A DNA stretch of 64,000 nucleotides. It comes from Atlanticothrix silvestris CENA357 (GTDB lineage: Bacteria > Cyanobacteriota > Cyanobacteriia > Cyanobacteriales > Nostocaceae). The stretch is taken from the NCBI RefSeq assembly GCF_016056295.1, contig NZ_JAECZB010000049.1:1-64000 (forward strand), written 5' to 3'. The position numbers were made by a program, and so were the translations under genes. The notes under the pieces are model-generated. The model had not been told where the DNA came from. It saw nothing but the letters and a program-made list of their open reading frames with translations, and ran no database searches. How positions within the stretch are numbered: the first letter of the stretch is position 1; the number at the start of each line of letters is the position of its first letter. Shown piece by piece: positions 1 through 64,000 of the stretch.

Positions 1-497
<497 letters not shown>

Positions 498-520
498 TTC
501 TCAAGTATTAAAACTGAATA

Positions 521-554
521 AAAAAACGCCTCCCAGTTCTGGGGGGCGTTTTTT
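521..554 (+). terminator. Rho-independent terminator after psbA
   Basis: An 8-bp GC-rich stem (CGCCTCCC with GGGGGGCG, one T-G pair) around a six-base loop is flanked by an A-run and followed by six or more T. It lies 24 bases after the psbA stop and would end that highly expressed transcript. Confidence 0.9.
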
Positions 555-613
555 ATGGGTATGTGGTAATTTTCTGTATAATTGCTACTTGGATTGCACA
601 GATCATCATACCC

Positions 614-1129
614 ATGAAAGTAGAAGTTGTGCCCCACGACCCGACATGGCGTGGCAAATTTGAGATTGAATCGAAGCTTGTGGCGTTAACGCTAGGTGAG
701 AATGTAATTGCTATTCACCATATTGGCAGCACAGCAATTCCCAATATTTATGCCAAGCCGATCATTGATATTTTGGTCGAGGTAAAAGACATCGCTTTGG
801 TAGATCAGTGTAATACTGCGATCGCAACGTTAGGTTACGAAGTCATGGGTGAGTTTGGCATCCCCGGTCGTCGATACTTTCGTAAAGACAACGAAATAGG
901 TACAAGAACGCATCATGTTCATATCTTCGCCGTGAACTCACCAGATATAAAACGACATTTGGCGTTTCGAGATTATATGATTGCCCATCCGGAAGATGCA
1001 CAGAAATACAGCGAATTGAAACGTCAGTTAGCAAACCACTATCCCCACAATATAGATAAATATATGGATGGGAAAGATGGTTTGATCAAGGAGATGGAGA
1101 CAAAGGCATTGGAATGGTGGCGATACTAG
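614..1129 (+). CDS. GrpB family protein (nucleotidyltransferase-fold, UPF0157)
   Basis: A protein of 171 residues of the GrpB/UPF0157 family, which has a nucleotidyltransferase-like fold and an unsettled biochemical role. Family landmarks are the N-terminal VEVVPHDPTW, the central HHIGSTAIP with a following KPIIDILVEV, and THHVHIF further on. The GS motif followed by two acidic residues (D-I-L-V-E) resembles the metal-binding arrangement of the nucleotidyltransferase superfamily. The frame also stays open to a GTG at 563, but residues before Met at 614 do not fit the family, so 614 is taken as the start. No RBS is obvious. It stands alone, between the psbA terminator and a convergent gene. 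Confidence 0.85.
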   Translation: MKVEVVPHDPTWRGKFEIESKLVALTLGENVIAIHHIGSTAIPNIYAKPIIDILVEVKDIALVDQCNTAIATLGYEVMGEFGIPGRRYFRKDNEIGTRTHHVHIFAVNSPDIKRHLAFRDYMIAHPEDAQKYSELKRQLANHYPHNIDKYMDGKDGLIKEMETKALEWWRY

Positions 1130-1193
1130 AACCTTGATTGGAGAATTTGGTTAGGGATTCAGACGCACTACCAAATTCTCTAACTCACTTGAA

Positions 1194-2171
1194 CTACTGA
1201 CTATCTTTCGGTTCAAACATCAAGTACGTACCTCCCAGCCCTTCTACAATTGTGCGGGTATTGGCAATCATCATTTTCTGATAGGTGTCTGCTTCGCTTC
1301 CTGGTTCACCCAGTCCATCAGTCAGCAATTCTCTTTCGGAAACTTTCACTTGCGCTTCTCTGACTACAGATTGCACCAAATTAGAGTTCATTGTCGTCTC
1401 TGCAAAAATTGTCGGTACTTTAGATTGTTGAAGGTTTTTAACCAAGTTTTTCACTCGTGTATTTGTTGGTTTTTCGTTAGTGCTAAAACCTACTAATGAA
1501 ATACCGTATGCTTTGGTGTAATAACCTAGTGCATTATAAGTTGTTACTAATTTGGGTTGCTTGATGGGAATGCTGGCAATTCTTGACTTGATCCAACTAT
1601 CCATCTGGGTTAGTTCATTTTTAATTTGCCTGGCATTGTCGCTATAAGCAGGTGCATTGCTAGGTTCTAATTTTCCTAGGTTGCTACTAATTATCTCTAC
1701 CATCTTGATAGCATTCTTGGGATTGTGCCAAATGTAAGGGTCAGTTACCTTTTGACCCTTTTTCTGAAACTGTTGTGGCTTGGGAACTGCTAGTTGACCA
1801 ACAGCTATTTTGGGCGCAGAGTTTTTAGTTGCTTTAATTATTTTTATCAGCCCTGGTTCCAAATTATAGCCATTGTAGAGAATGAGATTTGCTTGGTCAA
1901 TGGCTTGGCGGTCTTCTGGTTTTGGCTGATATAAATGAGGATCTGTACTAGGAGAAATTAAACAAGCGAGGTTAATTGTATTGCCCGCAACCTGTTTAGT
2001 TAAGTCACACAGCACACTTGTAGTTGCTACAACTTGAGGTAAATTTTCGTTTACTGTGGTGGTTTGAGTAAAAGAGGTGCTGGTTGCTTGATTTACACAC
2101 CCCATAAATCCTATCGTCAAGGCAATAAAGCTAGCTCGTAAGGAATTATGTGATGGTGATTTTTCTGACAT
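1194..2171 (-). CDS. Zn/Mn ABC transporter substrate-binding lipoprotein (ZnuA/MntC family)
   Basis: This is the [11 protein letters not shown] metal-binding component of a cluster A-I (ZnuA/PsaA/MntC) ABC importer. It has an N-terminal hydrophobic segment ending in GFMGC, a plausible lipobox. The expected metal ligands are visible: His in DPHLYQPKPED, His in YIWHNPKN, Glu in IFAETTMNS, and Asp in the C-terminal EADTY segment. The His-rich loop found in many zinc-specific ZnuA proteins is absent, so manganese as well as zinc is possible. Two adjacent ATG codons lie after AGGAG. The second (2171) has the better 6-base spacing and was chosen; the frame extends to 2195. No ATPase or permease gene is next to it. 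The upstream region has a structured leader (see 2272-2329). Confidence 0.85.
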   Translation of the reverse strand: MSEKSPSHNSLRASFIALTIGFMGCVNQATSTSFTQTTTVNENLPQVVATTSVLCDLTKQVAGNTINLACLISPSTDPHLYQPKPEDRQAIDQANLILYNGYNLEPGLIKIIKATKNSAPKIAVGQLAVPKPQQFQKKGQKVTDPYIWHNPKNAIKMVEIISSNLGKLEPSNAPAYSDNARQIKNELTQMDSWIKSRIASIPIKQPKLVTTYNALGYYTKAYGISLVGFSTNEKPTNTRVKNLVKNLQQSKVPTIFAETTMNSNLVQSVVREAQVKVSERELLTDGLGEPGSEADTYQKMMIANTRTIVEGLGGTYLMFEPKDSQ

Positions 2172-2195
2172 CATCAACTCCTGCTGGGTATACAA

Positions 2196-2754
2196 AAAAG
2201 ATAATGGCGATCGCTAAAGAATTGGTAAGATGCTAAAGTTTTCAGACCGGGGGTACAAGCACAATCATGGGTGATGCTTCCGGTGAGTGATGTAATGCAA
2301 ATCTCCTCACTGTCTGCTGAAGCATCAGCAATTACGCTAAAAGTCGCAAATATAACGACATGCTCAGGTGGTTAAATTGTGGAATGTAGTGAGGATGGGG
2401 CGTATTGCTCATACAGGGTGATTTCGCAAACCAAGTCGTGAACCTAAAGCAATTGTAGCGGTGGTTTTGCGAGGTGTGGACATCTGGTTGTGACGAAATT
2501 GGCAAATTGAGTGTTTTTTCGGAGAATAGCAGAGTTTATTGTAAAAGAGACTAGGGGCTAGGAATTAGAGGCTAGAGTGGTATATTCCATCTTTATGAAA
2601 ATCGGTATACAAGACTAAGTTATGCTTTTTAGACCTGGGGACTGAAGATTTTAACCTCAACTAAATAAGAAGCTTCTTCTCGTTTGAGCATTCTCTCAAT
2701 TAATAAAGGCACAGCTGTGCTGTGCCCCTAAAATATCTATAAATCGTAACTTTA
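2196..2754. other. Intergenic region with inverted repeats, no gene recognised
   Basis: About 560 bases separate the metal-binding lipoprotein gene from the next minus-strand gene. I see no convincing gene. It holds a nested inverted repeat at 2272-2327 (TGATGCTTC with GAAGCATCA enclosing GTGAG with CTCAC), a small GCTGA/TCAGC hairpin inside it, a short GGGGCTAGG-type repeat near 2555, and a perfect hairpin at 2708-2726. A short open stretch near 2430-2500 on the plus strand has stops on both sides and was not called. Confidence 0.5.
2708..2726 (-). terminator. Hairpin downstream of the small Cys-motif gene
   Basis: A perfect 8-bp stem GGCACAGC/GCTGTGCC with a three-base loop. On the minus strand it is followed by TTTATTAATT. 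It lies 29 bases after the stop of the gene ending at 2755 and is a likely terminator for it. Confidence 0.6.
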
Positions 2755-3027
2755 TCAAAAGCCGACAGATGGTAACTTGCCTTGTAGAATCTGAGATTTA
2801 GCCTGAACGCAACTAGCACAATTGCAACCAACTTGATCCATTATGGGATTAGATGCTTGAGATAACTTTGGTATCACCAAGTCGGTAGTTTGTTGCGTAG
2901 ATACTACCGCAATTATTTGTGTAGCAGTTGCAGATTGAAAACTAGATGCTTTTGCCGGATTGGCGACTAGTAATATAGATGCGAGAATTACAGGACAGGC
3001 AAGCAAGATCAGTTTGGCTATGTTCAT
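2755..3027 (-). CDS. Small secreted protein with C-terminal CxCxxC motif, function unknown
   Basis: A protein of about 90 residues that I do not recognise functionally. From Met at 3027 it begins with a classic signal peptide: a short basic start, a hydrophobic core of about 18 residues, and a possible cleavage site after ANPAKA. The mature part is Ser/Thr/Gln-rich and ends with MDQVGCNCASCVQAKSQ, a CxCxxC cluster that could bind a metal or form disulfides. The frame continues upstream to a TTG at 3087, which would add a second hydrophobic stretch and looks less likely. Its place between a metal-binding lipoprotein and a Zur-type operon suggests a link to metals, but this is inference from position only. 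Confidence 0.6.
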   Translation of the reverse strand: MNIAKLILLACPVILASILLVANPAKASSFQSATATQIIAVVSTQQTTDLVIPKLSQASNPIMDQVGCNCASCVQAKSQILQGKLPSVGF

Positions 3028-3107
3028 AATTAACACTATAGGTAGTAGTATTGATACAGCATAGCCAATTTTATCGGCTACCTTCAACCTTGATTATTAA
3101 GTGTTGG

Positions 3108-4169
3108 TTAAGTACGCCCAAATCCTTGTCCCCGTAAAACTTTTGACCAAATCAATAATTCACCCTTATCACCGCCTGCGGCAAGCAACCTGCCTTGGGG
3201 ATGCCAAGCTAGGCTAGAAAACCCTGTTGAAACACCTGTAAGAATTTGCGATACTTGCTTGGCTCCCTTCCATAAACACAACCAGCCATCAGCAGCAGCA
3301 GAAGCGAGAAGAAAACTTTTGGGTGCAAAGGCGATCGCAGATATCACATCCACATGATTAGTTAAAACTTGTGCTTCCCAACCTAAAGAGTCATCCTGCA
3401 ACTTTTCCCACACTACAATGCCTTCAACGCTAGAAGAAGCTAGCAGAGGCGCACCAAGTTTAGTGTTAGCTTCTGACCACGCAAGTTGGCGAATTTTACC
3501 AGGAAAGCCACGCATCACCCAAGGATCGGGGTTGTTCCATTCTAAAACGGTGACGCTACGATCCATATTGCCAGAAGCCAAAAATTTGCCATCGGGCGAC
3601 CAAGCCATCGCAACACTGACACTTCGCATATCTAGGGTGTATGGTTCTTCATCCCAGTTTTGAGCGTGCCAAATCTTGATTCCCTTATAACCGCCAATAG
3701 CTAAGTATTGTCCATCGCTACGCCAATCAATACCCAATACCGATGAATTGTCGAAATTTAGCGTTACGACAATCTCACGAGTATCGGCATCCCAGACTTG
3801 GACATAACGCCCCAAACTGAAAGCTAGTTGGTTACTGGTGTGACTCCAGGCTAGCTTGTCTACCCATGCTGGGGCATTTTCTAAAGTGGCGATTAATTCA
3901 GTTTCCTGCCAAATTTTTACCTGTCCATCCTGGCCACCAACGGCTAAAAACTTGCCATCTGGGGAAAAAGCCAGACAGTCTACCGATTTACCGTTACCAG
4001 TTTGTAAGATTGTGAAGTCGCCATCATTCCACAGTACAACTTCCCCAGCGGCGGAAGTTGCTCCTAAGATTGTATTTTGTGGCGACCAGGCGATCGCGGT
4101 CACATAATCTGAAAGCGTCCCTGAATAGTGTTCTTCAAATTCCTTGGATTGGTTGATTGTGGATTTCAT
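3108..4169 (-). CDS. WD40 repeat protein co-transcribed with COG0523 GTPase
   Basis: A protein of about 353 residues made almost wholly of WD40 repeats. About eight units can be seen, with signatures such as LAFSPDGKFLAVGGQDGQVK and AMAWSPDGKFLASG. It would form a beta-propeller and probably acts as a protein-binding platform in the cytoplasm, as no signal peptide is visible. The frame is open to 4277, but the first 36 residues are a translation of the short tandem repeat at 4228-4265 and surrounding spacer, so Met at 4169 is the start. It lies about 95 bases after the COG0523 gene on the same strand with no terminator between, so it probably shares the Zur-type promoter. A role beside the metallochaperone is inferred from this arrangement. 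Confidence 0.85.
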   Translation of the reverse strand: MKSTINQSKEFEEHYSGTLSDYVTAIAWSPQNTILGATSAAGEVVLWNDGDFTILQTGNGKSVDCLAFSPDGKFLAVGGQDGQVKIWQETELIATLENAPAWVDKLAWSHTSNQLAFSLGRYVQVWDADTREIVVTLNFDNSSVLGIDWRSDGQYLAIGGYKGIKIWHAQNWDEEPYTLDMRSVSVAMAWSPDGKFLASGNMDRSVTVLEWNNPDPWVMRGFPGKIRQLAWSEANTKLGAPLLASSSVEGIVVWEKLQDDSLGWEAQVLTNHVDVISAIAFAPKSFLLASAAADGWLCLWKGAKQVSQILTGVSTGFSSLAWHPQGRLLAAGGDKGELLIWSKVLRGQGFGRT

Positions 4170-4227
4170 ATTTGTTAGGTACTGGTTACTGGGTATTAGG
4201 AAATAGGGATTGGGACAATTCTTTTCT

Positions 4228-4265
4228 ATTCCCTGTCCCCTGTTCCCTGTTCCCTGTTCCCTGTT
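4228..4265. repeat. Heptameric short tandem repeat (CCCTGTT type)
   Basis: Tandem copies of a 7-base unit (TTCCCTG) run directly up to the stop codon of the COG0523 gene. Such STRRs are typical of heterocystous cyanobacterial genomes. Confidence 0.8.
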
Positions 4266-5236
4266 TAAGCTAGACAAGCAAGAAAATCTTGTTTGAGTTT
4301 GGCTTCATCAAGATTACGACCAATAAAGACCAGTTCGTTTTTAGGAGTTTCGGTTGGTTTCCAAGGGCGATCGGGTCTACCATCAAATATCATGTGTACC
4401 CCTTGGAACACAAATCGATTATCTTCTCCAGCGATATTTAATATGCCTTTCATCCGAAAGATATCTGGGCCTTGAGTACGCAATAATTCAGACAACCAAG
4501 CGTTTAATTTTTCTCCATCAACTGCGCCTGCTTCTACTAAAGCTACAGAAAAGACACTTTCGTCGTGTACGTGAGCATCTTCACCTAAGAAATTTGGATC
4601 AATTTCTAAAGCGCGGTCTAAATCAAAAGCTTTTACACCCAAAAGCGCGTCCATTTCTAGTTCCGAGTTGTGGGTACGATAAATTTTAGCCATAGCATTC
4701 ATCGCCCGAATCCGCTTTTCTAATTCATCTAACTCTGCTGGAGCTACTAAATCAGTTTTATTAAGTAAAATTACATCGGCAAAAGCAATTTGCTCTTGTG
4801 CTTCGTCTGCCTCCCAATGCTGCCAAATATGTTTGGCATCTACAACTGTTACTACCGCATCTAAAGATAGTTTTCCTTGTAAATCTTCATCGACAAAGAA
4901 TGTCTGAATTACTGGTGCAGGATCGGCTAGTCCAGTAGTTTCAATTACTAAATGGTCAAACTTATAACGCCGCTTCATCAAATTATTGATAATGCGAATT
5001 AAGTCACCACGTACTGTACAACAGATGCAACCGTTGTTCATTTCAAAAATCTCTTCATCTGCATCAATAACCAATTGATTATCAATGCCCACTTCCCCAA
5101 ATTCATTAACAATCACAGCAACTTTCTTGCCATGTTCGTAGGTGAGGATGTGATTGAGTAGGGTTGTTTTTCCTGCCCCCAAATAGCCAGTCAGAACAGT
5201 AACGGGAACTGAATTTGTAATTACGTCAGCTACCAT
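4265..5236 (-). CDS. COG0523 (CobW/ZNG1 family) zinc-related GTPase
   Basis: A 323-residue G3E-family P-loop GTPase of the COG0523 group, thought to deliver zinc or other metals to client proteins. It shows the P-loop GYLGAGKTTLLNH, the family metal-binding CxCC motif in NNGCICCTVRGDL, the ETTGLADP switch region, NKTD for guanine recognition, and the C-terminal CobW domain. Its promoter region holds a perfect 6-1-6 palindrome matching the cyanobacterial Zur box (5267-5279), so expression under zinc limitation is the natural reading. The WD40 gene follows on the same strand. The start ATG at 5236 is preceded by an AGAGGAATT-like RBS. Confidence 0.92.
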   Translation of the reverse strand: MVADVITNSVPVTVLTGYLGAGKTTLLNHILTYEHGKKVAVIVNEFGEVGIDNQLVIDADEEIFEMNNGCICCTVRGDLIRIINNLMKRRYKFDHLVIETTGLADPAPVIQTFFVDEDLQGKLSLDAVVTVVDAKHIWQHWEADEAQEQIAFADVILLNKTDLVAPAELDELEKRIRAMNAMAKIYRTHNSELEMDALLGVKAFDLDRALEIDPNFLGEDAHVHDESVFSVALVEAGAVDGEKLNAWLSELLRTQGPDIFRMKGILNIAGEDNRFVFQGVHMIFDGRPDRPWKPTETPKNELVFIGRNLDEAKLKQDFLACLA

Positions 5237-5266
5237 ACTCTAAATTCCTCTTAATCTCACCGTATG

Positions 5267-5279
5267 GATAATCATTATC
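5267..5279. promoter_or_regulatory. Zur-type operator upstream of COG0523 gene
   Basis: GATAATCATTATC is a perfect palindrome of two 6-base arms around one base. It matches the core of the Zur box reported for Anabaena (TGATAATNATTATCA). It lies about 30 bases upstream of the COG0523 start codon, where binding would block transcription. A Fur-like regulator could also recognise such a core, but the gene it controls favours Zur. Confidence 0.8.
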
Positions 5280-5421
5280 ACCTATCATAGTCTTTTTATG
5301 ATTGTGGCGGTTTTCAGCCAGCATTCTTGTAAGTTTTTTCTCCAGATCTCAATTCAATTTCCCATCAATTACCCTGTAGAATTATGAATAGCAATATTAA
5401 TATTTGTAAATTTAAGTCTCA

Positions 5422-6933
5422 ATGCTTAATATTTCTATTGACAAAAGCCAAACCCGTATCGTCGTTATTGGTGCAGGAATAGGCGGACTCACTGCTGGGG
5501 CATTATTAGCTCGTAGAGGTTACAGTGTCTTAATCCTAGACCAAGCCCTTGTACCGGGAGGCTGTGCTTCCACGTTTAAACGGCAAGGATTTACCTTTGA
5601 TGTAGGAGCAACTCAGGTGGCTGGGTTGGAACCAGGAGGTATTCATCATCGCATTTTCTCAGAATTGGCAATAGATTTACCAGAAGCAACTCCTTGTGAT
5701 CCTGCTTGTGCAGTTTATTTACCTGGAGAAAGTACACCCATTAATGTCTGGCGTGACCCAAAGAAATGGCAAGAAGAACGGCAAAGGCAGTTTCCTGGTA
5801 GCGAACCGTTTTGGCAGTTAATGGCAACATTATTTAATGCCAGTTGGGAATTTCAAGGACGCGACCCCGTATTACCGCCGCGTAATTTGTGGGATTTAGG
5901 GCAGTTAATCCAAGCAGTACGTCCCAGTACATTTATTACCGCACCCTTTACCTTATTTACTGTAGGAGATGCCTTACGGTTATGTGGATTGGGAAATGAT
6001 TACCGATTGAGAACTTTTTTAGATTTACAACTGAAGTTGTATTCCCAAGTGAATGCAGATGAAACTGCATTACTTTATGCCGCAACGGCTTTAAGCGTAT
6101 CCCAATTGCCCCAAGGGTTATTTCACCTCCAGGGTAGTATGCAAGTACTAAGCGATCGCCTTGTACAAGCCTTAGAAAGAGACGGTGGCAAATTGTCTAT
6201 GCGCCACACAGTCGAGCAAATCAAAGTAGAAAATGGCAAAGCTACTGCTGTAGTAATTAGAAATCAGAAAACTGGTGAAGTTTGGACACAAACCGCTGAT
6301 CATATAGTTGCTAACGTCACTGTGCAAAATTTAACGCAACTATTAGGAGAACAAGCGACCTTTGGCTATAAAAATCGAGTGGAAAAATTACCCCAAGCAT
6401 CAGGTGCGTTTGTGGTGTATTTGGGTGTAGATGCCAGCGCTATTCCCCTTGATTGTCCACCCCACCTACAATTTATGTACGATGCCAACGGCCCCATTGG
6501 CGAAAATAATTCCCTATTTGTCTCTGTCAGCCATGCTGGTGATGGTCGCGCCCCAGATGGTAAAGCTACAATTATCGCTTCTTCCTTTGTTGATCCTGCA
6601 CCGTGGTGGCACGAAGATTATGAAGGACTCAAACAAAAGTATACCCAAGAGGCGATCGCTCGTCTTAACCAATACTTTTATTTGAAACCAGAAACAATTA
6701 TTCATCAAGAAGCCGCAACACCACGCACCTTTGCTCGTTACACAGCTCGCGATCGCGGTATAGTTGGCGGCATTGGCCAAAGAATACCAACCTTCGGCCC
6801 CTTTGGTTTTGCCAATCGTACACCCATAAATCATCTGTGGTTAGTTGGTGACTCCACACATCCAGGGGAAGGTACTGCTGGGGTAAGTTATTCGGCGCTG
6901 ACAGTAGTTAGACAAATTGAGGCTAGGGGTTAG
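5422..6933 (+). CDS. crtD: Carotenoid desaturase/isomerase-family flavoprotein, likely C-3',4' desaturase CrtD
   Basis: A 503-residue FAD-dependent protein of the phytoene desaturase/carotene isomerase superfamily. The N-terminal dinucleotide-binding motif reads VVIGAGIGGLTAGALLARRG and is followed by DQALVPGGCAST. The C-terminal FAD motif is LWLVGDSTHPGEGTAGVS. The overall pattern, including LYSQVNADETALLYAATALS, fits the cyanobacterial CrtD-type C-3',4' desaturase used for myxol glycosides better than CrtISO (CrtH), but I cannot run the comparison that would separate them. The last codons (EARG and stop) are formed by a short tandem repeat that abuts the gene. It stands alone and reads away from the COG0523 operon. 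Confidence 0.72.
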   Translation: MLNISIDKSQTRIVVIGAGIGGLTAGALLARRGYSVLILDQALVPGGCASTFKRQGFTFDVGATQVAGLEPGGIHHRIFSELAIDLPEATPCDPACAVYLPGESTPINVWRDPKKWQEERQRQFPGSEPFWQLMATLFNASWEFQGRDPVLPPRNLWDLGQLIQAVRPSTFITAPFTLFTVGDALRLCGLGNDYRLRTFLDLQLKLYSQVNADETALLYAATALSVSQLPQGLFHLQGSMQVLSDRLVQALERDGGKLSMRHTVEQIKVENGKATAVVIRNQKTGEVWTQTADHIVANVTVQNLTQLLGEQATFGYKNRVEKLPQASGAFVVYLGVDASAIPLDCPPHLQFMYDANGPIGENNSLFVSVSHAGDGRAPDGKATIIASSFVDPAPWWHEDYEGLKQKYTQEAIARLNQYFYLKPETIIHQEAATPRTFARYTARDRGIVGGIGQRIPTFGPFGFANRTPINHLWLVGDSTHPGEGTAGVSYSALTVVRQIEARG

Positions 6934-6962
6934 GGGCTAGGGGTTAGAGGTTAGGGGTTAGT
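6921..6962. repeat. Heptameric short tandem repeat (GGGGTTA/GGGGCTA)
   Basis: Imperfect tandem 7-base units of the form AGGGGYT. The repeat begins inside the last codons of the CrtD-like gene and supplies its stop codon. Confidence 0.8.
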
Positions 6963-7110
6963 ATGTCAAGTAATAATTGACGAATAGATTTGCTGTAAAG
7001 ACGGCGATTTATCGCGTCTCTCCAACCGTCAAAATGAAAAGCGCTGTATCTTACTTAATTCAGTTGCAGATCAAAAAACCTGCAATTTATTCTTCAAATC
7101 ACTTGTAACT

Positions 7111-7146
7111 CATAGTCATTTCGACTATGATTTATTTAAATAAATC
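7111..7146. promoter_or_regulatory. Two adjoining palindromes upstream of ZIP transporter
   Basis: CATAGTC-ATTTC-GACTATG (7111-7129) is directly followed by the perfect 18-base palindrome GATTTATTTAAATAAATC (7129-7146). They share one base and end 21 bases before the ATG of the ZIP gene. This is a good candidate for the operator of a dimeric regulator, possibly metal-responsive. It is not a Zur-box sequence. Confidence 0.5.
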
Positions 7147-7167
7147 TTTAGATAAACAACTCCAGCG

Positions 7168-7941
7168 ATGGAAAGCCTTGTCATTGGTGTAATCGCCAGT
7201 TTAGGAGCAGGACTTGCCACAGTCATCGGTGCCTTACCGGTTTTACTGCCAATAAATCTCACACAGCGAGTGCAGGGAATTATGCTGGGGTTTGGTGGAG
7301 GAGTGATGTTAGCGGCAACATCATTTTCATTAATATTACCCGGTACAGAGGCAGCGATCGCCCAAGGTTATTCTCAAGCTAATGCCGCTTTAATAATGGT
7401 GGCAGGGATTTTATTAGGTGGACTATTTTTACAACTAGCCCATCGGTTTATGCCCCATGAACACTTTTTTAAAGGTAAAGAAAGCTGTCATGGCAATAAC
7501 CTCAAACGAATTTGGCTATTTATTGCTGCAATTACTATTCACAACTTTCCGGAAGGATTAGCCGTAGGAGTTAATTTTGGCAATAACAATATTACTGATG
7601 GAATTCCTCTAGCTTTAGGAATCGGCTTACAAAACATCCCAGAAGGTTTAGTAGTTGCTTTATCTTTAGTGGCTGAGAAATATTCAGCAGGTTATGCTGT
7701 GTGGATTTCGCTACTTACAGGTTTAGTCGAGCCAATTGGTGGTTTGATTGGTGCAGGTGTGGTGAGTATAGCTAATTTTGTTTTGCCTTGGGCTATGGCA
7801 TTTGCAGCAGGGGCGATGTTATTTGTAATTAGTGATGAAATTATTCCCGAATCCCATCGCAAAGGCTTAGAAAAAGAAGGAACTATTGGTGTAATGATTG
7901 GTTTTGTTGTCATGATGTTTTTAGATATTGCTTTGGGGTAA
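7168..7941 (+). CDS. ZIP family metal transporter
   Basis: A 257-residue inner-membrane ZIP protein with about eight hydrophobic helices. The transmembrane metal-binding motifs are present: HNFPEGLAVG in helix IV and IPEGLVVALS in helix V, each with the conserved Pro-Glu-Gly. A short loop with HEHFFKGKESCH holds extra His and Cys residues. The family moves Zn2+, Fe2+, Mn2+ or Co2+ into the cytoplasm; the substrate cannot be read from the sequence. The two palindromes in the 60 bases upstream suggest its own regulation. It completes a group of metal-related genes from 1194 onward. Confidence 0.92.
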   Translation: MESLVIGVIASLGAGLATVIGALPVLLPINLTQRVQGIMLGFGGGVMLAATSFSLILPGTEAAIAQGYSQANAALIMVAGILLGGLFLQLAHRFMPHEHFFKGKESCHGNNLKRIWLFIAAITIHNFPEGLAVGVNFGNNNITDGIPLALGIGLQNIPEGLVVALSLVAEKYSAGYAVWISLLTGLVEPIGGLIGAGVVSIANFVLPWAMAFAAGAMLFVISDEIIPESHRKGLEKEGTIGVMIGFVVMMFLDIALG

Positions 7942-7993
7942 AAAGTTTTGACTTTTGAACGTTAAATTATTTCTTAATTACAAGGAGAGAAAT

Positions 7994-8389
7994 ATGAACT
8001 TTATTCGCTTTGAACACATCAACCTTGCTTGCCAAGACATTGAAGTCAGCAAGAAATTCTACCAAACAATTTTCCCTGATTGGTATGTACGCGCTGAAGG
8101 TGTATTTAATGGAGATCGCTGGATGCATTTTGGCAACGACCAATTTTATCTGACTTTGAATAACCATCCTGAACAACAGCGAGTGCATCAAGCATACGAA
8201 AGTATTGGTATTAATCACGTTGGTTTTGTAATTAAAGATGGCGAAGCTATGACCAAGTTGCTTGATGCTGAGGGCATCGAGTATTACACAATGACAGCAT
8301 CTGAAACTAAACATAGAATTTATATCAATGACCCAGATGGTAATGAGATTGAGTTAGTTGAATATCATCCAGAATACGCACTTAAGTAA
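7994..8389 (+). CDS. VOC superfamily (glyoxalase/bleomycin resistance-like) protein
   Basis: A 131-residue single VOC-fold protein. Candidate metal ligands are His in FEHINLACQD near the start, His in INHVGFVI near the middle, and Glu in the final DPDGNEIELVEYH block, which is the strongest family signature. Members include glyoxalases, dioxygenases and drug-binding proteins, and the substrate here is unknown. The frame opens earlier (7955), but ATG at 7994 follows AAGGAGAGAAAT, a strong RBS, and starts the domain. It is 25 bases upstream of an SDR gene on the same strand, so the two are probably one transcript. Confidence 0.87.
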   Translation: MNFIRFEHINLACQDIEVSKKFYQTIFPDWYVRAEGVFNGDRWMHFGNDQFYLTLNNHPEQQRVHQAYESIGINHVGFVIKDGEAMTKLLDAEGIEYYTMTASETKHRIYINDPDGNEIELVEYHPEYALK

Positions 8390-8414
8390 TTGATTAGTAA
8401 TAAGGAAAAACTTT

Positions 8415-9131
8415 ATGAGTACAACTCAAAAAGTTGCAGTCGTCACTGGTGGAAATCGTGGTTTAGGATTTGAGACTTCTCGTCAATTAGCGAAAAAGGG
8501 ATATCAGGTAATTCTCACTAGTCGGGATGAAGCAAAAGGCCAAGCTGCGGCTGAAAAGTTACAAGCTGAAGGATTAGATGTAATTTTTCATCTCCTTGAT
8601 GTCACCAATCATGAAAGTAGTAAGCAATTGGCTGAATTTATTCGCCAGCAGTTCGGCAAAGTTGATGTATTGGTAAATAATGCAGGTATATATATCGATG
8701 ATCAAGCAGGCGAAAATAGCATTTTTGATGCCAAAATTGACATTTTAGAGCAAACAATAGAAACCAATGTTTACGGTGCATTGCAAGTCACTCAGGCGTT
8801 AATTCCCTTGATGAATGAAAATAACTATGGACGTATCGTTAATGTTTCTTCCGGGATGGGACAGCTACATGATATGGATGGAGGTTCCCCAGCATATCGC
8901 ATTTCTAAAACGGCTTTGAATGCTTTGACTCGAATTTTTGCTAGTGAATTAAAAGGCACAAATATTTTAGTTAATTCTGTGTGTCCAGGTTGGGTGAAAA
9001 CTGATCTGGGTGGAGCAAAAGCACCACGAACTCCAGAACAAGGAGTTGATACAATTGTTTGGCTAGCAACCGCTGCTGATGGGAGTGCGACTGGAGGATT
9101 TTTCCGCGATCGCCAACCGATTAATTGGTAA
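8415..9131 (+). CDS. SDR family NAD(P)-dependent oxidoreductase
   Basis: A 238-residue classical short-chain dehydrogenase/reductase. It shows the TGGNRGLG nucleotide-binding motif, DVTN, the NNAG motif, a catalytic Ser in VNVSSGMG, and YRISK with the catalytic Tyr and Lys. The pattern, with an early RDEAKGQ after the second strand, resembles the carbonyl-reductase-like group that uses NADPH. The substrate is unknown. It is preceded by AAGGAAAAAC and follows the VOC gene closely, so the two enzymes may act in one small detoxification or reduction pathway; that link is inference. Confidence 0.92.
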   Translation: MSTTQKVAVVTGGNRGLGFETSRQLAKKGYQVILTSRDEAKGQAAAEKLQAEGLDVIFHLLDVTNHESSKQLAEFIRQQFGKVDVLVNNAGIYIDDQAGENSIFDAKIDILEQTIETNVYGALQVTQALIPLMNENNYGRIVNVSSGMGQLHDMDGGSPAYRISKTALNALTRIFASELKGTNILVNSVCPGWVKTDLGGAKAPRTPEQGVDTIVWLATAADGSATGGFFRDRQPINW

Positions 9132-9388
9132 CAAAATATTTCACAATTGTTAAATTCTTCCGAAGAAGTCAAAATATAAAGTTTTCCTGACTACCCAAAC
9201 AAAAACATATCCTAAAAAACAAAGACAGCTATGGTTCAGGCGATCGCATTTCTAGAAAACTCCCAAATTGGGGATCAAAATGTGTGGGCTGATACAATAG
9301 TTGTCAAATAACTGTTATAAGGTTTGAAAACCCTTTACTTTTACCCTTATAGTGGAATGTTCCGCTAAAGAAGCACCAGAGCGATAGG

Positions 9389-9493
9389 GAATTATTCTTA
9401 AACCAAGTACGATTGATATTCGTCAAACGTAACATTGGTAAAAGTGTAATTAATTTCCTCCGCCCTGGTGATTTATTTATTTGTGGCAGCTAG
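9389..9493 (+). pseudogene. Possible remnant of a CRP-like cyclic nucleotide-binding domain
   Basis: A 34-codon open stretch ends with KSVINFLRPGDLFICGS before a stop. The INFLRPGDLF core is like the beta-roll of CRP/NtcA-family regulators (family pattern: a VK or KL strand, then ...LxPGDxFG). There is no start codon in place, no second half of the domain and no DNA-binding part. It lies in a 560-base gap. The identification is weak and rests on one short segment. Confidence 0.25.
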
Positions 9494-9696
9494 CCTAATA
9501 CAATTCAGAAAAGCTTTTTTCGCGTCAATTGGTAAATAATTTTACTTAATGACTTGGTATCTTCGTGGTTAATCAATTTTGCTCGCTACAAAAACACTAA
9601 AAGTAATACTCTCAAATGGCGCTTTATAATCAATCCCAGCATAAACTCTTCTGCCAAGGGTAGGATGAAGGAAAGAATAAATTAGCTTTGCTTGTA

Positions 9697-11154
9697 ATGA
9701 ATCCGGCTGAAACTCACAACCAAAACAATTCTCATAATCCTTTTCTCACCCTCAACTACGAACCAGCTTTGGAGTCTTTGGGTAATGATTACTACGACGA
9801 AGTTGTAGCAGCGGAATTTCCTCAACACATCCTCCGCTGGCGTAATGACGCAGTGTTACCCTGTTTAGGACTAGACACTCAAAAAGTAACAAACGAAGAT
9901 TTTATCACTGCCTTTGGTAAATTTCAGGGACGTAAGCCATTGTTAGCGCTGCGTTACCACGGCTATCAATTTGGTGAATATAACTCTAGGTTAGGTGATG
10001 GTAGAGGCTTTCTCTATGGACAAGTCCGCGCCACTGATGGCGAACTCTATGACTTTGGCACAAAAGGTTCTGGTACAACACCTTATTCTCGTGGTGGCGA
10101 TGGGATGCTCACCCTTAAAGGCGGCGTGCGAGAAGTTTTAGCAGCGGAAGCACTGCACTACTTAGGGGTACGCACCTCCCGCTGTTTGACCATGATTGAA
10201 ACTGGTTTAGCCCTGTGGCGGGGTGATGAACCTTCACCTACTCGCTCATCTGTCATGGTGAGGATGAGTAGTTCTCACATTCGTTTTGGTACTTTTGAGC
10301 GCTTGCACTTTTTCCGCCGTCCAGATTTAAGCAAAAAGCTATTAGACCATGTAATTGAGCATTATTACCGCCACTTACTGGGAGAAAAAGATAAATATGC
10401 TTTATTTTATGCAGAATTAGTCAAACGGATAGCAGAACTAGTAGCGCAGTGGATGGCTGTTGGTTTTTGTCATGCAGTACTTAACACGGATAATATGTCA
10501 ATTACTGGTGAGAGCTTTGACTACGGCCCCTATGCATTTATTCCTACTTATGATCCATACTTTACGGCTGCATATTTTGACTATTACAGACGCTACTGTT
10601 ACAGCCATCAACCAAGTATTTGTAAGTTAAATTTAGAGTTGCTCCAAGAACCGTTAAAGGCAATTATTGATCCAGGTGATTTGGCAGCAGGATTAGCAAG
10701 CTTTAATAAATATTATCAGGTAAAATATCGCTCCTTGATGTTGAAAAAATTGGGTTTCGAGGAGTTATGTTATTCAGAAGCAGATGAGCTTTTAAATCTA
10801 ACGATTAAATTTCTGCAAGATAGTCAAATTGGTTATCACGAGTTTTTTTATGAGATGGCTCGTACCTTTTCACCCAAATGGCGAGATGAGCCTGCATTGG
10901 TAATGAGTACTTCTGATATTGTGCCAGCTTCAGGTACATCCCCAATTTTTGATGACTGGTGCGTACTGTATCACAAAATTTTGAATTATTTCGACCTTGA
11001 GCATTTAGATGTAATTTCTCAAACATTGACCAATCAAAATCCTCAAACTGCATTGTTAAGACCAGTGATTGAGTCAGTTTGGGAACCCATATTTCAGGAA
11101 GATAATTGGCAACCTTTTGATGAATTAATTAAAAAAATTCAGTCTGGAAGTTAG
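9697..11154 (+). CDS. selO: Protein adenylyltransferase SelO (YdiU/UPF0061 family)
   Basis: A 485-residue member of the SelO pseudokinase family, which transfers AMP from ATP to Ser, Thr or Tyr of target proteins and is linked to redox stress. Family blocks are easy to see: [16 protein letters not shown] in the glycine-rich region, [17 protein letters not shown], and the metal-binding [16 protein letters not shown]. The length is normal for bacterial SelO. No selenocysteine codon is expected or seen; the C-terminus ends in an ordinary stop. The frame opens at a TTG at 9688, but ATG at 9697 starts a clean N-terminus. No operon partner. Confidence 0.92.
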
Positions 11155-11671
11155 TCAAGATACAAGGACTATTAAGCTAATTTTAATTCAGCACTCTCAA
11201 TGGAGAGCTTTACAAACATCCTATTGTCTATCGCAAAAGAGATAATACATGTAGATATCAAGCTAATAATTAACTAGATAAAACTCCGTTGGAAGAGTCT
11301 TCTTTCCTGTTGTCTGCTAATGAGCTAAGTGAGTTTATAAATCAAAGTGGGCTGATATATAATTTACTTCAAATAGCATAAATAAACAGATTTAATAGGT
11401 TTTAAATTCTAAAGTTATATAAAAGCTTCTTGCTGTTTTTCCACATATAAACTAATCTGGCTTTTGCTAACAAAATGATTTTTAAAAGCAGCTTTTTTTA
11501 GCTGTGTAAATAAATCTATTTAAGACATCTTTAGAATGGAACAATTCATTTATTTTTCAGAAAAAATTTACGTAATTGCATTATTGTGATTAATATTTTA
11601 ATTACTTATTTTAAAACTTTACCAATAACATTTCAGTAAAATGATTACTGAATGTGCTGGAGGATGAATCA
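11155..11671. other. AT-rich intergenic region, no gene seen
   Basis: About 500 strongly AT-rich bases with no reading frame that resembles a protein and no clear hairpin. It presumably holds the promoter of the large kinase gene that follows. Confidence 0.5.
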
Positions 11672-14600
11672 GTGGTTAGGCAATACAGATATTACCAATT
11701 CGGATCTGTAAACCTGTTCAGCAAACGAGGGTTGCTGCCACTGTTAATTGGTATTTTAGTTTCAATTGCAGTAATTATACTCTGGCAAAAACTAATAATA
11801 GAAGAAAAAACTGATATTAAGCAACTAATTCAACAGCAAGCGATCGCCATTAAAACTGAGTTAAATAGTGAACTAAATAGTCGAATTTTAGCGTTGGAGC
11901 GAATGCAAACACATTGGCAACGGCATAGAGGAATTTCTCAACAAGAATGGGAAGTAGAAGCAAGAGATTATTTTAAGGATTACGGAGGATATCAAGCAAT
12001 TGAACGAGTTGACCCATCGTTTCGAGTACGCTGGATTGTGCCATTAACCGGGAATAAAGCGGCACAAAATTTTGATCTCAGCCAAGAGTCACGGCGACGG
12101 ACTGCGCTAGAAATAGCTCGCGATCGCCGCCTTACCACTTTTACTTCTACAATTAACCTTGTCCAAGGTGGCAAAGGATTTCTTGCATACATACCTTTAT
12201 TTGTCAGCGATCGCTTCGATGGTTTTATATTAGGAGTTTTTCGACATAAAACCTTGCTAGATTCAGTTCTGCATGTACCGAAAGGTTACAAAGTTAGGAT
12301 CTTTGATGATCAAGAATTAATTTATAGCAATGATTCACAACTGCTAACGCCGTCACCTTGGCAACAAGAGCTGAACTTAGATTTATATAATATTCATTGG
12401 CGAATCCAGGTTTACCCAACTCCAGAGTTATTAACAAAACTGCATTCTCCCCTGCCAACAGTTGTATTGCTGGCAGGGCTATTAATTGCTGTCATGCTGA
12501 CATTATCAATTTATTTCGCCCAATTGACTGAATTGAGCAACTGTCAGATAGTAGCAATCAATCAAAAGCTAGCCCAGAAAATTTTTGAGCAGGAACAAAC
12601 AGAAATCGCTCTGCGTTCCAGTGAAACTCGTCTGCGACAGTTATTAGAAACAGTCAAAGTTATCCCTTGGGAATTAGATTTGAAAACTTGGCGATTTACC
12701 TACGTCGGCCCCCAGGCAGAGACTTTACTAGAATATCCCTTAGAACAATGGTACGAGGAAAATTTTTGGTTTAATCATTTGCATCCCCATGATCGAGAAA
12801 AATCTCTGAGTTTTTGCCAAGAAGTAGTTAGTAAGGGAGAAAATTACGAATTTGAATATCGGATGTTGGCAGCAGATGGACGAATTGTTTGGCTACGAGA
12901 CATTGTAAATGTATTTCAGGAAGCAGGAACCCCCACCATTCTACGGGGGTTTATGTTTGATATTACCGACCTGAAATTAGTTGAAAAAACCTTGCGATTG
13001 AGAGAACGGGCGCTAGCTGCTACTAGTAACGGCATTATTATTGCCGATGCCAGACTGGCAAATAATCCAGTTATTTATGTCAACTCTGCCTTTGAGCAAA
13101 TTACAGGTTATAGTGCTACCGATGTGATCGGGAATAGCTGTGGATTTTTACAAGGCACAGATATCAATCAACCAGCAATTGCTGAACTGCGCTCAGCAAT
13201 TAAAGCTGGCATGAGTTGCAAAGTTGTACTCCGCAACTACCGCAAAGATGGCACCTTGTTTTGGAATGAATTAACTGTTTCTCCTATTCATGATGAAAAC
13301 GGGCAACTAACGCATTTTATTGGCATTCAAAATGATATTAGCGAACAGCAAGCTGCGCTGCGCGAACGCCAACTTGCAGAAGCAGCCTTGAGAGAAAGTG
13401 AAGAACGTTGGCAACTAGTAATTCAAGCCAACCATGATGCAATTTGGGATTGGAACATCATCATTAATGAAATTTTTCGTTCAGCCCAATGGGCTGAACT
13501 AATAGGAGAACCAAAACATCAATTTATCAGTAACAACGATGATGATTGGGTTAACCGCATCCATCCCGATGATTACAACCGAGTCATGGCTATTAGGCAA
13601 GATTATCTCAATCGCCAAATTCCTCATTATGTCGTTGAGTATCGCCTACGCTGTAATGATGACACCTATAAGTGGGTGTTGGTACATGCGATCGCTCAAT
13701 GGGATCAAGAGGATAATCCTGTGCGGATGGTTGGCTCAACCAAAGATATTACTGAACGCGTGCAAGCACAAGATGCACTAAAACGAGAATTAAATCGGAC
13801 GCTGCTGCTAGAACACATCACTCACAAAATTCGTCAGAGTCTCGAAACTAAAGAAATTTTTGAAACGGCTGCTACCCAAATTGGACTAGCCTTTGAAGTT
13901 AGTCGCTGTTTAATTCACTCTTACATTAGTGAACCTATTCCTCGCATTCCCTTAGTCGCAGAGTATATTGTTTGCGGTTACTGCTCCATGCTAGACATGG
14001 AAATTCCCATAACTGGCAATGCTCATGCCCAAAAGACCATAGCACAAGATACAGCGATCGCTTCCCCCAACGTTTACATTGATCCATTGCTCCAAGCGGC
14101 CACACCTCTATGTGAAGAACTTGATCTGAAGTCCATGTTGATTATTCGCACCTCCTATCAAGGAGAACCTAATGGAGTCATTTGTCTACACCAATGCAGC
14201 CATTTTCGCCAATGGACTCCAGACGAAATTAAATTATTAGAAGCAGTTGCTGCACAACTAGGTATTGCATTAGCACAAGCTCAGTTACTGGAGCAAGAAA
14301 CTCGCCAGAGAGAAGAACTCACCTGGAAAAATTTTGCCCTAGAAAAAGCAAAACGTCAGGCAGAATCTGCAAACCGGGCAAAAAGCGAGTTTTTAGCCAT
14401 GATGAGCCATGAAATTCGCACCCCCATGAATGCCATTATTAGCATGACTGAGATGCTCCTAGATACTGACCTGACTCCGCAACAGCAAGACTTTGTGGAA
14501 ACAGTGCATACTAGTGGAGATGCTTTGCTCACCATTATTAACGACATTCTCGACTTCTCTAAAATCGAGTCAGGCAAACTAGAACTGGAAGAAAAGCCGT

Positions 14601-16426
14601 TTGATTTGAGAATTTGCCTAGAACAGGTAATTGACCTGTTTTCGCCAACAGCAGCCCAAAAAAATATTCAACTGGCTTATTTAATTTATCCTCAAGTACC
14701 CGTGCAGATTATTGGCGACTTGACTCGTCTGCGTCAAGTCTTGATGAATCTCCTCAATAATGCCATTAAGTTTACCAAACAGGGAGAAGTTGTACTTTCT
14801 GTTCATGCCAGGCAAACTGCCAGTACAAAAGTAAAAAATAGTTGCGAAATTTTATTTGCGATCGAAGACACAGGTATTGGTATTGAACCAGAAAAAATAA
14901 AGCGTTTATTCCAATCCTTTACTCAAGCAGATGCTTCCACAACTCGACAATATGGTGGCACAGGACTAGGACTAGTAATTAGCAAACGCTTAGGTGAGAT
15001 GATGGGCGGTAGCCTTTGGGTTGAAAGCCAAGGTTGTAGCGGTGGTAATCCCTCTTTTGGATGGCAACAACAAAAGCTAGTTGCATCAACATATCCTTCT
15101 CCAGGTTCTACCTTCTATTTCACCATTACTACCCAAGCAGTCGCTAATCAAAAATTAGATGAATCTTGCCATCTTCTGGCTCCACTTATGGGTAAGCGCT
15201 TGTTGATTGTAGATAAAAACCCCACCAATCGCCAAATACTAAGGTTGCAAACAGAGTTTTGGCAGATGCAAACTTGTACTGCCGAATCTGGTGAAGCCGC
15301 TTTAGCCTTAGTCAAGCATGAAACACAGTTTGATATTGTCATTCTGGATATGCAGATGCCTGATATGAAAGGCAGCACCTTAGCTCGTGAAATCCGCAAC
15401 CACTCTGGCTATGAAACCACGCCCTTAGTAAGGTTAACTTCATTGGGTAAACAAGATGCTGAATTTGATTTTAATGATCTTCAATTGAGCGCCTGTTTGA
15501 GCAAACCAATCAAACAAACTCAACTTTACAATGTTCTTGCCCATGCTTGGGACAATCAGCCGTTTCCCGATGATGCCTATGATCCTCCCCAGGTTAATCC
15601 CAAATTGTCAGAGCAACTACCGCTGCGGATTCTGCTTGCAGAAGATATCGTAGTTAATCAGAAAGTTGCTCTTTTAATGCTCAAGAAAATTGGTTATCAG
15701 GCAGATTTAGCAACTAATGGGCTAGAAGTGCTGGCAGCATTACAACGTCAGCCCTATGATGTGGTGTTAATGGATATTAATATGCCGGAAATGGATGGGC
15801 TGGAAGCCAGTCAGAAAATCTGTCAGCAATGGGAAGTTAGTTCTCGTCCTTATATAATTGCCATTACTGCCAATGCCATGCGGGGCGATCGCGAAGCTTG
15901 TCTAGCTGCTGGTATGGACGAATACATTAGTAAACCTGTTCAAATTCAGGAGTTAATCGGTGCGCTCAGCAAATGCCGACCCCGAATTAGGGCAAACTTC
16001 AATGCCCAAGAGAAACGAAATCCAGAAACGAGTTTTTCCCATTCACTTAAAGTAGGGCAAAGTTATACACAACTTACTGTAATTGATGCCAAAATTTTAC
16101 AATCTCTGCAAGATATGTTGGCAGGAGATGAAGCCGCATTTGCAGAACTACTCGAATGTTATCTGAGCGAAACTCCCAAGTTAATCCAAAATATTAGCAC
16201 AGCAGTTACCAATCAGGATGCCCAAGCTATATGGAAGACAGCCCACAACCTCAAATCTAGCAGCGCTTCAGTGGGAGCCACCACCCTGACACAGCTTTGT
16301 AAACAGCTAGAAATACAGGGACGAAGCAACAATCTTCAAGAAAGTGTAGAAATTTATTTACAAATTCATCAAGAGTTTGAGCGAGTCCAAACTGCTTTAC
16401 TAGTAGAACTGGAGAAGTTGGCATGA
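11672..16426 (+). CDS. CHASE-PAS-PAS-PAS-GAF hybrid sensor histidine kinase with two receivers and HPt
   Basis: A membrane hybrid kinase of about 1584 residues. Order: transmembrane helix (about 16-38), extracytoplasmic CHASE domain (about 75-245, with the typical [18 protein letters not shown]), second transmembrane helix (about 262-285), three PAS/PAC units (about 320-700), GAF (about 720-870), HisKA with phospho-acceptor H913 in [11 protein letters not shown], an ATPase domain with GGTGLGL, two receivers (first Asp in VILDMQMPD, second in [11 protein letters not shown]) and a C-terminal HPt with H1525 in TAHNLKSS. Both receivers keep the acceptor Asp and C-terminal Lys. GTG at 11672 follows GGAGG with eight bases spacing; the frame extends to 11654. 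The stop overlaps the next gene by 4 bases (ATGA), so the REC-GGDEF protein is the likely phosphorelay end point. Confidence 0.92.
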
Positions 16427-17394
16427 TTACAAATACTCCTTCAGAATGCCAAGCTTTAGTTCTAATTGTTGATGATGAACCATTTATCCGCAAACAGTTG
16501 CGACTTTCTTTAGAGCGTGAAGGGTATCGAATAGTAGAAGCTCAAGATGGTAGAGAAGCTTTAGTTGTTTTTCAGCAACTTCACCCAGATATAGTACTCC
16601 TTGATGCCATCATGCCAGATATTGACGGATTCGAGTGTTGTACTCAGTTGCAGTCCCTTGAGGGTGGTCAACATACTCCAGTTTTAATGATTACAGGATT
16701 AGAGGATCAAGAGTCAGTTGATCGTGCATTTGCAGTGGGTGCAATCGATTACGTTACCAAGCCAATTCATTGGCCGGTTTTGCGTCAACGGGTACGACGC
16801 TTAATTGAGCAATTTCAAACGCAGCAAAAGCTGGAGGCTGCTAACCGAGAATTGCAGCGATTAGTGACGATCGATGGATTAACTCAAATAGCTAATCGCC
16901 GACGATTTGAAGAATATTGTATCCAAGAATGGCAGCGCATGGCACGAGAGCAACTGCCTTTGTCTTTGATTCTCTGCGACGTTGATTTTTTCAAATCTTA
17001 CAACGATACTTACGGACACCAAGCAGGCGATCGCTGTCTTCAAGAAATTGCTAAAGCCATCCAAAATACTATTAAACGTCCTGCTGATTTAGCTGCTCGT
17101 TATGGAGGAGAGGAATTTGCTGTAATTTTACCGGCTACGGCCGCGGAAGGTGCTATTTTTTTGGCTGAAACAATTTGTTCTGTTGTCAGAACCTTAGCAA
17201 TTCCCCATCGAAAGTCTCTAGTTAGTTCTTATGTAACTCTTAGTATTGGAGTTGCAACAGAAATTCCTCAACCCAATTCTGACTTTCAAACAATTATTGT
17301 TGTAGCTGATCGGGCATTGTATGAGGCCAAAACAGCAGGACGCGATCGCGTTAAGCCTTATAATAAGCAATCAACTGCCATAATCGGTTTTTGA
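16423..17394 (+). CDS. Response regulator with GGDEF diguanylate cyclase output
   Basis: A 323-residue receiver-GGDEF protein that makes cyclic di-GMP when active. The receiver holds the DDE acidic pair near the start, acceptor D61 in VLLDAIMPD, and TKP near residue 112. A short helical linker leads to the GGDEF domain with an intact GGEEF active site (228-232) and an RxxD inhibitory I-site (RPAD, 219-222) at the canonical spacing, so the enzyme should be both active and product-inhibited. It overlaps the upstream hybrid kinase by 4 bases, which implies translational coupling and partnership. No other output is fused to it. Confidence 0.94.
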
Positions 17395-17970
17395 CCTTAA
17401 TTTCATCAAAGCTGTAGAGCGACAAATTATTTGTAACAAGATTTCATTAACTATAAATCCACATATATCAATGGCTTTGAGGAATTAAACCCGTAAAAAA
17501 CTAATTCAGGCTTTTACGACAAATTAAGCGTCTTTTTTTAAGATTTGCGACTAATTAGATGATAATTGTTAATTTAGCGATAGACTAAATGTCAATTATT
17601 CGCAATTTTATAGTAATATAGATGTACAAAAAATAATCGATGAAATATTAGGCGTTGCATAATGACGGGATAATTTAACTCACCCAGAGGCAAGGTAGCG
17701 CATTGGCGAGGCAGTCATCAGCGCATCGGCGATCGCTCTTACTACATCTAAACAGATGAGTTTCTGGTGTTGGGTTAACCTGAAGCAACCGTAGCCACCT
17801 CATCATCTCACGGGTTAACCATCTATTAACCTTTTAGTGAATGCAGAGAGTTGGCTTCTATGTCATCCTAAAAAATGAGAGTTAATTCGGTGACAGGGTT
17901 TGTTTTTAGTATTCACAGGCTTCTCTCCGAAATTTAAATCTCCACACGCTTATGATTTTGGAGAAAATTG
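17395..17970 (+). promoter_or_regulatory. Long upstream region of the RNA-binding protein gene
   Basis: About 570 bases without a gene. The right part contains two TTAACC-type motifs (GGGTTAACC near 17774 and 17814) and probably a long 5' leader, as is usual for cyanobacterial rbp genes that respond to cold. No specific promoter can be assigned by eye. Confidence 0.4.
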
Positions 17971-18279
17971 ATGTCGATTTATGTAGGTAATCTCTCTTAC
18001 CAAGTTACAGAAGATGATATTAAAGGTGTTTTTGCCGAATATGGTTCTGTAAAGCGGGTTCAAGTACCAACTGACAGGGAAACAGACCGTCCGCGAGGCT
18101 TCGCTTTCGTGGAAATGGGAACAGACGCTGAGGAAACAGCTGCCATTGAAGCTCTTGATGGTGCTGAATGGATGGGTCGTGCCCTCAAAGTTAACAAAGC
18201 CAAGCCCAGAGAAGACAGAGGTTCTTCTGGTGGTAATCGGGGGGGATACGGTGGAGGCGGTGGACGTAACCGCTACTAA
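17971..18279 (+). CDS. rbp: RNA-binding protein, single RRM with Gly-rich tail (Rbp family)
   Basis: A 102-residue cytoplasmic RNA-binding protein of the cyanobacterial Rbp family. It has one RRM domain with RNP2 as SIYVGNLSY (near residue 2-8) and RNP1 as RGFAFVEM (near 45), then a short glycine-rich tail GGNRGGYGGGGGRNRY. Family members in Anabaena are induced by cold and affect mRNA handling or thylakoid localisation. ATG at 17971 follows GGAGAAAATTG. The gene lies 114 bases upstream of rpsU, a pairing known from Anabaena. The glycine-rich tail puts it in the cold-induced type rather than the tail-less type. Confidence 0.95.
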   Translation: MSIYVGNLSYQVTEDDIKGVFAEYGSVKRVQVPTDRETDRPRGFAFVEMGTDAEETAAIEALDGAEWMGRALKVNKAKPREDRGSSGGNRGGYGGGGGRNRY

Positions 18280-18393
18280 GTTGTGAAATCTAATAATTTT
18301 ACAAGCTAGTCTTTAGTTAGACAATGAGTCTGTCTCTTTTTGGACTGTTACTCCGAAAAAGCCATTGGTTAAGTCAATTTAGTAGGAAAGATA

Positions 18394-18582
18394 ATGACCC
18401 AAGTAATATTAGGCGAAAATGAACACATTGAGTCAGCATTACGTCGATTTAAGCGAGAAGTTTCCAAAGCTGGGATTTTTCAAGATATGAGGAAGCATCG
18501 TCACTTTGAAACGCCTATTGAAAAATGCAAGCGCAAAAAACTTGCTTTGCAGAAGCAGAGCAAAAGACGGTTCCGCACTTAA
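18394..18582 (+). CDS. rpsU: 30S ribosomal protein S21
   Basis: A 62-residue basic protein that matches S21 along its length: the acidic start [20 protein letters not shown], the [13 protein letters not shown] helix, and the Lys/Arg-rich end KQSKRRFRT. It is part of the small ribosomal subunit platform and helps mRNA binding. It follows the rbp gene and ends before a strong hairpin. Confidence 0.96.
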
Positions 18583-18612
18583 GGAATGACATATATATAA
18601 ATGGAAATGGAT

Positions 18613-18652
18613 GCCTTCATAGAATTTATGAGGGCTTTCTTTATGGTTTTTT
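18613..18652 (+). terminator. Terminator after rpsU
   Basis: A 9-bp stem GCCTTCATA/TATGAGGGC (one T-G pair) at 18613-18635 is followed by a broken T-run to 18652. It lies 30 bases after the rpsU stop. Confidence 0.8.
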
Positions 18653-18841
18653 GATACAATTAAGCAACAAAATTTTTGAATTTATAGCAGTTGCCACTTA
18701 GTTTAACGTGAGTTCGACAGACCTCTCCCTCCCGGCCTCCCTCGCCTTTTAGGTTACGGTGTACACACAGTAGACTGTAGGCATCATGCACAGAGGACAA
18801 TACCGCTATTAGCGACTATATCTGCGGCGAAACCTCAACCC

Positions 18842-19078
18842 TTGACTACAGCAATCTCAACATCAGTATCAGCATCCAAGAAACCTTCGCGGCCATTACT
18901 CCGACTGGTCAAAACAACCGACAAGCTTCAACAAGCCGTAGCGATCGCAGCCCAAGAAAAGCTCTTTCCTACAGCTGCCGATTTCGCCAAAGCAGTCCAA
19001 CAGGTTGCACCGCGAAAAGCCAAAAAATCAAAAACGCAATTGCCTAATACCAATTCTCTAAAATTCGGCTACAGATAA
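18842..19078 (+). CDS. Doubtful small reading frame, unknown
   Basis: A possible 78-residue protein from a TTG start. Residues about 18-62 look protein-like (a basic helix, then LQQAVAIAAQEKLFPTAADFAKAV), but I recognise no family. The last 12 residues are encoded by a 24-base repeat that recurs at 19117, and the frame continues open upstream without an ATG. It may be a decayed gene end or not coding at all. Confidence 0.22.
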   Translation: MTTAISTSVSASKKPSRPLLRLVKTTDKLQQAVAIAAQEKLFPTAADFAKAVQQVAPRKAKKSKTQLPNTNSLKFGYR

Positions 19079-19221
19079 AGCCACCGAAATATATTGCCTT
19101 CGGGCAATAGATACAATAATACCAATTCTCTAAAATTCGGTAACAAACTCAAACCTCGAACTACGAATTACGAACTACGAACTACGAATTACGAATTACG
19201 AATTACGAATTGGTATTAGGC
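19045..19221. repeat. 24-base direct repeat, UUCG hairpin and TACGAAY short tandem repeats
   Basis: A 24-base sequence (TAATACCAATTCTCTAAA followed by ATTCGG) is present at 19045-19068 and again at 19117-19140. Between them is a perfect ATTGCC-TTCG-GGCAAT hairpin (19093-19108). Then come about seven tandem copies of TACGAAT/TACGAAC (about 19155-19212) that end in an inverted copy of the first bases of the direct repeat (GAATTGGTATTA). The whole has the look of a composite repeat element. Confidence 0.7.
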
Positions 19222-19725
19222 TACTGATTTTTACCCTCTTTGCAAAAAATTGGAATGCTCCCACGAACAACCTCCTGATGAGCAATTCCAAGCAAAAAAC
19301 TGATTTTTGCTTAAAAAAATAAGTATACTTTTGTAACGAAAATCCGATATTCGTGTAAAAAAATTTGTAGTAGCAAGAGAAATAAATAGGATCTGTATCG
19401 ACATTACATAGGTTATGAGTATGAAAAACTCCACCCACAAGGGGATGAAGTTTTTGGGCATGGGGAAGGATTACCAATGTTCCATGCCCAATGCCCCAAG
19501 CGGTGGCGGGAGTGACCACTCACAAGGGGATGAAGATTTCTGCCGCCTTCTATGAATTTGAGAAAACAAAGCCTGACTTAAAGGATTGAAATGCTTCCAT
19601 AAGTTTCCCGGAAGCCGCAATTCAGGTTCAATTCGACAAAAGCCGTATTAGACCAAATGTAACCAGCAGCTTAGTGATGAAAGTCATTTTTAAAAGCTTA
19701 TTCAGTAATTGCAGTAACTTGAACT
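19222..19725. other. Intergenic region with duplicated 17-base motif and a stem-loop
   Basis: About 500 bases. CACAAGGGGATGAAG occurs twice (about 19436 and 19520). Between the copies a stem with arms TGGGCAT and ATGCCCA encloses about 27 bases. Reading frames crossing this part on the minus strand have no protein-like pattern and were not called. Confidence 0.4.
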
Positions 19726-21141
19726 ATGGTTATTAACAACCGCATTTTAGAGCAAAACAACTTCCCAATCAGACTGCTACTAGAAAAAGAGTTACAGCAT
19801 ACTAAGCCCATAATTGTTGATATGGAAGATGCAGTTTTTTGGGTAAAGCCAGATGCGCGGTTTCTCTACGCTAATGATGCAGCGTGTAATTTGGTGAGAT
19901 ATTCTCGTGAAGAATTACTCTCTATGACTATGCACGATATTAAACCAGACTTTTCGCCAGCAGTTTGGTCAAAGCATTGGAGAACTATTAAAGAGCAGGG
20001 CTACCTATATTTTGAATCTTTATATAGAACTAAAGAAGAGCAGACCCTCCCTGTAGAAATTACTATTATCTATTTGGAATACAACTCTAGCGAATATGGC
20101 TGTATCTTGATCCGCAACATCAGTCAACGCCAGCAGGCGTCTATGGTCTTACAAAAGGTTAATGAAGTATTAAATTGCAAAGTGCAACAGCTTGTAGCTG
20201 AATTAAGAAACGCTAATCAGCAATTATACCGCGAGAAAGTTTTGCGCCAGCAGATAGAGACAGCTTTAGAACAAGAAAAACTACTGACTGAACACAGAGC
20301 GCACTTTTTCTCTATGCTTTCTCATGAATTTCGCACTCCGTTAAATATCATCTCACTATCCGCTAGTTTACTGAAGCGTCATGTTCATCGGTGGACTGAA
20401 GAGAAAAAATTACAATACTTGCAACGCTTGGAAATAGCAGTTGAACAAATCAGCCAATTGATGGATGAAATTTTCCTCAACGGTAGAGCAGAAGCAGGAA
20501 AGCTCAAGTTTGAGCCAAAACCACTGAATCCGATCCAATTGTGCAGTGAGATATTGGCAGAAATGAATTTGAACCCAATCAACGCCACTTGCTTGATGCC
20601 GGGAAACCCTTTTGACATTTTCTCCTGGGAAGAATCACGCCAGTTGCTACTACACAGAGAATCTCCCTCTCCTAAGGGAGAAGTTTCGAGCAAAGGGAGC
20701 CTCTGCTCCCACAACTCTGGGCAATACAATAGCTTCCCAATACCTGCGTCACGGGAGACCTCTGAGTACAGAGTCACTTTAATTAGTCAAGGTGATTGTA
20801 CAGTCTGCGTAGATCCAAAATTGCTACAGCCTATTCTTAGGAATTTGCTCTCAAATGCAGTCAAGTATTCTCCAAACGGCAGCACGATTGATTTGTTAGT
20901 TTCTTGTTGGGATGAAAAAGTGATTTTTCAGATTAAGGATCGAGGAATTGGCATTTCTGTAGCAGATCAACAACGACTATTTAAGCCATTTCATCGCGGT
21001 ATGAATGTCGGCAATATCCCCGGTAATGGATTGGGATTAGCACTTGTCAAAAAGCTTGTAGACCTGCATGGTGGTCAAATTTCAGTTGCCAGCGAGGTTG
21101 GAGTAGGTACTACATTCACAATTGCCCTGCCGGCGCAGTGA
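19726..21141 (+). CDS. PAS sensor histidine kinase with a low-complexity insertion
   Basis: A soluble 471-residue kinase: one PAS domain (about 28-135, with FLYANDAACNLVRYSREELL), a coiled coil (about 135-190), HisKA with H200 in MLSHEFRTPLNII, and an ATPase domain with NLLSNAVKYSPNG, DRGIGIS and GNGLGLALV. Between the HisKA/ATPase junction and the first ATPase strand, residues about 290-345 form an unusual insertion (starting near MPGNPFDIFSW and containing SPSPKGEVSSKGSLCSHNSG). The DNA for it holds two short perfect hairpins, so it looks like an in-frame repeat insertion. The response regulator gene follows after 75 bases, so the two are probably a two-component pair. Confidence 0.92.
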   Translation: MVINNRILEQNNFPIRLLLEKELQHTKPIIVDMEDAVFWVKPDARFLYANDAACNLVRYSREELLSMTMHDIKPDFSPAVWSKHWRTIKEQGYLYFESLYRTKEEQTLPVEITIIYLEYNSSEYGCILIRNISQRQQASMVLQKVNEVLNCKVQQLVAELRNANQQLYREKVLRQQIETALEQEKLLTEHRAHFFSMLSHEFRTPLNIISLSASLLKRHVHRWTEEKKLQYLQRLEIAVEQISQLMDEIFLNGRAEAGKLKFEPKPLNPIQLCSEILAEMNLNPINATCLMPGNPFDIFSWEESRQLLLHRESPSPKGEVSSKGSLCSHNSGQYNSFPIPASRETSEYRVTLISQGDCTVCVDPKLLQPILRNLLSNAVKYSPNGSTIDLLVSCWDEKVIFQIKDRGIGISVADQQRLFKPFHRGMNVGNIPGNGLGLALVKKLVDLHGGQISVASEVGVGTTFTIALPAQ

Positions 21142-21216
21142 CATCTCTGTAACAGGACAGCCAGAAAGTCTATGAATATTCATAATTCACCTGACGCTTA
21201 ACATCAAGGGGACACT

Positions 21217-22008
21217 ATGACTAAAATTCTAGTGATTGAAGATGAGCCAGAAAGCCGAGATATATTTTTAGACAGTTTACAAGCAGAGGGGTTTGAAGCG
21301 ATCGCTGCAGAAAATGGTCTTGTTGGTATTCAGCAAGCACAAGAACACTTGCCTGATTTGGTGCTTTGCGACATTCTGATGCCAGAATTAGATGGTTATG
21401 ATGTCTTGACTACGTTGCGCCAAAACCCTTTAACGGCAATAATTCCCTTCATTTTTCTCAGCGCCAAATCTACTAAGACTGAGGTTCGTCAAGGGATGAA
21501 TTTGGGAGCTGACGACTATCTTACTAAGCCCTCAACAATAGAGGAATTATTGGAAGCGATCGCAACTCGACTAGAAAAACAAGCAACCATGCGCCAGTGC
21601 TATGTTGCTCAGTCTCCACCAGTCCCAGAACCCCAAAGTACTGACACAGGCACATCGACAGATACCCAATCACTCTTGCCTACTTGCCCTCAACTCAAAG
21701 AGGTTTTCGACTTTATCGAAGCCAACTATTCTCAATCGATTACTCTGTGTGATGTAGCCCAAGCAGTAGGTTACTCTCCAGCTTACTTAACCGACTTAGT
21801 GCGACGCCAGACAGGAAAACCAGTGAATCATTGGATTGTCGAGCGCCGGATGGCAGCAGTGCGTACCTTACTTTTAGAAACCGACCAATCTGTAAATCAG
21901 ATTGCTGAGGCTGTGGGTTATCAGAATGAGGGGCATTTCTACCGCCAGTTTCGCCAATATCATAGGACTACCCCCCAAGTTTGGCGGAAGGCCCAGCGCA
22001 TCCAGTAG
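21217..22008 (+). CDS. Response regulator with AraC-type DNA-binding domain
   Basis: A 263-residue regulator. The receiver (about 1-125) has the DE acidic pair in VIEDEPES, acceptor D52 in LVLCDILMPELDG, and LTKPS. A Pro/Thr-rich linker of about 30 residues leads to an AraC/XylS helix-turn-helix domain (about 160-260) with ITLCDVAQAVGYSPAYLTDL and the second helix-turn-helix signature VNQIAEAVGYQNEGHFYRQF. It should act as a transcription factor phosphorylated by the PAS kinase just upstream. Its targets are not visible. Confidence 0.95.
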   Translation: MTKILVIEDEPESRDIFLDSLQAEGFEAIAAENGLVGIQQAQEHLPDLVLCDILMPELDGYDVLTTLRQNPLTAIIPFIFLSAKSTKTEVRQGMNLGADDYLTKPSTIEELLEAIATRLEKQATMRQCYVAQSPPVPEPQSTDTGTSTDTQSLLPTCPQLKEVFDFIEANYSQSITLCDVAQAVGYSPAYLTDLVRRQTGKPVNHWIVERRMAAVRTLLLETDQSVNQIAEAVGYQNEGHFYRQFRQYHRTTPQVWRKAQRIQ

Positions 22009-22069
22009 TTAATCCAAGTTGCTAGTTACTCTGATGGGCGATCGCTTTGGGACAGTTAAGCAATAAAAT

Positions 22070-22096
22070 GCCCTCCAAGAAGAAAATTAGGAGGGC
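22070..22096 (+). terminator. Hairpin between regulator gene and IS remnant
   Basis: GCCCTCC and GGAGGGC form a perfect 7-bp stem around a 13-base A-rich loop. It lies 62 bases after the response regulator stop. The T-run is poor, and since the hairpin ends three bases before the IS-like reading frame it may belong to the insertion sequence. Confidence 0.45.
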
Positions 22097-22099
22097 TAT

Positions 22100-22189
22100 A
22101 TGTTAAACGAAATAATTGCCATATATGCTATTACAGACGATTTGTTAAAGGCGATTGGGCATCAGTCGATAACCCGCAACTTGGGTTAG
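22100..22189 (+). pseudogene. N-terminal remnant of a transposase (IS982-like)
   Basis: A 29-codon frame begins MLNEIIAIYAITDDLLKAIG, which I recognise as the typical start of IS982-family transposases (a family of about 290 residues). A stop codon follows after RNLG and no DDE core or further conserved part is present downstream, so only the first tenth is left. Confidence 0.5.
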
Positions 22190-22236
22190 TTAAAAGCTGA
22201 ACTAGCGTCTCAGTAATCGTAAAACCCTTTTGCTGC

Positions 22237-23550
22237 TCAAACTAAAGGCTTTGAAGTCTCACCTCTGACTGAGCTTAACCATAATCTTGAACTTCTGCTA
22301 AGGGGTTTCAGGCGCAAACCAACAATTAGAACACCAACACCTAGCAAGCCTAAAGTTGCAGAAGGTTCGGGGACTGGTTTGGGTTCCACACCCAGTGCTA
22401 CAATAGCCTCGTCTGCCTGGATCAGTCCGAAGCCAAGTCTGGAGTCAAAGCCTAACGAAGGGCTGTCAGCCGTATCTCTTAGAGCATTATAGATTTCAGT
22501 AGGTGTTGCGCTTGGATCGCCCTCTAGTAAAAGTGCTGCAACTGCGGCTGTGAAAGGAGCCGATGCCGAGGTACCTAAGAAAGTGTAAAAGTCGGGGTTG
22601 GCATCAAGAGGAGAACCTCCACCTAAGTCAAAGGAAATTGCTAGCCCATCCGGAGCCACAACATCCGGCTTTAAAGAACCTGGGTTGCCTTCCGAAGAGA
22701 ATGGTTCTAGCTGCCCCTGCTTTACAACAACATCGAATGTTTTGCTTGAGTAGGATTCCGCGTTCCCGTAGTACACTGCTCCAACGGTCAGTGCATTTGG
22801 GTTATTTGGATGCCCGTATATTGGAATACCAGGCACTTGGCTATTGGGGGGAAGATAATTATTATCAGCACTAGTGAAATAAGAAATCCCCTGGTTAACT
22901 ACCGCGTTAATCGCCTGGTTAATTGGGCCGTCCGGAGGCTCCAAATCTAGTAGATTTAAAGGTGTATCAGGAGGAGCGATCGGAGGGTAAAAATAGCCCC
23001 AATCATCTACAATTATGTCTGCCCCGGCAGCCGCTAGAGCCTGAATGCCTTGACCGAAGGTATCCGTGGTGTTCAAGCTTGTGTGAAACGCTAAGTTAGC
23101 TCCTGGAGCCACAGCATGAATGATCTGCAATAAAGCGCGACCCTCATCCGTGGTACCAGGTTTAGCATAGTCCTTTAGCACGTTAACATTAGATGGTAAG
23201 TAGCCATCGGCTATATTGGTGGCATAAGTATCCTGATTGTTAGAGGCATCGAAGGTCTTTGCTGTGGCGAAGCTATCTGATAGTACGCCGATGGTGATTC
23301 CAGTGCCATCTAGACCGTAGCGATCGCGCAAAACATCAACCCCTGTAGCTTGGGCTGCTGCTTCAATTGGTAGGGTGAAGGTAGCCGCCTGAACCTTGGC
23401 AACAAAGCTCCCAAGTGCAGCAGTTGTCACAATCATCCCTGACGTAACGATTGTTTGGAGGAGTTTCAAATCTTTCGGAAAGGTTTGTACGATCTGTCTA
23501 AAATTGCTAAACTTTCCTGATCTGAAGGTAATATTTTTGTTTAGATTCAT
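22237..23550 (-). CDS. Secreted subtilisin/sedolisin-like serine peptidase with PEP-CTERM-type C-terminus
   Basis: A 437-residue exported peptidase-like protein. A hydrophobic stretch (about 33-55) ending in FVAKVQA is the likely signal peptide. The catalytic fold spans about 65-385: D92 in GVLSDSF, the Ser motif GTSASAPF with S328, and AAVAALLLEGDPSATPTEIYNAL after it. The usual HGT motif of subtilisins is missing. In its place is DEGRALLQIIHAVAPGA with E136, and D183 in VDDWG, the residues expected in sedolisin-like (S53-like) enzymes. The C-terminus has VPEPSATLGLLGVGVLIVGL plus basic residues, a PEP-CTERM-type sorting signal. It lies 130 bases upstream of, and on the same strand as, nothing else; its position beside the Nif11 precursor suggests but does not prove a joint role. 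Confidence 0.82.
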   Translation of the reverse strand: MNLNKNITFRSGKFSNFRQIVQTFPKDLKLLQTIVTSGMIVTTAALGSFVAKVQAATFTLPIEAAAQATGVDVLRDRYGLDGTGITIGVLSDSFATAKTFDASNNQDTYATNIADGYLPSNVNVLKDYAKPGTTDEGRALLQIIHAVAPGANLAFHTSLNTTDTFGQGIQALAAAGADIIVDDWGYFYPPIAPPDTPLNLLDLEPPDGPINQAINAVVNQGISYFTSADNNYLPPNSQVPGIPIYGHPNNPNALTVGAVYYGNAESYSSKTFDVVVKQGQLEPFSSEGNPGSLKPDVVAPDGLAISFDLGGGSPLDANPDFYTFLGTSASAPFTAAVAALLLEGDPSATPTEIYNALRDTADSPSLGFDSRLGFGLIQADEAIVALGVEPKPVPEPSATLGLLGVGVLIVGLRLKPLSRSSRLWLSSVRGETSKPLV

Positions 23551-23681
23551 TGAGAGAAACTTTTACTTCCAAAAGTTACGTTGAGAGTAAAGAGCAGCTA
23601 AACAAGTATACTTAGCTGCTCTTTAGCTTTGGTTATTATTTAGAATTTACCAGAGTAGAACTATTATCTGGGCTGATGGAG

Positions 23682-24098
23682 CTATGCTGGACCAACAGCC
23701 CCACCAACAGCCCCACCAACAGCCCCACCAACAGCACCTGTAACTGGATCATCCCCAGTGATCGCTCCGTTTATTGCCCCACCAACAGCCCCGCCAATAC
23801 CAGTTGCGGCACCAGTTACAATCGCACCAGGAGGTCCTCCTACTATTCCTCCTAGTATTCCTCCTGTTATTCCTCCAGAGACTGCTTCTAGTTCAGCCTC
23901 ACTTAGACTGCTACCAATAGCTGCTGCTTCAGTAATTTGATTCAGTAACTGCTGAGATTCTTCTGGAGTGAAATCATATCCTGCCGCTCTTATAGCTACA
24001 GCACGTTCCTCATCAGTTTTAGGGCTTTGAAGTTGGCTTCGGAAATTATCATCCGTAATGATCGCATTAAAAAACGCCTTGGCATCTTGAATAGACAT
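23682..24098 (-). CDS. Nif11-type leader bacteriocin precursor with glycine-zipper-like core
   Basis: A 138-residue precursor peptide. ATG at 24098 follows AAGGAGAAAGAT, a strong RBS, although the frame opens earlier. Residues 1-76 are a Nif11-like leader: MSIQDAKAFFNAIITDD, then TDEERAVAIRAAGYDFTPEE, ending in LSEAELEAVSGG, a double-glycine cleavage site. The 62-residue core consists almost only of Gly, Ala, Val, Ile and Thr with GGAVGG and GxxxG repeats and one GDDP, and has no Cys. This suggests a membrane-active glycine-zipper peptide rather than a lanthipeptide. Export and cleavage by the C39 ABC transporter at 31427 are inferred from leader type and location. A 12-base tandem repeat encodes the end of the core. 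Confidence 0.88.
   Translation of the reverse strand: MSIQDAKAFFNAIITDDNFRSQLQSPKTDEERAVAIRAAGYDFTPEESQQLLNQITEAAAIGSSLSEAELEAVSGGITGGILGGIVGGPPGAIVTGAATGIGGAVGGAINGAITGDDPVTGAVGGAVGGAVGGAVGPA
23692..23739. repeat. 12-base tandem repeat inside the bacteriocin core gene
   Basis: CCAACAGCCCCA occurs three times exactly (23692-23727) and a fourth time with changes. On the minus strand each copy encodes Gly-Gly-Ala-Val (in rotating register), so copy number change would lengthen or shorten the core in frame. Confidence 0.9.
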
Positions 24099-24537
24099 AT
24101 CTTTCTCCTTCAGTAAATAACATTCAGTTTGGTTACAGATTGAGCTATTAACTCTAAGTTGCATTTTGATCACTGTTCGTGATTTTCAGCAAACTTTGCT
24201 CAGACATTTCATCCTTTTATGCTTTAGCAATCAAGTTAGAAATGCTGAACTTGTAAAAAGACTAACTGAGTTTTGAAGGTAATTACCATACACTATCTTT
24301 TGATGGAACTAATATTTTTTTTTGATATCAAGGTAAAAATAAATGTTAGTTTTACACAAATATTGTGCATTATATTTAGCTTCTGGATATCCTAATTTAT
24401 TAGATGTCAATCTAAACCTTCAGTTCGTTTAAATAAAAAAGTTGATAAATTCAATGAAACTAAAAATGATTAATTAACTTTAGTCACCGATAGTATTTCG
24501 ATGAAGTACACTAAAAAATTCCAAGGGAAAATATACC
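24099..24537. other. AT-rich divergent promoter region between the two precursor genes
   Basis: About 440 AT-rich bases between the divergent intact and broken precursor genes. No reading frame of note and no strong hairpin. It should contain the promoters for both directions. Confidence 0.4.
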
Positions 24538-24744
24538 ATGATAAAGAATCCAATTAATCCTAAAAATAAAATTGATTCCCAACAGCAATATAATGAGTTA
24601 TCTGATGAAGAGCTTATTTGGTTTCCGGTGGTATAGAATTAGGCAAAGTAGTAGACAGTCGCTAAGGACTTTGTTACTGACGTTTACAAAGAGGGCAAAG
24701 ACTTAGTTTCTGATATTGGGGAAAACCTTGATAGACATTTCTAA
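24538..24744 (+). pseudogene. Second double-glycine precursor peptide, broken by two frameshifts
   Basis: The frame starts MIKNPINPKNKIDSQQ and reaches NELSDEELI, then stops. Moving one base back near 24617 gives LVSGGIELGKVVD, the expected double-glycine site after an ELSDEEL leader end. Moving one base forward near 24657 gives VAKDFVTDVYKEGKD, LVSDIGENLDRHF and a stop at 24744. So a net one-base loss is followed 40 bases later by a one-base gain. Restored, it would be a peptide of about 68 residues with a 40-residue amphipathic core. Both shifts could be real decay or a sequencing problem. It was too short and too broken to be seen as one reading frame. Confidence 0.6.
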
Positions 24745-24985
24745 AGTAATTCAATTAAATGTCTTAAAACTCAATATCTGAATATTTAAAGACCTGACTG
24801 TCAAATAAAGCAAAATAACTTTCAGGCATCTTGATTTTGAGGAATTTTTTTACCAAACTAAAGTTGAGTTAATGGTAATTGGTAATTCAAACTTCTCTTC
24901 TATTGAATGTAGCGATTCGCATCCAGTGGTCAGATCACTGGCAGGATGAACCCAAATCTACTTACGCCCTAGCAAGAGGTGTAAT

Positions 24986-26554
24986 ATGAGCAAAACAACA
25001 AGTAATTCTCCTGCTTCAGAGAAAGAATCACTTCCTAACCAAGGAATCGACAATGTTTCGGATGCTCGGTTTCCTATCCTACCGCGTTCTGGTTGGCAAA
25101 ATCGGCGAGCCTTTTTAAAGGTTCTTGTTAAGGCGAAGCAGTCCCTGTTTAACCCCTCTGCCTGGTCTATCAGAACGAAACTCTCGGTAGCACTGCTTGC
25201 AGTTGCCCTCATACCGATGAGCTTCACCACCTATCACAACCTCCAAGAGAGCCTCAAGAGTGCAGAGGACAGCGAATACCGCAAACTGGAACTTTTAGCC
25301 ACCAGTAACGCTAGTCGCCTCGACCAGCTAATTATCGATATCCAGCGCGTTGCCGTCCAAGTCAGCACTGATAAGGATGTAGTGGGTTTTCTGGCTGCTA
25401 CTAATCCTCAGAAGCAAACAGCCTTCCGCTCCTCAATGCAACGAACGTTAGATAACGTCTTTCGCTCTAATCCCGACTATGATGTTGTCTACATCATAGA
25501 TACAAAGGGGCGCTGCCTTGCTGCCACCGACCCTACATTCATTGCTCAAAACTACGCTTTCCGTGAATATTTCCGCTTTAGCATTCAGGGACGCCCTTAC
25601 GTTTCCAGCGTTATAGTTGGTACAACGAGTGGACGACCGGGCATCTATTTCTCCAATCCTGTACGGTCTGAGGGCGGCAAGATTGTCGGTGTAGCGGTCT
25701 TAAAAATCAAGGGGGAAGATATCTGGGCGATTGTAAATGCGTTGCAGGCTGGCTCTCAAAGTTATGCCTTCTTGGTTGACGAGCGTGGAGTCATTATCAG
25801 CCATCCTGATAAATCGCTGCTTTATCATAGCCTAGTCCCCTTGCCAGCTAACAAACAACAGCAGAGCGAAACCGATAGGCTTTATGGTGTCGATCAAATC
25901 AAAAGCTTGGACGTTCCAGAGTTAGCATCTGCGATCGTCCAAGCTAAAGAGATAAGTCACACCAGCTATTATTCCCCAATTGAGCAGACACGCCAAATGA
26001 TCGGCTTTGCCCCCTTACAAGAGCAACCTTGGGTGTTAGGGGTGAACAAAGCCCACGCACAGTTTGATGCTCCCTTAAATGAACTCATTTGGCAGAACAG
26101 CTACAGCTTACTGGTAATAGGAGCGATCGCAGCAATTATCGCCTTGATCTTAGCGCAAAGTATTGCCAAACCGATTCGTGTGCTAACAAAAGCAGCACAA
26201 TCACTGGTAGAGCAGGATGATTTTAATACTCATCAGTTAGCTAAAGTGTCTGACGCGAATGATGATATTGGTCAACTGGTACGTGTTTTCCTGCAAATGG
26301 CCCAAGAGGTGAAGGCGCGAGAGCAAAAGCTCAAACAGCAAGTGATGGAATTAAACGTTGAAATTGACGAAGCGAAAAAGGCGCGTCAGGTAGCTGAAAT
26401 CACACACACAGATTATTTCCAGGAACTGCAACAAAAAGCGCAAAAAATCAAGGAGCGAATGCCCAAAAATGATGAAACAGAAACCGATTACTTCCAACAG
26501 TTACACCAAAAAGCACAAAATCTTAAAGGTCGCGTTGTAAAAGTAGCTGATTGA
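24986..26554 (+). CDS. Cache-HAMP membrane sensor protein without catalytic output
   Basis: A 522-residue inner-membrane protein. A cytoplasmic start of about 60 residues leads to TM1 (about 65-85, LSVALLAVALIPMSFTTYH), an extracytoplasmic double Cache domain (about 90-360, with YDVVYIIDTKGRCLAATD and QSYAFLVDERGVIISHP), TM2 (about 372-393) and a HAMP domain. After HAMP there is only a coiled coil with two copies of TDYFQxLxQKAQxxKxR near the end, and no kinase, cyclase or chemotaxis output. It probably passes a signal by contact with a partner. ATG at 24986 follows AAGAGGTG. The ParA-like gene follows after 57 bases, so this starts the export operon. Confidence 0.85.
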   Translation: MSKTTSNSPASEKESLPNQGIDNVSDARFPILPRSGWQNRRAFLKVLVKAKQSLFNPSAWSIRTKLSVALLAVALIPMSFTTYHNLQESLKSAEDSEYRKLELLATSNASRLDQLIIDIQRVAVQVSTDKDVVGFLAATNPQKQTAFRSSMQRTLDNVFRSNPDYDVVYIIDTKGRCLAATDPTFIAQNYAFREYFRFSIQGRPYVSSVIVGTTSGRPGIYFSNPVRSEGGKIVGVAVLKIKGEDIWAIVNALQAGSQSYAFLVDERGVIISHPDKSLLYHSLVPLPANKQQQSETDRLYGVDQIKSLDVPELASAIVQAKEISHTSYYSPIEQTRQMIGFAPLQEQPWVLGVNKAHAQFDAPLNELIWQNSYSLLVIGAIAAIIALILAQSIAKPIRVLTKAAQSLVEQDDFNTHQLAKVSDANDDIGQLVRVFLQMAQEVKAREQKLKQQVMELNVEIDEAKKARQVAEITHTDYFQELQQKAQKIKERMPKNDETETDYFQQLHQKAQNLKGRVVKVAD

Positions 26555-26610
26555 AAAAATCCGCAGCTAGCAACTATATCGAGGTTTTCACATAACTGGG
26601 GTATGACATT

Positions 26611-27423
26611 ATGTCCAAAATTGTGTCTATTCACTCGTTTCGTGGTGGTACAGGCAAATCAAATTTAACTGCAAACTTAGCCGCTACTATTGCGCGTCAA
26701 GGAAAACGTGTAGGTATTATTGACACCGATATTCAATCACCAGGGATTCATATTATTTTTGGTCTAGACGAGGAAAAGATGAATCGCTCCCTCAATGATT
26801 ACTTGTGGGGACGATGCGTGATTCAAGATGCTGCCTACGATGTCAGTCATACTTTAAACCTGGAAGGGGAGACATCTAGAGCAAATGGCAGCCTCTACCT
26901 GATTCCTTCCAGTATTAAGGCAGGGGAAATTTCCCGTATCTTGCGCGAGGGTTATGACGTAGGCAAACTCAACGATGGCTTTGAGGATCTAATCCGCTAT
27001 CTCAACCTGGACTATTTGTTGATTGATACTCACCCTGGTTTGAATGAAGAAACCTTACTAGCGATCGCTATTTCTGATATCTTAGTCGTCATCCTACGTC
27101 CAGACCGCCAAGACTTCCAGGGTACTGCGGTAACGGTGGAAGTGGCGAAAAAATTAAAGGTGGACAAAATGCTCCTGGTAATTAATAAGGTGCTACCAGC
27201 AATGGATTTCAACGCTCTCCGACAACAAATGGAGACAATCTACAACACTCCAGTGGCTGGTATTGTACCTCTTTGTGAAGAGATAATTCAGCTAGCCAGC
27301 AGTGGTTTGTTTTGCCTGCGTTACGCTGACCATCCTTTTAGCCGGACGGTGCAAGAAATTGCTCGGCAGATTGAGGAGCGAGTTGAGTTAAAGAAGGTAT
27401 TGGTGGGAGGCGATCGCTTTTGA
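26611..27423 (+). CDS. ParA/MinD-like ATPase
   Basis: A 270-residue SIMIBI-class ATPase of the ParA/MinD group. The P-loop reads FRGGTGKSNLTANLAATIA (Lys16 in GKS), followed by a switch with IIDTDIQSPG and by LLIDTHPGLN as the Walker B region. The signature lysine of the deviant Walker A motif (KGGxGK), which reaches into the partner subunit in dimers, is replaced by Arg11. No C-terminal amphipathic membrane helix like that of MinD is obvious. The last bases overlap the start of the next gene (TTGA), so the two are translationally coupled. A role in positioning or assembling the exporter is inference. Confidence 0.87.
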   Translation: MSKIVSIHSFRGGTGKSNLTANLAATIARQGKRVGIIDTDIQSPGIHIIFGLDEEKMNRSLNDYLWGRCVIQDAAYDVSHTLNLEGETSRANGSLYLIPSSIKAGEISRILREGYDVGKLNDGFEDLIRYLNLDYLLIDTHPGLNEETLLAIAISDILVVILRPDRQDFQGTAVTVEVAKKLKVDKMLLVINKVLPAMDFNALRQQMETIYNTPVAGIVPLCEEIIQLASSGLFCLRYADHPFSRTVQEIARQIEERVELKKVLVGGDRF

Positions 27424-28592
27424 GTAATCAACACCAACTTCGTGCTAATGTACTTGCCTCCTATGGTGCTACGGCCTTGGAAACAGAAGAATTGCTTGCC
27501 TACAATCAAAACATTTTTGATCGCAGTTTTTCAACACTAAGCGTCAAGTTTCCGCTTCCACCCGAACCCCATGTAGCCGCCTGGGAAGAATACGCCACTT
27601 TTGCTCAAGAGGTAGGAGTCTTTCAAGCTTTATCAACCAAGTTGGTACAATTACAGTTTCCCATACTCGAAGGCATCAGCCAAACAGAGGCGTACCGCCT
27701 TGCTACCCGTAAGGGTGTGACAGTTGATGGTATGGCTGAAGCGACTGGTCTGATTTTGCAGCAACCTGAACAACTCCAGTTAATGCTAAATCAAAGTTTG
27801 GCTGGAGTCATCCCGGTTTTGCTCACTAACAACCGAGAAGATTTTGTTTCTTTAGTACAGGCGTTAACCATGCGGAATGAACCCAAACCAGTCCCTGCTT
27901 CTATGGGAGCGTGCATAGTTACTGGTTTCAACAACTGGGATCGGGTTCGCCAGTATCGCCAAAAGTGGGCAGCTAAAAATTTTGGTAACTGCTCCGAAAG
28001 TGATTGGTTAGAGGAATTTAGGCGACTAATCCCGCAAAAGCAGCTCTATCAAGATCGGTTGATGATTTTGAGTGACGGTTTCTATAGTAATGTTTCAGCC
28101 AGCGACATCGGGCTTTTGGAACCCGAATGGCGGCGTATCTCCCTCACCATTCGGTTGGAACATGAATGTACTCACTACTTCACACACCGCTTATTTGGCT
28201 CGATGCGGAACAATCTACTCGACGAACTGATTGCTGACTACAGAGGTATTGTGGCGGCTATAGGACACTATCGGGCTGATTGGTTTTTACGCTTTCTAGG
28301 GTTGGAGTCGTTTCCAGATTACCGAGAAGGAGGCAGATTGCAAAATTATCGAGGTCAACCGCCGCTTTCAGAGGGTGCATTTAAGATTCTACAAGCATTG
28401 GTGAAGTCTGCTGCTGAGAATTTGGAACGCTTTGATGCTAAACATGGAGGCAAGTTAAGAACTCTTAATAGTCAACCGATTATGTTAATAGCTTTAACTT
28501 ATTTGACATTAGAAGAATTGGCTGACTCTCAGGCGCATTCCTATATCCAAAAAATTCTAGACCAATGGCTGACAACTCTCACAAAGAAGTAA
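27420..28592 (+). CDS. Unrecognised protein with HExxH zinc-peptidase-like motif
   Basis: A 390-residue protein whose family I do not recognise with certainty. The N-terminal 200 residues are soluble and mixed helical with no familiar motif. Residues 248-252 read HECTH, an HExxH motif, followed by DELIADY with D268, E269 and D273 as candidate third ligands, which is the layout of a gluzincin-type zinc peptidase. No signal peptide or membrane segment is present, so it would act in the cytoplasm. The start TTG at 27420 overlaps the ParA stop and follows GGGAGG by nine bases. Coupling to ParA and to the bacteriocin exporter downstream suggests a part in precursor handling, but the motif alone does not prove peptidase activity. 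Confidence 0.78.
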   Translation: MSNQHQLRANVLASYGATALETEELLAYNQNIFDRSFSTLSVKFPLPPEPHVAAWEEYATFAQEVGVFQALSTKLVQLQFPILEGISQTEAYRLATRKGVTVDGMAEATGLILQQPEQLQLMLNQSLAGVIPVLLTNNREDFVSLVQALTMRNEPKPVPASMGACIVTGFNNWDRVRQYRQKWAAKNFGNCSESDWLEEFRRLIPQKQLYQDRLMILSDGFYSNVSASDIGLLEPEWRRISLTIRLEHECTHYFTHRLFGSMRNNLLDELIADYRGIVAAIGHYRADWFLRFLGLESFPDYREGGRLQNYRGQPPLSEGAFKILQALVKSAAENLERFDAKHGGKLRTLNSQPIMLIALTYLTLEELADSQAHSYIQKILDQWLTTLTKK

Positions 28593-28631
28593 GCAAAGCA
28601 TCCAGAAACTGAACTTAAATTTATATGAGTT

Positions 28632-29714
28632 ATGACAGAAGTTCTACTTAAGGAATTGAGTAATAGCGACATCAATTGGATGATCGCTACGGGTCAAAAA
28701 AAGGAAATACCTGCTGGCACTATCCTTGCACAGCAAGGGAAAGCCCTCGATACCCTACACATCATACTGGATGGAACATTTACAATTAGTGTTTCGCAAG
28801 CTGCAAACAATCCTCTGGATAAAGCTTTTGCAGCTATAGAGGATAGCGAAACATTAGAGAAAGAGATTGCTAGATTATCAAGTGGTGAAATAGTAGGAGA
28901 AATCCCATTTATTAATGTCCGCCCAGCTGCTACCACTGTTGAAGCAATTGAAAAATCGGTGGTAATATCGATTTCTCGCCAGCAGTTGACGGCAAAATTG
29001 CAGCAGGACGTTAGTTTTGCATCTCGATTTTATCGAGCGATCGCTATTCTACTTGCAAACAGAATTACTCAACTTGGATATAGCAAACTTGTTAAGAGCA
29101 AGACGCTCAGAGATATGCTGTTTGTTTTGGAACAATTGCATGATAGTGACATTGATTGGCTGATTGCTATAGGTACTAGTCAAAAAATTGCCCCTAATAC
29201 AGTACTCATCCGTGAAGGAGGGCCTGTAGATGCACTGTATATACTACTGGATGGAACAATGACAGTTTCTGTTTCTGAGGATGAACGTAATCCTTTAACT
29301 CGTGCTTTTGCGGCTCTAGAGGGTGAAAAAACTAGAAGCAGAGAGATAGCAAGATTATCAAAGGGCGAAATCGTCGGAGAAACAGCTTTCATTGATACCA
29401 GTTTACCTTTTGCAACTGTCAAAGCTATTGGAGACTCGCTTGTATTGTCAATTCCTCGACAACAATTAGCAGCAAAATTACAACAAGATATAGGTTTTGC
29501 ATCTCGATTTTATCGAGTAATTACTACACTGCTTGCAAATCGATTACAGGAAATGTTCAGCCGAGTTGGTTATGGTAGACGCGTTTATAGCAAAGGTCAA
29601 CCACTAGATGAAAATGTTGAATATGAGGATGAATTGGATTCTAATATTTTAGATAACATGGCATTAGCCGGAACCAAATTTGATTGGATGTTAAGCTGTT
29701 TAAGAAGAAATTAA
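28632..29714 (+). CDS. Protein with two tandem cyclic nucleotide-binding-like domains
   Basis: A 360-residue soluble protein made of two similar halves (about 1-160 and 165-325), each a CRP-like beta-roll with a helical end. Both halves start with a version of DSDIxWLIAxG and contain LDGTxxxSVS and GEIVGE. The first keeps a phosphate-binding-cassette-like GEIPFINVRPAATT with an Arg; in the second the same place reads GETAFIDTSLPFAT, with no Arg. So at most the first site looks able to bind a cyclic nucleotide. No DNA-binding domain follows. Such domains are common parts of NHLP/NHLM bacteriocin export systems, where the role may be structural. Confidence 0.88.
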   Translation: MTEVLLKELSNSDINWMIATGQKKEIPAGTILAQQGKALDTLHIILDGTFTISVSQAANNPLDKAFAAIEDSETLEKEIARLSSGEIVGEIPFINVRPAATTVEAIEKSVVISISRQQLTAKLQQDVSFASRFYRAIAILLANRITQLGYSKLVKSKTLRDMLFVLEQLHDSDIDWLIAIGTSQKIAPNTVLIREGGPVDALYILLDGTMTVSVSEDERNPLTRAFAALEGEKTRSREIARLSKGEIVGETAFIDTSLPFATVKAIGDSLVLSIPRQQLAAKLQQDIGFASRFYRVITTLLANRLQEMFSRVGYGRRVYSKGQPLDENVEYEDELDSNILDNMALAGTKFDWMLSCLRRN

Positions 29715-29816
29715 ATTTATCGTTATATAGTGTAAAGTGTAGGTTTTTGACTGCTTTATTTACACTGGATATTAGATCTAAAAACTAATTGTATTTTTTA
29801 CTTTTAAATAAAGTAA

Positions 29817-29930
29817 GACTTACGCACTATTTACGGAATAACGTAGACACGCTAGTGGCTTGCCGCAGGCTACCGCAGAGGCACAGAGGGCACTGAGGAA
29901 TGAAAGTTTGAGAGATATTTTGCGTAAGTC
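29817..29930. mobile_element. MITE-like element with GACTTACGCA terminal inverted repeats
   Basis: A 114-base stretch is bounded by GACTTACGCA (29817-29826) and its exact inverse TGCGTAAGTC (29921-29930), with no reading frame inside. The internal part includes a GC-richer piece (CTTGCCGCAGGCTACCGCAGAGG) that looks like common Nostocales dispersed repeats. It sits between the cyclic-nucleotide-domain gene and the HlyD gene. Confidence 0.7.
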
Positions 29931-29994
29931 CTGTAAAGATATTTGCAATTTATTTAAAATAATCTATTTTCATGATTTAACAAAAGGAGAGTAA

Positions 29995-31440
29995 ATGGTC
30001 AAACAGAAGCAAAACCTATTCCGAAAAAAGTCATTAGAGCGTTTATCTTCACCTGAAAAACTAGATCAATTAATGCAGGTGGTTAGTCCTAAAAGCTGGC
30101 TGCCTTTAACTGCCTTGGGTTCCTTAGTAGCAGTTGCCGTGGTCTGGAGTATTTATGGACGAATTCCCATTACTGTGGAAGGTCAAGGTGTACTAATTTA
30201 TCCACGCAACGTTTTGCCATTGCAATCGAAAGGTGCAGGGCAGTTACTTGCTCTAAATGTCAATGTTGGGGATGTGGTCAAGAAGGGAAACGTACTAGCA
30301 ACGGTTGACCAAGTTGATCTGCGTAAACAATTACAACTAGCGCGAGCTAAACTAGCCCAACTGGAGGATCAAGATCGCAACGCTAGTTTGTTACAAGGGC
30401 AGCGTCAGCAGCTTGACACAAAGGCAATCCAAGAACAACGCTTAACTCTTGAGCAAAGACTCAAGATTGTGCAGGATTTAACACCCGTGTTGAGGGAGAA
30501 AGGGCTGGTGTCAATCGGGCGCGATCGCCTAAATCTACAGCGGCGCTTACAAACACTCCAAGGGCTGCTTCCTACTCATAAAAAGAGGCTAGAAAACCGC
30601 CAGAAGCTATTGAAAGAAGGGGCGATTCCTGATGATGTGGTGTTAGAAGCACGGCAACAATACGATGATGCGCGTGCAAGTATCGATGAGGCTGAATCTC
30701 AGTTGAAGCAATTAGACCTAAAGGAAGCAGATGCACAACAGCAATATCTTTCAAATCTGAACGAAATCAAAAACATCCAAACCCAGTTGCAAGAACAAAA
30801 CAGTAAAGTAGCTACTCTCGCTCAAGAAGACCTGCAAACTACAACTACCCGCAAAAACGAGATTCAAGAAGTCAAGCGAGAGGTTGCCAAACTAGAACAG
30901 CAATTAGGCAATAACAGCCAGATTATTTCTCAACACTCAGGACGTATTCTCGAAATCACTGTGACAACAGGGCAGGTCATTAATGCCGGAACCCGTTTAG
31001 GGAGCATAGATGCAGAAAATCCATCTAGCAAAATGGTTGGCATTACCTATTTTCCGGTTGGAGAGGGCAAAAAAATTCAACCAGGTATGACGCTGCAAAT
31101 TACACCCCAAAACGTGAAGCGAGAACGCTTTGGCGGTATTGTCGGTAAGATTACCACTGTCTCATCATTTCCGATTACTAGAGAAGCTGCCGCTAGTGTA
31201 GTGGGTAATCCTGAAGTGGTGACAGGTTTGATGGGTGAGAAGCAGGAGGCTGTTATTCAAGTATTTGCTGACTTGCAGCCAGATTCTAATACTTTCAGTG
31301 GCTACAAGTGGTCTTCTTCTGATGGCCCTCACGTAAAAATCTCTTCTGGAACGACTACATCTGTGCGAGTCAAGGTAGAAGAGCGATCGCCTATTACATT
31401 TGTTTTACCTATTCTGAGGTCTGTCAGTGGTATCTACTAA
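29995..31440 (+). CDS. HlyD-like membrane fusion protein of NHLP bacteriocin export system
   Basis: A 481-residue [11 protein letters not shown] adaptor with one N-terminal transmembrane helix (about 35-55, near WLPLTALGSLVAVAVVWSIY). A lipoyl/biotinyl half follows (VLPLQSKGAGQLLALNVNVGD with VVKKG), then a long coiled-coil hairpin (about 105-300) and the second lipoyl half with HSGRILEITVTTGQVINAG. The C-terminal part forms a beta-barrel. It would join the inner-membrane ABC exporter to an outer-membrane channel. ATG at 29995 follows AAAGGAGAG, and the end overlaps the next gene by 14 bases. The overall architecture matches the NHLM/NHLP secretion protein subfamily. Confidence 0.9.
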   Translation: MVKQKQNLFRKKSLERLSSPEKLDQLMQVVSPKSWLPLTALGSLVAVAVVWSIYGRIPITVEGQGVLIYPRNVLPLQSKGAGQLLALNVNVGDVVKKGNVLATVDQVDLRKQLQLARAKLAQLEDQDRNASLLQGQRQQLDTKAIQEQRLTLEQRLKIVQDLTPVLREKGLVSIGRDRLNLQRRLQTLQGLLPTHKKRLENRQKLLKEGAIPDDVVLEARQQYDDARASIDEAESQLKQLDLKEADAQQQYLSNLNEIKNIQTQLQEQNSKVATLAQEDLQTTTTRKNEIQEVKREVAKLEQQLGNNSQIISQHSGRILEITVTTGQVINAGTRLGSIDAENPSSKMVGITYFPVGEGKKIQPGMTLQITPQNVKRERFGGIVGKITTVSSFPITREAAASVVGNPEVVTGLMGEKQEAVIQVFADLQPDSNTFSGYKWSSSDGPHVKISSGTTTSVRVKVEERSPITFVLPILRSVSGIY

Positions 31441-33667
31441 TTCATCATTAGTGGCACCGATTAATCCTTTGCAGTACCTGCAAAACCTGCTGAAAAATTC
31501 AGGCAAGCGGGTAAAGACACCTACGCTTTTGCAAATGGAGGCAGTAGAATGTGGTGCCGCAGCTTTGGGAATTATTTTGGGTTACTATGGTCAAATTGTG
31601 CCTTTGCCAGAACTGCGTGGAGAATGTGGAGTCTCCCGCGATGGCAGCAAAGCTTCTAACGTCCTCAAAGCTGCCAGAAGCTATGGACTGCAAGCAAAAG
31701 GCTTTAAGAAAGAACTGGATCAACTGCCAGAACTAAGCCCTCCCTATATTGTGTTTTGGAACTTCAACCATTTCTTAGTAGTAGAGGGATTTAGTTCTAG
31801 TTGGGTCTATCTTAATGATCCAGCCACTGGCCCGCGAAAGGTGTCTCAACAGGAATTTGACGAGGGGTATACCGGAGTAGTGCTGGTTGTAGAACCAGGG
31901 CCAGAGTTTGAAAAAGGGGGACGTGAACCTAGTCTGATTTTATCGCTGTGGTCACGGCTAAAGGGTGCTACTGGTGTCTTAACTTACTGTTTGCTGGCAG
32001 GATTTTTGTTAACACTCGTCGGGCTGGCAGTACCAGTATTTAGTCAAGTGTTTGTAGACGAAATCCTGGTGCAAGGACGACAGCACTGGTTGCGTCCGTT
32101 GTTACTAGCAATGGCGATCGCAGCGGTCTTACAAGGAGTATTAACACTACTGCGGTTGCGTTATCTACGCCGCTTGAAAGTCAAGCTGTCTGTGGGAATG
32201 TCCAGTCGTTTTCTGTGGCATATCCTGCGTCTACCAGTTAGTTTTTACGCTCAACGGTTTGCAGGTGAAATTAGTAACCGCACCGGTCTCAACGACCAAG
32301 TTGCTGATGTGCTTTCGGGGCGATTGGCGACTACAGTCATTGATGCAGTGATGGTAATTTTTTATGTCCTAGTCATGCTCCAATATGACTGGGTACTGAC
32401 TTTGCTGGTAGCTAGTTTTGCTGCTGTAAATGTCTTAAGCTTGCAGTGGATCTCCCGTCAACGCGTCGATGCTAATCAGCGATTAATCCAAGAGTATGGT
32501 AAAGCTGCGGGCGCATCTATAGCGGCTCTCCAAAGTATAGAAACTCTCAAAGCATCAGGGTTAGAATCAGATTTCTTTTCGCGGTGGTCAGGGTACTACA
32601 CCAAGGCGATCAATTCTCAGCAAGAACTGGGGGTGACAAACCAGACTTTCTCAGTATTACCTGCACTTTTGTCTTCACTTTCATCAATGGCTTTATTAGT
32701 TGTAGGTGGTTTACGAGTCATGGATGGACACCTCAGCATCGGTATGCTTATAGCGTTTCAAGGGCTAATGCAAAGCTTTCTGTTGCCTGTAAACAATCTT
32801 GTGAACTTCGGTAGTACCCTCCAGGAAATGGAGGGTAATTTGATTCGCCTAGATGATGTGTTGGATAACCCAATTGATGGAGCAGGAGAAGCAGGGAAAG
32901 AAAAAATCTCTTTATCTACCTCATCTCCTCTGCCTAGATTACAGGGATACGTCGAACTAGAGAATGTCACATTTGGTTATAGCCGTCTAGATCCACCCTT
33001 GATTGAAAACTTTAGCCTCTCGGTCAAGCCTGGAGGGCGAGTAGCTTTAGTAGGTGGTAGCGGGTCTGGCAAATCTACTATTGCCAAACTGGTAAGCGGA
33101 CTCTACGAACCTTGGGAGGGAGAAATTTGTTTTGATGGTCAACCTAGAAACCAGATCTCACAATCGATATTAACTAACTCTGTTGCTTTGGTGGAGCAGG
33201 ATATTTTGATGTTTGGCGGAACTGTCCGAGAAAATTTGACTTTATGGGATACTACAGTACCAGATAAAAATCTAGTGCGGGCTAGTAAAGATGCTGCCAT
33301 TGATGATGTAATTTTCTCCATGTCTGGCGGATTTGATGCAGAACTAATTGAAGGAGCGGCTAATTTAAGTGGAGGTCAGCGACAGCGATTAGAAATAGCT
33401 CGCGCTTTAGTTAATAATCCTTCAATCCTGATTATGGATGAAGCTACCAGCGCCCTAGATTCGGAGACGGAAAAAATTATTGACCAAAATCTACGGCGAC
33501 GTGGGTGTACCTGCCTGATTGTTGCACACCGATTAAGTACGATCCGCGATTGTGATGAAATCATCGTCCTTGAACGGGGAAAAGTAGTGCAACGAGGTAC
33601 TCACGAGGAATTGTGGCAAGTAGAGGGGGTGTACTCACGGTTAATCAGCAGTGAAGAGGAAGCTTAA
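31427..33667 (+). CDS. NHLP bacteriocin ABC exporter with C39 peptidase domain
   Basis: A 746-residue peptidase-containing ABC transporter (PCAT). The N-terminal C39 domain (about 30-160) has catalytic C42 in LLQMEAVECGAAALG, H115 in NFNHFLVVEG and D131 in LNDPATGP, so it should cleave leaders after double glycine. A six-helix membrane domain (about 175-470) is followed by the ATPase domain with VGGSGSGKST, LSGGQRQRLEIARAL and ILIMDEATSALD, all intact. GTG at 31427 overlaps the HlyD gene and follows GAGGT by six bases. The substrate is inferred to be the Nif11-leader peptide at 23682. The pattern fits the NHLP peptidase/permease/ATP-binding subfamily. Confidence 0.94.
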   Translation: MVSTNSSLVAPINPLQYLQNLLKNSGKRVKTPTLLQMEAVECGAAALGIILGYYGQIVPLPELRGECGVSRDGSKASNVLKAARSYGLQAKGFKKELDQLPELSPPYIVFWNFNHFLVVEGFSSSWVYLNDPATGPRKVSQQEFDEGYTGVVLVVEPGPEFEKGGREPSLILSLWSRLKGATGVLTYCLLAGFLLTLVGLAVPVFSQVFVDEILVQGRQHWLRPLLLAMAIAAVLQGVLTLLRLRYLRRLKVKLSVGMSSRFLWHILRLPVSFYAQRFAGEISNRTGLNDQVADVLSGRLATTVIDAVMVIFYVLVMLQYDWVLTLLVASFAAVNVLSLQWISRQRVDANQRLIQEYGKAAGASIAALQSIETLKASGLESDFFSRWSGYYTKAINSQQELGVTNQTFSVLPALLSSLSSMALLVVGGLRVMDGHLSIGMLIAFQGLMQSFLLPVNNLVNFGSTLQEMEGNLIRLDDVLDNPIDGAGEAGKEKISLSTSSPLPRLQGYVELENVTFGYSRLDPPLIENFSLSVKPGGRVALVGGSGSGKSTIAKLVSGLYEPWEGEICFDGQPRNQISQSILTNSVALVEQDILMFGGTVRENLTLWDTTVPDKNLVRASKDAAIDDVIFSMSGGFDAELIEGAANLSGGQRQRLEIARALVNNPSILIMDEATSALDSETEKIIDQNLRRRGCTCLIVAHRLSTIRDCDEIIVLERGKVVQRGTHEELWQVEGVYSRLISSEEEA

Positions 33668-33669
33668 TT

Positions 33670-36585
33670 ATGGTTATCAACCAAGTTAGAATCAAAGACT
33701 TGCAGGGGCAACTATACAGCCTTAAAGGAAATGAACCAATACTGCTAGACGACCCACAGACCATTTGGGTGGTGCAGTCCGGCTCTGTAGCGTTGTTTGC
33801 TGTCACAATTAAAAATGGCACCACAGAAGGAACTCGCCGTTATTTGTTCACTAGCAATCCCGAAGAAGCACTTTTTGGAACAGCTTCTGACTGTATTCAT
33901 CAGCACCGCCAACTTTTAGTAGTGCCGATGGGAGAAACAGAATTGCTGAAGGTAGACCGAGAATACTTTGAGGAATTAGTTGCTGATGGGGATACCAGAA
34001 TAGTTGCTTTGGTGGAGGGTTGGATCGAGCAAATCAACACTACACTTTCCCATATCGCCACCCCAGCAATTCAAGTCCGGGCAGCAAGAGAAGCGCGATT
34101 TTCTCTAATTGATGGTCAAACTCTCCAGCCAGAACCCCAGGCGATCGCCTGGGTACAAATTCAGCAAGGAAATGTCCAATGGATGGGGCTTGAGGAACTA
34201 ACTCTAGATCCGACATCGGGAATTTTCCCCCTCAGCGATGGTATATGGTTACAAGCTGTGGGGGAGATTCAGCTTGCCACTCAAACCACAAGCGCTATCC
34301 GCAACGCAGATATCCTGCTTGAGGGACTTTCCCAGTTTCATACTCAACTACTGCAATATATTAACTTTCTAGAACAGCAGGAAACCCAAGAAGAACTGCA
34401 ACGGCTGAGTGATCAAGAACGTCTCAATCGTCAGGTGACAGCAGAAGCTCTAGGCGAACTAGCATCTTCTTTAGGAACTCAAGAAGCAACTTTTTTCCTG
34501 GAAGGTGCGCCGTTGTTAGTTGTTGCTGGTGCTGTGGGTAGGTGTTTAGGTGTGAAAATTCGCCCCCCAGCTAAGTCAGAGAACCTGAAGCTGGTGAAGG
34601 AGCCATTGGAAGCAATTGTTAGAGCTTCACGGTTAAGGATGCGACAGATTTTATTGCGGGACAACTGGTGGGAAAAGGACTGTGGCCCTTTGGTTGCCTA
34701 CACCCAAGAGGATAACCGACCAGTGGCACTCCTGCCCATCTCTGCTACTCGCTACGAAATCTTTGATCCAAGCGATTGCACTCGTCATCCTGTAGATGCC
34801 CTTATTGCTTCGACACTAGCGCCCGTTGCTTATATGTTTTATCGGTCTTTGCCCGATAAAGTTCTTAACGCTAGCGATTTATTTCGGTTCGCGCTTAAAA
34901 ATCGCGGCAGAGATATACTAATCGTTTTTTTAACTGGTATTGCCGCGACACTGCTGGGTATGCTCACACCCCACGCCACTGCCATTTTAATTGACAACGC
35001 CATTCCAGATAGCGATCGCGGATTGCTGCTACAAGTTGGTTTGGGGTTACTGGTTTCAGCTTTTGGAATAGCAGTATTTCGGCTGGCTCAAGGATTTGCG
35101 CTCTTGCGCGTGGAAACGATTTCAGATGCCTCTACTCAAGCTGCTGTGTGGGATCGACTACTAAACCTACCAGTATCCTTTTTCCGTCAGTATACTACAG
35201 GGGATCTTCAGTCGCGTGTGACATCAATTAGTACAATTCGTCGTTTACTAAGTGGCACAACCCTGATTACTCTGATCACTGGTCTGTTCTCATTATTAAA
35301 CTTGTTGCTCTTGTTTTACTACAACTGGAAATTAGCTTTAGTTGCTGTGGCCGTAGCAGTAGTTGTGATCGCTGTTACTACACTCTCTGGTATGCTTCTC
35401 GTCCGCAAAGTTCGCCCACTGCTGGAAATAAAGGGAAATATTTTTGGGCAAACGGTACAACTAATCAACGGCATTTCCAAACTGCGTGTGGCTGGGGCCC
35501 AGGAGCGCGGTTTTGCTTCTTGGAGTAAAAATTACAGTCGGCAAATAAAACTGGAACTAAGTACCCAAAACGTTGAAGACGGTGTGGCAGTTTTCAATAC
35601 AGTCATGCCGACGCTAACTTCTGGCGTTCTGTTTTGGTTTACTATCCAACAGCTTCAGGAGTCCCAGACTACAGGTGCAATCGGACTGACGATTGGGACT
35701 TTTCTGGCTTTTAACAGTGCGTTTGGTACTTTTATCAAAGGTGCCACAGACGTAAGCAATACAGTTACTGGCACTTTGCAAGTTGTCCCTCAGTGGAAGC
35801 GCGCACAACCAATTTTAGAAACTATACCAGAAGTCGATCTCAATAAAACCGATCCTGGTAAGCTCATGGGCAAAATTGCTGTAGATCGTGTTACATTTTG
35901 CTACCGACAAGATGGTCCTTTAACGCTAGATGATGTCAGCCTGTATGCCGAGCCTGGGGAGTTCATTGCACTTGTAGGCAGTTCTGGGAGCGGTAAATCT
36001 ACTATATTTAGATTGCTATTGGGGTTTGAGGCTCCTGAAGATGGCACTATTTATTATGATGGTCAAGATTTGTCTGGGTTGAATGTTGAGGCAGTGCGCC
36101 GACAGTTGGGTGTCGTCCTGCAAAATGGCCGGATTATGTCAGCTTCTATTTTCGACAATATTGTTAGCGGCGCTCAGATTACACTCGATGAAGCTTGGGA
36201 GGCAGCGCGTATGTCTGGGTTTGCTGACGATGTTGCGGCTATGCCCATGTCTATGCATACTGTGATTAGTGAAGGAGGTGGCAATCTCTCTGGAGGACAA
36301 CGACAACGGTTATTGATTGCTCGCGCTTTAGCATTAAAACCCCGTATTTTGTTATTCGATGAAGCTACTAGTGCGCTAGATAACAGAACCCAGGCGATTG
36401 TCAGTGAAAGCTTGGATAAGTTACAAGTTACTAGGATTGTGATCGCTCACCGACTTAGCACTATCCGCAATGCTCATCGCATTTATGTACTTCAGGCAGG
36501 CCGGGTTGCACAACAAGGAACTTTTGAGGAACTTGCTGCTGTTGAAGGTCTATTTGCCCAGTTAATGGCTCGGCAAATGGCCTAG
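33670..36585 (+). CDS. NHLP bacteriocin ABC exporter, second permease/ATPase subunit
   Basis: A 971-residue ABC protein. The first 150 or so residues form a cyclic-nucleotide-binding-like beta-roll, then come about 250 residues typical of the NHLM subfamily (WEKDCGPLVAYTQED region), which replace the C39 domain and have no catalytic Cys/His. The membrane domain spans about 410-700. The ATPase domain has VGSSGSGKSTIFRL, LSGGQRQRLLIARAL and ILLFDEATSALD. It starts two bases after the previous gene, with GAGGA as RBS. The two ABC genes probably form a heterodimer or successive exporters. A heptameric repeat follows the stop and no clear terminator is seen. Confidence 0.92.
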   Translation: MVINQVRIKDLQGQLYSLKGNEPILLDDPQTIWVVQSGSVALFAVTIKNGTTEGTRRYLFTSNPEEALFGTASDCIHQHRQLLVVPMGETELLKVDREYFEELVADGDTRIVALVEGWIEQINTTLSHIATPAIQVRAAREARFSLIDGQTLQPEPQAIAWVQIQQGNVQWMGLEELTLDPTSGIFPLSDGIWLQAVGEIQLATQTTSAIRNADILLEGLSQFHTQLLQYINFLEQQETQEELQRLSDQERLNRQVTAEALGELASSLGTQEATFFLEGAPLLVVAGAVGRCLGVKIRPPAKSENLKLVKEPLEAIVRASRLRMRQILLRDNWWEKDCGPLVAYTQEDNRPVALLPISATRYEIFDPSDCTRHPVDALIASTLAPVAYMFYRSLPDKVLNASDLFRFALKNRGRDILIVFLTGIAATLLGMLTPHATAILIDNAIPDSDRGLLLQVGLGLLVSAFGIAVFRLAQGFALLRVETISDASTQAAVWDRLLNLPVSFFRQYTTGDLQSRVTSISTIRRLLSGTTLITLITGLFSLLNLLLLFYYNWKLALVAVAVAVVVIAVTTLSGMLLVRKVRPLLEIKGNIFGQTVQLINGISKLRVAGAQERGFASWSKNYSRQIKLELSTQNVEDGVAVFNTVMPTLTSGVLFWFTIQQLQESQTTGAIGLTIGTFLAFNSAFGTFIKGATDVSNTVTGTLQVVPQWKRAQPILETIPEVDLNKTDPGKLMGKIAVDRVTFCYRQDGPLTLDDVSLYAEPGEFIALVGSSGSGKSTIFRLLLGFEAPEDGTIYYDGQDLSGLNVEAVRRQLGVVLQNGRIMSASIFDNIVSGAQITLDEAWEAARMSGFADDVAAMPMSMHTVISEGGGNLSGGQRQRLLIARALALKPRILLFDEATSALDNRTQAIVSESLDKLQVTRIVIAHRLSTIRNAHRIYVLQAGRVAQQGTFEELAAVEGLFAQLMARQMA

Positions 36586-36601
36586 TTACCAAGAAGGGGT
36601 A

Positions 36602-36652
36602 AAGGGTAAGGGGTAATACCAATTCGCAATTCGCAATTTGCAATTCGCAATT
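36602..36652. repeat. Short tandem repeats (GGGGTAA and CAATTCG types)
   Basis: Tandem units of GGGTAAG and then CAATTCG/CAATTTG follow the second ABC gene, another STRR. No hairpin with a T-run is seen nearby. Confidence 0.7.
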
Positions 36653-36884
36653 AAAGAACTTAGATGCAGCAAAGTTTTCAGGGTTTACATCCATATCATA
36701 TTTTTCGTGAAATAGTATTAGATTTACCATCTGTCGCATTCTTTTTTCAAATTGGTATCATCTTGATATTCTTTAAAACTGATTTGGTTACTGAAAGCCA
36801 CGAAAATACGTAATTTATGTCTCTAAACTTCGTAAAATTGGACAAAAATTCTTTAAAACTAACAATAATTATTTAATGTACAAG

Positions 36885-36957
36885 TGGAGAATAACGGATT
36901 TGAACCGATGGCCTCTGCGGTGCGATCGCAGCGCTCTACCAACTGAGCTAATTCCCC
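36885..36957 (-). tRNA. tRNA-Ala (anticodon CGC)
   Basis: On the minus strand a full cloverleaf can be drawn: acceptor GGGGAAT/ATTCTCC, including the G3-T70 pair that marks alanine tRNAs, D arm GCTCAGTTGGTAGAGC, anticodon stem CTGCG/CGCAG with loop ATCGCAC (anticodon CGC), a five-base variable loop, and T loop TTCAAAT. The T stem has one T-T mismatch. CCA is not encoded. A HIP1 octamer overlaps the anticodon loop. Confidence 0.93.
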
Positions 36958-37022
36958 TTAATCGGTACTGAGTCAAGAGTAATATTACTCATTAACTCCA
37001 TATATTATCACCATAAAGTATT

Positions 37023-37751
37023 TTAACATTCAGTTACCGATGGCTGAGGCTGTTTTTGAGAATAAACTTCCTGCACGCGTTCTAGTTCCAAATCAGTCAG
37101 ATAATCTACAGTCCAGTTACAGCAGCGCTGAAGCATGTGAAATGGGTAAGTATTCGCCACACCCACAACTTGCATCTGCGCTTGTTTCGCCGCTTGGATA
37201 CCAGCTGGTGTATCTTCTATTGCTAGGCATTCTTGTGATTGCAGATTTAATTCGGGGTATTTTTGTTTAAGGCGTGAGACTGCTAATAAATAACCATCGG
37301 GTTTGGGTTTACTGGTAGTGATATCGTCACCTGCTACGATAACTTTAAAATGTTCAGCCAGCTTGGCGCGGTGGAGTACTAGTTCTATTTCTTGGCGAAT
37401 CGCACCACTAACTAAACCGAGTTTCAGGTTTCGCGATCGCACCTGATATATTAAATCTTCTACACCTGGATACAAAGGCAGTTTTTCTAATTTCTCTATT
37501 TCCAGCACATAAGCTTGTGCCTTCCGGTGCAGCAACTGAGTTAAATATTCCTCAGTACCTACTCTACCGCGATTAGCGAGCAGTTCTTGAAAACAAGCGC
37601 GATCGCTACGTCCCAAAGAAGCTTGACGCTCACTTACTTTTTGGGGTTGGAGATTTTCTTGAACGAGAATTTCATCTATCAGTTGTAGGTGGATGGACTC
37701 ATCGTTAATGATTACACCATTGAAATCAAATAAAACTGCCTTTAAACTCAT
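37023..37751 (-). CDS. HAD superfamily hydrolase with DxN variant of motif I
   Basis: A 242-residue HAD protein of the CbbY/phosphoglucomutase-like group with a helical cap. Motif I is VLFDFNGVIIND: the nucleophile D9 is present, but the second Asp, normally the general acid/base, is Asn11. Motif II is LGLVSGAI, motif III has the Lys in TSKPKPDGY, and motif IV is CLAIEDTPAGIQAAKQAQM. So folding and substrate binding look normal while the reaction may be slowed or changed. The start overlaps the stop of the methyltransferase gene by 4 bases, so the two form an operon. The substrate is unknown. Confidence 0.9.
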   Translation of the reverse strand: MSLKAVLFDFNGVIINDESIHLQLIDEILVQENLQPQKVSERQASLGRSDRACFQELLANRGRVGTEEYLTQLLHRKAQAYVLEIEKLEKLPLYPGVEDLIYQVRSRNLKLGLVSGAIRQEIELVLHRAKLAEHFKVIVAGDDITTSKPKPDGYLLAVSRLKQKYPELNLQSQECLAIEDTPAGIQAAKQAQMQVVGVANTYPFHMLQRCCNWTVDYLTDLELERVQEVYSQKQPQPSVTEC

Positions 37752-38650
37752 GCCCTTATGCCAAAAACTGGAGATCCTAAGTCCTCCAAATCATTATTAT
37801 CTATTACTGGTATATATTGTCTGACTTTTGCTTGAGCAGCTGTATCTGTTGCAGAAATGGGTTTAACACCGCTAGTTATCTGATTGAGCCACCACACATC
37901 CTGAGTTCGCACTGCTTCAAACCCAGCTGCACCCATACTCGCGTCTAGGCTACCAGCAGCATACTCACGAATATATGGCTCCTCAAAAACATTATTGAGC
38001 CAATCTAACTGACGTAGAGCATTTTGATTACCATCTAAAACCAATACTTGTCCACCAGCTACCAGCAACCGGAAACTTTCCTGCAAAATTGCCTGAGATA
38101 CTACAGTTGGTGTTTCATGAAATAGCAAAGAAGCTGTTACTAAATCAAAAGAAGCGTCTTGATAGCTTGTTTTCTCTGCATTTCCGTGTCGCCAAAGAAT
38201 TTCTAAACCAGCAGTTCTGGCTTTATCTTCTGCTCTCACTAACATGTAAGGCGATAAGTCCAAACCAATGACTTCTGCTTTGGGGAAGGCTTGCTTTAGC
38301 ATCAAAGTTGTGGAACCTGTGCCACACCCTAAATCAAGTATGCGTCGCGGTTTAACTTTTACCGCATCAATCAAAGCTTGACGTACTACAGTTTCATTAG
38401 GTGGTAGAACATATTGGGTAATCGGATCATAGGAAACTGCTGCACCAGAGTTGAGATATCCGCCCTCAATTCCATGAAAGTTTTGGCTACTGTAGTAATA
38501 GGGAATTATGACATCATTTCGCCGGAAGCGATCGCTTTCTTTTTCCCAGTCGATGCTATCCGCATAACGTTGCAACTTCTCCTCGTCAATAAAAAAACGT
38601 ACTACAGGAGATAAAAAATTGTCCCAGATTGTATTTTGACGAATTGCCAT
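37748..38650 (-). CDS. Class I SAM-dependent methyltransferase
   Basis: A 300-residue methyltransferase. The AdoMet-binding motif I is ILDLGCGTGSTTLML (near residue 100), followed by VIGLDLSPYMLVRA with the ribose-binding Asp, and FDLVTASLLFHE as motif IV. An N-terminal segment of about 90 residues precedes the Rossmann domain and the C-terminal 40 residues are specific. The substrate is unknown; the pattern is that of small-molecule methylation. It is the first gene of an operon with the HAD gene, and a perfect BlaI-type palindrome lies 75 bases upstream. Confidence 0.9.
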   Translation of the reverse strand: MAIRQNTIWDNFLSPVVRFFIDEEKLQRYADSIDWEKESDRFRRNDVIIPYYYSSQNFHGIEGGYLNSGAAVSYDPITQYVLPPNETVVRQALIDAVKVKPRRILDLGCGTGSTTLMLKQAFPKAEVIGLDLSPYMLVRAEDKARTAGLEILWRHGNAEKTSYQDASFDLVTASLLFHETPTVVSQAILQESFRLLVAGGQVLVLDGNQNALRQLDWLNNVFEEPYIREYAAGSLDASMGAAGFEAVRTQDVWWLNQITSGVKPISATDTAAQAKVRQYIPVIDNNDLEDLGSPVFGIRA

Positions 38651-38724
38651 AAAATCAAACGCAGTCTTTTATTTACAAATTTTAAAGTATTGTTCGGCGA
38701 TCGCGTTGACACTCACAGCAATTA

Positions 38725-38744
38725 CATACTACAAATGTAGTATG
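38725..38744. promoter_or_regulatory. BlaI/MecI-type palindromic operator
   Basis: CATACTAC-AAAT-GTAGTATG is a perfect 8-4-8 palindrome. The core TACTACAAATGTAGTA is like operators of BlaI/MecI/CopY-family repressors. It lies in the divergent spacer, 75 bases before the methyltransferase start and about 185 before rtcB. No BlaI-like gene is in the window. Confidence 0.55.
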
Positions 38745-38928
38745 TAGTAAAAAACTAAGCTGATGCGCGTCTAAAGTATATAAACACTCTTGACGTTAAC
38801 TGTTGACGGTTAACAGTCATCAGTCATCAGTCATCAGGTAAATGTACAAATTAAATGCGTAACAGCTTAAGCCAACTCATAATGACAGTTATCCTTACCT
38901 AATCCACATTTTTGCAACAGAGAAAATT

Positions 38929-41082
38929 ATGCCTTACGAAAAACTAGAAATTACTACACCAACACCTGTTTTATCCTGGGCAAATCACCCTTTAGGCTCA
39001 GAAGAAACCAAGATGGCTAAGAATGTAGCATCACTACCTTTCGTGTTTAAACATGTAGCTTTGATGCCAGACGTTCACTTAGGAAAAGGTGCTTTAGTTG
39101 GTTCTGTAATTGCTACAAAAGAAGCAATCATACCCGCTGCTGTGGGTGTAGATATTGGCTGCTTTGTGGGAGATACTTTAGTTCCTTTAGTGGATGGAAA
39201 ATCTTATCGTATTCAAGACTTAGCAGCGCAGGGTAAAAAATTTATTGTCTATTCTTGCACCCCTACTGGGAAAATTGTCGCTGCTCAAGCAACCGCTAAG
39301 CTAACTAGACACAATACTTCACTCGTAAAAGTTATTTTAGATAACCGTGAGGAAATTATTTGTACTCCCGATCATCAATTTATGCTGCGGGATGGAACCT
39401 ATAAAGAAGCCGAGTTACTTCAAACAGGAACTTCTTTAATGCCCTTTTATGCCCAGACTGATAAAGATGGCTATACCTTGATTGCTCAGCCATACTCTGG
39501 TATGTGGCAAAAAGCACATTGGATTATAGCGAGATCAGGTTTACTCGGCAAAATACCTAAATTTGAAGGGCAAAGAACAGTTATTCATCATCGTAATTTC
39601 CAACAATCTGACAATTGTCCACAGAATCTTGAATTTATGGGTGATTGTGATCATTCTGCTTATCACCGTTCTTTAATAGATCGTAATCAACACTGGCAGT
39701 TTCCCGAATTTGAGAATAAAAGAGTTACTTCTCTTGCTCAAAAAGCACAAACTCCAGAAGGTTATCAATATCAATACTATGCAGAACGAGGAACTAGAAA
39801 TATTCTTCAATATATGCAGCAGCAACCAGAACATTTTAAAAATGCAGTTGCAGATAATGGTCTTCGGGGTAAGCAATATTTAATTGCATACAATCAAAGT
39901 GATAAAGGTAAAGCAAAGTCTAAAGAAATTGCCAATAGATACTACACCTGTGAAATTTGTGGAGCAGAAGTCAAAACTCCAATTGGGCTTCACAACCACT
40001 GCAAAAAAGAACATCAATGCAATCATCAAGTTGTAGCAGTGATTCCTCTAAATCATACTGAGGATGTTTACTGTCTCACAGTACCGGAGTACAGTAATTT
40101 TGCACTAAAAGCCGGAGTATTTGTACACAACTGCGGAATGTGCGCTATCAAAACGCCATTTACTGGTGAACAATTAGAAGGCAAGTTAAAGAAAATTCGC
40201 CTAGATATTGAAGCAGCAATTCCTACTGGATTCAACGAAAACAAAGATATTGAAAAATCTGCTGCCAATTGGCAACGCTGGCGTGATTTTCCAGATTTAC
40301 ATCCAGGTGTGCAAGATTTGCAAAGCAAAGCGATGAAACAAATGGGTTCTCTGGGTGGAGGAAATCACTTTATTGAGGTGTGCTTCGATACAGAGAACCA
40401 AGTATGGTTGATGTTGCATTCTGGTTCGCGCAACATTGGCAATAAATTGGCTCAGTGCCACATTCACACAGCCAAAGAATTAGCCAAGATGGCAGGTAAT
40501 TTATTACCTGATCCTGATTTATCTTATTTTGTGGCTGGTACGCCAGAATTTCGGGCATACTGGAACGATTTGCAATGGGCACAAGACTATGCACGTTTCA
40601 ACCGTGATGTGATGATGGCACGATTTAAGCACATCGTTGAAAAACATCTGGCTGGTGGTAAGGCGGTTAAACCTTTATTACAAGTCAATTGTCATCACAA
40701 CTACGCTGAAAAAGAAGTGCATTTTGATGAGGATGTGTACGTTACCCGTAAGGGTGCAGTTCGTGCCCAAAATGAAGACTATGGCATTATTCCCGGTTCA
40801 ATGGGAGCAAAATCCTTCATTGTTAAGGGTAAAGGTAATGCCCACAGCTTCTGTTCTTGTAGTCATGGTGCGGGACGTTTGTTGTCTCGAAATAAGGCGA
40901 AAAACGTTTACACACTTGATGATTTGATTGAACAAACACAGGGTGTAGAATGTCGCAAAGATACAGGTGTTTTAGATGAAATTCCTGGTGCTTATAAACC
41001 TATAGACCAAGTGATGGCAAATCAAGCAGATTTAGTCGAAGTTGTAGCCACACTTAAGCAAGTTGTTTGTGTTAAAGGTTAA
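38929..41082 (+). CDS. rtcB: RNA ligase RtcB interrupted by an intein
   Basis: A 717-residue precursor. Removal of residues 78-401 leaves a 393-residue RtcB, the GTP- and Mn2+-dependent RNA ligase that joins 3'-phosphate (or 2',3'-cyclic phosphate) and 5'-OH ends in tRNA and RNA repair. Extein motifs are MPDVHLGKGALVGSVI before the intein, then GMCAIKTPF, LGGGNHFIEV, HSGSRNIG, VNCHHNYA, GSMGAKSFIVKG and CSHGAGR with the guanylylated His. The intein lies just before the Cys of the conserved DIGCGM, a metal ligand, so the enzyme cannot work without splicing. ATG at 38929 is preceded by AGAGAAAATT. No RtcA or Archease gene is beside it. Confidence 0.95.
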   Translation: MPYEKLEITTPTPVLSWANHPLGSEETKMAKNVASLPFVFKHVALMPDVHLGKGALVGSVIATKEAIIPAAVGVDIGCFVGDTLVPLVDGKSYRIQDLAAQGKKFIVYSCTPTGKIVAAQATAKLTRHNTSLVKVILDNREEIICTPDHQFMLRDGTYKEAELLQTGTSLMPFYAQTDKDGYTLIAQPYSGMWQKAHWIIARSGLLGKIPKFEGQRTVIHHRNFQQSDNCPQNLEFMGDCDHSAYHRSLIDRNQHWQFPEFENKRVTSLAQKAQTPEGYQYQYYAERGTRNILQYMQQQPEHFKNAVADNGLRGKQYLIAYNQSDKGKAKSKEIANRYYTCEICGAEVKTPIGLHNHCKKEHQCNHQVVAVIPLNHTEDVYCLTVPEYSNFALKAGVFVHNCGMCAIKTPFTGEQLEGKLKKIRLDIEAAIPTGFNENKDIEKSAANWQRWRDFPDLHPGVQDLQSKAMKQMGSLGGGNHFIEVCFDTENQVWLMLHSGSRNIGNKLAQCHIHTAKELAKMAGNLLPDPDLSYFVAGTPEFRAYWNDLQWAQDYARFNRDVMMARFKHIVEKHLAGGKAVKPLLQVNCHHNYAEKEVHFDEDVYVTRKGAVRAQNEDYGIIPGSMGAKSFIVKGKGNAHSFCSCSHGAGRLLSRNKAKNVYTLDDLIEQTQGVECRKDTGVLDEIPGAYKPIDQVMANQADLVEVVATLKQVVCVKG
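39160..40131 (+). other. Intein in RtcB with HNH homing endonuclease
   Basis: A 324-residue in-frame intein. It starts with Cys78 in CFVGDTLVPLVDG (block A), has a block B with the TxxH motif in CTPDHQF, and ends with AGVFVHN followed by the +1 Cys402 (blocks F and G). All residues for normal splicing are there. The middle part has an HNH endonuclease-like VIHHRNFQQSDNCPQNLEFM and, later, a C2H2-like CEICGAEVKTPIGLHNHC. So the endonuclease may still be active. Confidence 0.93.
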
Positions 41083-41087
41083 TTTTT

Positions 41088-41117
41088 TAGGGTGGTAAGT
41101 TGCCACCCTATTTTTTT
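41088..41117. terminator. Terminator after rtcB, usable in both directions
   Basis: TAGGGTGG and CCACCCTA form a perfect 8-bp stem with a 7-base loop, flanked by A/T-runs on both sides. It would end rtcB and could also stop transcription from the minus strand. Confidence 0.88.
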
Positions 41118-41161
41118 ATAGAAAGTAAAAAGGTATCAGATCAAAATTTCGGGGTAGAGAT

Positions 41162-41341
41162 TTATTCAGGCTGCCACGACCAACCAAATGGGTTAGAAGA
41201 AGACTTCTCTCGAATAATATTACTCAAACAGGGAATATCACCGAGTTGCAAAATTCGGTCACGCATATACTCAAAAAAGCTAATACCTAACTTACGAGTA
41301 GTGGCAACAAGGGACATTTTTTGCGAATTCTGCATTCGCTC
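41162..41341 (-). pseudogene. C-terminal remnant of an IS transposase
   Basis: The minus strand encodes a fragment including SLVATTRKLGISFFEYMRDR and IPCLSNIIREK before a stop at 41162. This is like the C-terminal end of cyanobacterial transposases of the IS66-like type (ATARKLGxSFxEYxxDRI...IPxLxxLI). The catalytic part is missing; the fragment abuts the end of the marR gene. Confidence 0.6.
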
Positions 41342-41344
41342 GTG

Positions 41345-41857
41345 TTAAGTCAATTCACTGTAACGTTTACCCACTGGACAATTCAGACAGTTTGTTTCAT
41401 CACATAAGCGGCAGATAGTTAAGGCGCTATCCTTCGTTTTTGTCAGGGAAAATAAGATTTGGTTACTGATGCGGCACAAATGTAGGCGGTCTTTTGAAGA
41501 TAGAGAAGCGATCGCTTCCTCAAGTGCCAAGAGCCGCGCTTGATGGATCTTACTCACCAGAGCTTCCCCTTCTGGGGTCAATTTCAACTCCACAGCTCTG
41601 CGATCAACAGAGCAACGTTCACGGAGCATCAATCCTTGTTTCTCCAGTCGCTCTACAAGCCTCACTGCACCTGGATGCGACATTCCAAGAGCGCGGCGCA
41701 ATTGTTCAATCGGTATCCCAGGTGCATGTCTTACCAAGCAAAGAGCCTCGGCAGCCGGACCTGCATCATCGATCATTTGCTCCGCCGACTGGGCAACCGA
41801 ATCTGTCAAGGCAAGGGCTAAAGCCCCCACTAAATTCGCAAGGTTAGAGTTTTCCAT
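41345..41857 (-). CDS. MarR family transcriptional regulator
   Basis: A 170-residue winged-helix regulator. The DNA-binding part reads IPIEQLRRALGMSHPGAVRLVERLEKQG followed by the wing RERCSVDRRAVELKLT, typical of MarR. The dimerisation helices flank it. The C-terminus ends in CRLCDETNCLNCPVGKRY, four Cys with a CxxC-type spacing that may bind a metal or sense redox state; this is not part of ordinary MarR proteins. It is divergent from a GNAT acetyltransferase gene, with two identical palindromes in the spacer that are its likely operators. It is GC-richer than its surroundings. Confidence 0.92.
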   Translation of the reverse strand: MENSNLANLVGALALALTDSVAQSAEQMIDDAGPAAEALCLVRHAPGIPIEQLRRALGMSHPGAVRLVERLEKQGLMLRERCSVDRRAVELKLTPEGEALVSKIHQARLLALEEAIASLSSKDRLHLCRISNQILFSLTKTKDSALTICRLCDETNCLNCPVGKRYSELT

Positions 41858-41867
41858 AACTCAATTA

Positions 41868-41882
41868 TATGCGTCATGCATA
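41868..41882. promoter_or_regulatory. MarR operator 1
   Basis: TATGC-GTCAT-GCATA, a 5-5-5 inverted repeat, lies 11 bases upstream of the marR start codon. It is identical to the second site at 41912, which suggests autoregulation. Confidence 0.7.
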
Positions 41883-41911
41883 TTGACATCAAGCAAATCT
41901 GGTAGTTATTA

Positions 41912-41926
41912 TATGCGTCATGCATA
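41912..41926. promoter_or_regulatory. MarR operator 2
   Basis: An exact second copy of TATGC-GTCAT-GCATA, 44 bases from the first (centre to centre) and ending 14 bases before the GNAT start at 41941. Binding here would block the acetyltransferase gene. Confidence 0.7.
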
Positions 41927-41940
41927 CAATTAAGTTCTCC

Positions 41941-42411
41941 ATGATCCGACCTACAAAACCCGAAGATGCAGCGGCGCTGATTGCCGTAGCCAACACAATC
42001 GGTTTCGAGCCGAACGAACTCGAGGATCTCGGTAAAATGCTAGCTGACTACTTCGGTGGTAACACCGACAGCGATCCCTTCTGGATCACCGACTACGATG
42101 ACAAAGACGGACCGGTGGGAGTCGCCTACTGTGAGCCTGAACGGATGACCGATCAGACATGGAACCTACAATTGATCGCCATTCGTTCCGATCACCAAGG
42201 ACAAGGACGCGGTGGAAAATTGATGCGTTACGTTGAAGAAACTTTGAAGGCGCGTGGTGGACGAATGCTATTGGTGGAAACCTTAGCAAGCTTAGAGCGC
42301 ACACGGACGTTCTACGCGAAGTGCGGCTACGAGGAGGAGGCTTGCATCCGGGACTTCTACACGGCCGGCGCTGATAAGATTGTGTTTCGTAAAGTCTTGA
42401 ATGCGGACTAG
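41941..42411 (+). CDS. GNAT family N-acetyltransferase
   Basis: A 156-residue acetyltransferase. It shows the start MIRPTKPEDAAAL, the acetyl-CoA binding motif A in LIAIRSDHQGQGRGGKLMRY, and the end TRTFYAKCGYEEEACIRDFY. The substrate (a small amine or protein N-terminus) cannot be told. The frame also opens at 41920, but that ATG lies inside the second operator, so 41941 is preferred. The base composition is clearly GC-richer than the neighbours and codons such as GAG and GGC are more used, which suggests transfer from another bacterium together with the divergent marR gene. Confidence 0.92.
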   Translation: MIRPTKPEDAAALIAVANTIGFEPNELEDLGKMLADYFGGNTDSDPFWITDYDDKDGPVGVAYCEPERMTDQTWNLQLIAIRSDHQGQGRGGKLMRYVEETLKARGGRMLLVETLASLERTRTFYAKCGYEEEACIRDFYTAGADKIVFRKVLNAD

Positions 42412-42413
42412 AC

Positions 42414-42593
42414 TTAAAAAATATTTCGCTATTGATTGATGTTCAAGATTTAGAAGGGAAGGCGATCGCCAAGTTTGACATTTTCCAAGAAAAGCTCATG
42501 CACTTGATTATTGTCAGTGTTGATAGTACATCAACGCAGGAGCGTCACCCCGTTCGCGATAGCATCTCCGCAGGAGAAGGGGTTAAAGGGTAA
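42414..42593 (+). pseudogene. Truncated gene fragment, metal- or YtkA-like secreted protein family
   Basis: Right after the GNAT stop, in another frame, an open stretch reads KNISLLIDVQDLEGKAIAKF and then FQEKLMHLIIVSVD. I recall the EKLMHLIIVSxD pattern from a cyanobacterial family of small metal-linked proteins, where it continues with HLHP. Here it runs instead into repeat sequence and a stop. No start codon is present. The identification is from memory of the pattern only. Confidence 0.4.
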
Positions 42594-42653
42594 AGGATGA
42601 AGAAACAAACCCTTTACCCTTCTTCCCCATGCCCAATCCCCTATACCCCTAGT

Positions 42654-43670
42654 TCAAACTGACCTGGCCTCTAGTTTCAGATTGGAGTCCCAGGTATAAA
42701 GTCCGATTTGTTCAGGAACCCTAGAGAATCTTCCTGTCCGATGACCTCGTGATAACTCATTCAACACCTTGCTTTTGATCTCTCTAACTTCCTCAGCATC
42801 TAGTTCTCCATAAAGCCCAGCGATAATTTCAGCGACAGTAAAAATTTTCCTTGGATTTTGCTCAAAGAAAGACGAAAGGGCATCTATCAAAAACTGACCC
42901 TCAAATTCTTTCAGCATTGGAACTACATTTGTCTGCAAAGGTGCGATAGGTCTGTTCTTTTTGTGTTTGGCGGCTTGAGAATGACCATTATGAGTGCGAT
43001 TGGACTTGACTAGACTTAAATCCAGAGTGTAACAACCAGGCTCGTCAGGAATAGCTGACCAAGCATTCCTTTCCCTACCCTGCGTCAATGAGGATTGAAC
43101 TCTACCTTTGACTACTTTGAAGACAGGTTGTTCTAAGTCACCATAAAGCGATCGCACGATGAAATCAATATGACATACAGTACCCGAATGTTCTTCCAAT
43201 AGCTTTTTGATAGCTTCCATCCGAGATAGAGGATGATGCTGGGGTAACATCGGAATATCAATCCCCTTAATTGAGTTTTCTTTGCTCTCTAGGGATGTAT
43301 CTATAGCTGGAGATGTGGTCGATATTTGAGGCTTGTTGGTATCTTCAACCACAGTAGAAGAATGATCTATCTGCAAGTTATCTGAATTTCCAACTTCAGA
43401 CTGGATAGAGTTTACCGAGTCAATACCAGAGTGAGAAATGCTATCAGGCAGAGATAGTTGATGATTTATTTCAGCTGTTGACAACCTACCCTTAATATCT
43501 GAGTCAGAAGACCAGTTAGATAACAAAGCTTCTACATGGTTGAGATGCGATCGCGCCTGTGTATACAATTGTTCGTACTTTTCTACGAGGCCAGCATAGT
43601 GGTCTCGTAATTCCAACAATGGAGAGAAAAAGGCTTGAGGAGGAGGTTCTAATTGCAATTGATGATTCAT
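42654..43670 (-). CDS. Hypothetical protein with two HARE/winged-helix-like domains
   Basis: A 338-residue protein of unknown role. The first 60 residues form a helical segment (LRDHYAGLVEKYEQLYTQAR), then about 90 residues are Ser/Asp/Asn-rich and probably disordered. Two similar domains follow (about 145-215 and 255-330), each with the pattern of a winged-helix HARE-HTH unit: a first helix, then VxxIxxxLYGxLE, a KSRV-like helix with LxxG, and WSAIPDEPGCYTLD or FSRVPEQIGLYTWD. Such domains are thought to bind DNA. ATG at 43670 is preferred over an upstream TTG. It is ten bases downstream of a zinc-ribbon gene on the same strand, so the two form an operon. Confidence 0.75.
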   Translation of the reverse strand: MNHQLQLEPPPQAFFSPLLELRDHYAGLVEKYEQLYTQARSHLNHVEALLSNWSSDSDIKGRLSTAEINHQLSLPDSISHSGIDSVNSIQSEVGNSDNLQIDHSSTVVEDTNKPQISTTSPAIDTSLESKENSIKGIDIPMLPQHHPLSRMEAIKKLLEEHSGTVCHIDFIVRSLYGDLEQPVFKVVKGRVQSSLTQGRERNAWSAIPDEPGCYTLDLSLVKSNRTHNGHSQAAKHKKNRPIAPLQTNVVPMLKEFEGQFLIDALSSFFEQNPRKIFTVAEIIAGLYGELDAEEVREIKSKVLNELSRGHRTGRFSRVPEQIGLYTWDSNLKLEARSV

Positions 43671-43680
43671 AAACTTCAAA

Positions 43681-43926
43681 TTAACCTAAGTTGGTATCAC
43701 TGGTGTAAGTCATTGGTCTAGGTTTTGCTTTGCGAGATGACTGTTGGGGTTTTTTAGGCGGTTGGGGAGGTCGGCATCTTTCACAATATAATGGACGAGG
43801 CCCAAAGGTCTCACGTTTTGTAGTCTCATTACACTGCTTACAGACGAAGTGGAAAACACGAGTGTGAATTTCTCGTTTATGGGCTCTGACAGTATATTCT
43901 CTAACATCAATTAACTTACTAGCCAT
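43681..43926 (-). CDS. Small zinc-ribbon protein
   Basis: An 81-residue basic protein. [24 protein letters not shown] holds two CxxC knuckles, a zinc ribbon, and the C-terminal 30 residues are Pro/Lys/Arg-rich ([19 protein letters not shown]). It may bind nucleic acid. It begins the two-gene operon with the HARE-like protein. Confidence 0.75.
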
Positions 43927-44439
43927 AGTCAAGAATGGTAAATCTTAATCCTATCAATATAGCTATTCAAGCAAATGAAAATAGATCAGTGTGTGTTTAG
44001 TTATAAGTTTTATTCAAATCAATAATTTGGCGCAAAGTATCAGACAAATATTTCCATGAGGATAATTGTAGGGGTAATTCCTTGGCTATTCTCTCGGCTC
44101 ATAGTTCATTATCAACATCTCTTTGTTATTTTCTCTATATCTCTGGGCTGTTAAATTCCAAAATATAGATATCAGTTTGTTCTGAATCATCTCTACAAAA
44201 ATTTATGACAAACTGGCTGTAATGTTCATGTTGTACTTTAAAATATTGATTTTTGCTCCTGAAGTTTGATCAAACCGCCTCCCAATTAATAGAAGACGGT
44301 TTGCATAGCTGATATAAATGCTCGATATCGCAGATAAAAAACAATCTTGGGGAAGGGTACAGGATAAAGGATGAAAAAATAAACCCCTTAACCTTTCCCC
44401 CTTTCCCTTTACCCTTCTTCCCAATACCCATACCCAACA
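43927..44439. other. Intergenic region, no gene recognised
   Basis: About 510 AT-rich bases between the zinc-ribbon gene promoter and the dnaK end. The right end (44340-44430) has low-complexity CCCTTTACC-type repeats. A frame of about 70 codons on the minus strand here reads through these repeats and was not called. Confidence 0.45.
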
Positions 44440-46323
44440 TTACTTGTTTTCTACAAAATCAGCATCAATCACATCTTCATTGCCGCGTTCGCTTGGTTGT
44501 GCGCCATTTGTTGGGCTTGCTGCTTGGGCATAGACAGCGCTACCCACTTGCATCAGGGCTTGCTGTAACTCATTTGTGAGGAATTTAATTCGCTCAAAGT
44601 TATCTTGATTAATTGCCTCGCGTAAATTCTGTACCAATCCTTCGACACGAGAGCGATCGCTTGCACTCACTTTATCACCCAAGTCTCTCAGTTGTTTCTC
44701 TGCTTGATAGACTAAGGAGTCTGCCAAGTTCTTGGTATCAATTTTTTCACGACGTTCATGATCTTCTTGGGCATGGGCTTCTGCGTCCCGCACCATGCGT
44801 TCTACATCTCGCTTATCGAGAGTAGAAGCACCTGTAATCGAAATCGATTGTTGTTTATTTGTAGCCTTATCTTTAGCGGTAACTGAAAGAATACCGTTGG
44901 CATCAATGTCAAAAGTGACTTCGATTTGTGGTACACCTCTGGGTGCTGGGGGAATGCCATCTAGGCGGAAATTCCCTAAACTTTTGTTATCTCTAGATAA
45001 TTCCCGTTCACCTTGGAGAACATGGACTTCTACATTTGTTTGACCATCTGCTGCTGTGGAAAAAATTTCTGATTTTTTCACAGGGACTGTGGTATTACGA
45101 GGAATAATTCTAGTCATCACACCACCTAGGGTTTCCACACCTAGAGATAAAGGCGTAACATCAAGCAGCAAAATGTCTTTGACTTCACCCGCTAAAACAC
45201 CTGCTTGAATAGCAGCACCAACGGCTACAACTTCATCTGGATTAACACCTTGGTTGGGGCTTTTGCCCGTTATTCGCTGCACTAAGTCTTGAACGGCAGG
45301 AATGCGAGTGGAACCACCAACTAGTACAACTTCATCAAGTTCAGCATTGCTCAATTTAGAGTCTTGCAATGCTTGTTGCACTGGCTTGCGGCAACGATCA
45401 AAAAGATCTGCACACATTTCCTCAAATTTACCCCGTGTTAGGGTCATGTCGAGGTGTTTCGGGCCTTCTTGGGTAGCGGTGATGAAGGGAAGATTTATAT
45501 TGGTCTGAGTCGCGCTTGAAAGTTCGATTTTGGCTTTCTCGGCTGCTTCAGTCAGTCTTTGTAAAGCTTGTTTATCTTTACGCAAATCAATACCTTCGTT
45601 ACGCTGAAATTCATCAGCTAACCAATCCACAATCTTCTTATCGAAGTCATCACCACCTAGGTGAGTGTCTCCACTGGTAGCTTTGACTTCAAATACACCA
45701 TCACCCACTTCCAAGATAGAAACATCAAAAGTTCCACCACCAAGGTCAAAAACCAAGATAGTTTCATTTTGCTTTTTATCTAGACCGTAGGCTAGGGCTG
45801 CGGCTGTTGGTTCGTTAATAATGCGGAGGACTTCTAAACCCGCAATTTTTCCGGCATCTTTGGTAGCTTGTCGCTGGGAGTCATTGAAGTAAGCAGGAAC
45901 TGTAATTACTGCTTGAGTGACTGTTTCTCCTAAATATTTGCTTGCATCGTCAACCAACTTCCGCAGAACTTGGGCAGAAATTTCTTCGGGTGCAAATTGT
46001 TTCCCGACTGCGGGACAGTCGAGTTTGACATTACCGTTACTATCCCGGAGGATTTTGTAAGTGACTTCTGTAGCTTCATGAGTGATTTCTTCGTATTTAC
46101 GCCCAATGAAGCGTTTGACAGAATAAAAGGTGTTTTCTGGGTTCATCACTGCTTGCCGTCTGGCAATTTGACCAACCAAGCGTTCACCTGTTTTGGTGTA
46201 AGCCACTACCGAGGGAGTAATGCGCTGTCCCTCAGCATTGGCAATTACTAATGGTTGCCCTCCTTCCATGACAGCAACACAGGAGTTTGTTGTGCCTAAA
46301 TCAATTCCAACTACTTTTGCCAT
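44440..46323 (-). CDS. dnaK: Molecular chaperone DnaK (Hsp70)
   Basis: A 627-residue Hsp70. ATPase domain motifs are [52 protein letters not shown] and [14 protein letters not shown]; the linker is [15 protein letters not shown]; the substrate domain and a lid with [12 protein letters not shown] end follow. The frame extends upstream to 46404, but those residues are repeat translation; ATG at 46323 starts with [12 protein letters not shown]. No grpE or dnaJ gene is beside it; hsp20 lies upstream on the same strand. It is one of several dnaK paralogues usual in cyanobacteria. Confidence 0.97.
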
Positions 46324-46495
46324 ACAAGTAAATTCCTCTTTTGTTTTGGCAATAGGGAAAAGGGAATGGGGCGTGAGGAAGAAGGGGGAAGGGTTAAAGG
46401 GCATCCTTTACCCTTTAACTTTGTCCCCTCTTGTTACCCCCTGCCTCCCCTGCTCTCTAATCCCTAGTCTCTAGCCCCTAATTCCTAATGTTGAA
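46324..46495. other. Spacer between hsp20 and dnaK with low-complexity repeats
   Basis: About 170 bases of CCCT/GGGA-rich low-complexity sequence (46338-46490), like other STRR spacers here. No CIRCE element is seen. Confidence 0.5.
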
Positions 46496-46963
46496 TTAAC
46501 CGAGATTAATTTTTACAGTTTTGTGTTTTTCTGATTCCGCTTTTGGCAGGGTAAGGCGGAGAATACCATTTTGGTATTCAGCTTGCACTTTATCGTTTTG
46601 AATTTGTGAAGGTAACGGAATTACCCGTTGAAATTTGCCATAACGGAACTCAGAACGAGTGACACCATTTTCTTCAGTTTTGGTTTCAGATTTACGCTCA
46701 CCACTAATCGAAATTGATTCGGAAGTCGCTTCTATATTAAAGTCTTGTTTTTCTAAACCAGGTACTTCTAGTTTTAAATGAATCGCATCTTCGGTTTCTT
46801 CAAGCTCAGCGGCAGGAGTAAAGGCAAAGCTCATGCTTTCTCCGCCATCAGTTGGCATTAATCTATCAAATAGGCGATTCATTTGCCGCTGTAAAGTGTC
46901 AATTTCACCGAATGGTTCTAAGCGTTCGATGTCTCGAAATGGTTGCCAACGAATTAGTGCCAT
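46496..46963 (-). CDS. hspA: Small heat shock protein, Hsp20/alpha-crystallin family
   Basis: A 155-residue small heat shock protein that holds unfolded proteins and helps protect thylakoids. The N-terminal MALIRWQPFRDIERLEPFGE and IDTLQRQMNRLFD are typical of cyanobacterial HspA. The alpha-crystallin domain spans about 45-140 with LKLEVPGLEKQDF, and the C-terminal motif IxI is present in HKTVKINLG (VKI). ATG at 46963 follows AGAGGTGATATT; the frame extends to 47011. Repeated palindromic elements upstream (47001-47090) may serve in its regulation. dnaK follows on the same strand after a repeat spacer. Confidence 0.95.
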   Translation of the reverse strand: MALIRWQPFRDIERLEPFGEIDTLQRQMNRLFDRLMPTDGGESMSFAFTPAAELEETEDAIHLKLEVPGLEKQDFNIEATSESISISGERKSETKTEENGVTRSEFRYGKFQRVIPLPSQIQNDKVQAEYQNGILRLTLPKAESEKHKTVKINLG

Positions 46964-47000
46964 AATATCACCTCTTAAATCCACTACTTGTTTTAGGAGG

Positions 47001-47090
47001 CTCAATCTCAAGCTTCTTAGCTGACAGCAAGACAGTAGACTTTACTGCATAAGTATTCAATTTTTTTAAGCTTAATCTTAAGCTTCCTAA
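47001..47090. promoter_or_regulatory. Repeated CTYAATCTYAAGCTTC element upstream of hsp20
   Basis: CTCAATCTCAAGCTTCTTA (47001-47019) and CTTAATCTTAAGCTTCCTAA (47071-47090) are near-identical direct repeats 70 bases apart. The second includes the perfect palindrome AAGCTTAA-TC-TTAAGCTT (47068-47085). They flank the likely promoter region of hsp20. No CIRCE repeat is present. Confidence 0.45.
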
Positions 47091-47343
47091 TTAACACATT
47101 AGATCAATATTAAATGTTAGGATGTTCGGTTTTGTGTCATAAACGATCGCAATAACCGTACCCTAATTATGGTTCATCATTAGTTACAAATCTAGCCAAA
47201 AAATTAAGTAATTAAGCAATATTATCTATAGCCATAGAACTTTTATCTATTTTGAAGTCAAAACATCACTCTTAAGACAGATCCTGATTAGAAGTAATTC
47301 AGATTGAATAAAAAAGACCGTGTATGCATACGGATGAATCTTC

Positions 47344-50300
47344 ATGAAGCGCGATGTCAATGGTAAGTTTGTCAGCAATTGGGACTCAGAAACGAAAAAA
47401 CGAGTAAGCATATCTCTTACCAATACAGCATGGCGATCGCTGGATGAGGAAGCTCAAAAGCGAGGAATTTCTCGTTCGGAAGTAATTGAACACTTTGCCC
47501 GTAGCCTGGGAAATGAAACTGGAACAAATGCTGAAAACGCTCTACTACAAGCACAAATTATTGAACAGCAGCAAGAAATTGCAAACTTGCAGCGTCAAAA
47601 ACAAGAGTTGTCAGCCCTACTAGAAAACGCTCCAGATGCGATCGCCCGTTTCGATTCGCAAATACGTTACCTGTATGCTAACCGTGTTGCCGAGCAAGCC
47701 CTAGGATTTTCACGAGATGCTCTACTAGGCAAATCCATGTCTGAATTTATGTCAGACCCAATTTACCTGTTCTGGGAAGAGCATTTACGCCAGGTGTTAG
47801 CGACGGCTCAACAACAAGAAATTGAATTTGAATTTGAAACTCCTTTTGGTGTACGCTTCTATCAAGCTCGGTTAGTTCCAGAATTAGATGCCGAAGAAAC
47901 ACCTGTATCGGTTGTAGTCATCAGCCGGGATATTACCGAAACTAGGCAAGCCCAGCAACAATATACCCAACTTATCACTACCCAAGAAACTGAACGTCAG
48001 GTAGCAATGATCCTGGAAAGTATTACGGATGCATTTGTTGCCTTTGATCGCAATTGGTGTTACACCTACATCAATCAAGCGGCGGCGGCCATTCTGCACA
48101 AAACCCCAGAAGAACTACTCGGAAAACACGTTTGGAACGAGGTGTTTCCTGAACTTTTAGGTGGAGTAGCATACCAAAAATTGCATCAAGCAATAACAGA
48201 ACAAGTGTCGGTTGCTTGGGAGGAATTTGGAGAGCCTGTTCAGCGGTGGTTAGAGATCCGTGCTTATCCATCTGCTGAGGGTGTAGCAGTCTATTTTCGT
48301 GATATCACAAAGCGCAAACAAGCTGAAGCAGAACAGGAACGGTTGCTATATGAACTAGAAACTGAACGCACTCGATTTGAAGCAGTTTTGCGACAAATGC
48401 CAGCAGGCGTGATGATTGCCGATGCAGCATCTGGCAAGTTAGTTTTGGCAAATGAGCAAGCCAAACAGATTGTTGGGTACAGTTATGAACAGTTACTTAA
48501 GCTGGAAGACTATAAACTCATTATTCCATTTGAAGCCTTTCGCTCTGACGGACAGATTTACACCGCTGATGAGTATCCATTGGCGCGATCGCTGCAAACA
48601 GGTGAAGTAGTTTATAACGAAGAAATAGAGCTACATCAAAATGATGGCAGCCAAATTTTGATCAATGTCAATTCTGCACCTATTCTTAACCATCAAAATC
48701 AGATTGTGGCAGCCGTTGTCATCTTTGAAGATATCACCGAGCGCAAACAAATCGAAGCAGAGCGATCGCGCGCCGAAGAAGCACTACGAGAAAGTGAGGC
48801 TCGGCTGCAACTGGCGCTGAAGGTTGGCCGCATGGGAATATGGAATTGGGACATGCAGACTGGCAAAATTCTTTGGTCAGAAAATCACTTCACAATTTTA
48901 GGTCTGCAAGTAAATGAGCGCGAACCCAGTTACAAACTTTGGGCAGATCAAGTGCATCCTGACGATTTAGCTACAACAAAGGCAAAAATTAAAGAAGCGA
49001 TCGCCGAAAAAAAAGAATATCACCACGAATATCGTCTGCGTTGGTCAGATAATTCTATTCACTGGGTAGAAGTCAGAGGACACTTTACTTACGATTCTCA
49101 AGGAAATCCTCAACATTCAACTGGTGCTGTAATTGATATTACAGAACGTAAGCAAGCAGAACAAGAACGGGAACAATTGTTAGAGCGAGAATATATTGCT
49201 CGGACTCAAGCAGAAGCTGCACAACGTCAACTGACAAACATTTTTGAAACCTCACCAGTGGGAATTGCTCTGTTAGATGCCCAGCAGCGGTTTATTGCCA
49301 TTAATGAAGCATTAGCCCAAATCAACGGATTAACCCGTGAACAACATTTATGGCATTCAATTCCAGAAATTTTTGGTCAATCCGATCCCCAATTAGTTGC
49401 AGTCTTTGACGACATTTATACTACAGGTAATTCCTTTATTTCACCCAACTTTGCTGTCAACGTTCCTGGACGTAGCCATCGCTCCCCCGGCTACTACAAC
49501 GTTTACTATCTGCCAACAATCAACTCCAACCATCAAGTGGAAGACGTTTTAATATATGTCTTAGACGTGACAGAGCGAGTACGGTTAGAGCAGGGGCAAC
49601 GCTTTTTGTCAGAGGCGAGTGCAGTTCTGTCCTCTTCCCTCGATTATCAAACTACCCTAGAGCAAATAGCACAGCTAATTGTTCCCGAATTAGCGGATTG
49701 GTGTACGGTTCATATCGTGGAAGAGGATGGTTCAATCGAACAAATTACTGTTGCTCACATTGATCCTGCCAAACTCCAATGGGCGCAACAAATCAGCCGT
49801 AAATATCCTCTTGACCCTGATGCTGTTCGCGGTGCTGCATTGACATTACGGACAGGAGAATCGGATATCTTGCCACATATTCCAGATGAATTGCTCGTGC
49901 AGGCAGCCCGTGATTCAGAACATTTAGAAATTTTGCGGCAGGTTGGGTTTAAATCGGTCATAACAGTGCCACTACGAACCCAAGCGCGAATTTTAGGTGT
50001 AATTTCCTTTATTTCAGCTGAATCTGGGCGGCAATATGATTCAACTGATTTGCAATTAGCAGAAGAACTAGCTCGCCGTGCCTCCTTAGCGATTGATAAT
50101 GCCCAGTTATACTGGGTAGCGCAACGCGATCGCACTAAAGCAGAATCTGCCAACCGAGTTAAAGACGAATTTCTAGCCGTACTCTCCCATGAATTGCGAT
50201 CGCCTCTCAATCCGATTCTAGGCTGGACAAAAATGCTACGAAGTAAGCGGTTAGATGCCGCAAAAACTGACCAAGCTTTAGAAACAATTGAACGCAATGT

Positions 50301-51306
50301 GAAACTGCAAGCGCAATTAATTGAAGACTTATTAGATGTCTCACGTATTCTGCAAGGAAAAATGACGTTAAACGTCGCTCCTGTGAATTTAGCGGCAACA
50401 ATTGCAGCAGCCTTAGAAACGGTACGACTGGCAGCAGATGCCAAGAGCATTCAAATTAAAACTAATCTTAACTCAGTTTCCGGAACGGTTTCAGGCGACA
50501 TGAACCGTTTACAACAGGTTATCTGGAACCTGCTTTCTAATGCCGTGAAGTTCACACCATCTGGAGGACGAGTCGAGGTACAACTAAGGCAAGTTGGTAT
50601 GTATGCTCAAATTCAAGTTAAAGACACAGGTAAAGGCATTAACCCAGAGTTTTTACCATACGTATTTGAGTACTTCCGCCAAGAAGATGGCACAACAACA
50701 CGACAATTTGGCGGATTGGGATTAGGATTGGCGATCGTCCGCCATTTTACTGAACTGCATGGAGGAACTGTTGAGGCCAGCAGTCCGGGACTGAATTTAG
50801 GGGCAACATTCACCGTTCGTTTACCGTTAAATGTTACTGAGCAGCAGCTATTGTCTGATGACAGCGATTTAGAAACTGTGACAGATCTGGCAGGTATTCG
50901 TATATTGGTTGTGGATGATGATGCAGATATCCGGGAGTTGTCAGCATTTATCCTCACACAAGCTGGCGCACAAGTTACAACAGCCGCTTCGGCAGTACAA
51001 GCATTGGTACTATTAAATCAGTCTGTCCCTGATCTATTACTGTGTGATATTGGTATGCCAGAGATGGATGGCTATGCTCTAATTCGGCAAATTAGAAAGT
51101 GGTCACATAAACAAGGAGGAACCCTTCCAGCGATCGCACTTACTGCTTATGCCGGAGAAATAAACCAGCAACAAGCTTTAACTGCGGGATTTCAAATGCA
51201 TATTCCAAAGCCTGTTGAACCAGAAATGTTAATGCAGGCGATCGTCCAATTGCTTCATCCCATTGAGCAAAACAAATCATTAGCAAGTGACAACTCTGAC
51301 TGCTAA
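47344..51306 (+). CDS. Hybrid histidine kinase with N-terminal ribbon-helix-helix domain, PAS domains and GAF
   Basis: A 1320-residue soluble hybrid kinase. Residues 1-55 (KKRVSISLTNTAWRSLDEEA, then KRGISRSEVIEHFARSL) look like a ribbon-helix-helix (CopG/Arc-type) DNA-binding domain, then a short coiled coil. About five PAS/PAC units follow (about 85-200, 215-330, 340-480, 490-625, 640-765), then GAF (about 775-920), HisKA with H949 in VLSHELRSPLN, an ATPase domain with GGLGLGLAIV, and a C-terminal receiver with D1235 in LLCDIGMPEMDG. No transmembrane helix is seen. The fusion would let the sensor bind DNA directly. No partner regulator gene is next to it. A CCGTGTATGCATACGG near-palindrome lies upstream. 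Confidence 0.92.
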   Translation: MKRDVNGKFVSNWDSETKKRVSISLTNTAWRSLDEEAQKRGISRSEVIEHFARSLGNETGTNAENALLQAQIIEQQQEIANLQRQKQELSALLENAPDAIARFDSQIRYLYANRVAEQALGFSRDALLGKSMSEFMSDPIYLFWEEHLRQVLATAQQQEIEFEFETPFGVRFYQARLVPELDAEETPVSVVVISRDITETRQAQQQYTQLITTQETERQVAMILESITDAFVAFDRNWCYTYINQAAAAILHKTPEELLGKHVWNEVFPELLGGVAYQKLHQAITEQVSVAWEEFGEPVQRWLEIRAYPSAEGVAVYFRDITKRKQAEAEQERLLYELETERTRFEAVLRQMPAGVMIADAASGKLVLANEQAKQIVGYSYEQLLKLEDYKLIIPFEAFRSDGQIYTADEYPLARSLQTGEVVYNEEIELHQNDGSQILINVNSAPILNHQNQIVAAVVIFEDITERKQIEAERSRAEEALRESEARLQLALKVGRMGIWNWDMQTGKILWSENHFTILGLQVNEREPSYKLWADQVHPDDLATTKAKIKEAIAEKKEYHHEYRLRWSDNSIHWVEVRGHFTYDSQGNPQHSTGAVIDITERKQAEQEREQLLEREYIARTQAEAAQRQLTNIFETSPVGIALLDAQQRFIAINEALAQINGLTREQHLWHSIPEIFGQSDPQLVAVFDDIYTTGNSFISPNFAVNVPGRSHRSPGYYNVYYLPTINSNHQVEDVLIYVLDVTERVRLEQGQRFLSEASAVLSSSLDYQTTLEQIAQLIVPELADWCTVHIVEEDGSIEQITVAHIDPAKLQWAQQISRKYPLDPDAVRGAALTLRTGESDILPHIPDELLVQAARDSEHLEILRQVGFKSVITVPLRTQARILGVISFISAESGRQYDSTDLQLAEELARRASLAIDNAQLYWVAQRDRTKAESANRVKDEFLAVLSHELRSPLNPILGWTKMLRSKRLDAAKTDQALETIERNVKLQAQLIEDLLDVSRILQGKMTLNVAPVNLAATIAAALETVRLAADAKSIQIKTNLNSVSGTVSGDMNRLQQVIWNLLSNAVKFTPSGGRVEVQLRQVGMYAQIQVKDTGKGINPEFLPYVFEYFRQEDGTTTRQFGGLGLGLAIVRHFTELHGGTVEASSPGLNLGATFTVRLPLNVTEQQLLSDDSDLETVTDLAGIRILVVDDDADIRELSAFILTQAGAQVTTAASAVQALVLLNQSVPDLLLCDIGMPEMDGYALIRQIRKWSHKQGGTLPAIALTAYAGEINQQQALTAGFQMHIPKPVEPEMLMQAIVQLLHPIEQNKSLASDNSDC

Positions 51307-51347
51307 CTGCTTGCAGCTTAGCGAAAGCAATTGTTATTTTCCTTTGC

Positions 51348-51746
51348 TCATCTCCCCAGTCCCAAATCCCTTTCTGCTTCTTTCATTTTTTCTGTTACTG
51401 GCGGCAGTTGCTGGTCGTAGCTGGTGTTTTGCTGGGTCATAGTAATCATGCTTAAAAGAATTGCACTTCCCACAGCCAGAGCTAACACAGGACGTTTAAG
51501 AAGGACAAAATCTCTTATAATGCGAGCTACAGGGCTACTTTGGCGGCGTAGTGCCGACGAACAGATCATTATTTGTTTAAGAGTAAACGGATCACGGACA
51601 TAATGACCGCTGCGACAGACTACGAGTCGTTCTTGGCAATACGGACAGCTAAATAAGCCAATGCAGGTCTTGATTGGTTTTGGCCTCGCATTTCTTTGGC
51701 AAATTGGGCAAGTAACATAATGATTATCAAAGGTGTGTATATTCAT
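51348..51746 (-). CDS. Hypothetical zinc-ribbon membrane protein
   Basis: A 132-residue protein of unknown role. The N-terminal part has YVTCPICQRNARP and FSCPYCQERLVVC, two CPxC knuckles that form a zinc ribbon. A transmembrane helix follows (about 86-105, VLALAVGSAILLSMITM), with a short charged C-terminal tail. It is convergent with the large hybrid kinase, with 41 bases between their ends. Confidence 0.72.
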   Translation of the reverse strand: MNIHTFDNHYVTCPICQRNARPKPIKTCIGLFSCPYCQERLVVCRSGHYVRDPFTLKQIMICSSALRRQSSPVARIIRDFVLLKRPVLALAVGSAILLSMITMTQQNTSYDQQLPPVTEKMKEAERDLGLGR

Positions 51747-52737
51747 TTACCTCGTCCGCCTAGTCCATTTACTCGCTCTATAACAATAGCTATATGTAAT
51801 TTTCGATGCTTAGTAGACTTACCAGTATGGTGTGACCTCAGCTATCTATCACACATACAGTTTAATTCTTACCAAGGATAACTTAATAGTAGCAACACGA
51901 GTATAGCTAGATTTAAGTGAGAATGTCTCCTGTTTGCTGCTTACTTATGGCATTTCCATTGAGCTTACAGATATTTTGTTTTCTATATACAGAATTAAGT
52001 CCACATTCATTCGCACCTAAAGGCGATCGCTAGTCATTATTTGTATAATTCCCTCCCATTTAACCATTCTCTTCATAAAAATTTTGAATAGCAAAATTTT
52101 TTTAACAAAAACTTTGTAAATCAAGAAAATTGAATGTCAGTCAACCAAAAAGTTTTTTATGAATGGCGATCGCCAACATTAATGCACGTAGCCTCAAGTG
52201 CTATAAAACACTTAAACTATTATTTATACTTATCATAACTCTAACTATTGATTTAGTAAAATTGGTATTATTTCCTCCATGATCCACTGGTTTAAATTCT
52301 TCGCTATCTTCCCAAAGTTAAGTTGAGTTCTACCAGTATTCTAAGCGATCGCAGTATAGACGATTCGGTCGAGATCATAATTGTTAAAGTTTAGATCACA
52401 ACTTTCTACTTCAAGTTATCGCCACATCTAAATCTTTTTTATGCTTCAAATATACTCAGGGATGGTATATTTTTTGCTTAAAACCATCTTTTCATGAAAA
52501 ATTGCATTAATAAATATACAACTTTACAGTTTGAAAAATCACAAAATATATTTATGAACTACAATTTCTATAATTGGTTATTTAACAAATAAATAAATAC
52601 TTTATACTTCAAACACTGCCATACTTACGAGTTGAGTAAAATATCAAACATTTCACACCAATGCAATATCGCTGCAACAAAACTGTCATAACTACTGTCT
52701 ACATTAGTAATACATTTAAATATTTTTCCAGATAGCA
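51747..52737. other. Long AT-rich intergenic region, no gene recognised
   Basis: About 990 bases without a convincing gene on either strand. It is AT-rich with a few HIP1 sites. The right part must hold the promoter of the HtrA-type protease gene. I see no clear hairpin, tandem repeat or known RNA. Confidence 0.5.
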
Positions 52738-53985
52738 ATGAAAAACCAAGTACGCGACGGAGATCAATCTTTAATTAATCCTAAATACAATAACAATACA
52801 CCCTGGAAAAAGGCAGCGGCTTCTTTATCATTGGTGCTGCTAGGATCAGGTATGACATTGGCAGGTGGTTATTTAGCTGGAAATAATCAGCAATTATCTG
52901 AAAGTGCTTCTAAACTGGCAGTGAGTAGAGTCAATGCTGCTCCTCCATTACCAGCCGCTACAGATCCTAATTTTGTGATCCAAGTGGTACAAAAAGTAGG
53001 GCCAGCCGTAGTAAGGATTGACTCTTCTCGAACAGTTCAATCTAGGATACCAGCAGAATTTAACGATCCATTTTTCCGCCGCTTTTTTGGTTCTCAATTA
53101 CCACAACAAGGACAACGGGTAGAAAGAGGTACTGGCTCAGGTTTTATTATTAGTGGTGATGGACGGATTCTCACCAACGCCCACGTTGTAGATGGCGCTG
53201 ATACAGTGAGAGTAACGCTCAAGGATGGGCGTAGCTTCCAAGGTAAAGTATTGGGGAGAGATACTTTAACAGATGTAGCGGTTATTAAGATTCAAGCTGA
53301 GAATCTCCCATCGGTAACATTGGGTAATTCAGATCAGCTGCAATCAGGAGAATGGGCGATCGCGATCGGTAATCCTTTAGGATTAGACAATACTGTTACT
53401 ACAGGAATTATCAGCGCAACTGGACGCACCAGCAATCAAGTTGGCGCACCTGATAAGAGAGTTGAATTTATTCAAACTGACGCAGCAATTAATCCTGGTA
53501 ACTCTGGCGGGCCTTTGTTAAATGCCCGTGGTGAAGTAATTGGTATGAATACAGCTATCATTCAGAGGGCACAAGGATTAGGCTTTGCCATTCCCATCAA
53601 TACAGCGCAACGCATTTCTACCCAGCTAATAGCTACAGGGAAAGTGCAACATCCCTATTTGGGTATTCAGATGGTGGGATTAACGCCTCAAATCAAGGAA
53701 AATCTCAACTCAGACCCCAATAGCGGTTTAAGCGTCAATGAAGATAAAGGTGTCTTAGTTGTCAGGGTTATGCCCAATTCACCTGCTGCTAAAGCCGGAA
53801 TACGTGCTGGCGATGTCATCCAAGCGCTGAATGGTCAATCTGTTACAGATGCTAGCGGTGTACAAAAGGCAGTAGACAACAGCCAAGTTGGAGGTAATTT
53901 GCGTTTAGAGTTACGACGCAATGGGCAAAGTATCAATTTAGCTGTGCAACCTGGTGCTTTCCCCACTGAACAAGCGCAACTATAA
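52738..53985 (+). CDS. HtrA/Deg family serine protease with PDZ domain
   Basis: A 415-residue trypsin-like protease of the cyanobacterial HhoA/HhoB/HtrA group for envelope and lumen protein quality control. An N-terminal membrane anchor or signal (about 24-45, [20 protein letters not shown]) precedes the protease domain with the triad H149 in [12 protein letters not shown]179 in LTDVAVIKI, and S256 in [10 protein letters not shown]. One PDZ domain (about 310-405, with [20 protein letters not shown]) follows. All catalytic residues are present. It has only one PDZ domain, as in HhoA. Which of the three paralogues it is cannot be decided by eye. Confidence 0.94.
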
Positions 53986-54055
53986 TTGTTGCTGAAAATG
54001 TGCGTTAACGCGCACCTTACTAGCGTAACCGGACTAATTTGAGGCAAAAAAAATT

Positions 54056-54129
54056 TGTAGGTTGGGTCGAAGAATGAAACCCAACATCCTCACTAGTGTT
54101 GGGTTTTGCTTTGCTCAAACCAACCTACA
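54056..54129. mobile_element. MITE-like dispersed repeat with TGTAGGTTG termini
   Basis: A 74-base element starts TGTAGGTTG and ends with the inverse CAACCTACA. Inside, a second inverted pair ACCCAACA/TGTTGGGT is present. The GTAGGTTGGGT... type sequence is one of the common dispersed repeats in cyanobacterial genomes. It lies between the protease gene and the TSUP gene. Confidence 0.65.
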
Positions 54130-54170
54130 TTAATGCACTATTTTAGCTGTGTCAGTCCACTAGGGAATTA

Positions 54171-54542
54171 TTAACGTCCGACTAAATACCGTAGGCCAAT
54201 AAGTAACAAAAAGATGCCATATAGCTTTTTCATCATTTCACTACTAATAAATGGCTGATTAGCAAATAGCGCTCCAAATAAATTACCAATCACTAGACCA
54301 ACGGCAATCATAACAGCATACTTAATGTTAATATTGCCGCTACGATAGTAAACTGCTGCTCCTAAAATGCCAATTGGTAATATTTGTGCAGCGATAGAAG
54401 TACCAGTCGCAAATTTTTGATCTAGTCCAACTATTAGCACCATTGCTGGCACTATAATTGCACCACCGCCGATGCCAAACATCCCACCAGCAACGCCAGC
54501 AACCAGACCAATGAACAACATTTGCAGAAGTATATTAGACAT
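54171..54542 (-). CDS. Half-size TSUP (TauE/SafE) family membrane transporter
   Basis: A 123-residue membrane protein with four hydrophobic helices. The family motif VAGVAGGMFGIGGGAIIVPAM is at residues 14-34. Full-size TSUP proteins have two such halves (about 250 residues), so this one would have to work as a dimer of single halves, a form that is found in the family. It would export sulfite, sulfonates or a similar anion; the substrate is unknown. It is 24 bases downstream of the formamidase-like gene on the same strand and may be co-transcribed with it. Confidence 0.85.
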   Translation of the reverse strand: MSNILLQMLFIGLVAGVAGGMFGIGGGAIIVPAMVLIVGLDQKFATGTSIAAQILPIGILGAAVYYRSGNINIKYAVMIAVGLVIGNLFGALFANQPFISSEMMKKLYGIFLLLIGLRYLVGR

Positions 54543-54566
54543 ACAAAACTATTTTTTTCTTGGTAG

Positions 54567-55532
54567 TTATAAATTGATTTTATGTGACAGTATTGATTTG
54601 GGTAGCATCCCATGAACACCTTTTTGGGGGCTGTTGACGACTTGAGTGATGCGAAAATTCACGGCTAAACTACACAATACATAAGCATCTTCTGCGGATA
54701 AGTTTGCAAAACGTTCCAAAAAATCAATCATATTTTTCACAGCTATTTCTAAAGCTGCATCTAAAGTTTGGGCAAACCCCATTGTGATGATATCAGTAGC
54801 TGTTTCAGCAATAGGTGTTGACAGTTGCAAATCCTTGCGAAGTGTGAGTACTATTCTTCCATTCATCGAAGTTTCAATAGCAGTCACATTAACTTCGCCA
54901 TCTCCCTGTGCTGAATGTCCATCACCAATAGAAAATAATCCACCTGGGACGAAAATAGGCAAAAATACACGAGAGCCTGTTTGCAATTCACGGTTGTCAA
55001 TATTACCACCATAACAACCAGGCGGAATGGAAATTCGAGAAGTTTCTGGGGTAGCAACACCAAGAATACCAAAAAAAGGTTTGAGGGGAATTTTAATGCC
55101 GCTACCTGTAGGAAATTCAGCGATATTATGGATTAAATCAAGGGGAATAAATCTGAGAGCAGGTTGAGTAAATTTCTGCGGTAAAGCTCCCCAACCTGTA
55201 CGAATTGCATTGAAGCCGACTGGTAAATTTGGTGCGATCGCTTCTAATCTTACTTCTAAAACATCCCCCGGTTCCGCATCTTTTACGTAAATTGGCCCTG
55301 TTAGTAAATGAGGCCCCGCTGCAACTTTACGTTCTGGTGATAGATTTTGACAGATATCAACAAATTCTGGTGTAAGAAACTCTGGCGGTGCTTTGTCGTA
55401 AACATAGTAACCAGTATAAGTTTCTACATCAACTGTGTCACCGGAATCTATAGTAAGTGCTGGTTCTAGCTTATGAGAGAAACCACCGAGATGTACGGTT
55501 TCTTTAGTGGCTTTTAAAATGTGGTGAGTCAT
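54567..55532 (-). CDS. Acetamidase/formamidase family protein
   Basis: A 321-residue enzyme of the FmdA/AmdA family that hydrolyses formamide or acetamide to ammonia and acid. Family landmarks are GPIYVKDAEPGDVLEVRLEA (near 105), IPPGCYGGNIDNRELQTGSR and FSIGDGHSAQGDGEV, the last of which holds the probable metal ligands Asp and His. The gene start MTHHILKATKETVHLGGF is typical. It stands near the urease accessory genes, so both may belong to nitrogen scavenging; this is inferred from location. A bidirectional terminator precedes it. Confidence 0.9.
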   Translation of the reverse strand: MTHHILKATKETVHLGGFSHKLEPALTIDSGDTVDVETYTGYYVYDKAPPEFLTPEFVDICQNLSPERKVAAGPHLLTGPIYVKDAEPGDVLEVRLEAIAPNLPVGFNAIRTGWGALPQKFTQPALRFIPLDLIHNIAEFPTGSGIKIPLKPFFGILGVATPETSRISIPPGCYGGNIDNRELQTGSRVFLPIFVPGGLFSIGDGHSAQGDGEVNVTAIETSMNGRIVLTLRKDLQLSTPIAETATDIITMGFAQTLDAALEIAVKNMIDFLERFANLSAEDAYVLCSLAVNFRITQVVNSPQKGVHGMLPKSILSHKINL

Positions 55533-55563
55533 CGCCGAGGTTTTAATTACTCATTTTTCAATT

Positions 55564-55607
55564 AAAAAAGGAATTAAACTATATAGCAAATGTTTAATTC
55601 CTTTTTT
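55564..55607. terminator. 16-bp hairpin between formamidase and AIM24 genes
   Basis: AAAAAAGGAATTAAAC at 55564-55579 and its exact inverse at 55592-55607 form a 16-bp stem with a 12-base loop, flanked by A- and T-runs. It terminates the AIM24 gene on the minus strand and could work both ways. Confidence 0.85.
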
Positions 55608-55621
55608 GAAATGAATGTATT

Positions 55622-56290
55622 TCAACTAGAAGTTTTGGGGATAGCTGCTGTAATTTGCCGTAGCATCATCACTTGCCAATAAGGAACAGGAGCTAATAAT
55701 ACAGTACCAGTTCCTTCAAAAGTATTAACTAAAAATTCACCAGAAGTCATTGAGCCTAAAAGTGATTTTGTGGCTTTTTCAACGCGATAATTTAAGGTAT
55801 TTGTACGAGCGATCGCAAAGTTACCATCAACTACTAATCGGTCATTTCGTAGTTGTACTACTTCTACAGGCCCTTGAGCAACCATGACCACTTTTCCTCT
55901 ACCTTTGACTTTGGTTTGAAATAAACCTTCGCCACCAATTAAGCCAGAAATCATTTTATTACGTTCAATTCCCACTTCTACAGAGCCATCACTAGCCCAA
56001 TAAGCCCCACTGTCCAAAATCCATTCGTTGCCGTCTAGTTCTAAGATATGATATCCAGATAAAGCAGGTTCTAAATATAATTCGCCTGTGCCTGTATAAG
56101 TAGGGCGAAAAATATTTTCACCAGTAGCTAAGGATTTTAAAAATCCACCAGCCGAGGGGGTTTTAGATTGCATGGTAATGTTGCCACGTATATAGTACAT
56201 CGCACCAGATTCAGTACGTACTGTTTCGTTTTGCAACGTTATTTTGACTAAACGTAGGCTTTCTCGCTCAATAATTTCAAAGTTTGCCAT
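55622..56290 (-). CDS. AIM24/TIGR00266 family protein
   Basis: A 222-residue beta-rich protein of the AIM24 family, whose biochemical role is not settled. Landmarks are VRTESGAMYYIRGNITMQSK, FRPTYTGTGELYLEP, ISGLIGGEGLFQTKVKGRG, and GSMTSGEFLVNTFEGTGTVL near the C-terminus. It is a single-gene unit between two spacer regions, upstream of the formamidase gene on the same strand but separated by a terminator. Confidence 0.9.
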   Translation of the reverse strand: MANFEIIERESLRLVKITLQNETVRTESGAMYYIRGNITMQSKTPSAGGFLKSLATGENIFRPTYTGTGELYLEPALSGYHILELDGNEWILDSGAYWASDGSVEVGIERNKMISGLIGGEGLFQTKVKGRGKVVMVAQGPVEVVQLRNDRLVVDGNFAIARTNTLNYRVEKATKSLLGSMTSGEFLVNTFEGTGTVLLAPVPYWQVMMLRQITAAIPKTSS

Positions 56291-56415
56291 TGTGTGTCTT
56301 TATAATGGTGTAAAAAGTTGTACTCTAACTAAAAGCCAGAATTTACATCCATTTTTGGCATCTATTTTTCTAGATGGCAAGTAAAAAATGTTTTACGAAA
56401 AATAGTAAATATTAC

Positions 56416-57012
56416 TTAACAAATATTTGTAGAGACAAACTGAATCACGTCTGCTAATCCTTCTCGTGTTTTCAAATTTGTGAAAATAAAAGGTTTAGTA
56501 CCACGCATTTTTTTGGCATCTCGTTCCATCACATTTAAATCTGCACCAACATAAGGTGCAAGGTCAGTTTTATTAATTACTAACAAATCAGATTTAGTAA
56601 TACCAGGGCCACCTTTGCGGGGAATTTTATCACCAGCAGCGACATCGATAACGTAAATTGTTAAATCTACTAATTCGGGACTAAAGGTAGCTGCTAAATT
56701 ATCACCACCACTTTCCAAAAATACCAAGTCTAAATCAGTGAATTGCAACTCTAATTGTTCAATAGCAGCCAAATTCATCGAAGCATCTTCACGAATTGCA
56801 GTGTGAGGACAGCCGCCAGTTTCCACACCCAAAATGCGATCGCTCGTCAACGCCTGAGAACGCACCAAAAACTGTGCATCTTCTTGAGTATAAATATCAT
56901 TTGTTACCACGGCAATCTGATACTGCTCACGCAACGCCTTACACAAAGCATCCACTAAAGCAGTCTTTCCAGATCCCACCGGCCCAGCAACCCCAACTCG
57001 AAATGCGTTCAT
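56416..57012 (-). CDS. ureG: Urease accessory GTPase UreG
   Basis: A 198-residue G3E GTPase that delivers nickel to urease. The P-loop is [19 protein letters not shown]; other motifs are [11 protein letters not shown], the metal-site [18 protein letters not shown] with [20 protein letters not shown], and [11 protein letters not shown] for guanine. The length and order are normal. It is the last gene of a ureE-ureF-ureG unit, separated from ureF by about 200 bases with a short tandem repeat. The structural genes and ureD are not in the window. Confidence 0.97.
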
Positions 57013-57021
57013 AAGTAATGT

Positions 57022-57097
57022 AGTCAGTTGTTAGTTGTTAGTTGTCAGTTGTTAGTTGTTAGTTGTCAGTTGTTAGTTGTTAGTTGTTAGTTGTTAT
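57022..57097. repeat. Heptameric short tandem repeat (GTTGTTA/GTTGTCA)
   Basis: About eleven tandem 7-base units of TTAGTTG and TCAGTTG in the ureF-ureG spacer. The same unit recurs at 60593-60670. Confidence 0.9.
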
Positions 57098-57209
57098 TGT
57101 CCTTGTCTCCTCTGCTTTCCTGACCAGTACAGCACGGCATAAATAAAGCTACCATGTCAAATGTCTAAAACCCTTGCAAAAAGTGAATTACGAATTACGC
57201 ACAGCGGTA

Positions 57210-57899
57210 CTAGCTTCTAAATAACCTTGTATACTGGGTTTCATGCTGCATACTTGCTAATGATAAGCCCCAACTACAACAGCTGAGTTCATCATCCTCT
57301 AAATTGATAACTTCTAATGCCGCAGCGCTAAGTAATGGTTGCAACTCTAGTAATAACTCTTGTCCTGCTGTTTGACCAAGGGGGATGAGTTTGATTCCAG
57401 CAGTAATCAAATTACTTGCCCAACTATGCAGATATGCTAATAAAGCAGCTTTGATATTAATTTGCCAATGGGCACTAGCAATGCCAAAAGCGATCGCATA
57501 ATTGCAAGGATTACCCACAGCATTCACTAGAGGTATGATTTCTGGTTGTAGTTTACCAAGTAACTGCATCAGCGATCGCCCCATCTGCCAACTAGAAGCA
57601 CGTAATTCTTGTGTTTCTCTAGCAGCGGATAACCACATATTCCAACGGCATAAAGTTTCTACATCACCGAGTTTTGCAGATTCAGCGGCTCGTACCATCA
57701 CCGCCGCTTCTAAGCGAATTGCTCCATAATGTAGTTCTGCTGCTAACCAGTGTTTGAGACTTTTTTGATTAGCGATCGCACCATTTTCTACCAGTGTTTC
57801 TAATCCTTCAGAATAACTATATGCTCCCACGGGTAAAGCTGGACTAGCCAACTGCAAAATACTTAAAAAATGGCTATCAGTGAGCATGATGTTGTCCAT
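57210..57899 (-). CDS. ureF: Urease accessory protein UreF
   Basis: A 229-residue helical urease activation protein that works with UreD and UreG. Landmarks are [20 protein letters not shown] near the start, LETLVENG, and the later [22 protein letters not shown], which is very conserved. The frame starts at 57899 inside ureE; Met at 57887 is the alternative. The overlap of 11-23 bases with ureE implies translational coupling. Confidence 0.95.
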
Positions 57900-58320
57900 A
57901 AGCGCCTAATTCTGGCTGAAACGGTAAATTTTCTGCTGTGATTTCTAATCCCAATTGTTCCAGCATTGTTTGTAAAACAGCATCGTTTGCTAAACGTAAA
58001 TAGCCGGGCGTAATTTCTAGAGGTACATGACGGTTTCCTAAATGGTATGCTGCCCGCATTAATAACAACGGTGTTTGGGCAAAGACAGTTAAAACGGGTT
58101 CTGGTTTGGCAATAATTCTAATTAAGCTGCTATTACTTTCATCTTGTAAAATATCGCCATCCCGTAAAACCGTTCCCCTCGGTAAACGCAAAAACACAAC
58201 TTTACCATCCTCCGCCTCAAAGCGATGACGAGCGCGAGTCCGTTCTTCTGCTGTGAGTGCTAGGGTCAAAATAACCGATGCATTAGGGTTTGGTGGTTGA
58301 CGTTGGGTCAAAGTCAGCAT
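57877..58320 (-). CDS. ureE: Urease accessory protein UreE
   Basis: A 147-residue nickel carrier. The N-terminal part has [18 protein letters not shown] and [13 protein letters not shown], and the C-terminal domain shows [12 protein letters not shown] with the dimer-bridging metal-site His, and ends in YGQHHAH, a short His tail. It is the first gene of the ureEFG unit and reads away from the toxin-antitoxin genes. Confidence 0.95.
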
Positions 58321-58411
58321 GATTGATAAGATTAAAATGGCAATTTGTGTATGGATGAATTTTAATCTACTTGTAGTGAAGACTGAAAACTCAGCCTATT
58401 TGTGTTGAAAT

Positions 58412-58651
58412 ATGAATGCTCATAAAATAGAAGTCGTTTTAACTGAAGATGGAACTTTGACGCTACAGGGCTTGCCCTTTCATGCGGGAGATGCTGTGGA
58501 AGTAATTATTCTGGACACTAAAACTCCACAGCATCCAAAAGCAGTGCCTAGCCAAGCAGAAAAAAATCTTTATCCAATGCGCGGTAAGGTAATCCGTTAC
58601 GATGATCCAACAGAACCCGTTGCCTTATCAGATTGGGAAATTTTGCAATGA
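58412..58651 (+). CDS. Antitoxin of a VapBC-type pair
   Basis: A 79-residue protein. The start MNAHKIEVVLTEDGTLTLQG then LPFHAGDAVEVIIL has the pattern of a small AbrB/DUF2281-like antitoxin, with a C-terminal part GKVIRYDDPTEPVALSDWE that would bind and block the toxin. It overlaps the PIN-domain gene by 4 bases (ATGA), the usual layout for such pairs. Which VapB class it belongs to is unsure. Confidence 0.82.
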   Translation: MNAHKIEVVLTEDGTLTLQGLPFHAGDAVEVIILDTKTPQHPKAVPSQAEKNLYPMRGKVIRYDDPTEPVALSDWEILQ

Positions 58652-59037
58652 TCATACTTGATACCCATATCTGGGTTTGGTGGGTTGACGATAACTCAAG
58701 ACTGACTAAAAAGTATCGGGAGTGGATAGAAGAATATCAATCTCAAGGTTTGGGAGTAAATATTGTTTCTTGTTGGGAAGTCGCCAAATTAGTGGAAAAA
58801 AATCGACTGGTTTTTTCTTGTTCAATTAATGAATGGTTGGCAACAGCTTTGAATTATCCAGGAATACAATTATTAAATTTAACCCTGCCAATAGTAATTG
58901 ATTCAACTCAATTAAGTGGATTTCATAGCGATCCTTTTGACCAAATTATTGTGGCTACAGCCAGATTTTATGATTGTCCTTTGTTAACTGTTGATGCGAA
59001 AATTCTTAACTATTCTGGCGTAGAAGCACTTTCATAG
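58648..59037 (+). CDS. vapC: PIN-domain toxin, VapC-type ribonuclease
   Basis: A 129-residue PIN-domain protein. Acidic active-site residues are in the start MIILDTHIWVWW (Asp), SCWEVAKLVE (Glu), and DPFDQIIVATA followed by TVDAKI (Asp). Such proteins cut RNA with Mg2+ or Mn2+. ATG at 58648 lies in the stop of the antitoxin gene. The Trp-rich DTHIWVWW type is common in cyanobacteria. Confidence 0.93.
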   Translation: MIILDTHIWVWWVDDNSRLTKKYREWIEEYQSQGLGVNIVSCWEVAKLVEKNRLVFSCSINEWLATALNYPGIQLLNLTLPIVIDSTQLSGFHSDPFDQIIVATARFYDCPLLTVDAKILNYSGVEALS

Positions 59038-59146
59038 CGATTTTTTAGTAATATATACTTACATTTTTGTATAATTTAATTCAATTTAAATTGCGAAAAT
59101 TTAATATTAAGAAACCAAGCCTTGTCCAAAAGACTAGAATTTGGAT

Positions 59147-59200
59147 GGTAGCTTCCAAAATTAATGTGTGTAACACTAAGGAGCTACCTCAAGCTATTTT
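59147..59200 (+). terminator. Inverted repeat with T-run in the SSADH leader
   Basis: GGTAGCTTCC (59147-59156) pairs with GGAGCTACC (59180-59188) with one bulged base, followed by TCAAGCTATTTTTT. It may terminate vapBC or act as an attenuator in front of the dehydrogenase gene, which starts at 59220. Confidence 0.45.
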
Positions 59201-59219
59201 TTAACGGGAGGTCAGGGCA

Positions 59220-60587
59220 ATGGCTATCGCCACCATTAATCCCGCCACTGGGGAGACGCTCAAAACCTTTGAGCCACTCAATGATACAGAAATTGCCGCT
59301 AAATTAGATTTGGCTGGTAAAACTTTTGCACAGTACCGCAAGACTAGTTTTTCTGAGCGATCGCAATGGCTGCAAACAGCAGCAAACATTTTAGAGCAAG
59401 AAAAGGCAGACTTTGCCGAAATCATGACTCTAGAAATGGGCAAGCCGTTTAAAGCAGCAATCTCAGAAGTAGAAAAATGCGCCCTCGTTTGTCGCTATTA
59501 TGCCGAACATGCTCCTGGTTTCCTGGCTGATGCCAGTGTAAAGACGGATGCAAGTCATAGCTTTGTTCGCTATCAGCCACTAGGTGCAATTCTCGCAGTC
59601 ATGCCGTGGAATTTTCCCTTTTGGCAAGTTTTCCGTTTTGCTGCACCAGCATTAATGGCGGGAAATGTCGGTTTACTAAAACATGCTTCTAATGTGCCGC
59701 AGTGTGCTTTAGCAATTGAAGACATTATCCAACGGGCAGGTTTTCCCAAAGGTGGATTTCAAACTTTGTTAATTGGTGCTGCCAAAGTTGCCGATTTAAT
59801 GGCTGATGAGCGAATTAAAGCTGCCACCTTAACAGGAAGCGAACCAGCCGGTGCTTCTTTAGCTGCTGCTGCTGGTAAACAAATCAAAAAAACCGTTTTG
59901 GAATTGGGAGGAAGTGACCCTTTTATTGTGTTAGCAAGTGCTGATTTAGAAGCAGCAGTTGTCACAGCTACTACAGCAAGGATGTTGAATAACGGGCAAT
60001 CTTGTATAGCAGCAAAACGTTTTATTGTCGAAGAGGCGATCGCTGATCAATTTGAAAAATTGCTTTTAAATAAATTTCTGGCGCTAAAAATTGGCGATCC
60101 CATGCAACCAGACACCGATTTAGGCCCACTAGCAACCCCTGATATTCTTCAGGATTTAGACCAACAAGTGCAATCTGCGGTTAATAGTGGGGGTAAAGTC
60201 CTCACAGGGGGACATTCTTTAACAGATCGTCCTGGGAACTTTTATCCACCGACCATCATCACAGATATTCCCCAGGATAGTGCCATTGCCCAAGAGGAAT
60301 TTTTTGGCCCAGTGGCGCTATTATTCCGAGTTCCGGATATTGATGCTGCCATTAAACTCGCTAACGCCACACCCTTTGGCTTAGGTGCAAGTGCTTGGAC
60401 AACTAATAACCAAGAACGCGATCGCCTAGTTGAAGAAATCGAAGCAGGCGCAGTATTTATCAACAGCATGGTTAAATCCGATCCCCGATTGCCCTTTGGT
60501 GGCATTAAACGTTCTGGATACGGCAGAGAGTTGAGTATTCAAGGCATACATGAATTTGTCAATGTTAAGACTGTGTGGGTGAAGTAA
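59220..60587 (+). CDS. gabD: NAD(P)-dependent succinate-semialdehyde dehydrogenase
   Basis: A 455-residue aldehyde dehydrogenase. It has the MPWNFPFWQVFRFAAPAL region, the catalytic Glu in LELGGSDPFIV, catalytic C262 in NNGQSCIAAKRFIV, and FFGPVALLFRV. The pattern is that of the short SSADH of cyanobacteria. It would oxidise succinic semialdehyde to succinate with NADP+. The next gene on the same strand encodes the 2-oxoglutarate decarboxylase that makes the semialdehyde, so together they bypass the missing 2-oxoglutarate dehydrogenase. ATG at 59220 follows GGGAGGTCAGGGCA. A short tandem repeat separates the two genes. Confidence 0.93.
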   Translation: MAIATINPATGETLKTFEPLNDTEIAAKLDLAGKTFAQYRKTSFSERSQWLQTAANILEQEKADFAEIMTLEMGKPFKAAISEVEKCALVCRYYAEHAPGFLADASVKTDASHSFVRYQPLGAILAVMPWNFPFWQVFRFAAPALMAGNVGLLKHASNVPQCALAIEDIIQRAGFPKGGFQTLLIGAAKVADLMADERIKAATLTGSEPAGASLAAAAGKQIKKTVLELGGSDPFIVLASADLEAAVVTATTARMLNNGQSCIAAKRFIVEEAIADQFEKLLLNKFLALKIGDPMQPDTDLGPLATPDILQDLDQQVQSAVNSGGKVLTGGHSLTDRPGNFYPPTIITDIPQDSAIAQEEFFGPVALLFRVPDIDAAIKLANATPFGLGASAWTTNNQERDRLVEEIEAGAVFINSMVKSDPRLPFGGIKRSGYGRELSIQGIHEFVNVKTVWVK

Positions 60588-60592
60588 TTTGG

Positions 60593-60735
60593 AGTTGTTA
60601 GTTGTTAGTTGTCAGTTGTTAGTTGTTAGTTGTTAGTTGTTAGTTGTCAGTTGTCAGTTGTTAGTTGTTTTTCTTCTGACCACTGACTACTGACCACTGG
60701 CTACTGACCACTGACCATTAACTACTAACTTGTCG
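60593..60735. repeat. Heptameric short tandem repeats (TTAGTTG, then TGACCAC types)
   Basis: About eleven units of TTAGTTG/TCAGTTG (60593-60670) are followed by imperfect CTGACCA/CTGACTA units to about 60735. They fill the spacer between SSADH and the decarboxylase gene. The first unit type also occurs at 57022-57097. Confidence 0.88.
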
Positions 60736-60751
60736 TTAGTGAGAAAATCAA

Positions 60752-62395
60752 ATGAATACAGCAGATTTACTAGTACAGTGTTTAGAAAATGAAGGGGTGC
60801 AATATGTTTTTGGACTCCCTGGCGAAGAAAACTTGCACGTTTTAGAAGCACTAAAACATTCTTCTATTCAATTTATTACTACTCGTCATGAACAGGGTGC
60901 AGCATTCATGGCGGATGTCTACGGTCGGCTCACAGGCAAAGCCGGAGTGTGTCTTTCTACTCTTGGCCCTGGAGCCACAAATTTAATGACTGGGGTTGCG
61001 GATGCCAACCTTGATGGTGCGCCTTTGGTGGCGATTACTGGGCAGGTGGGAACAGATAGAATGCACATCGAATCTCACCAATATTTAGATTTGGTAGCAA
61101 TGTTTGCCCCTGTAACCAAGTGGAATAAGCAAATTGTTCGACCGAGTATTACACCAGAAGTTGTACGAAAAGCATTCAAGCGATCGCAATCCGAAAAACC
61201 AGGTGCAGTACACATCGATTTACCAGAAAATATTGCCGCTATGCCTGTAGAAGGCAAACCTTTGCTTAAGGATAATAGCGAAAAAACTTATGCATCTTTT
61301 GCTAGTATTCGGGCAGCATCAGCAGCAATTTCCCAGGCAGTTAACCCATTAATATTAGTAGGTAATGGAGCAATTCGCGCTCAAGCTAGTGATGCCGTGA
61401 CGCAATTTGCTACCCAAATGAATATTCCTGTTGCCAATACTTTTATGGGCAAAGGTGTAATTCCCTACACTCATCAATTAGCTTTGTGGTCAGTAGGTTT
61501 ACAGCAAAGAGACTTTATTACCTGTGGTTTTGATAATACAGATTTAGTAATCGCTATTGGCTATGATTTAATTGAATTTTCTCCGAAAAAATGGAATCCC
61601 GATGGTCAAATTCCCATAGTGCATATTGGGGTAAGTCCGGCAGAAATTGATAGTAGTTATATTCCCTACGCAGAAGTAGTGGGAGATATTTCTGATTCCC
61701 TCTATGAAATCTTAAAATTAGCAGACCGCCATGCTAAACCCAATCCTTATGCAATCAGCTTAAGAGCTAACATACGTGCTGATTACGAAGAACACGCTAA
61801 TGATGATGGTTTTCCTATTAAGCCGCAAAAGTTAATTTACGACTTGCGGCAGGTGATGGGCCCTGATGATATTGTGATTTCTGATGTGGGCGCTCATAAA
61901 ATGTGGATTGCCCGTCATTATCACTGCCATAGCCCTAATACTTGTATTATTTCTAACGGCTTTGCCGCGATGGGTATTGCGATTCCTGGCGCTTTAGCAG
62001 CAAAACTCGTTTATCCTAACCGTAAAGTTGTTGCTGTGACTGGTGATGGTGGCTTTATGATGAATTGTCAAGAATTAGAAACTGCCTTGCGTGTTGGAAC
62101 TCCCTTTGTCACTTTGATTTTCAATGATGGAGGTTACGGTTTAATTGAATGGAAACAAGAAAATCAATTTGGTAAAGGAAACTCAGCATTTGTGCATTTT
62201 GGCAATCCTGATTTTGTCAAATTAGCCGAAAGTATGGGTCTAAAAGGCTATCGTGTCGAATCTGCTACTGATTTAATCCCCGTACTTAAAGAAGCTCTTG
62301 CTCAAGATGTACCTGCTGTCATCGATTGTCCGGTAGACTACCGCGAAAACCACCGCTTTACACAAAAAGCAGGGGAATTAAGTTGTGAAGTGTAG
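60752..62395 (+). CDS. 2-oxoglutarate decarboxylase (acetolactate synthase-like ThDP enzyme)
   Basis: A 547-residue thiamine diphosphate enzyme of the acetolactate synthase large-subunit type. The activating Glu is in ITTRHEQGAAFMADVYGR, the FAD/nucleotide-like middle domain is normal, and the ThDP-binding motif reads VTGDGGFMMNCQELETALR and IFNDGGYGLI. Cyanobacteria use such a protein, beside an SSADH gene, to make succinic semialdehyde from 2-oxoglutarate, so this call is preferred to acetolactate synthase. The sequence alone does not fix the substrate. It follows SSADH after a repeat spacer of about 160 bases. Confidence 0.87.
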   Translation: MNTADLLVQCLENEGVQYVFGLPGEENLHVLEALKHSSIQFITTRHEQGAAFMADVYGRLTGKAGVCLSTLGPGATNLMTGVADANLDGAPLVAITGQVGTDRMHIESHQYLDLVAMFAPVTKWNKQIVRPSITPEVVRKAFKRSQSEKPGAVHIDLPENIAAMPVEGKPLLKDNSEKTYASFASIRAASAAISQAVNPLILVGNGAIRAQASDAVTQFATQMNIPVANTFMGKGVIPYTHQLALWSVGLQQRDFITCGFDNTDLVIAIGYDLIEFSPKKWNPDGQIPIVHIGVSPAEIDSSYIPYAEVVGDISDSLYEILKLADRHAKPNPYAISLRANIRADYEEHANDDGFPIKPQKLIYDLRQVMGPDDIVISDVGAHKMWIARHYHCHSPNTCIISNGFAAMGIAIPGALAAKLVYPNRKVVAVTGDGGFMMNCQELETALRVGTPFVTLIFNDGGYGLIEWKQENQFGKGNSAFVHFGNPDFVKLAESMGLKGYRVESATDLIPVLKEALAQDVPAVIDCPVDYRENHRFTQKAGELSCEV

Positions 62396-62426
62396 TCAGC
62401 ACTAAGTGACTGACAATATCTGCAAG

Positions 62427-62488
62427 TCGCGACAATACAAAAAACCAAACCTAACCAAGTGGAAGTTGTTTGTGTTGCCGCGATTTTT
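62427..62488 (+). terminator. Terminator after the decarboxylase gene
   Basis: Arms of 15 bases at 62427-62441 and 62469-62483 pair with one mismatch around a 27-base loop and are followed by TTTTT. It lies 32 bases after the stop. Confidence 0.7.
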
Positions 62489-62700
62489 AAACATTAAAAT
62501 TATATTTAGTTTCTGATGTAATTACACAGATTTATTAAGTTAGCTTTCTACAAGTGTAGCGACCGCCAAGCTCACAGATAAACTGTGCTAATTATTACAG
62601 TCTTCAATGATGGTCAAACAAAACCAACATTTTGATATAGTAGTCCCCTACTAAAATTTAGACTGTAACAGCCCTGGCGATCGCGCTTTGAGAAATTAAA

Positions 62701-62892
62701 TTATTTCTCTTCACTGATGGCAGCTAAGCGTTGCTCTTTGAGGTTTTGTAATTGCTGCAACAGAGAGTCTACCTCTGCTTGCAGGTGTCTCAGCTTAACT
62801 TGCTGATCGTCTTGATAACCAGAATTGGTCAGTTCATTTACCCAGAAAGTCTGGGATTGGCGTTCACAAACACTAGATGAATAAGTAGGCAT
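62701..62892 (-). CDS. Small coiled-coil protein, unknown
   Basis: A 63-residue protein that I recognise only as a typical short cyanobacterial hypothetical. After a Ser-rich start, residues 30-58 (QVKLRHLQAEVDSLLQQLQN) form a regular coiled coil. There is no membrane segment. It has a normal codon pattern and stands alone; a tiny reading frame with a strong RBS lies 120 bases upstream on the same strand. Confidence 0.6.
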   Translation of the reverse strand: MPTYSSSVCERQSQTFWVNELTNSGYQDDQQVKLRHLQAEVDSLLQQLQNLKEQRLAAISEEK

Positions 62893-63011
62893 CGCTCAAT
62901 TAATCTACAACTCAACTCACACCATTAGTAAACATTATACTAATGCAAGTTTAAGACTCGTTAAATGATTGTATACTTTCAATCACTTACTCTAATAGGT
63001 TACGGGTGTTG

Positions 63012-63047
63012 TCATAAGTGACGGCGATTGTGTTGCTTGTGTTCCAT
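63012..63047 (-). CDS. Eleven-codon reading frame with ideal ribosome binding site
   Basis: On the minus strand AGGAGGT, five bases, then ATG starts the peptide MEHKQHNRRHL and a stop. The RBS is the best match to the anti-Shine-Dalgarno in the window. The peptide is very basic and His-rich. It may be a translated leader for the small gene downstream (62701-62892), a free peptide, or chance. No family is known to me. Confidence 0.35.
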   Translation of the reverse strand: MEHKQHNRRHL

Positions 63048-63272
63048 TTGTAACCTCCTGTTGGTGAAAGTCAGTTCTGCTTAGCGATTATGATAAACTG
63101 ACATTTTACACAAAATAAAAACTGCAAGTTAAGACACCTGCAATAAAAGAGATAATATTCTTCTGAAATGAAGAGCTTAGAAAATGGGAACAGAAAACAA
63201 GAAATTTACTTTCTTTAACTATTTCCCATCCTGCCCTAATCCCCAATCCTTAGTGAAAAACTGTTAAATACT

Positions 63273-64000
63273 GTGACTGTGAGCTTGTCTGTTGCTAAAT
63301 CTTATCGCCAACCCTGGCCTGGGCTGATAGAAGCCTATCGCGAGTACTTACCTGTTAGTGAAAAAACGCCTGTTGTAACTCTGCTAGAGGGCAACACTCC
63401 TCTAATTCCGGTGCCAGCGATCGCAGAACGCATTGGCAGACAAGTAAGTGTGTTTGTGAAATACGATGGTCTTAACCCCACTGGTAGCTTCAAAGACCGG
63501 GGAATGACTATGGCGATTTCTAAAGCTAAAGAAGCTGGGGCAAAAGCAGTAATTTGTGCTAGCACAGGCAACACCTCAGCAGCCGCAGCAGCTTATGCTA
63601 GGCGTGGGGGCATGAATGCTTTTGTACTGATTCCCGATGGATATGTAGCCCTGGGCAAGTTGGCACAAGCCTTGTTATATGGCGCAGAGGTATTGGCAAT
63701 CAAAGGTAATTTTGACCGAGCATTAGAAATTGTGTGCGAAATGGCTCAAAGCTATCCCATAACTTTGGTGAATTCAGTTAATCCCTACCGCCTAGAAGGG
63801 CAAAAAACTGGAGCCTTTGAAATTGTTGATGCCTTGGGTAATGCTCCAGACTGGTTGTGTATCCCGGTAGGTAATGCGGGAAATATCAGCGCATATTGGA
63901 TGGGGTTTTGTCAATATCATCAATTAGGTAAATGCGATCGCCTACCCAAAATGATGGGATTCCAAGCAGCAGGTGCAGCCCCCATTGTGAATGGCAAACC
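63273..64000 (+). CDS. thrC: Threonine synthase, N-terminal part (3' end outside window)
   Basis: The first 242 codons of a PLP-dependent threonine synthase, which turns O-phosphohomoserine into threonine. Visible are [20 protein letters not shown], the PLP-binding Lys74 in [28 protein letters not shown], and the phosphate-binding [11 protein letters not shown] near the window edge. About two thirds of the usual 360 residues are present. The chosen start is GTG at 63273; a second GTG at 63279 and the absence of a strong RBS leave the exact start open. Confidence 0.94.

Follow-up and report, generated by a model that had tools for sequence, protein, structure and literature searches.

The hybrid histidine kinase encoded at 47344–51306 (+ strand) of the analysed window, a stretch of 64,000 nucleotides from the cyanobacterium Atlanticothrix silvestris CENA357, starts with a ribbon-helix-helix (RHH) domain of the CopG type, and its gene is preceded by a 16-bp palindrome that recurs before genes headed by the same domain. 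We estimate at roughly 70% the probability that this head binds the palindrome at its own start codon and regulates transcription of the kinase gene, repression being the likeliest mode, a reading built on sequence comparison and on analogy with known RHH regulators. The likely target, judging from the genome searches described below, is this single self-site and not promoters in general.

The reading frame opens at ATG 47344 and encodes 1320 residues. An in-frame TGA starts 9 nt (three codons) 5' of this ATG and therefore rules out an earlier start of the kinase. The domains recognized by Pfam follow one another in the order PAS region, GAF, HisKA, HATPase_c and receiver, and all features given here lie on the + strand unless stated otherwise. 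The head, formed by an N-terminal arm (MKRDVNGKFVSNW) and the CopG-type RHH domain, covers residues 1–55 (47344–47508) and was delimited with Pfam RHH_1, AlphaFold2/Foldseek and conservation. A long linker helix predicted in the AlphaFold2 model (residues 61–94, 47524–47625) connects it to the first PAS domain. The PAS region, with five stretches matching PAS_4 (about residues 93–742, 47620–49569), is followed by the GAF domain (PF01590, residues 767–917, 49642–50094). HisKA (PF00512, residues 940–1004, 50161–50355) holds the phospho-acceptor H949 in the motif SHELRSP, and HATPase_c (PF02518, residues 1051–1163, 50494–50832) has the N and G boxes (NLLSNAVKF, DTGKGI and GLGLGL). In the receiver domain (PF00072, residues 1187–1300, 50902–51243) the residues D1191/D1192, D1235 and K1289 are all in place, D1235 being the phospho-acceptor within LLLCDIGMP. 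The HisKA histidine, both types of ATPase box and the receiver aspartate being present, the protein classes as a hybrid histidine kinase.

A CopG/Arc-like pattern in the first 55 residues, fused N-terminally to a histidine kinase, had been proposed in the first-pass annotation, and both points are borne out. RHH_1 (PF01402) matches residues 20–49 with 21.9 bits when the entire protein is taken and with 26.1 bits when only its first 70 residues are, above the gathering score of 20.5 bits in both cases, and a single frame of 1320 codons contains this match together with the kinase domains. A profile of 48 homologous N-termini searched against the PDB retrieved Rv0298, an antitoxin, at E 7.6e-4 and CopG at E 0.009; the further matches (E 0.02 and above) are mixed and include designed helical proteins as well as RHH and other proteins. 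In the profile search the segment KKRLTITL of CopG aligns with KKRVSISL of the kinase (residues 18–25), and R20, S22 and S24 of the head fall on R4, T6 and T8 of CopG, which we take to be the residues that contact DNA.

The same annotation had suggested structure prediction of the head as a dimer as a check; prediction as a monomer agrees with its proposal, giving RHH-type helices and CopG as the best PDB match. AlphaFold2 placed helices at 27–40 and 44–57 in a model of residues 1–59 with a mean pLDDT of 85. CopG was the top one of 97 Foldseek matches of this model, with E 0.08, a probability of 1.00 and a TM-score of 0.78 when normalized to the target length. Among the best 50 of the 97, E values below 1 were obtained for CopG, MatP, HicB, MazE, NikR, AmrZ, TacA, CopASO, YiiF and 9kkd, and Arc is found further down among the matches listed. 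We take MatP, HicB, MazE, NikR, AmrZ, TacA, CopASO and YiiF to be RHH proteins, and 9kkd is StnY. None of the 97 matches has E <0.001, which we attribute to the shortness of the chain. The segment 18–25 has the strand register of CopG, with the strand unpaired in both AlphaFold2 monomer models. In the longer of these models (residues 1–205) the helix 61–94 runs from the head into the first PAS domain with a block pLDDT of 69 at residues 61–70 and of at least 90 from residue 71, and PAS or sensor-protein matches fill the best 50 Foldseek rows listed. An RHH fold of strand-helix-helix topology is thus supported for the head by sequence profiles and by predicted structure.

A single pattern-based scan through 84,980 species genomes returned 63 loci, 50 of which (L034–L083) match residues 1–55; together with the window they form the set of 51 loci used below. 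All 50 are cyanobacterial, and the carriers include Leptolyngbya, Microcoleus, Phormidium, Nodosilinea and Trichocoleus. The lineage is therefore broader than the Nostocales pattern suggested beforehand. The kinase frame is incomplete at four of the 50 loci, L045 and L082 leaving the contig and L076 and L078 stopping early. Sets A2 and A3 hold 35 and 28 of the 51 loci, respectively, and L056, L065 and L068 were left out of A4.

Residues R3, G7, F9, K18, T26, S43, S45 and E46 are invariant in all 51 loci, and W13 (50 of 51) and R20 (49 of 51) are nearly so. These figures bear on the reading that the RHH match reflects chance or a domain in decay, functionless in the kinase. Its scores are modest, and only 24 of the 28 full-length members reach an RHH_1 E value of 0.01, as such a reading would have it; nevertheless, 15 of the 59 columns are invariant among the 48 N-termini, against a mean column identity of 43% over the full length, and CopG heads the structural matches. 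A functionless head seems to us extremely unlikely.

The putative operator CCGTGTATGCATACGG (47318–47333), an imperfect palindrome of 16 bp with CCGT and ACGG arms, ends 10 bp before the ATG and was first noticed as common to the upstream regions of relatives. A site scoring 14–16 of 16 against CCGTKTAYGYATACGG stands before 50 of the 51 RHH-headed genes (16 in 39 loci, 15 in seven and 14 in four), the exception being L083, with a best score of 8. Site and ATG are separated by 10 nt in most of these loci (33) and by 11 nt in 15, with single cases of 12 and 22 nt. None of 19,208 random 60-nt stretches taken from the same loci reaches a score of 14, and 58 reach 12. Computed with similar sequences down-weighted (effective number 19.9), the information content is 1.65 bits per column in the site and 1.91 in the CCGT/ACGG arms, against 0.61 in the 10-nt spacer and 0.55 at fourfold-degenerate codon positions. 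Two further conserved blocks lie upstream. The promoter-like hexamer TTGAAT (47304–47309; columns −14 to −9, up to 1.7 bits), 8 bp upstream of the operator, is a possible −10 element, and AAGACAGAT (47274–47282; columns −44 to −36 from the site, up to 1.2 bits) could be an activator or −35 region. A scan of the coding strand for the sigma-70 consensus promoter gave no match.

A palindrome in a 5' leader could also act as an RNA hairpin in the control of translation and have nothing to do with DNA binding by the head. The site of the window does fold into a hairpin of 6 bp around a loop of 4 nt, at −6.1 kcal/mol (z −2.57 over 20 nt and −1.87 over 41 nt). However, pair 5–12 is broken in 12 of the 50 sites and pair 6–11 in four, none of the four outer pairs shows a change of both partners, and the loop positions 7 and 9 are themselves conserved in sequence (A in 49 and G in 46 of the 50 sites). 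A hairpin would also leave the pairing of the site with an RHH head unexplained, and Rfam gave no match at the site itself. An RNA leader element was rejected, being weakly foldable and having varying pairs that do not vary so as to preserve pairing, and we judge translational control by a hairpin very unlikely.

The palindrome is singular in its own genome, where CCGTGTATGCATACGG is the only place that matches a slightly looser pattern with at most one mismatch. With up to two mismatches, 12 forward and 12 reverse matches were obtained, against 26 and 29 for the reversed-pattern control. The matches being fewer than in the control, there is no genome-wide enrichment, which speaks against a genome-wide regulon. 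In the window alone, chance can account for the matches with at most two mismatches, since 14 of 100 shuffles give as many. The head might still govern a wider regulon through degenerate sites, with self-control as one role among several, and two of the two-mismatch matches in the own genome are near-palindromic (C40:77078 and C37:52312); against the larger numbers of the control, we find such a regulon unlikely.

The same exclusiveness is seen in other genomes. In 291 genomes of the same order the strict pattern occurs 16 times, 16 of 16 before an RHH-kinase-type start (control 0). The counts from the genome samples are not fully independent, because the pattern was derived from the same kind of loci and some records coincide with loci of the set (G415 is L034, G026 is L078). 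The gap to the RHH N-terminus match is 10 nt at 15 of these sites and 11 nt at one. Two of the 16 precede other arrangements: in G026 the RHH frame is short and the kinase has a frame of its own behind it, and in G205 the frame has 427 codons. The 291 genomes hold 23 RHH N-terminus loci at E <1e-14, and the seven of them without a strict site carry variants scoring at least 12. A phylum sample of 386 genomes, partly the same ones, contains five strict sites (control 2), three of them at RHH starts, namely those of G000 and G021, counted before, and that of G415, the one new case; at the exact sites of G480 and G527 the stretch translated there shows no RHH start. With a looser pattern, all 17 matches in 22 carrier genomes lie at RHH-kinase starts, the match at G055:C47 having been placed there via the separate order and phylum comparisons. 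A locus on a plasmid of Kovacikia minuta, found after the pattern had been fixed, carries CCGTTTATGTATACGG, an exact site, 11 nt before the ATG of a frame that stops after 357 codons and whose N-terminus is 76% identical; by eye, the promoter-like block is absent from the upstream flank.

Early-ending RHH frames (67, 137 or 357 aa) that keep the site were observed at L141, L078, L076 and L194. At L141 (G026:C70) a 1072-aa kinase frame comes after the short RHH frame. These frames may be true splits, decay or assembly errors.

A closer comparison of heads and sites shows that loss or change of the site accompanies altered strand residues at three loci. L083 (R20A, S22N) has no site, and none is found at L135 (by eye R20T, S22Q, S24A), whose degenerate head gives an RHH_1 E value of 0.011, below the cut-off. 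L025 (R20A, S22R) has a changed site, CCGTATGGCCATACGG, a perfect palindrome with an altered centre. In L136, whose kinase core lies inside the main clade of RHH-kinases, neither an RHH head nor a site was detected. R20 is not strictly required, because L023 and L074 have Q20 yet keep the site. Residue-by-base covariation gave a smallest p of 2.9e-5 in 1196 tests, a weak signal confounded by ancestry, and was rejected as proof of direct contact, its significance being too low after that number of tests. Four RHH-kinases occur together in Leptolyngbya sp. FACHB-8 (L044, L054, L074 and L083), three with sites (two of one type and one changed) and one without, and this genome offers a natural test of cross-talk between paralogues.

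These observations also bear on the possibility that another factor binds the site and that the RHH head serves for dimerization or protein contacts. Some RHH domains do make protein contacts as well, for example in antitoxins, and L137, L138 and L139 keep a site on other kinase cores. Nevertheless, the looser pattern is found nowhere else in the 22 carrier genomes, which would be unusual for a regulator with further targets, the arm and strand residues of the head are nearly invariant, and the site is lost or changed where the strand residues are altered (L083, L135 and L025). We regard a separate factor as quite unlikely, and both this reading and that of a broad regulon fit the single-target pattern less well than binding by the head itself.

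The evolution of the kinase cores was followed in a tree of the HisKA-to-receiver segment with 86 rows, 52 with the head (L135 counted) and 34 without; the partial cores of L040 and L058 were left out. The careful tree groups 41 RHH-kinases together with L136 in a single clade (support 100/100). The remaining RHH-kinases scatter among non-RHH kinases and the starred branches force at least seven label changes, where 'noRHH' stands for no listed match at E 1e-3, so that strongly decayed heads could escape, where G069 has one weak RHH match whose place is not given, and where the labels of 15 extra rows were taken without individual check. A single origin of the RHH-kinase core was rejected, since one clade was recovered in 0% of 200 bootstrap trees. 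The quick tree puts 11 members off the clade (L067, L074, L077, L083, L135, L137, L138, L139, L140, L141 and L150), long branches such as that of L139 with L179 making single placements unsure, and these members keep the site except for L083 and L135. The gene neighbourhood varies as well. With frames of at least 90 aa the largest cluster of neighbours is present in nine of 47 loci, and within 1 kb, with frames of at least 40 aa, in eight of the 47 (first-named member 678 aa). Neighbours were therefore rejected as a functional clue, their arrangement not being conserved among these loci. Head and site have thus stayed together on kinase bodies and in surroundings that vary.

In the favoured reading, control of the gene by its own head, the RHH domain itself would bind the site as a pair of dimers, each on one CCGT half-site. 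The 12-bp distance from CCGT to ACGG would suit two adjacent RHH dimers and would thus imply two kinase dimers per site. Binding would repress the kinase gene, as suggested by the position of the site between the promoter-like hexamer and the start codon, although the self-site may work as an activator site instead. Signals that the PAS and GAF domains perceive could reach the head via the helix of residues 61–94, a plausible route, and loosen or tighten its grip on DNA, whereby the signal state would set the amount of kinase. This link between sensing and DNA binding is speculative.

The head shares with CopG, the Rv0298 antitoxin, MazE and TacA the RHH fold, the strand register and a palindrome at the own start region. 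CopG-type repressors and antitoxins are small and frequently come with a gene for a partner toxin. Here, in contrast, the RHH domain stands at the front of a 1320-residue kinase that lacks a conserved partner gene, a conserved adjacent toxin gene, as expected of a type II toxin-antitoxin system, not being found among 47 loci. Histidine kinases normally reach DNA only via a separate response regulator, or via a fused one in the hybrid two-component systems (HTCS), whose DNA-binding part is of the AraC type and C-terminal. In the HTCS of Bacteroides, histidine kinase and DNA-binding regulator are joined in one chain and act as membrane sensors (PMC11253607). Their chain includes a response-regulator transcription factor, whereas the present one has an N-terminal RHH domain and, by Pfam, PAS and GAF as sensor domains; Pfam gave no match to HTH_AraC in the kinase.

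PutA is likewise a large enzyme headed by an RHH domain, which makes this trifunctional enzyme an autogenous repressor with its function switched by a signal (PMC5293562). In the favoured reading the kinase would behave as PutA does, and the conserved palindrome 10 bp before its start would be the operator expected in the control region of such a gene. PutA, however, is a flavoenzyme that breaks down proline and acts as repressor of the put regulon, whereas here a hybrid histidine kinase is concerned, with putative repression and with a strict site that, unlike the regulon of PutA, is confined to its own gene in the order-wide sample. No Pfam match to proline dehydrogenase or P5C dehydrogenase domains was found in the kinase. 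Hybrid kinases of the same order with no detected RHH head are close in their cores (18 cores, L156–L173, 54–65% identical; L136, 80.5% over 375 residues) but differ in the site, the strict form of which occurs in the 291 genomes only at starts of the RHH-kinase type.

One clause of the cTFbase survey of 2007 refers to cyanobacterial CopG-family proteins fused to signal-transduction domains (PMC1858693), and the present fusion may be among them. The section of the survey concerned leaves open which family is paired with which domain, and neither a protein like the present one nor an operator or self-control appears in it (PMC1858693). Thus, CopG-type fusion to signalling domains is already in print as a class, without details. 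A self-site or self-control by such a kinase was not found in the open-licence literature of PubMed Central. The component parts are of known kinds, and what appears to be new is their combination in a histidine kinase whose repressor-type head would have a single self-site dedicated to it.

If control by the own head is true, a kinase with a repressor-type head and a single self-site would represent a compact feedback design and an example of a DNA-binding domain and its operator persisting together on changing signalling proteins. The site provides an immediate handle in the form of a single 16-bp probe and a single promoter, and homologues are numerous. More tentatively, and with rather less than even odds, the protein might be a one-chain sensor-repressor in which a PAS/GAF signal gates the RHH head at its sole genomic operator and so sets the kinase dosage; head and operator would then form a portable cassette carried on several kinase bodies across the cyanobacteria, a self-tuning input module of two-component systems.

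RHH-like segments were also observed in other proteins. TetR-family proteins, among them one of the own genome (L002:808-1683, at C111:79410) and those of L026–L033, have a C-terminal RHH-like segment of the type seen in the kinase head, including an arm of the form RxxxGKF. L002 matches TetR_N and TetR_C_7 above the cut-off and RHH_1 below it (E 0.019). Shortly 3' of the stop codon, eight of the nine TetR-family loci carry TATACATG (TATACATGG in seven), which is present twice in L030 and L031. A further group from several cyanobacteria (L142–L149, about 370–770 aa) shows an N-terminal RHH-like segment and, by eye, long glutamine-rich repeats, with a C-terminal LNKWR motif in six of the eight. 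The own genome also holds a small stand-alone RHH-like frame of 67 aa with the segment SRSELIETMAR (L003, C63:5153-5284). Finally, upstream of the kinase gene, positions 46958–47089 (− strand) of the window resemble the Avalong 5' UTR thermometer of Rfam in a weak match (35.1 bits at E 2.4e-5, against a gathering score of 154), which overlaps the start of a frame resembling small heat-shock proteins (46496–47011, − strand).
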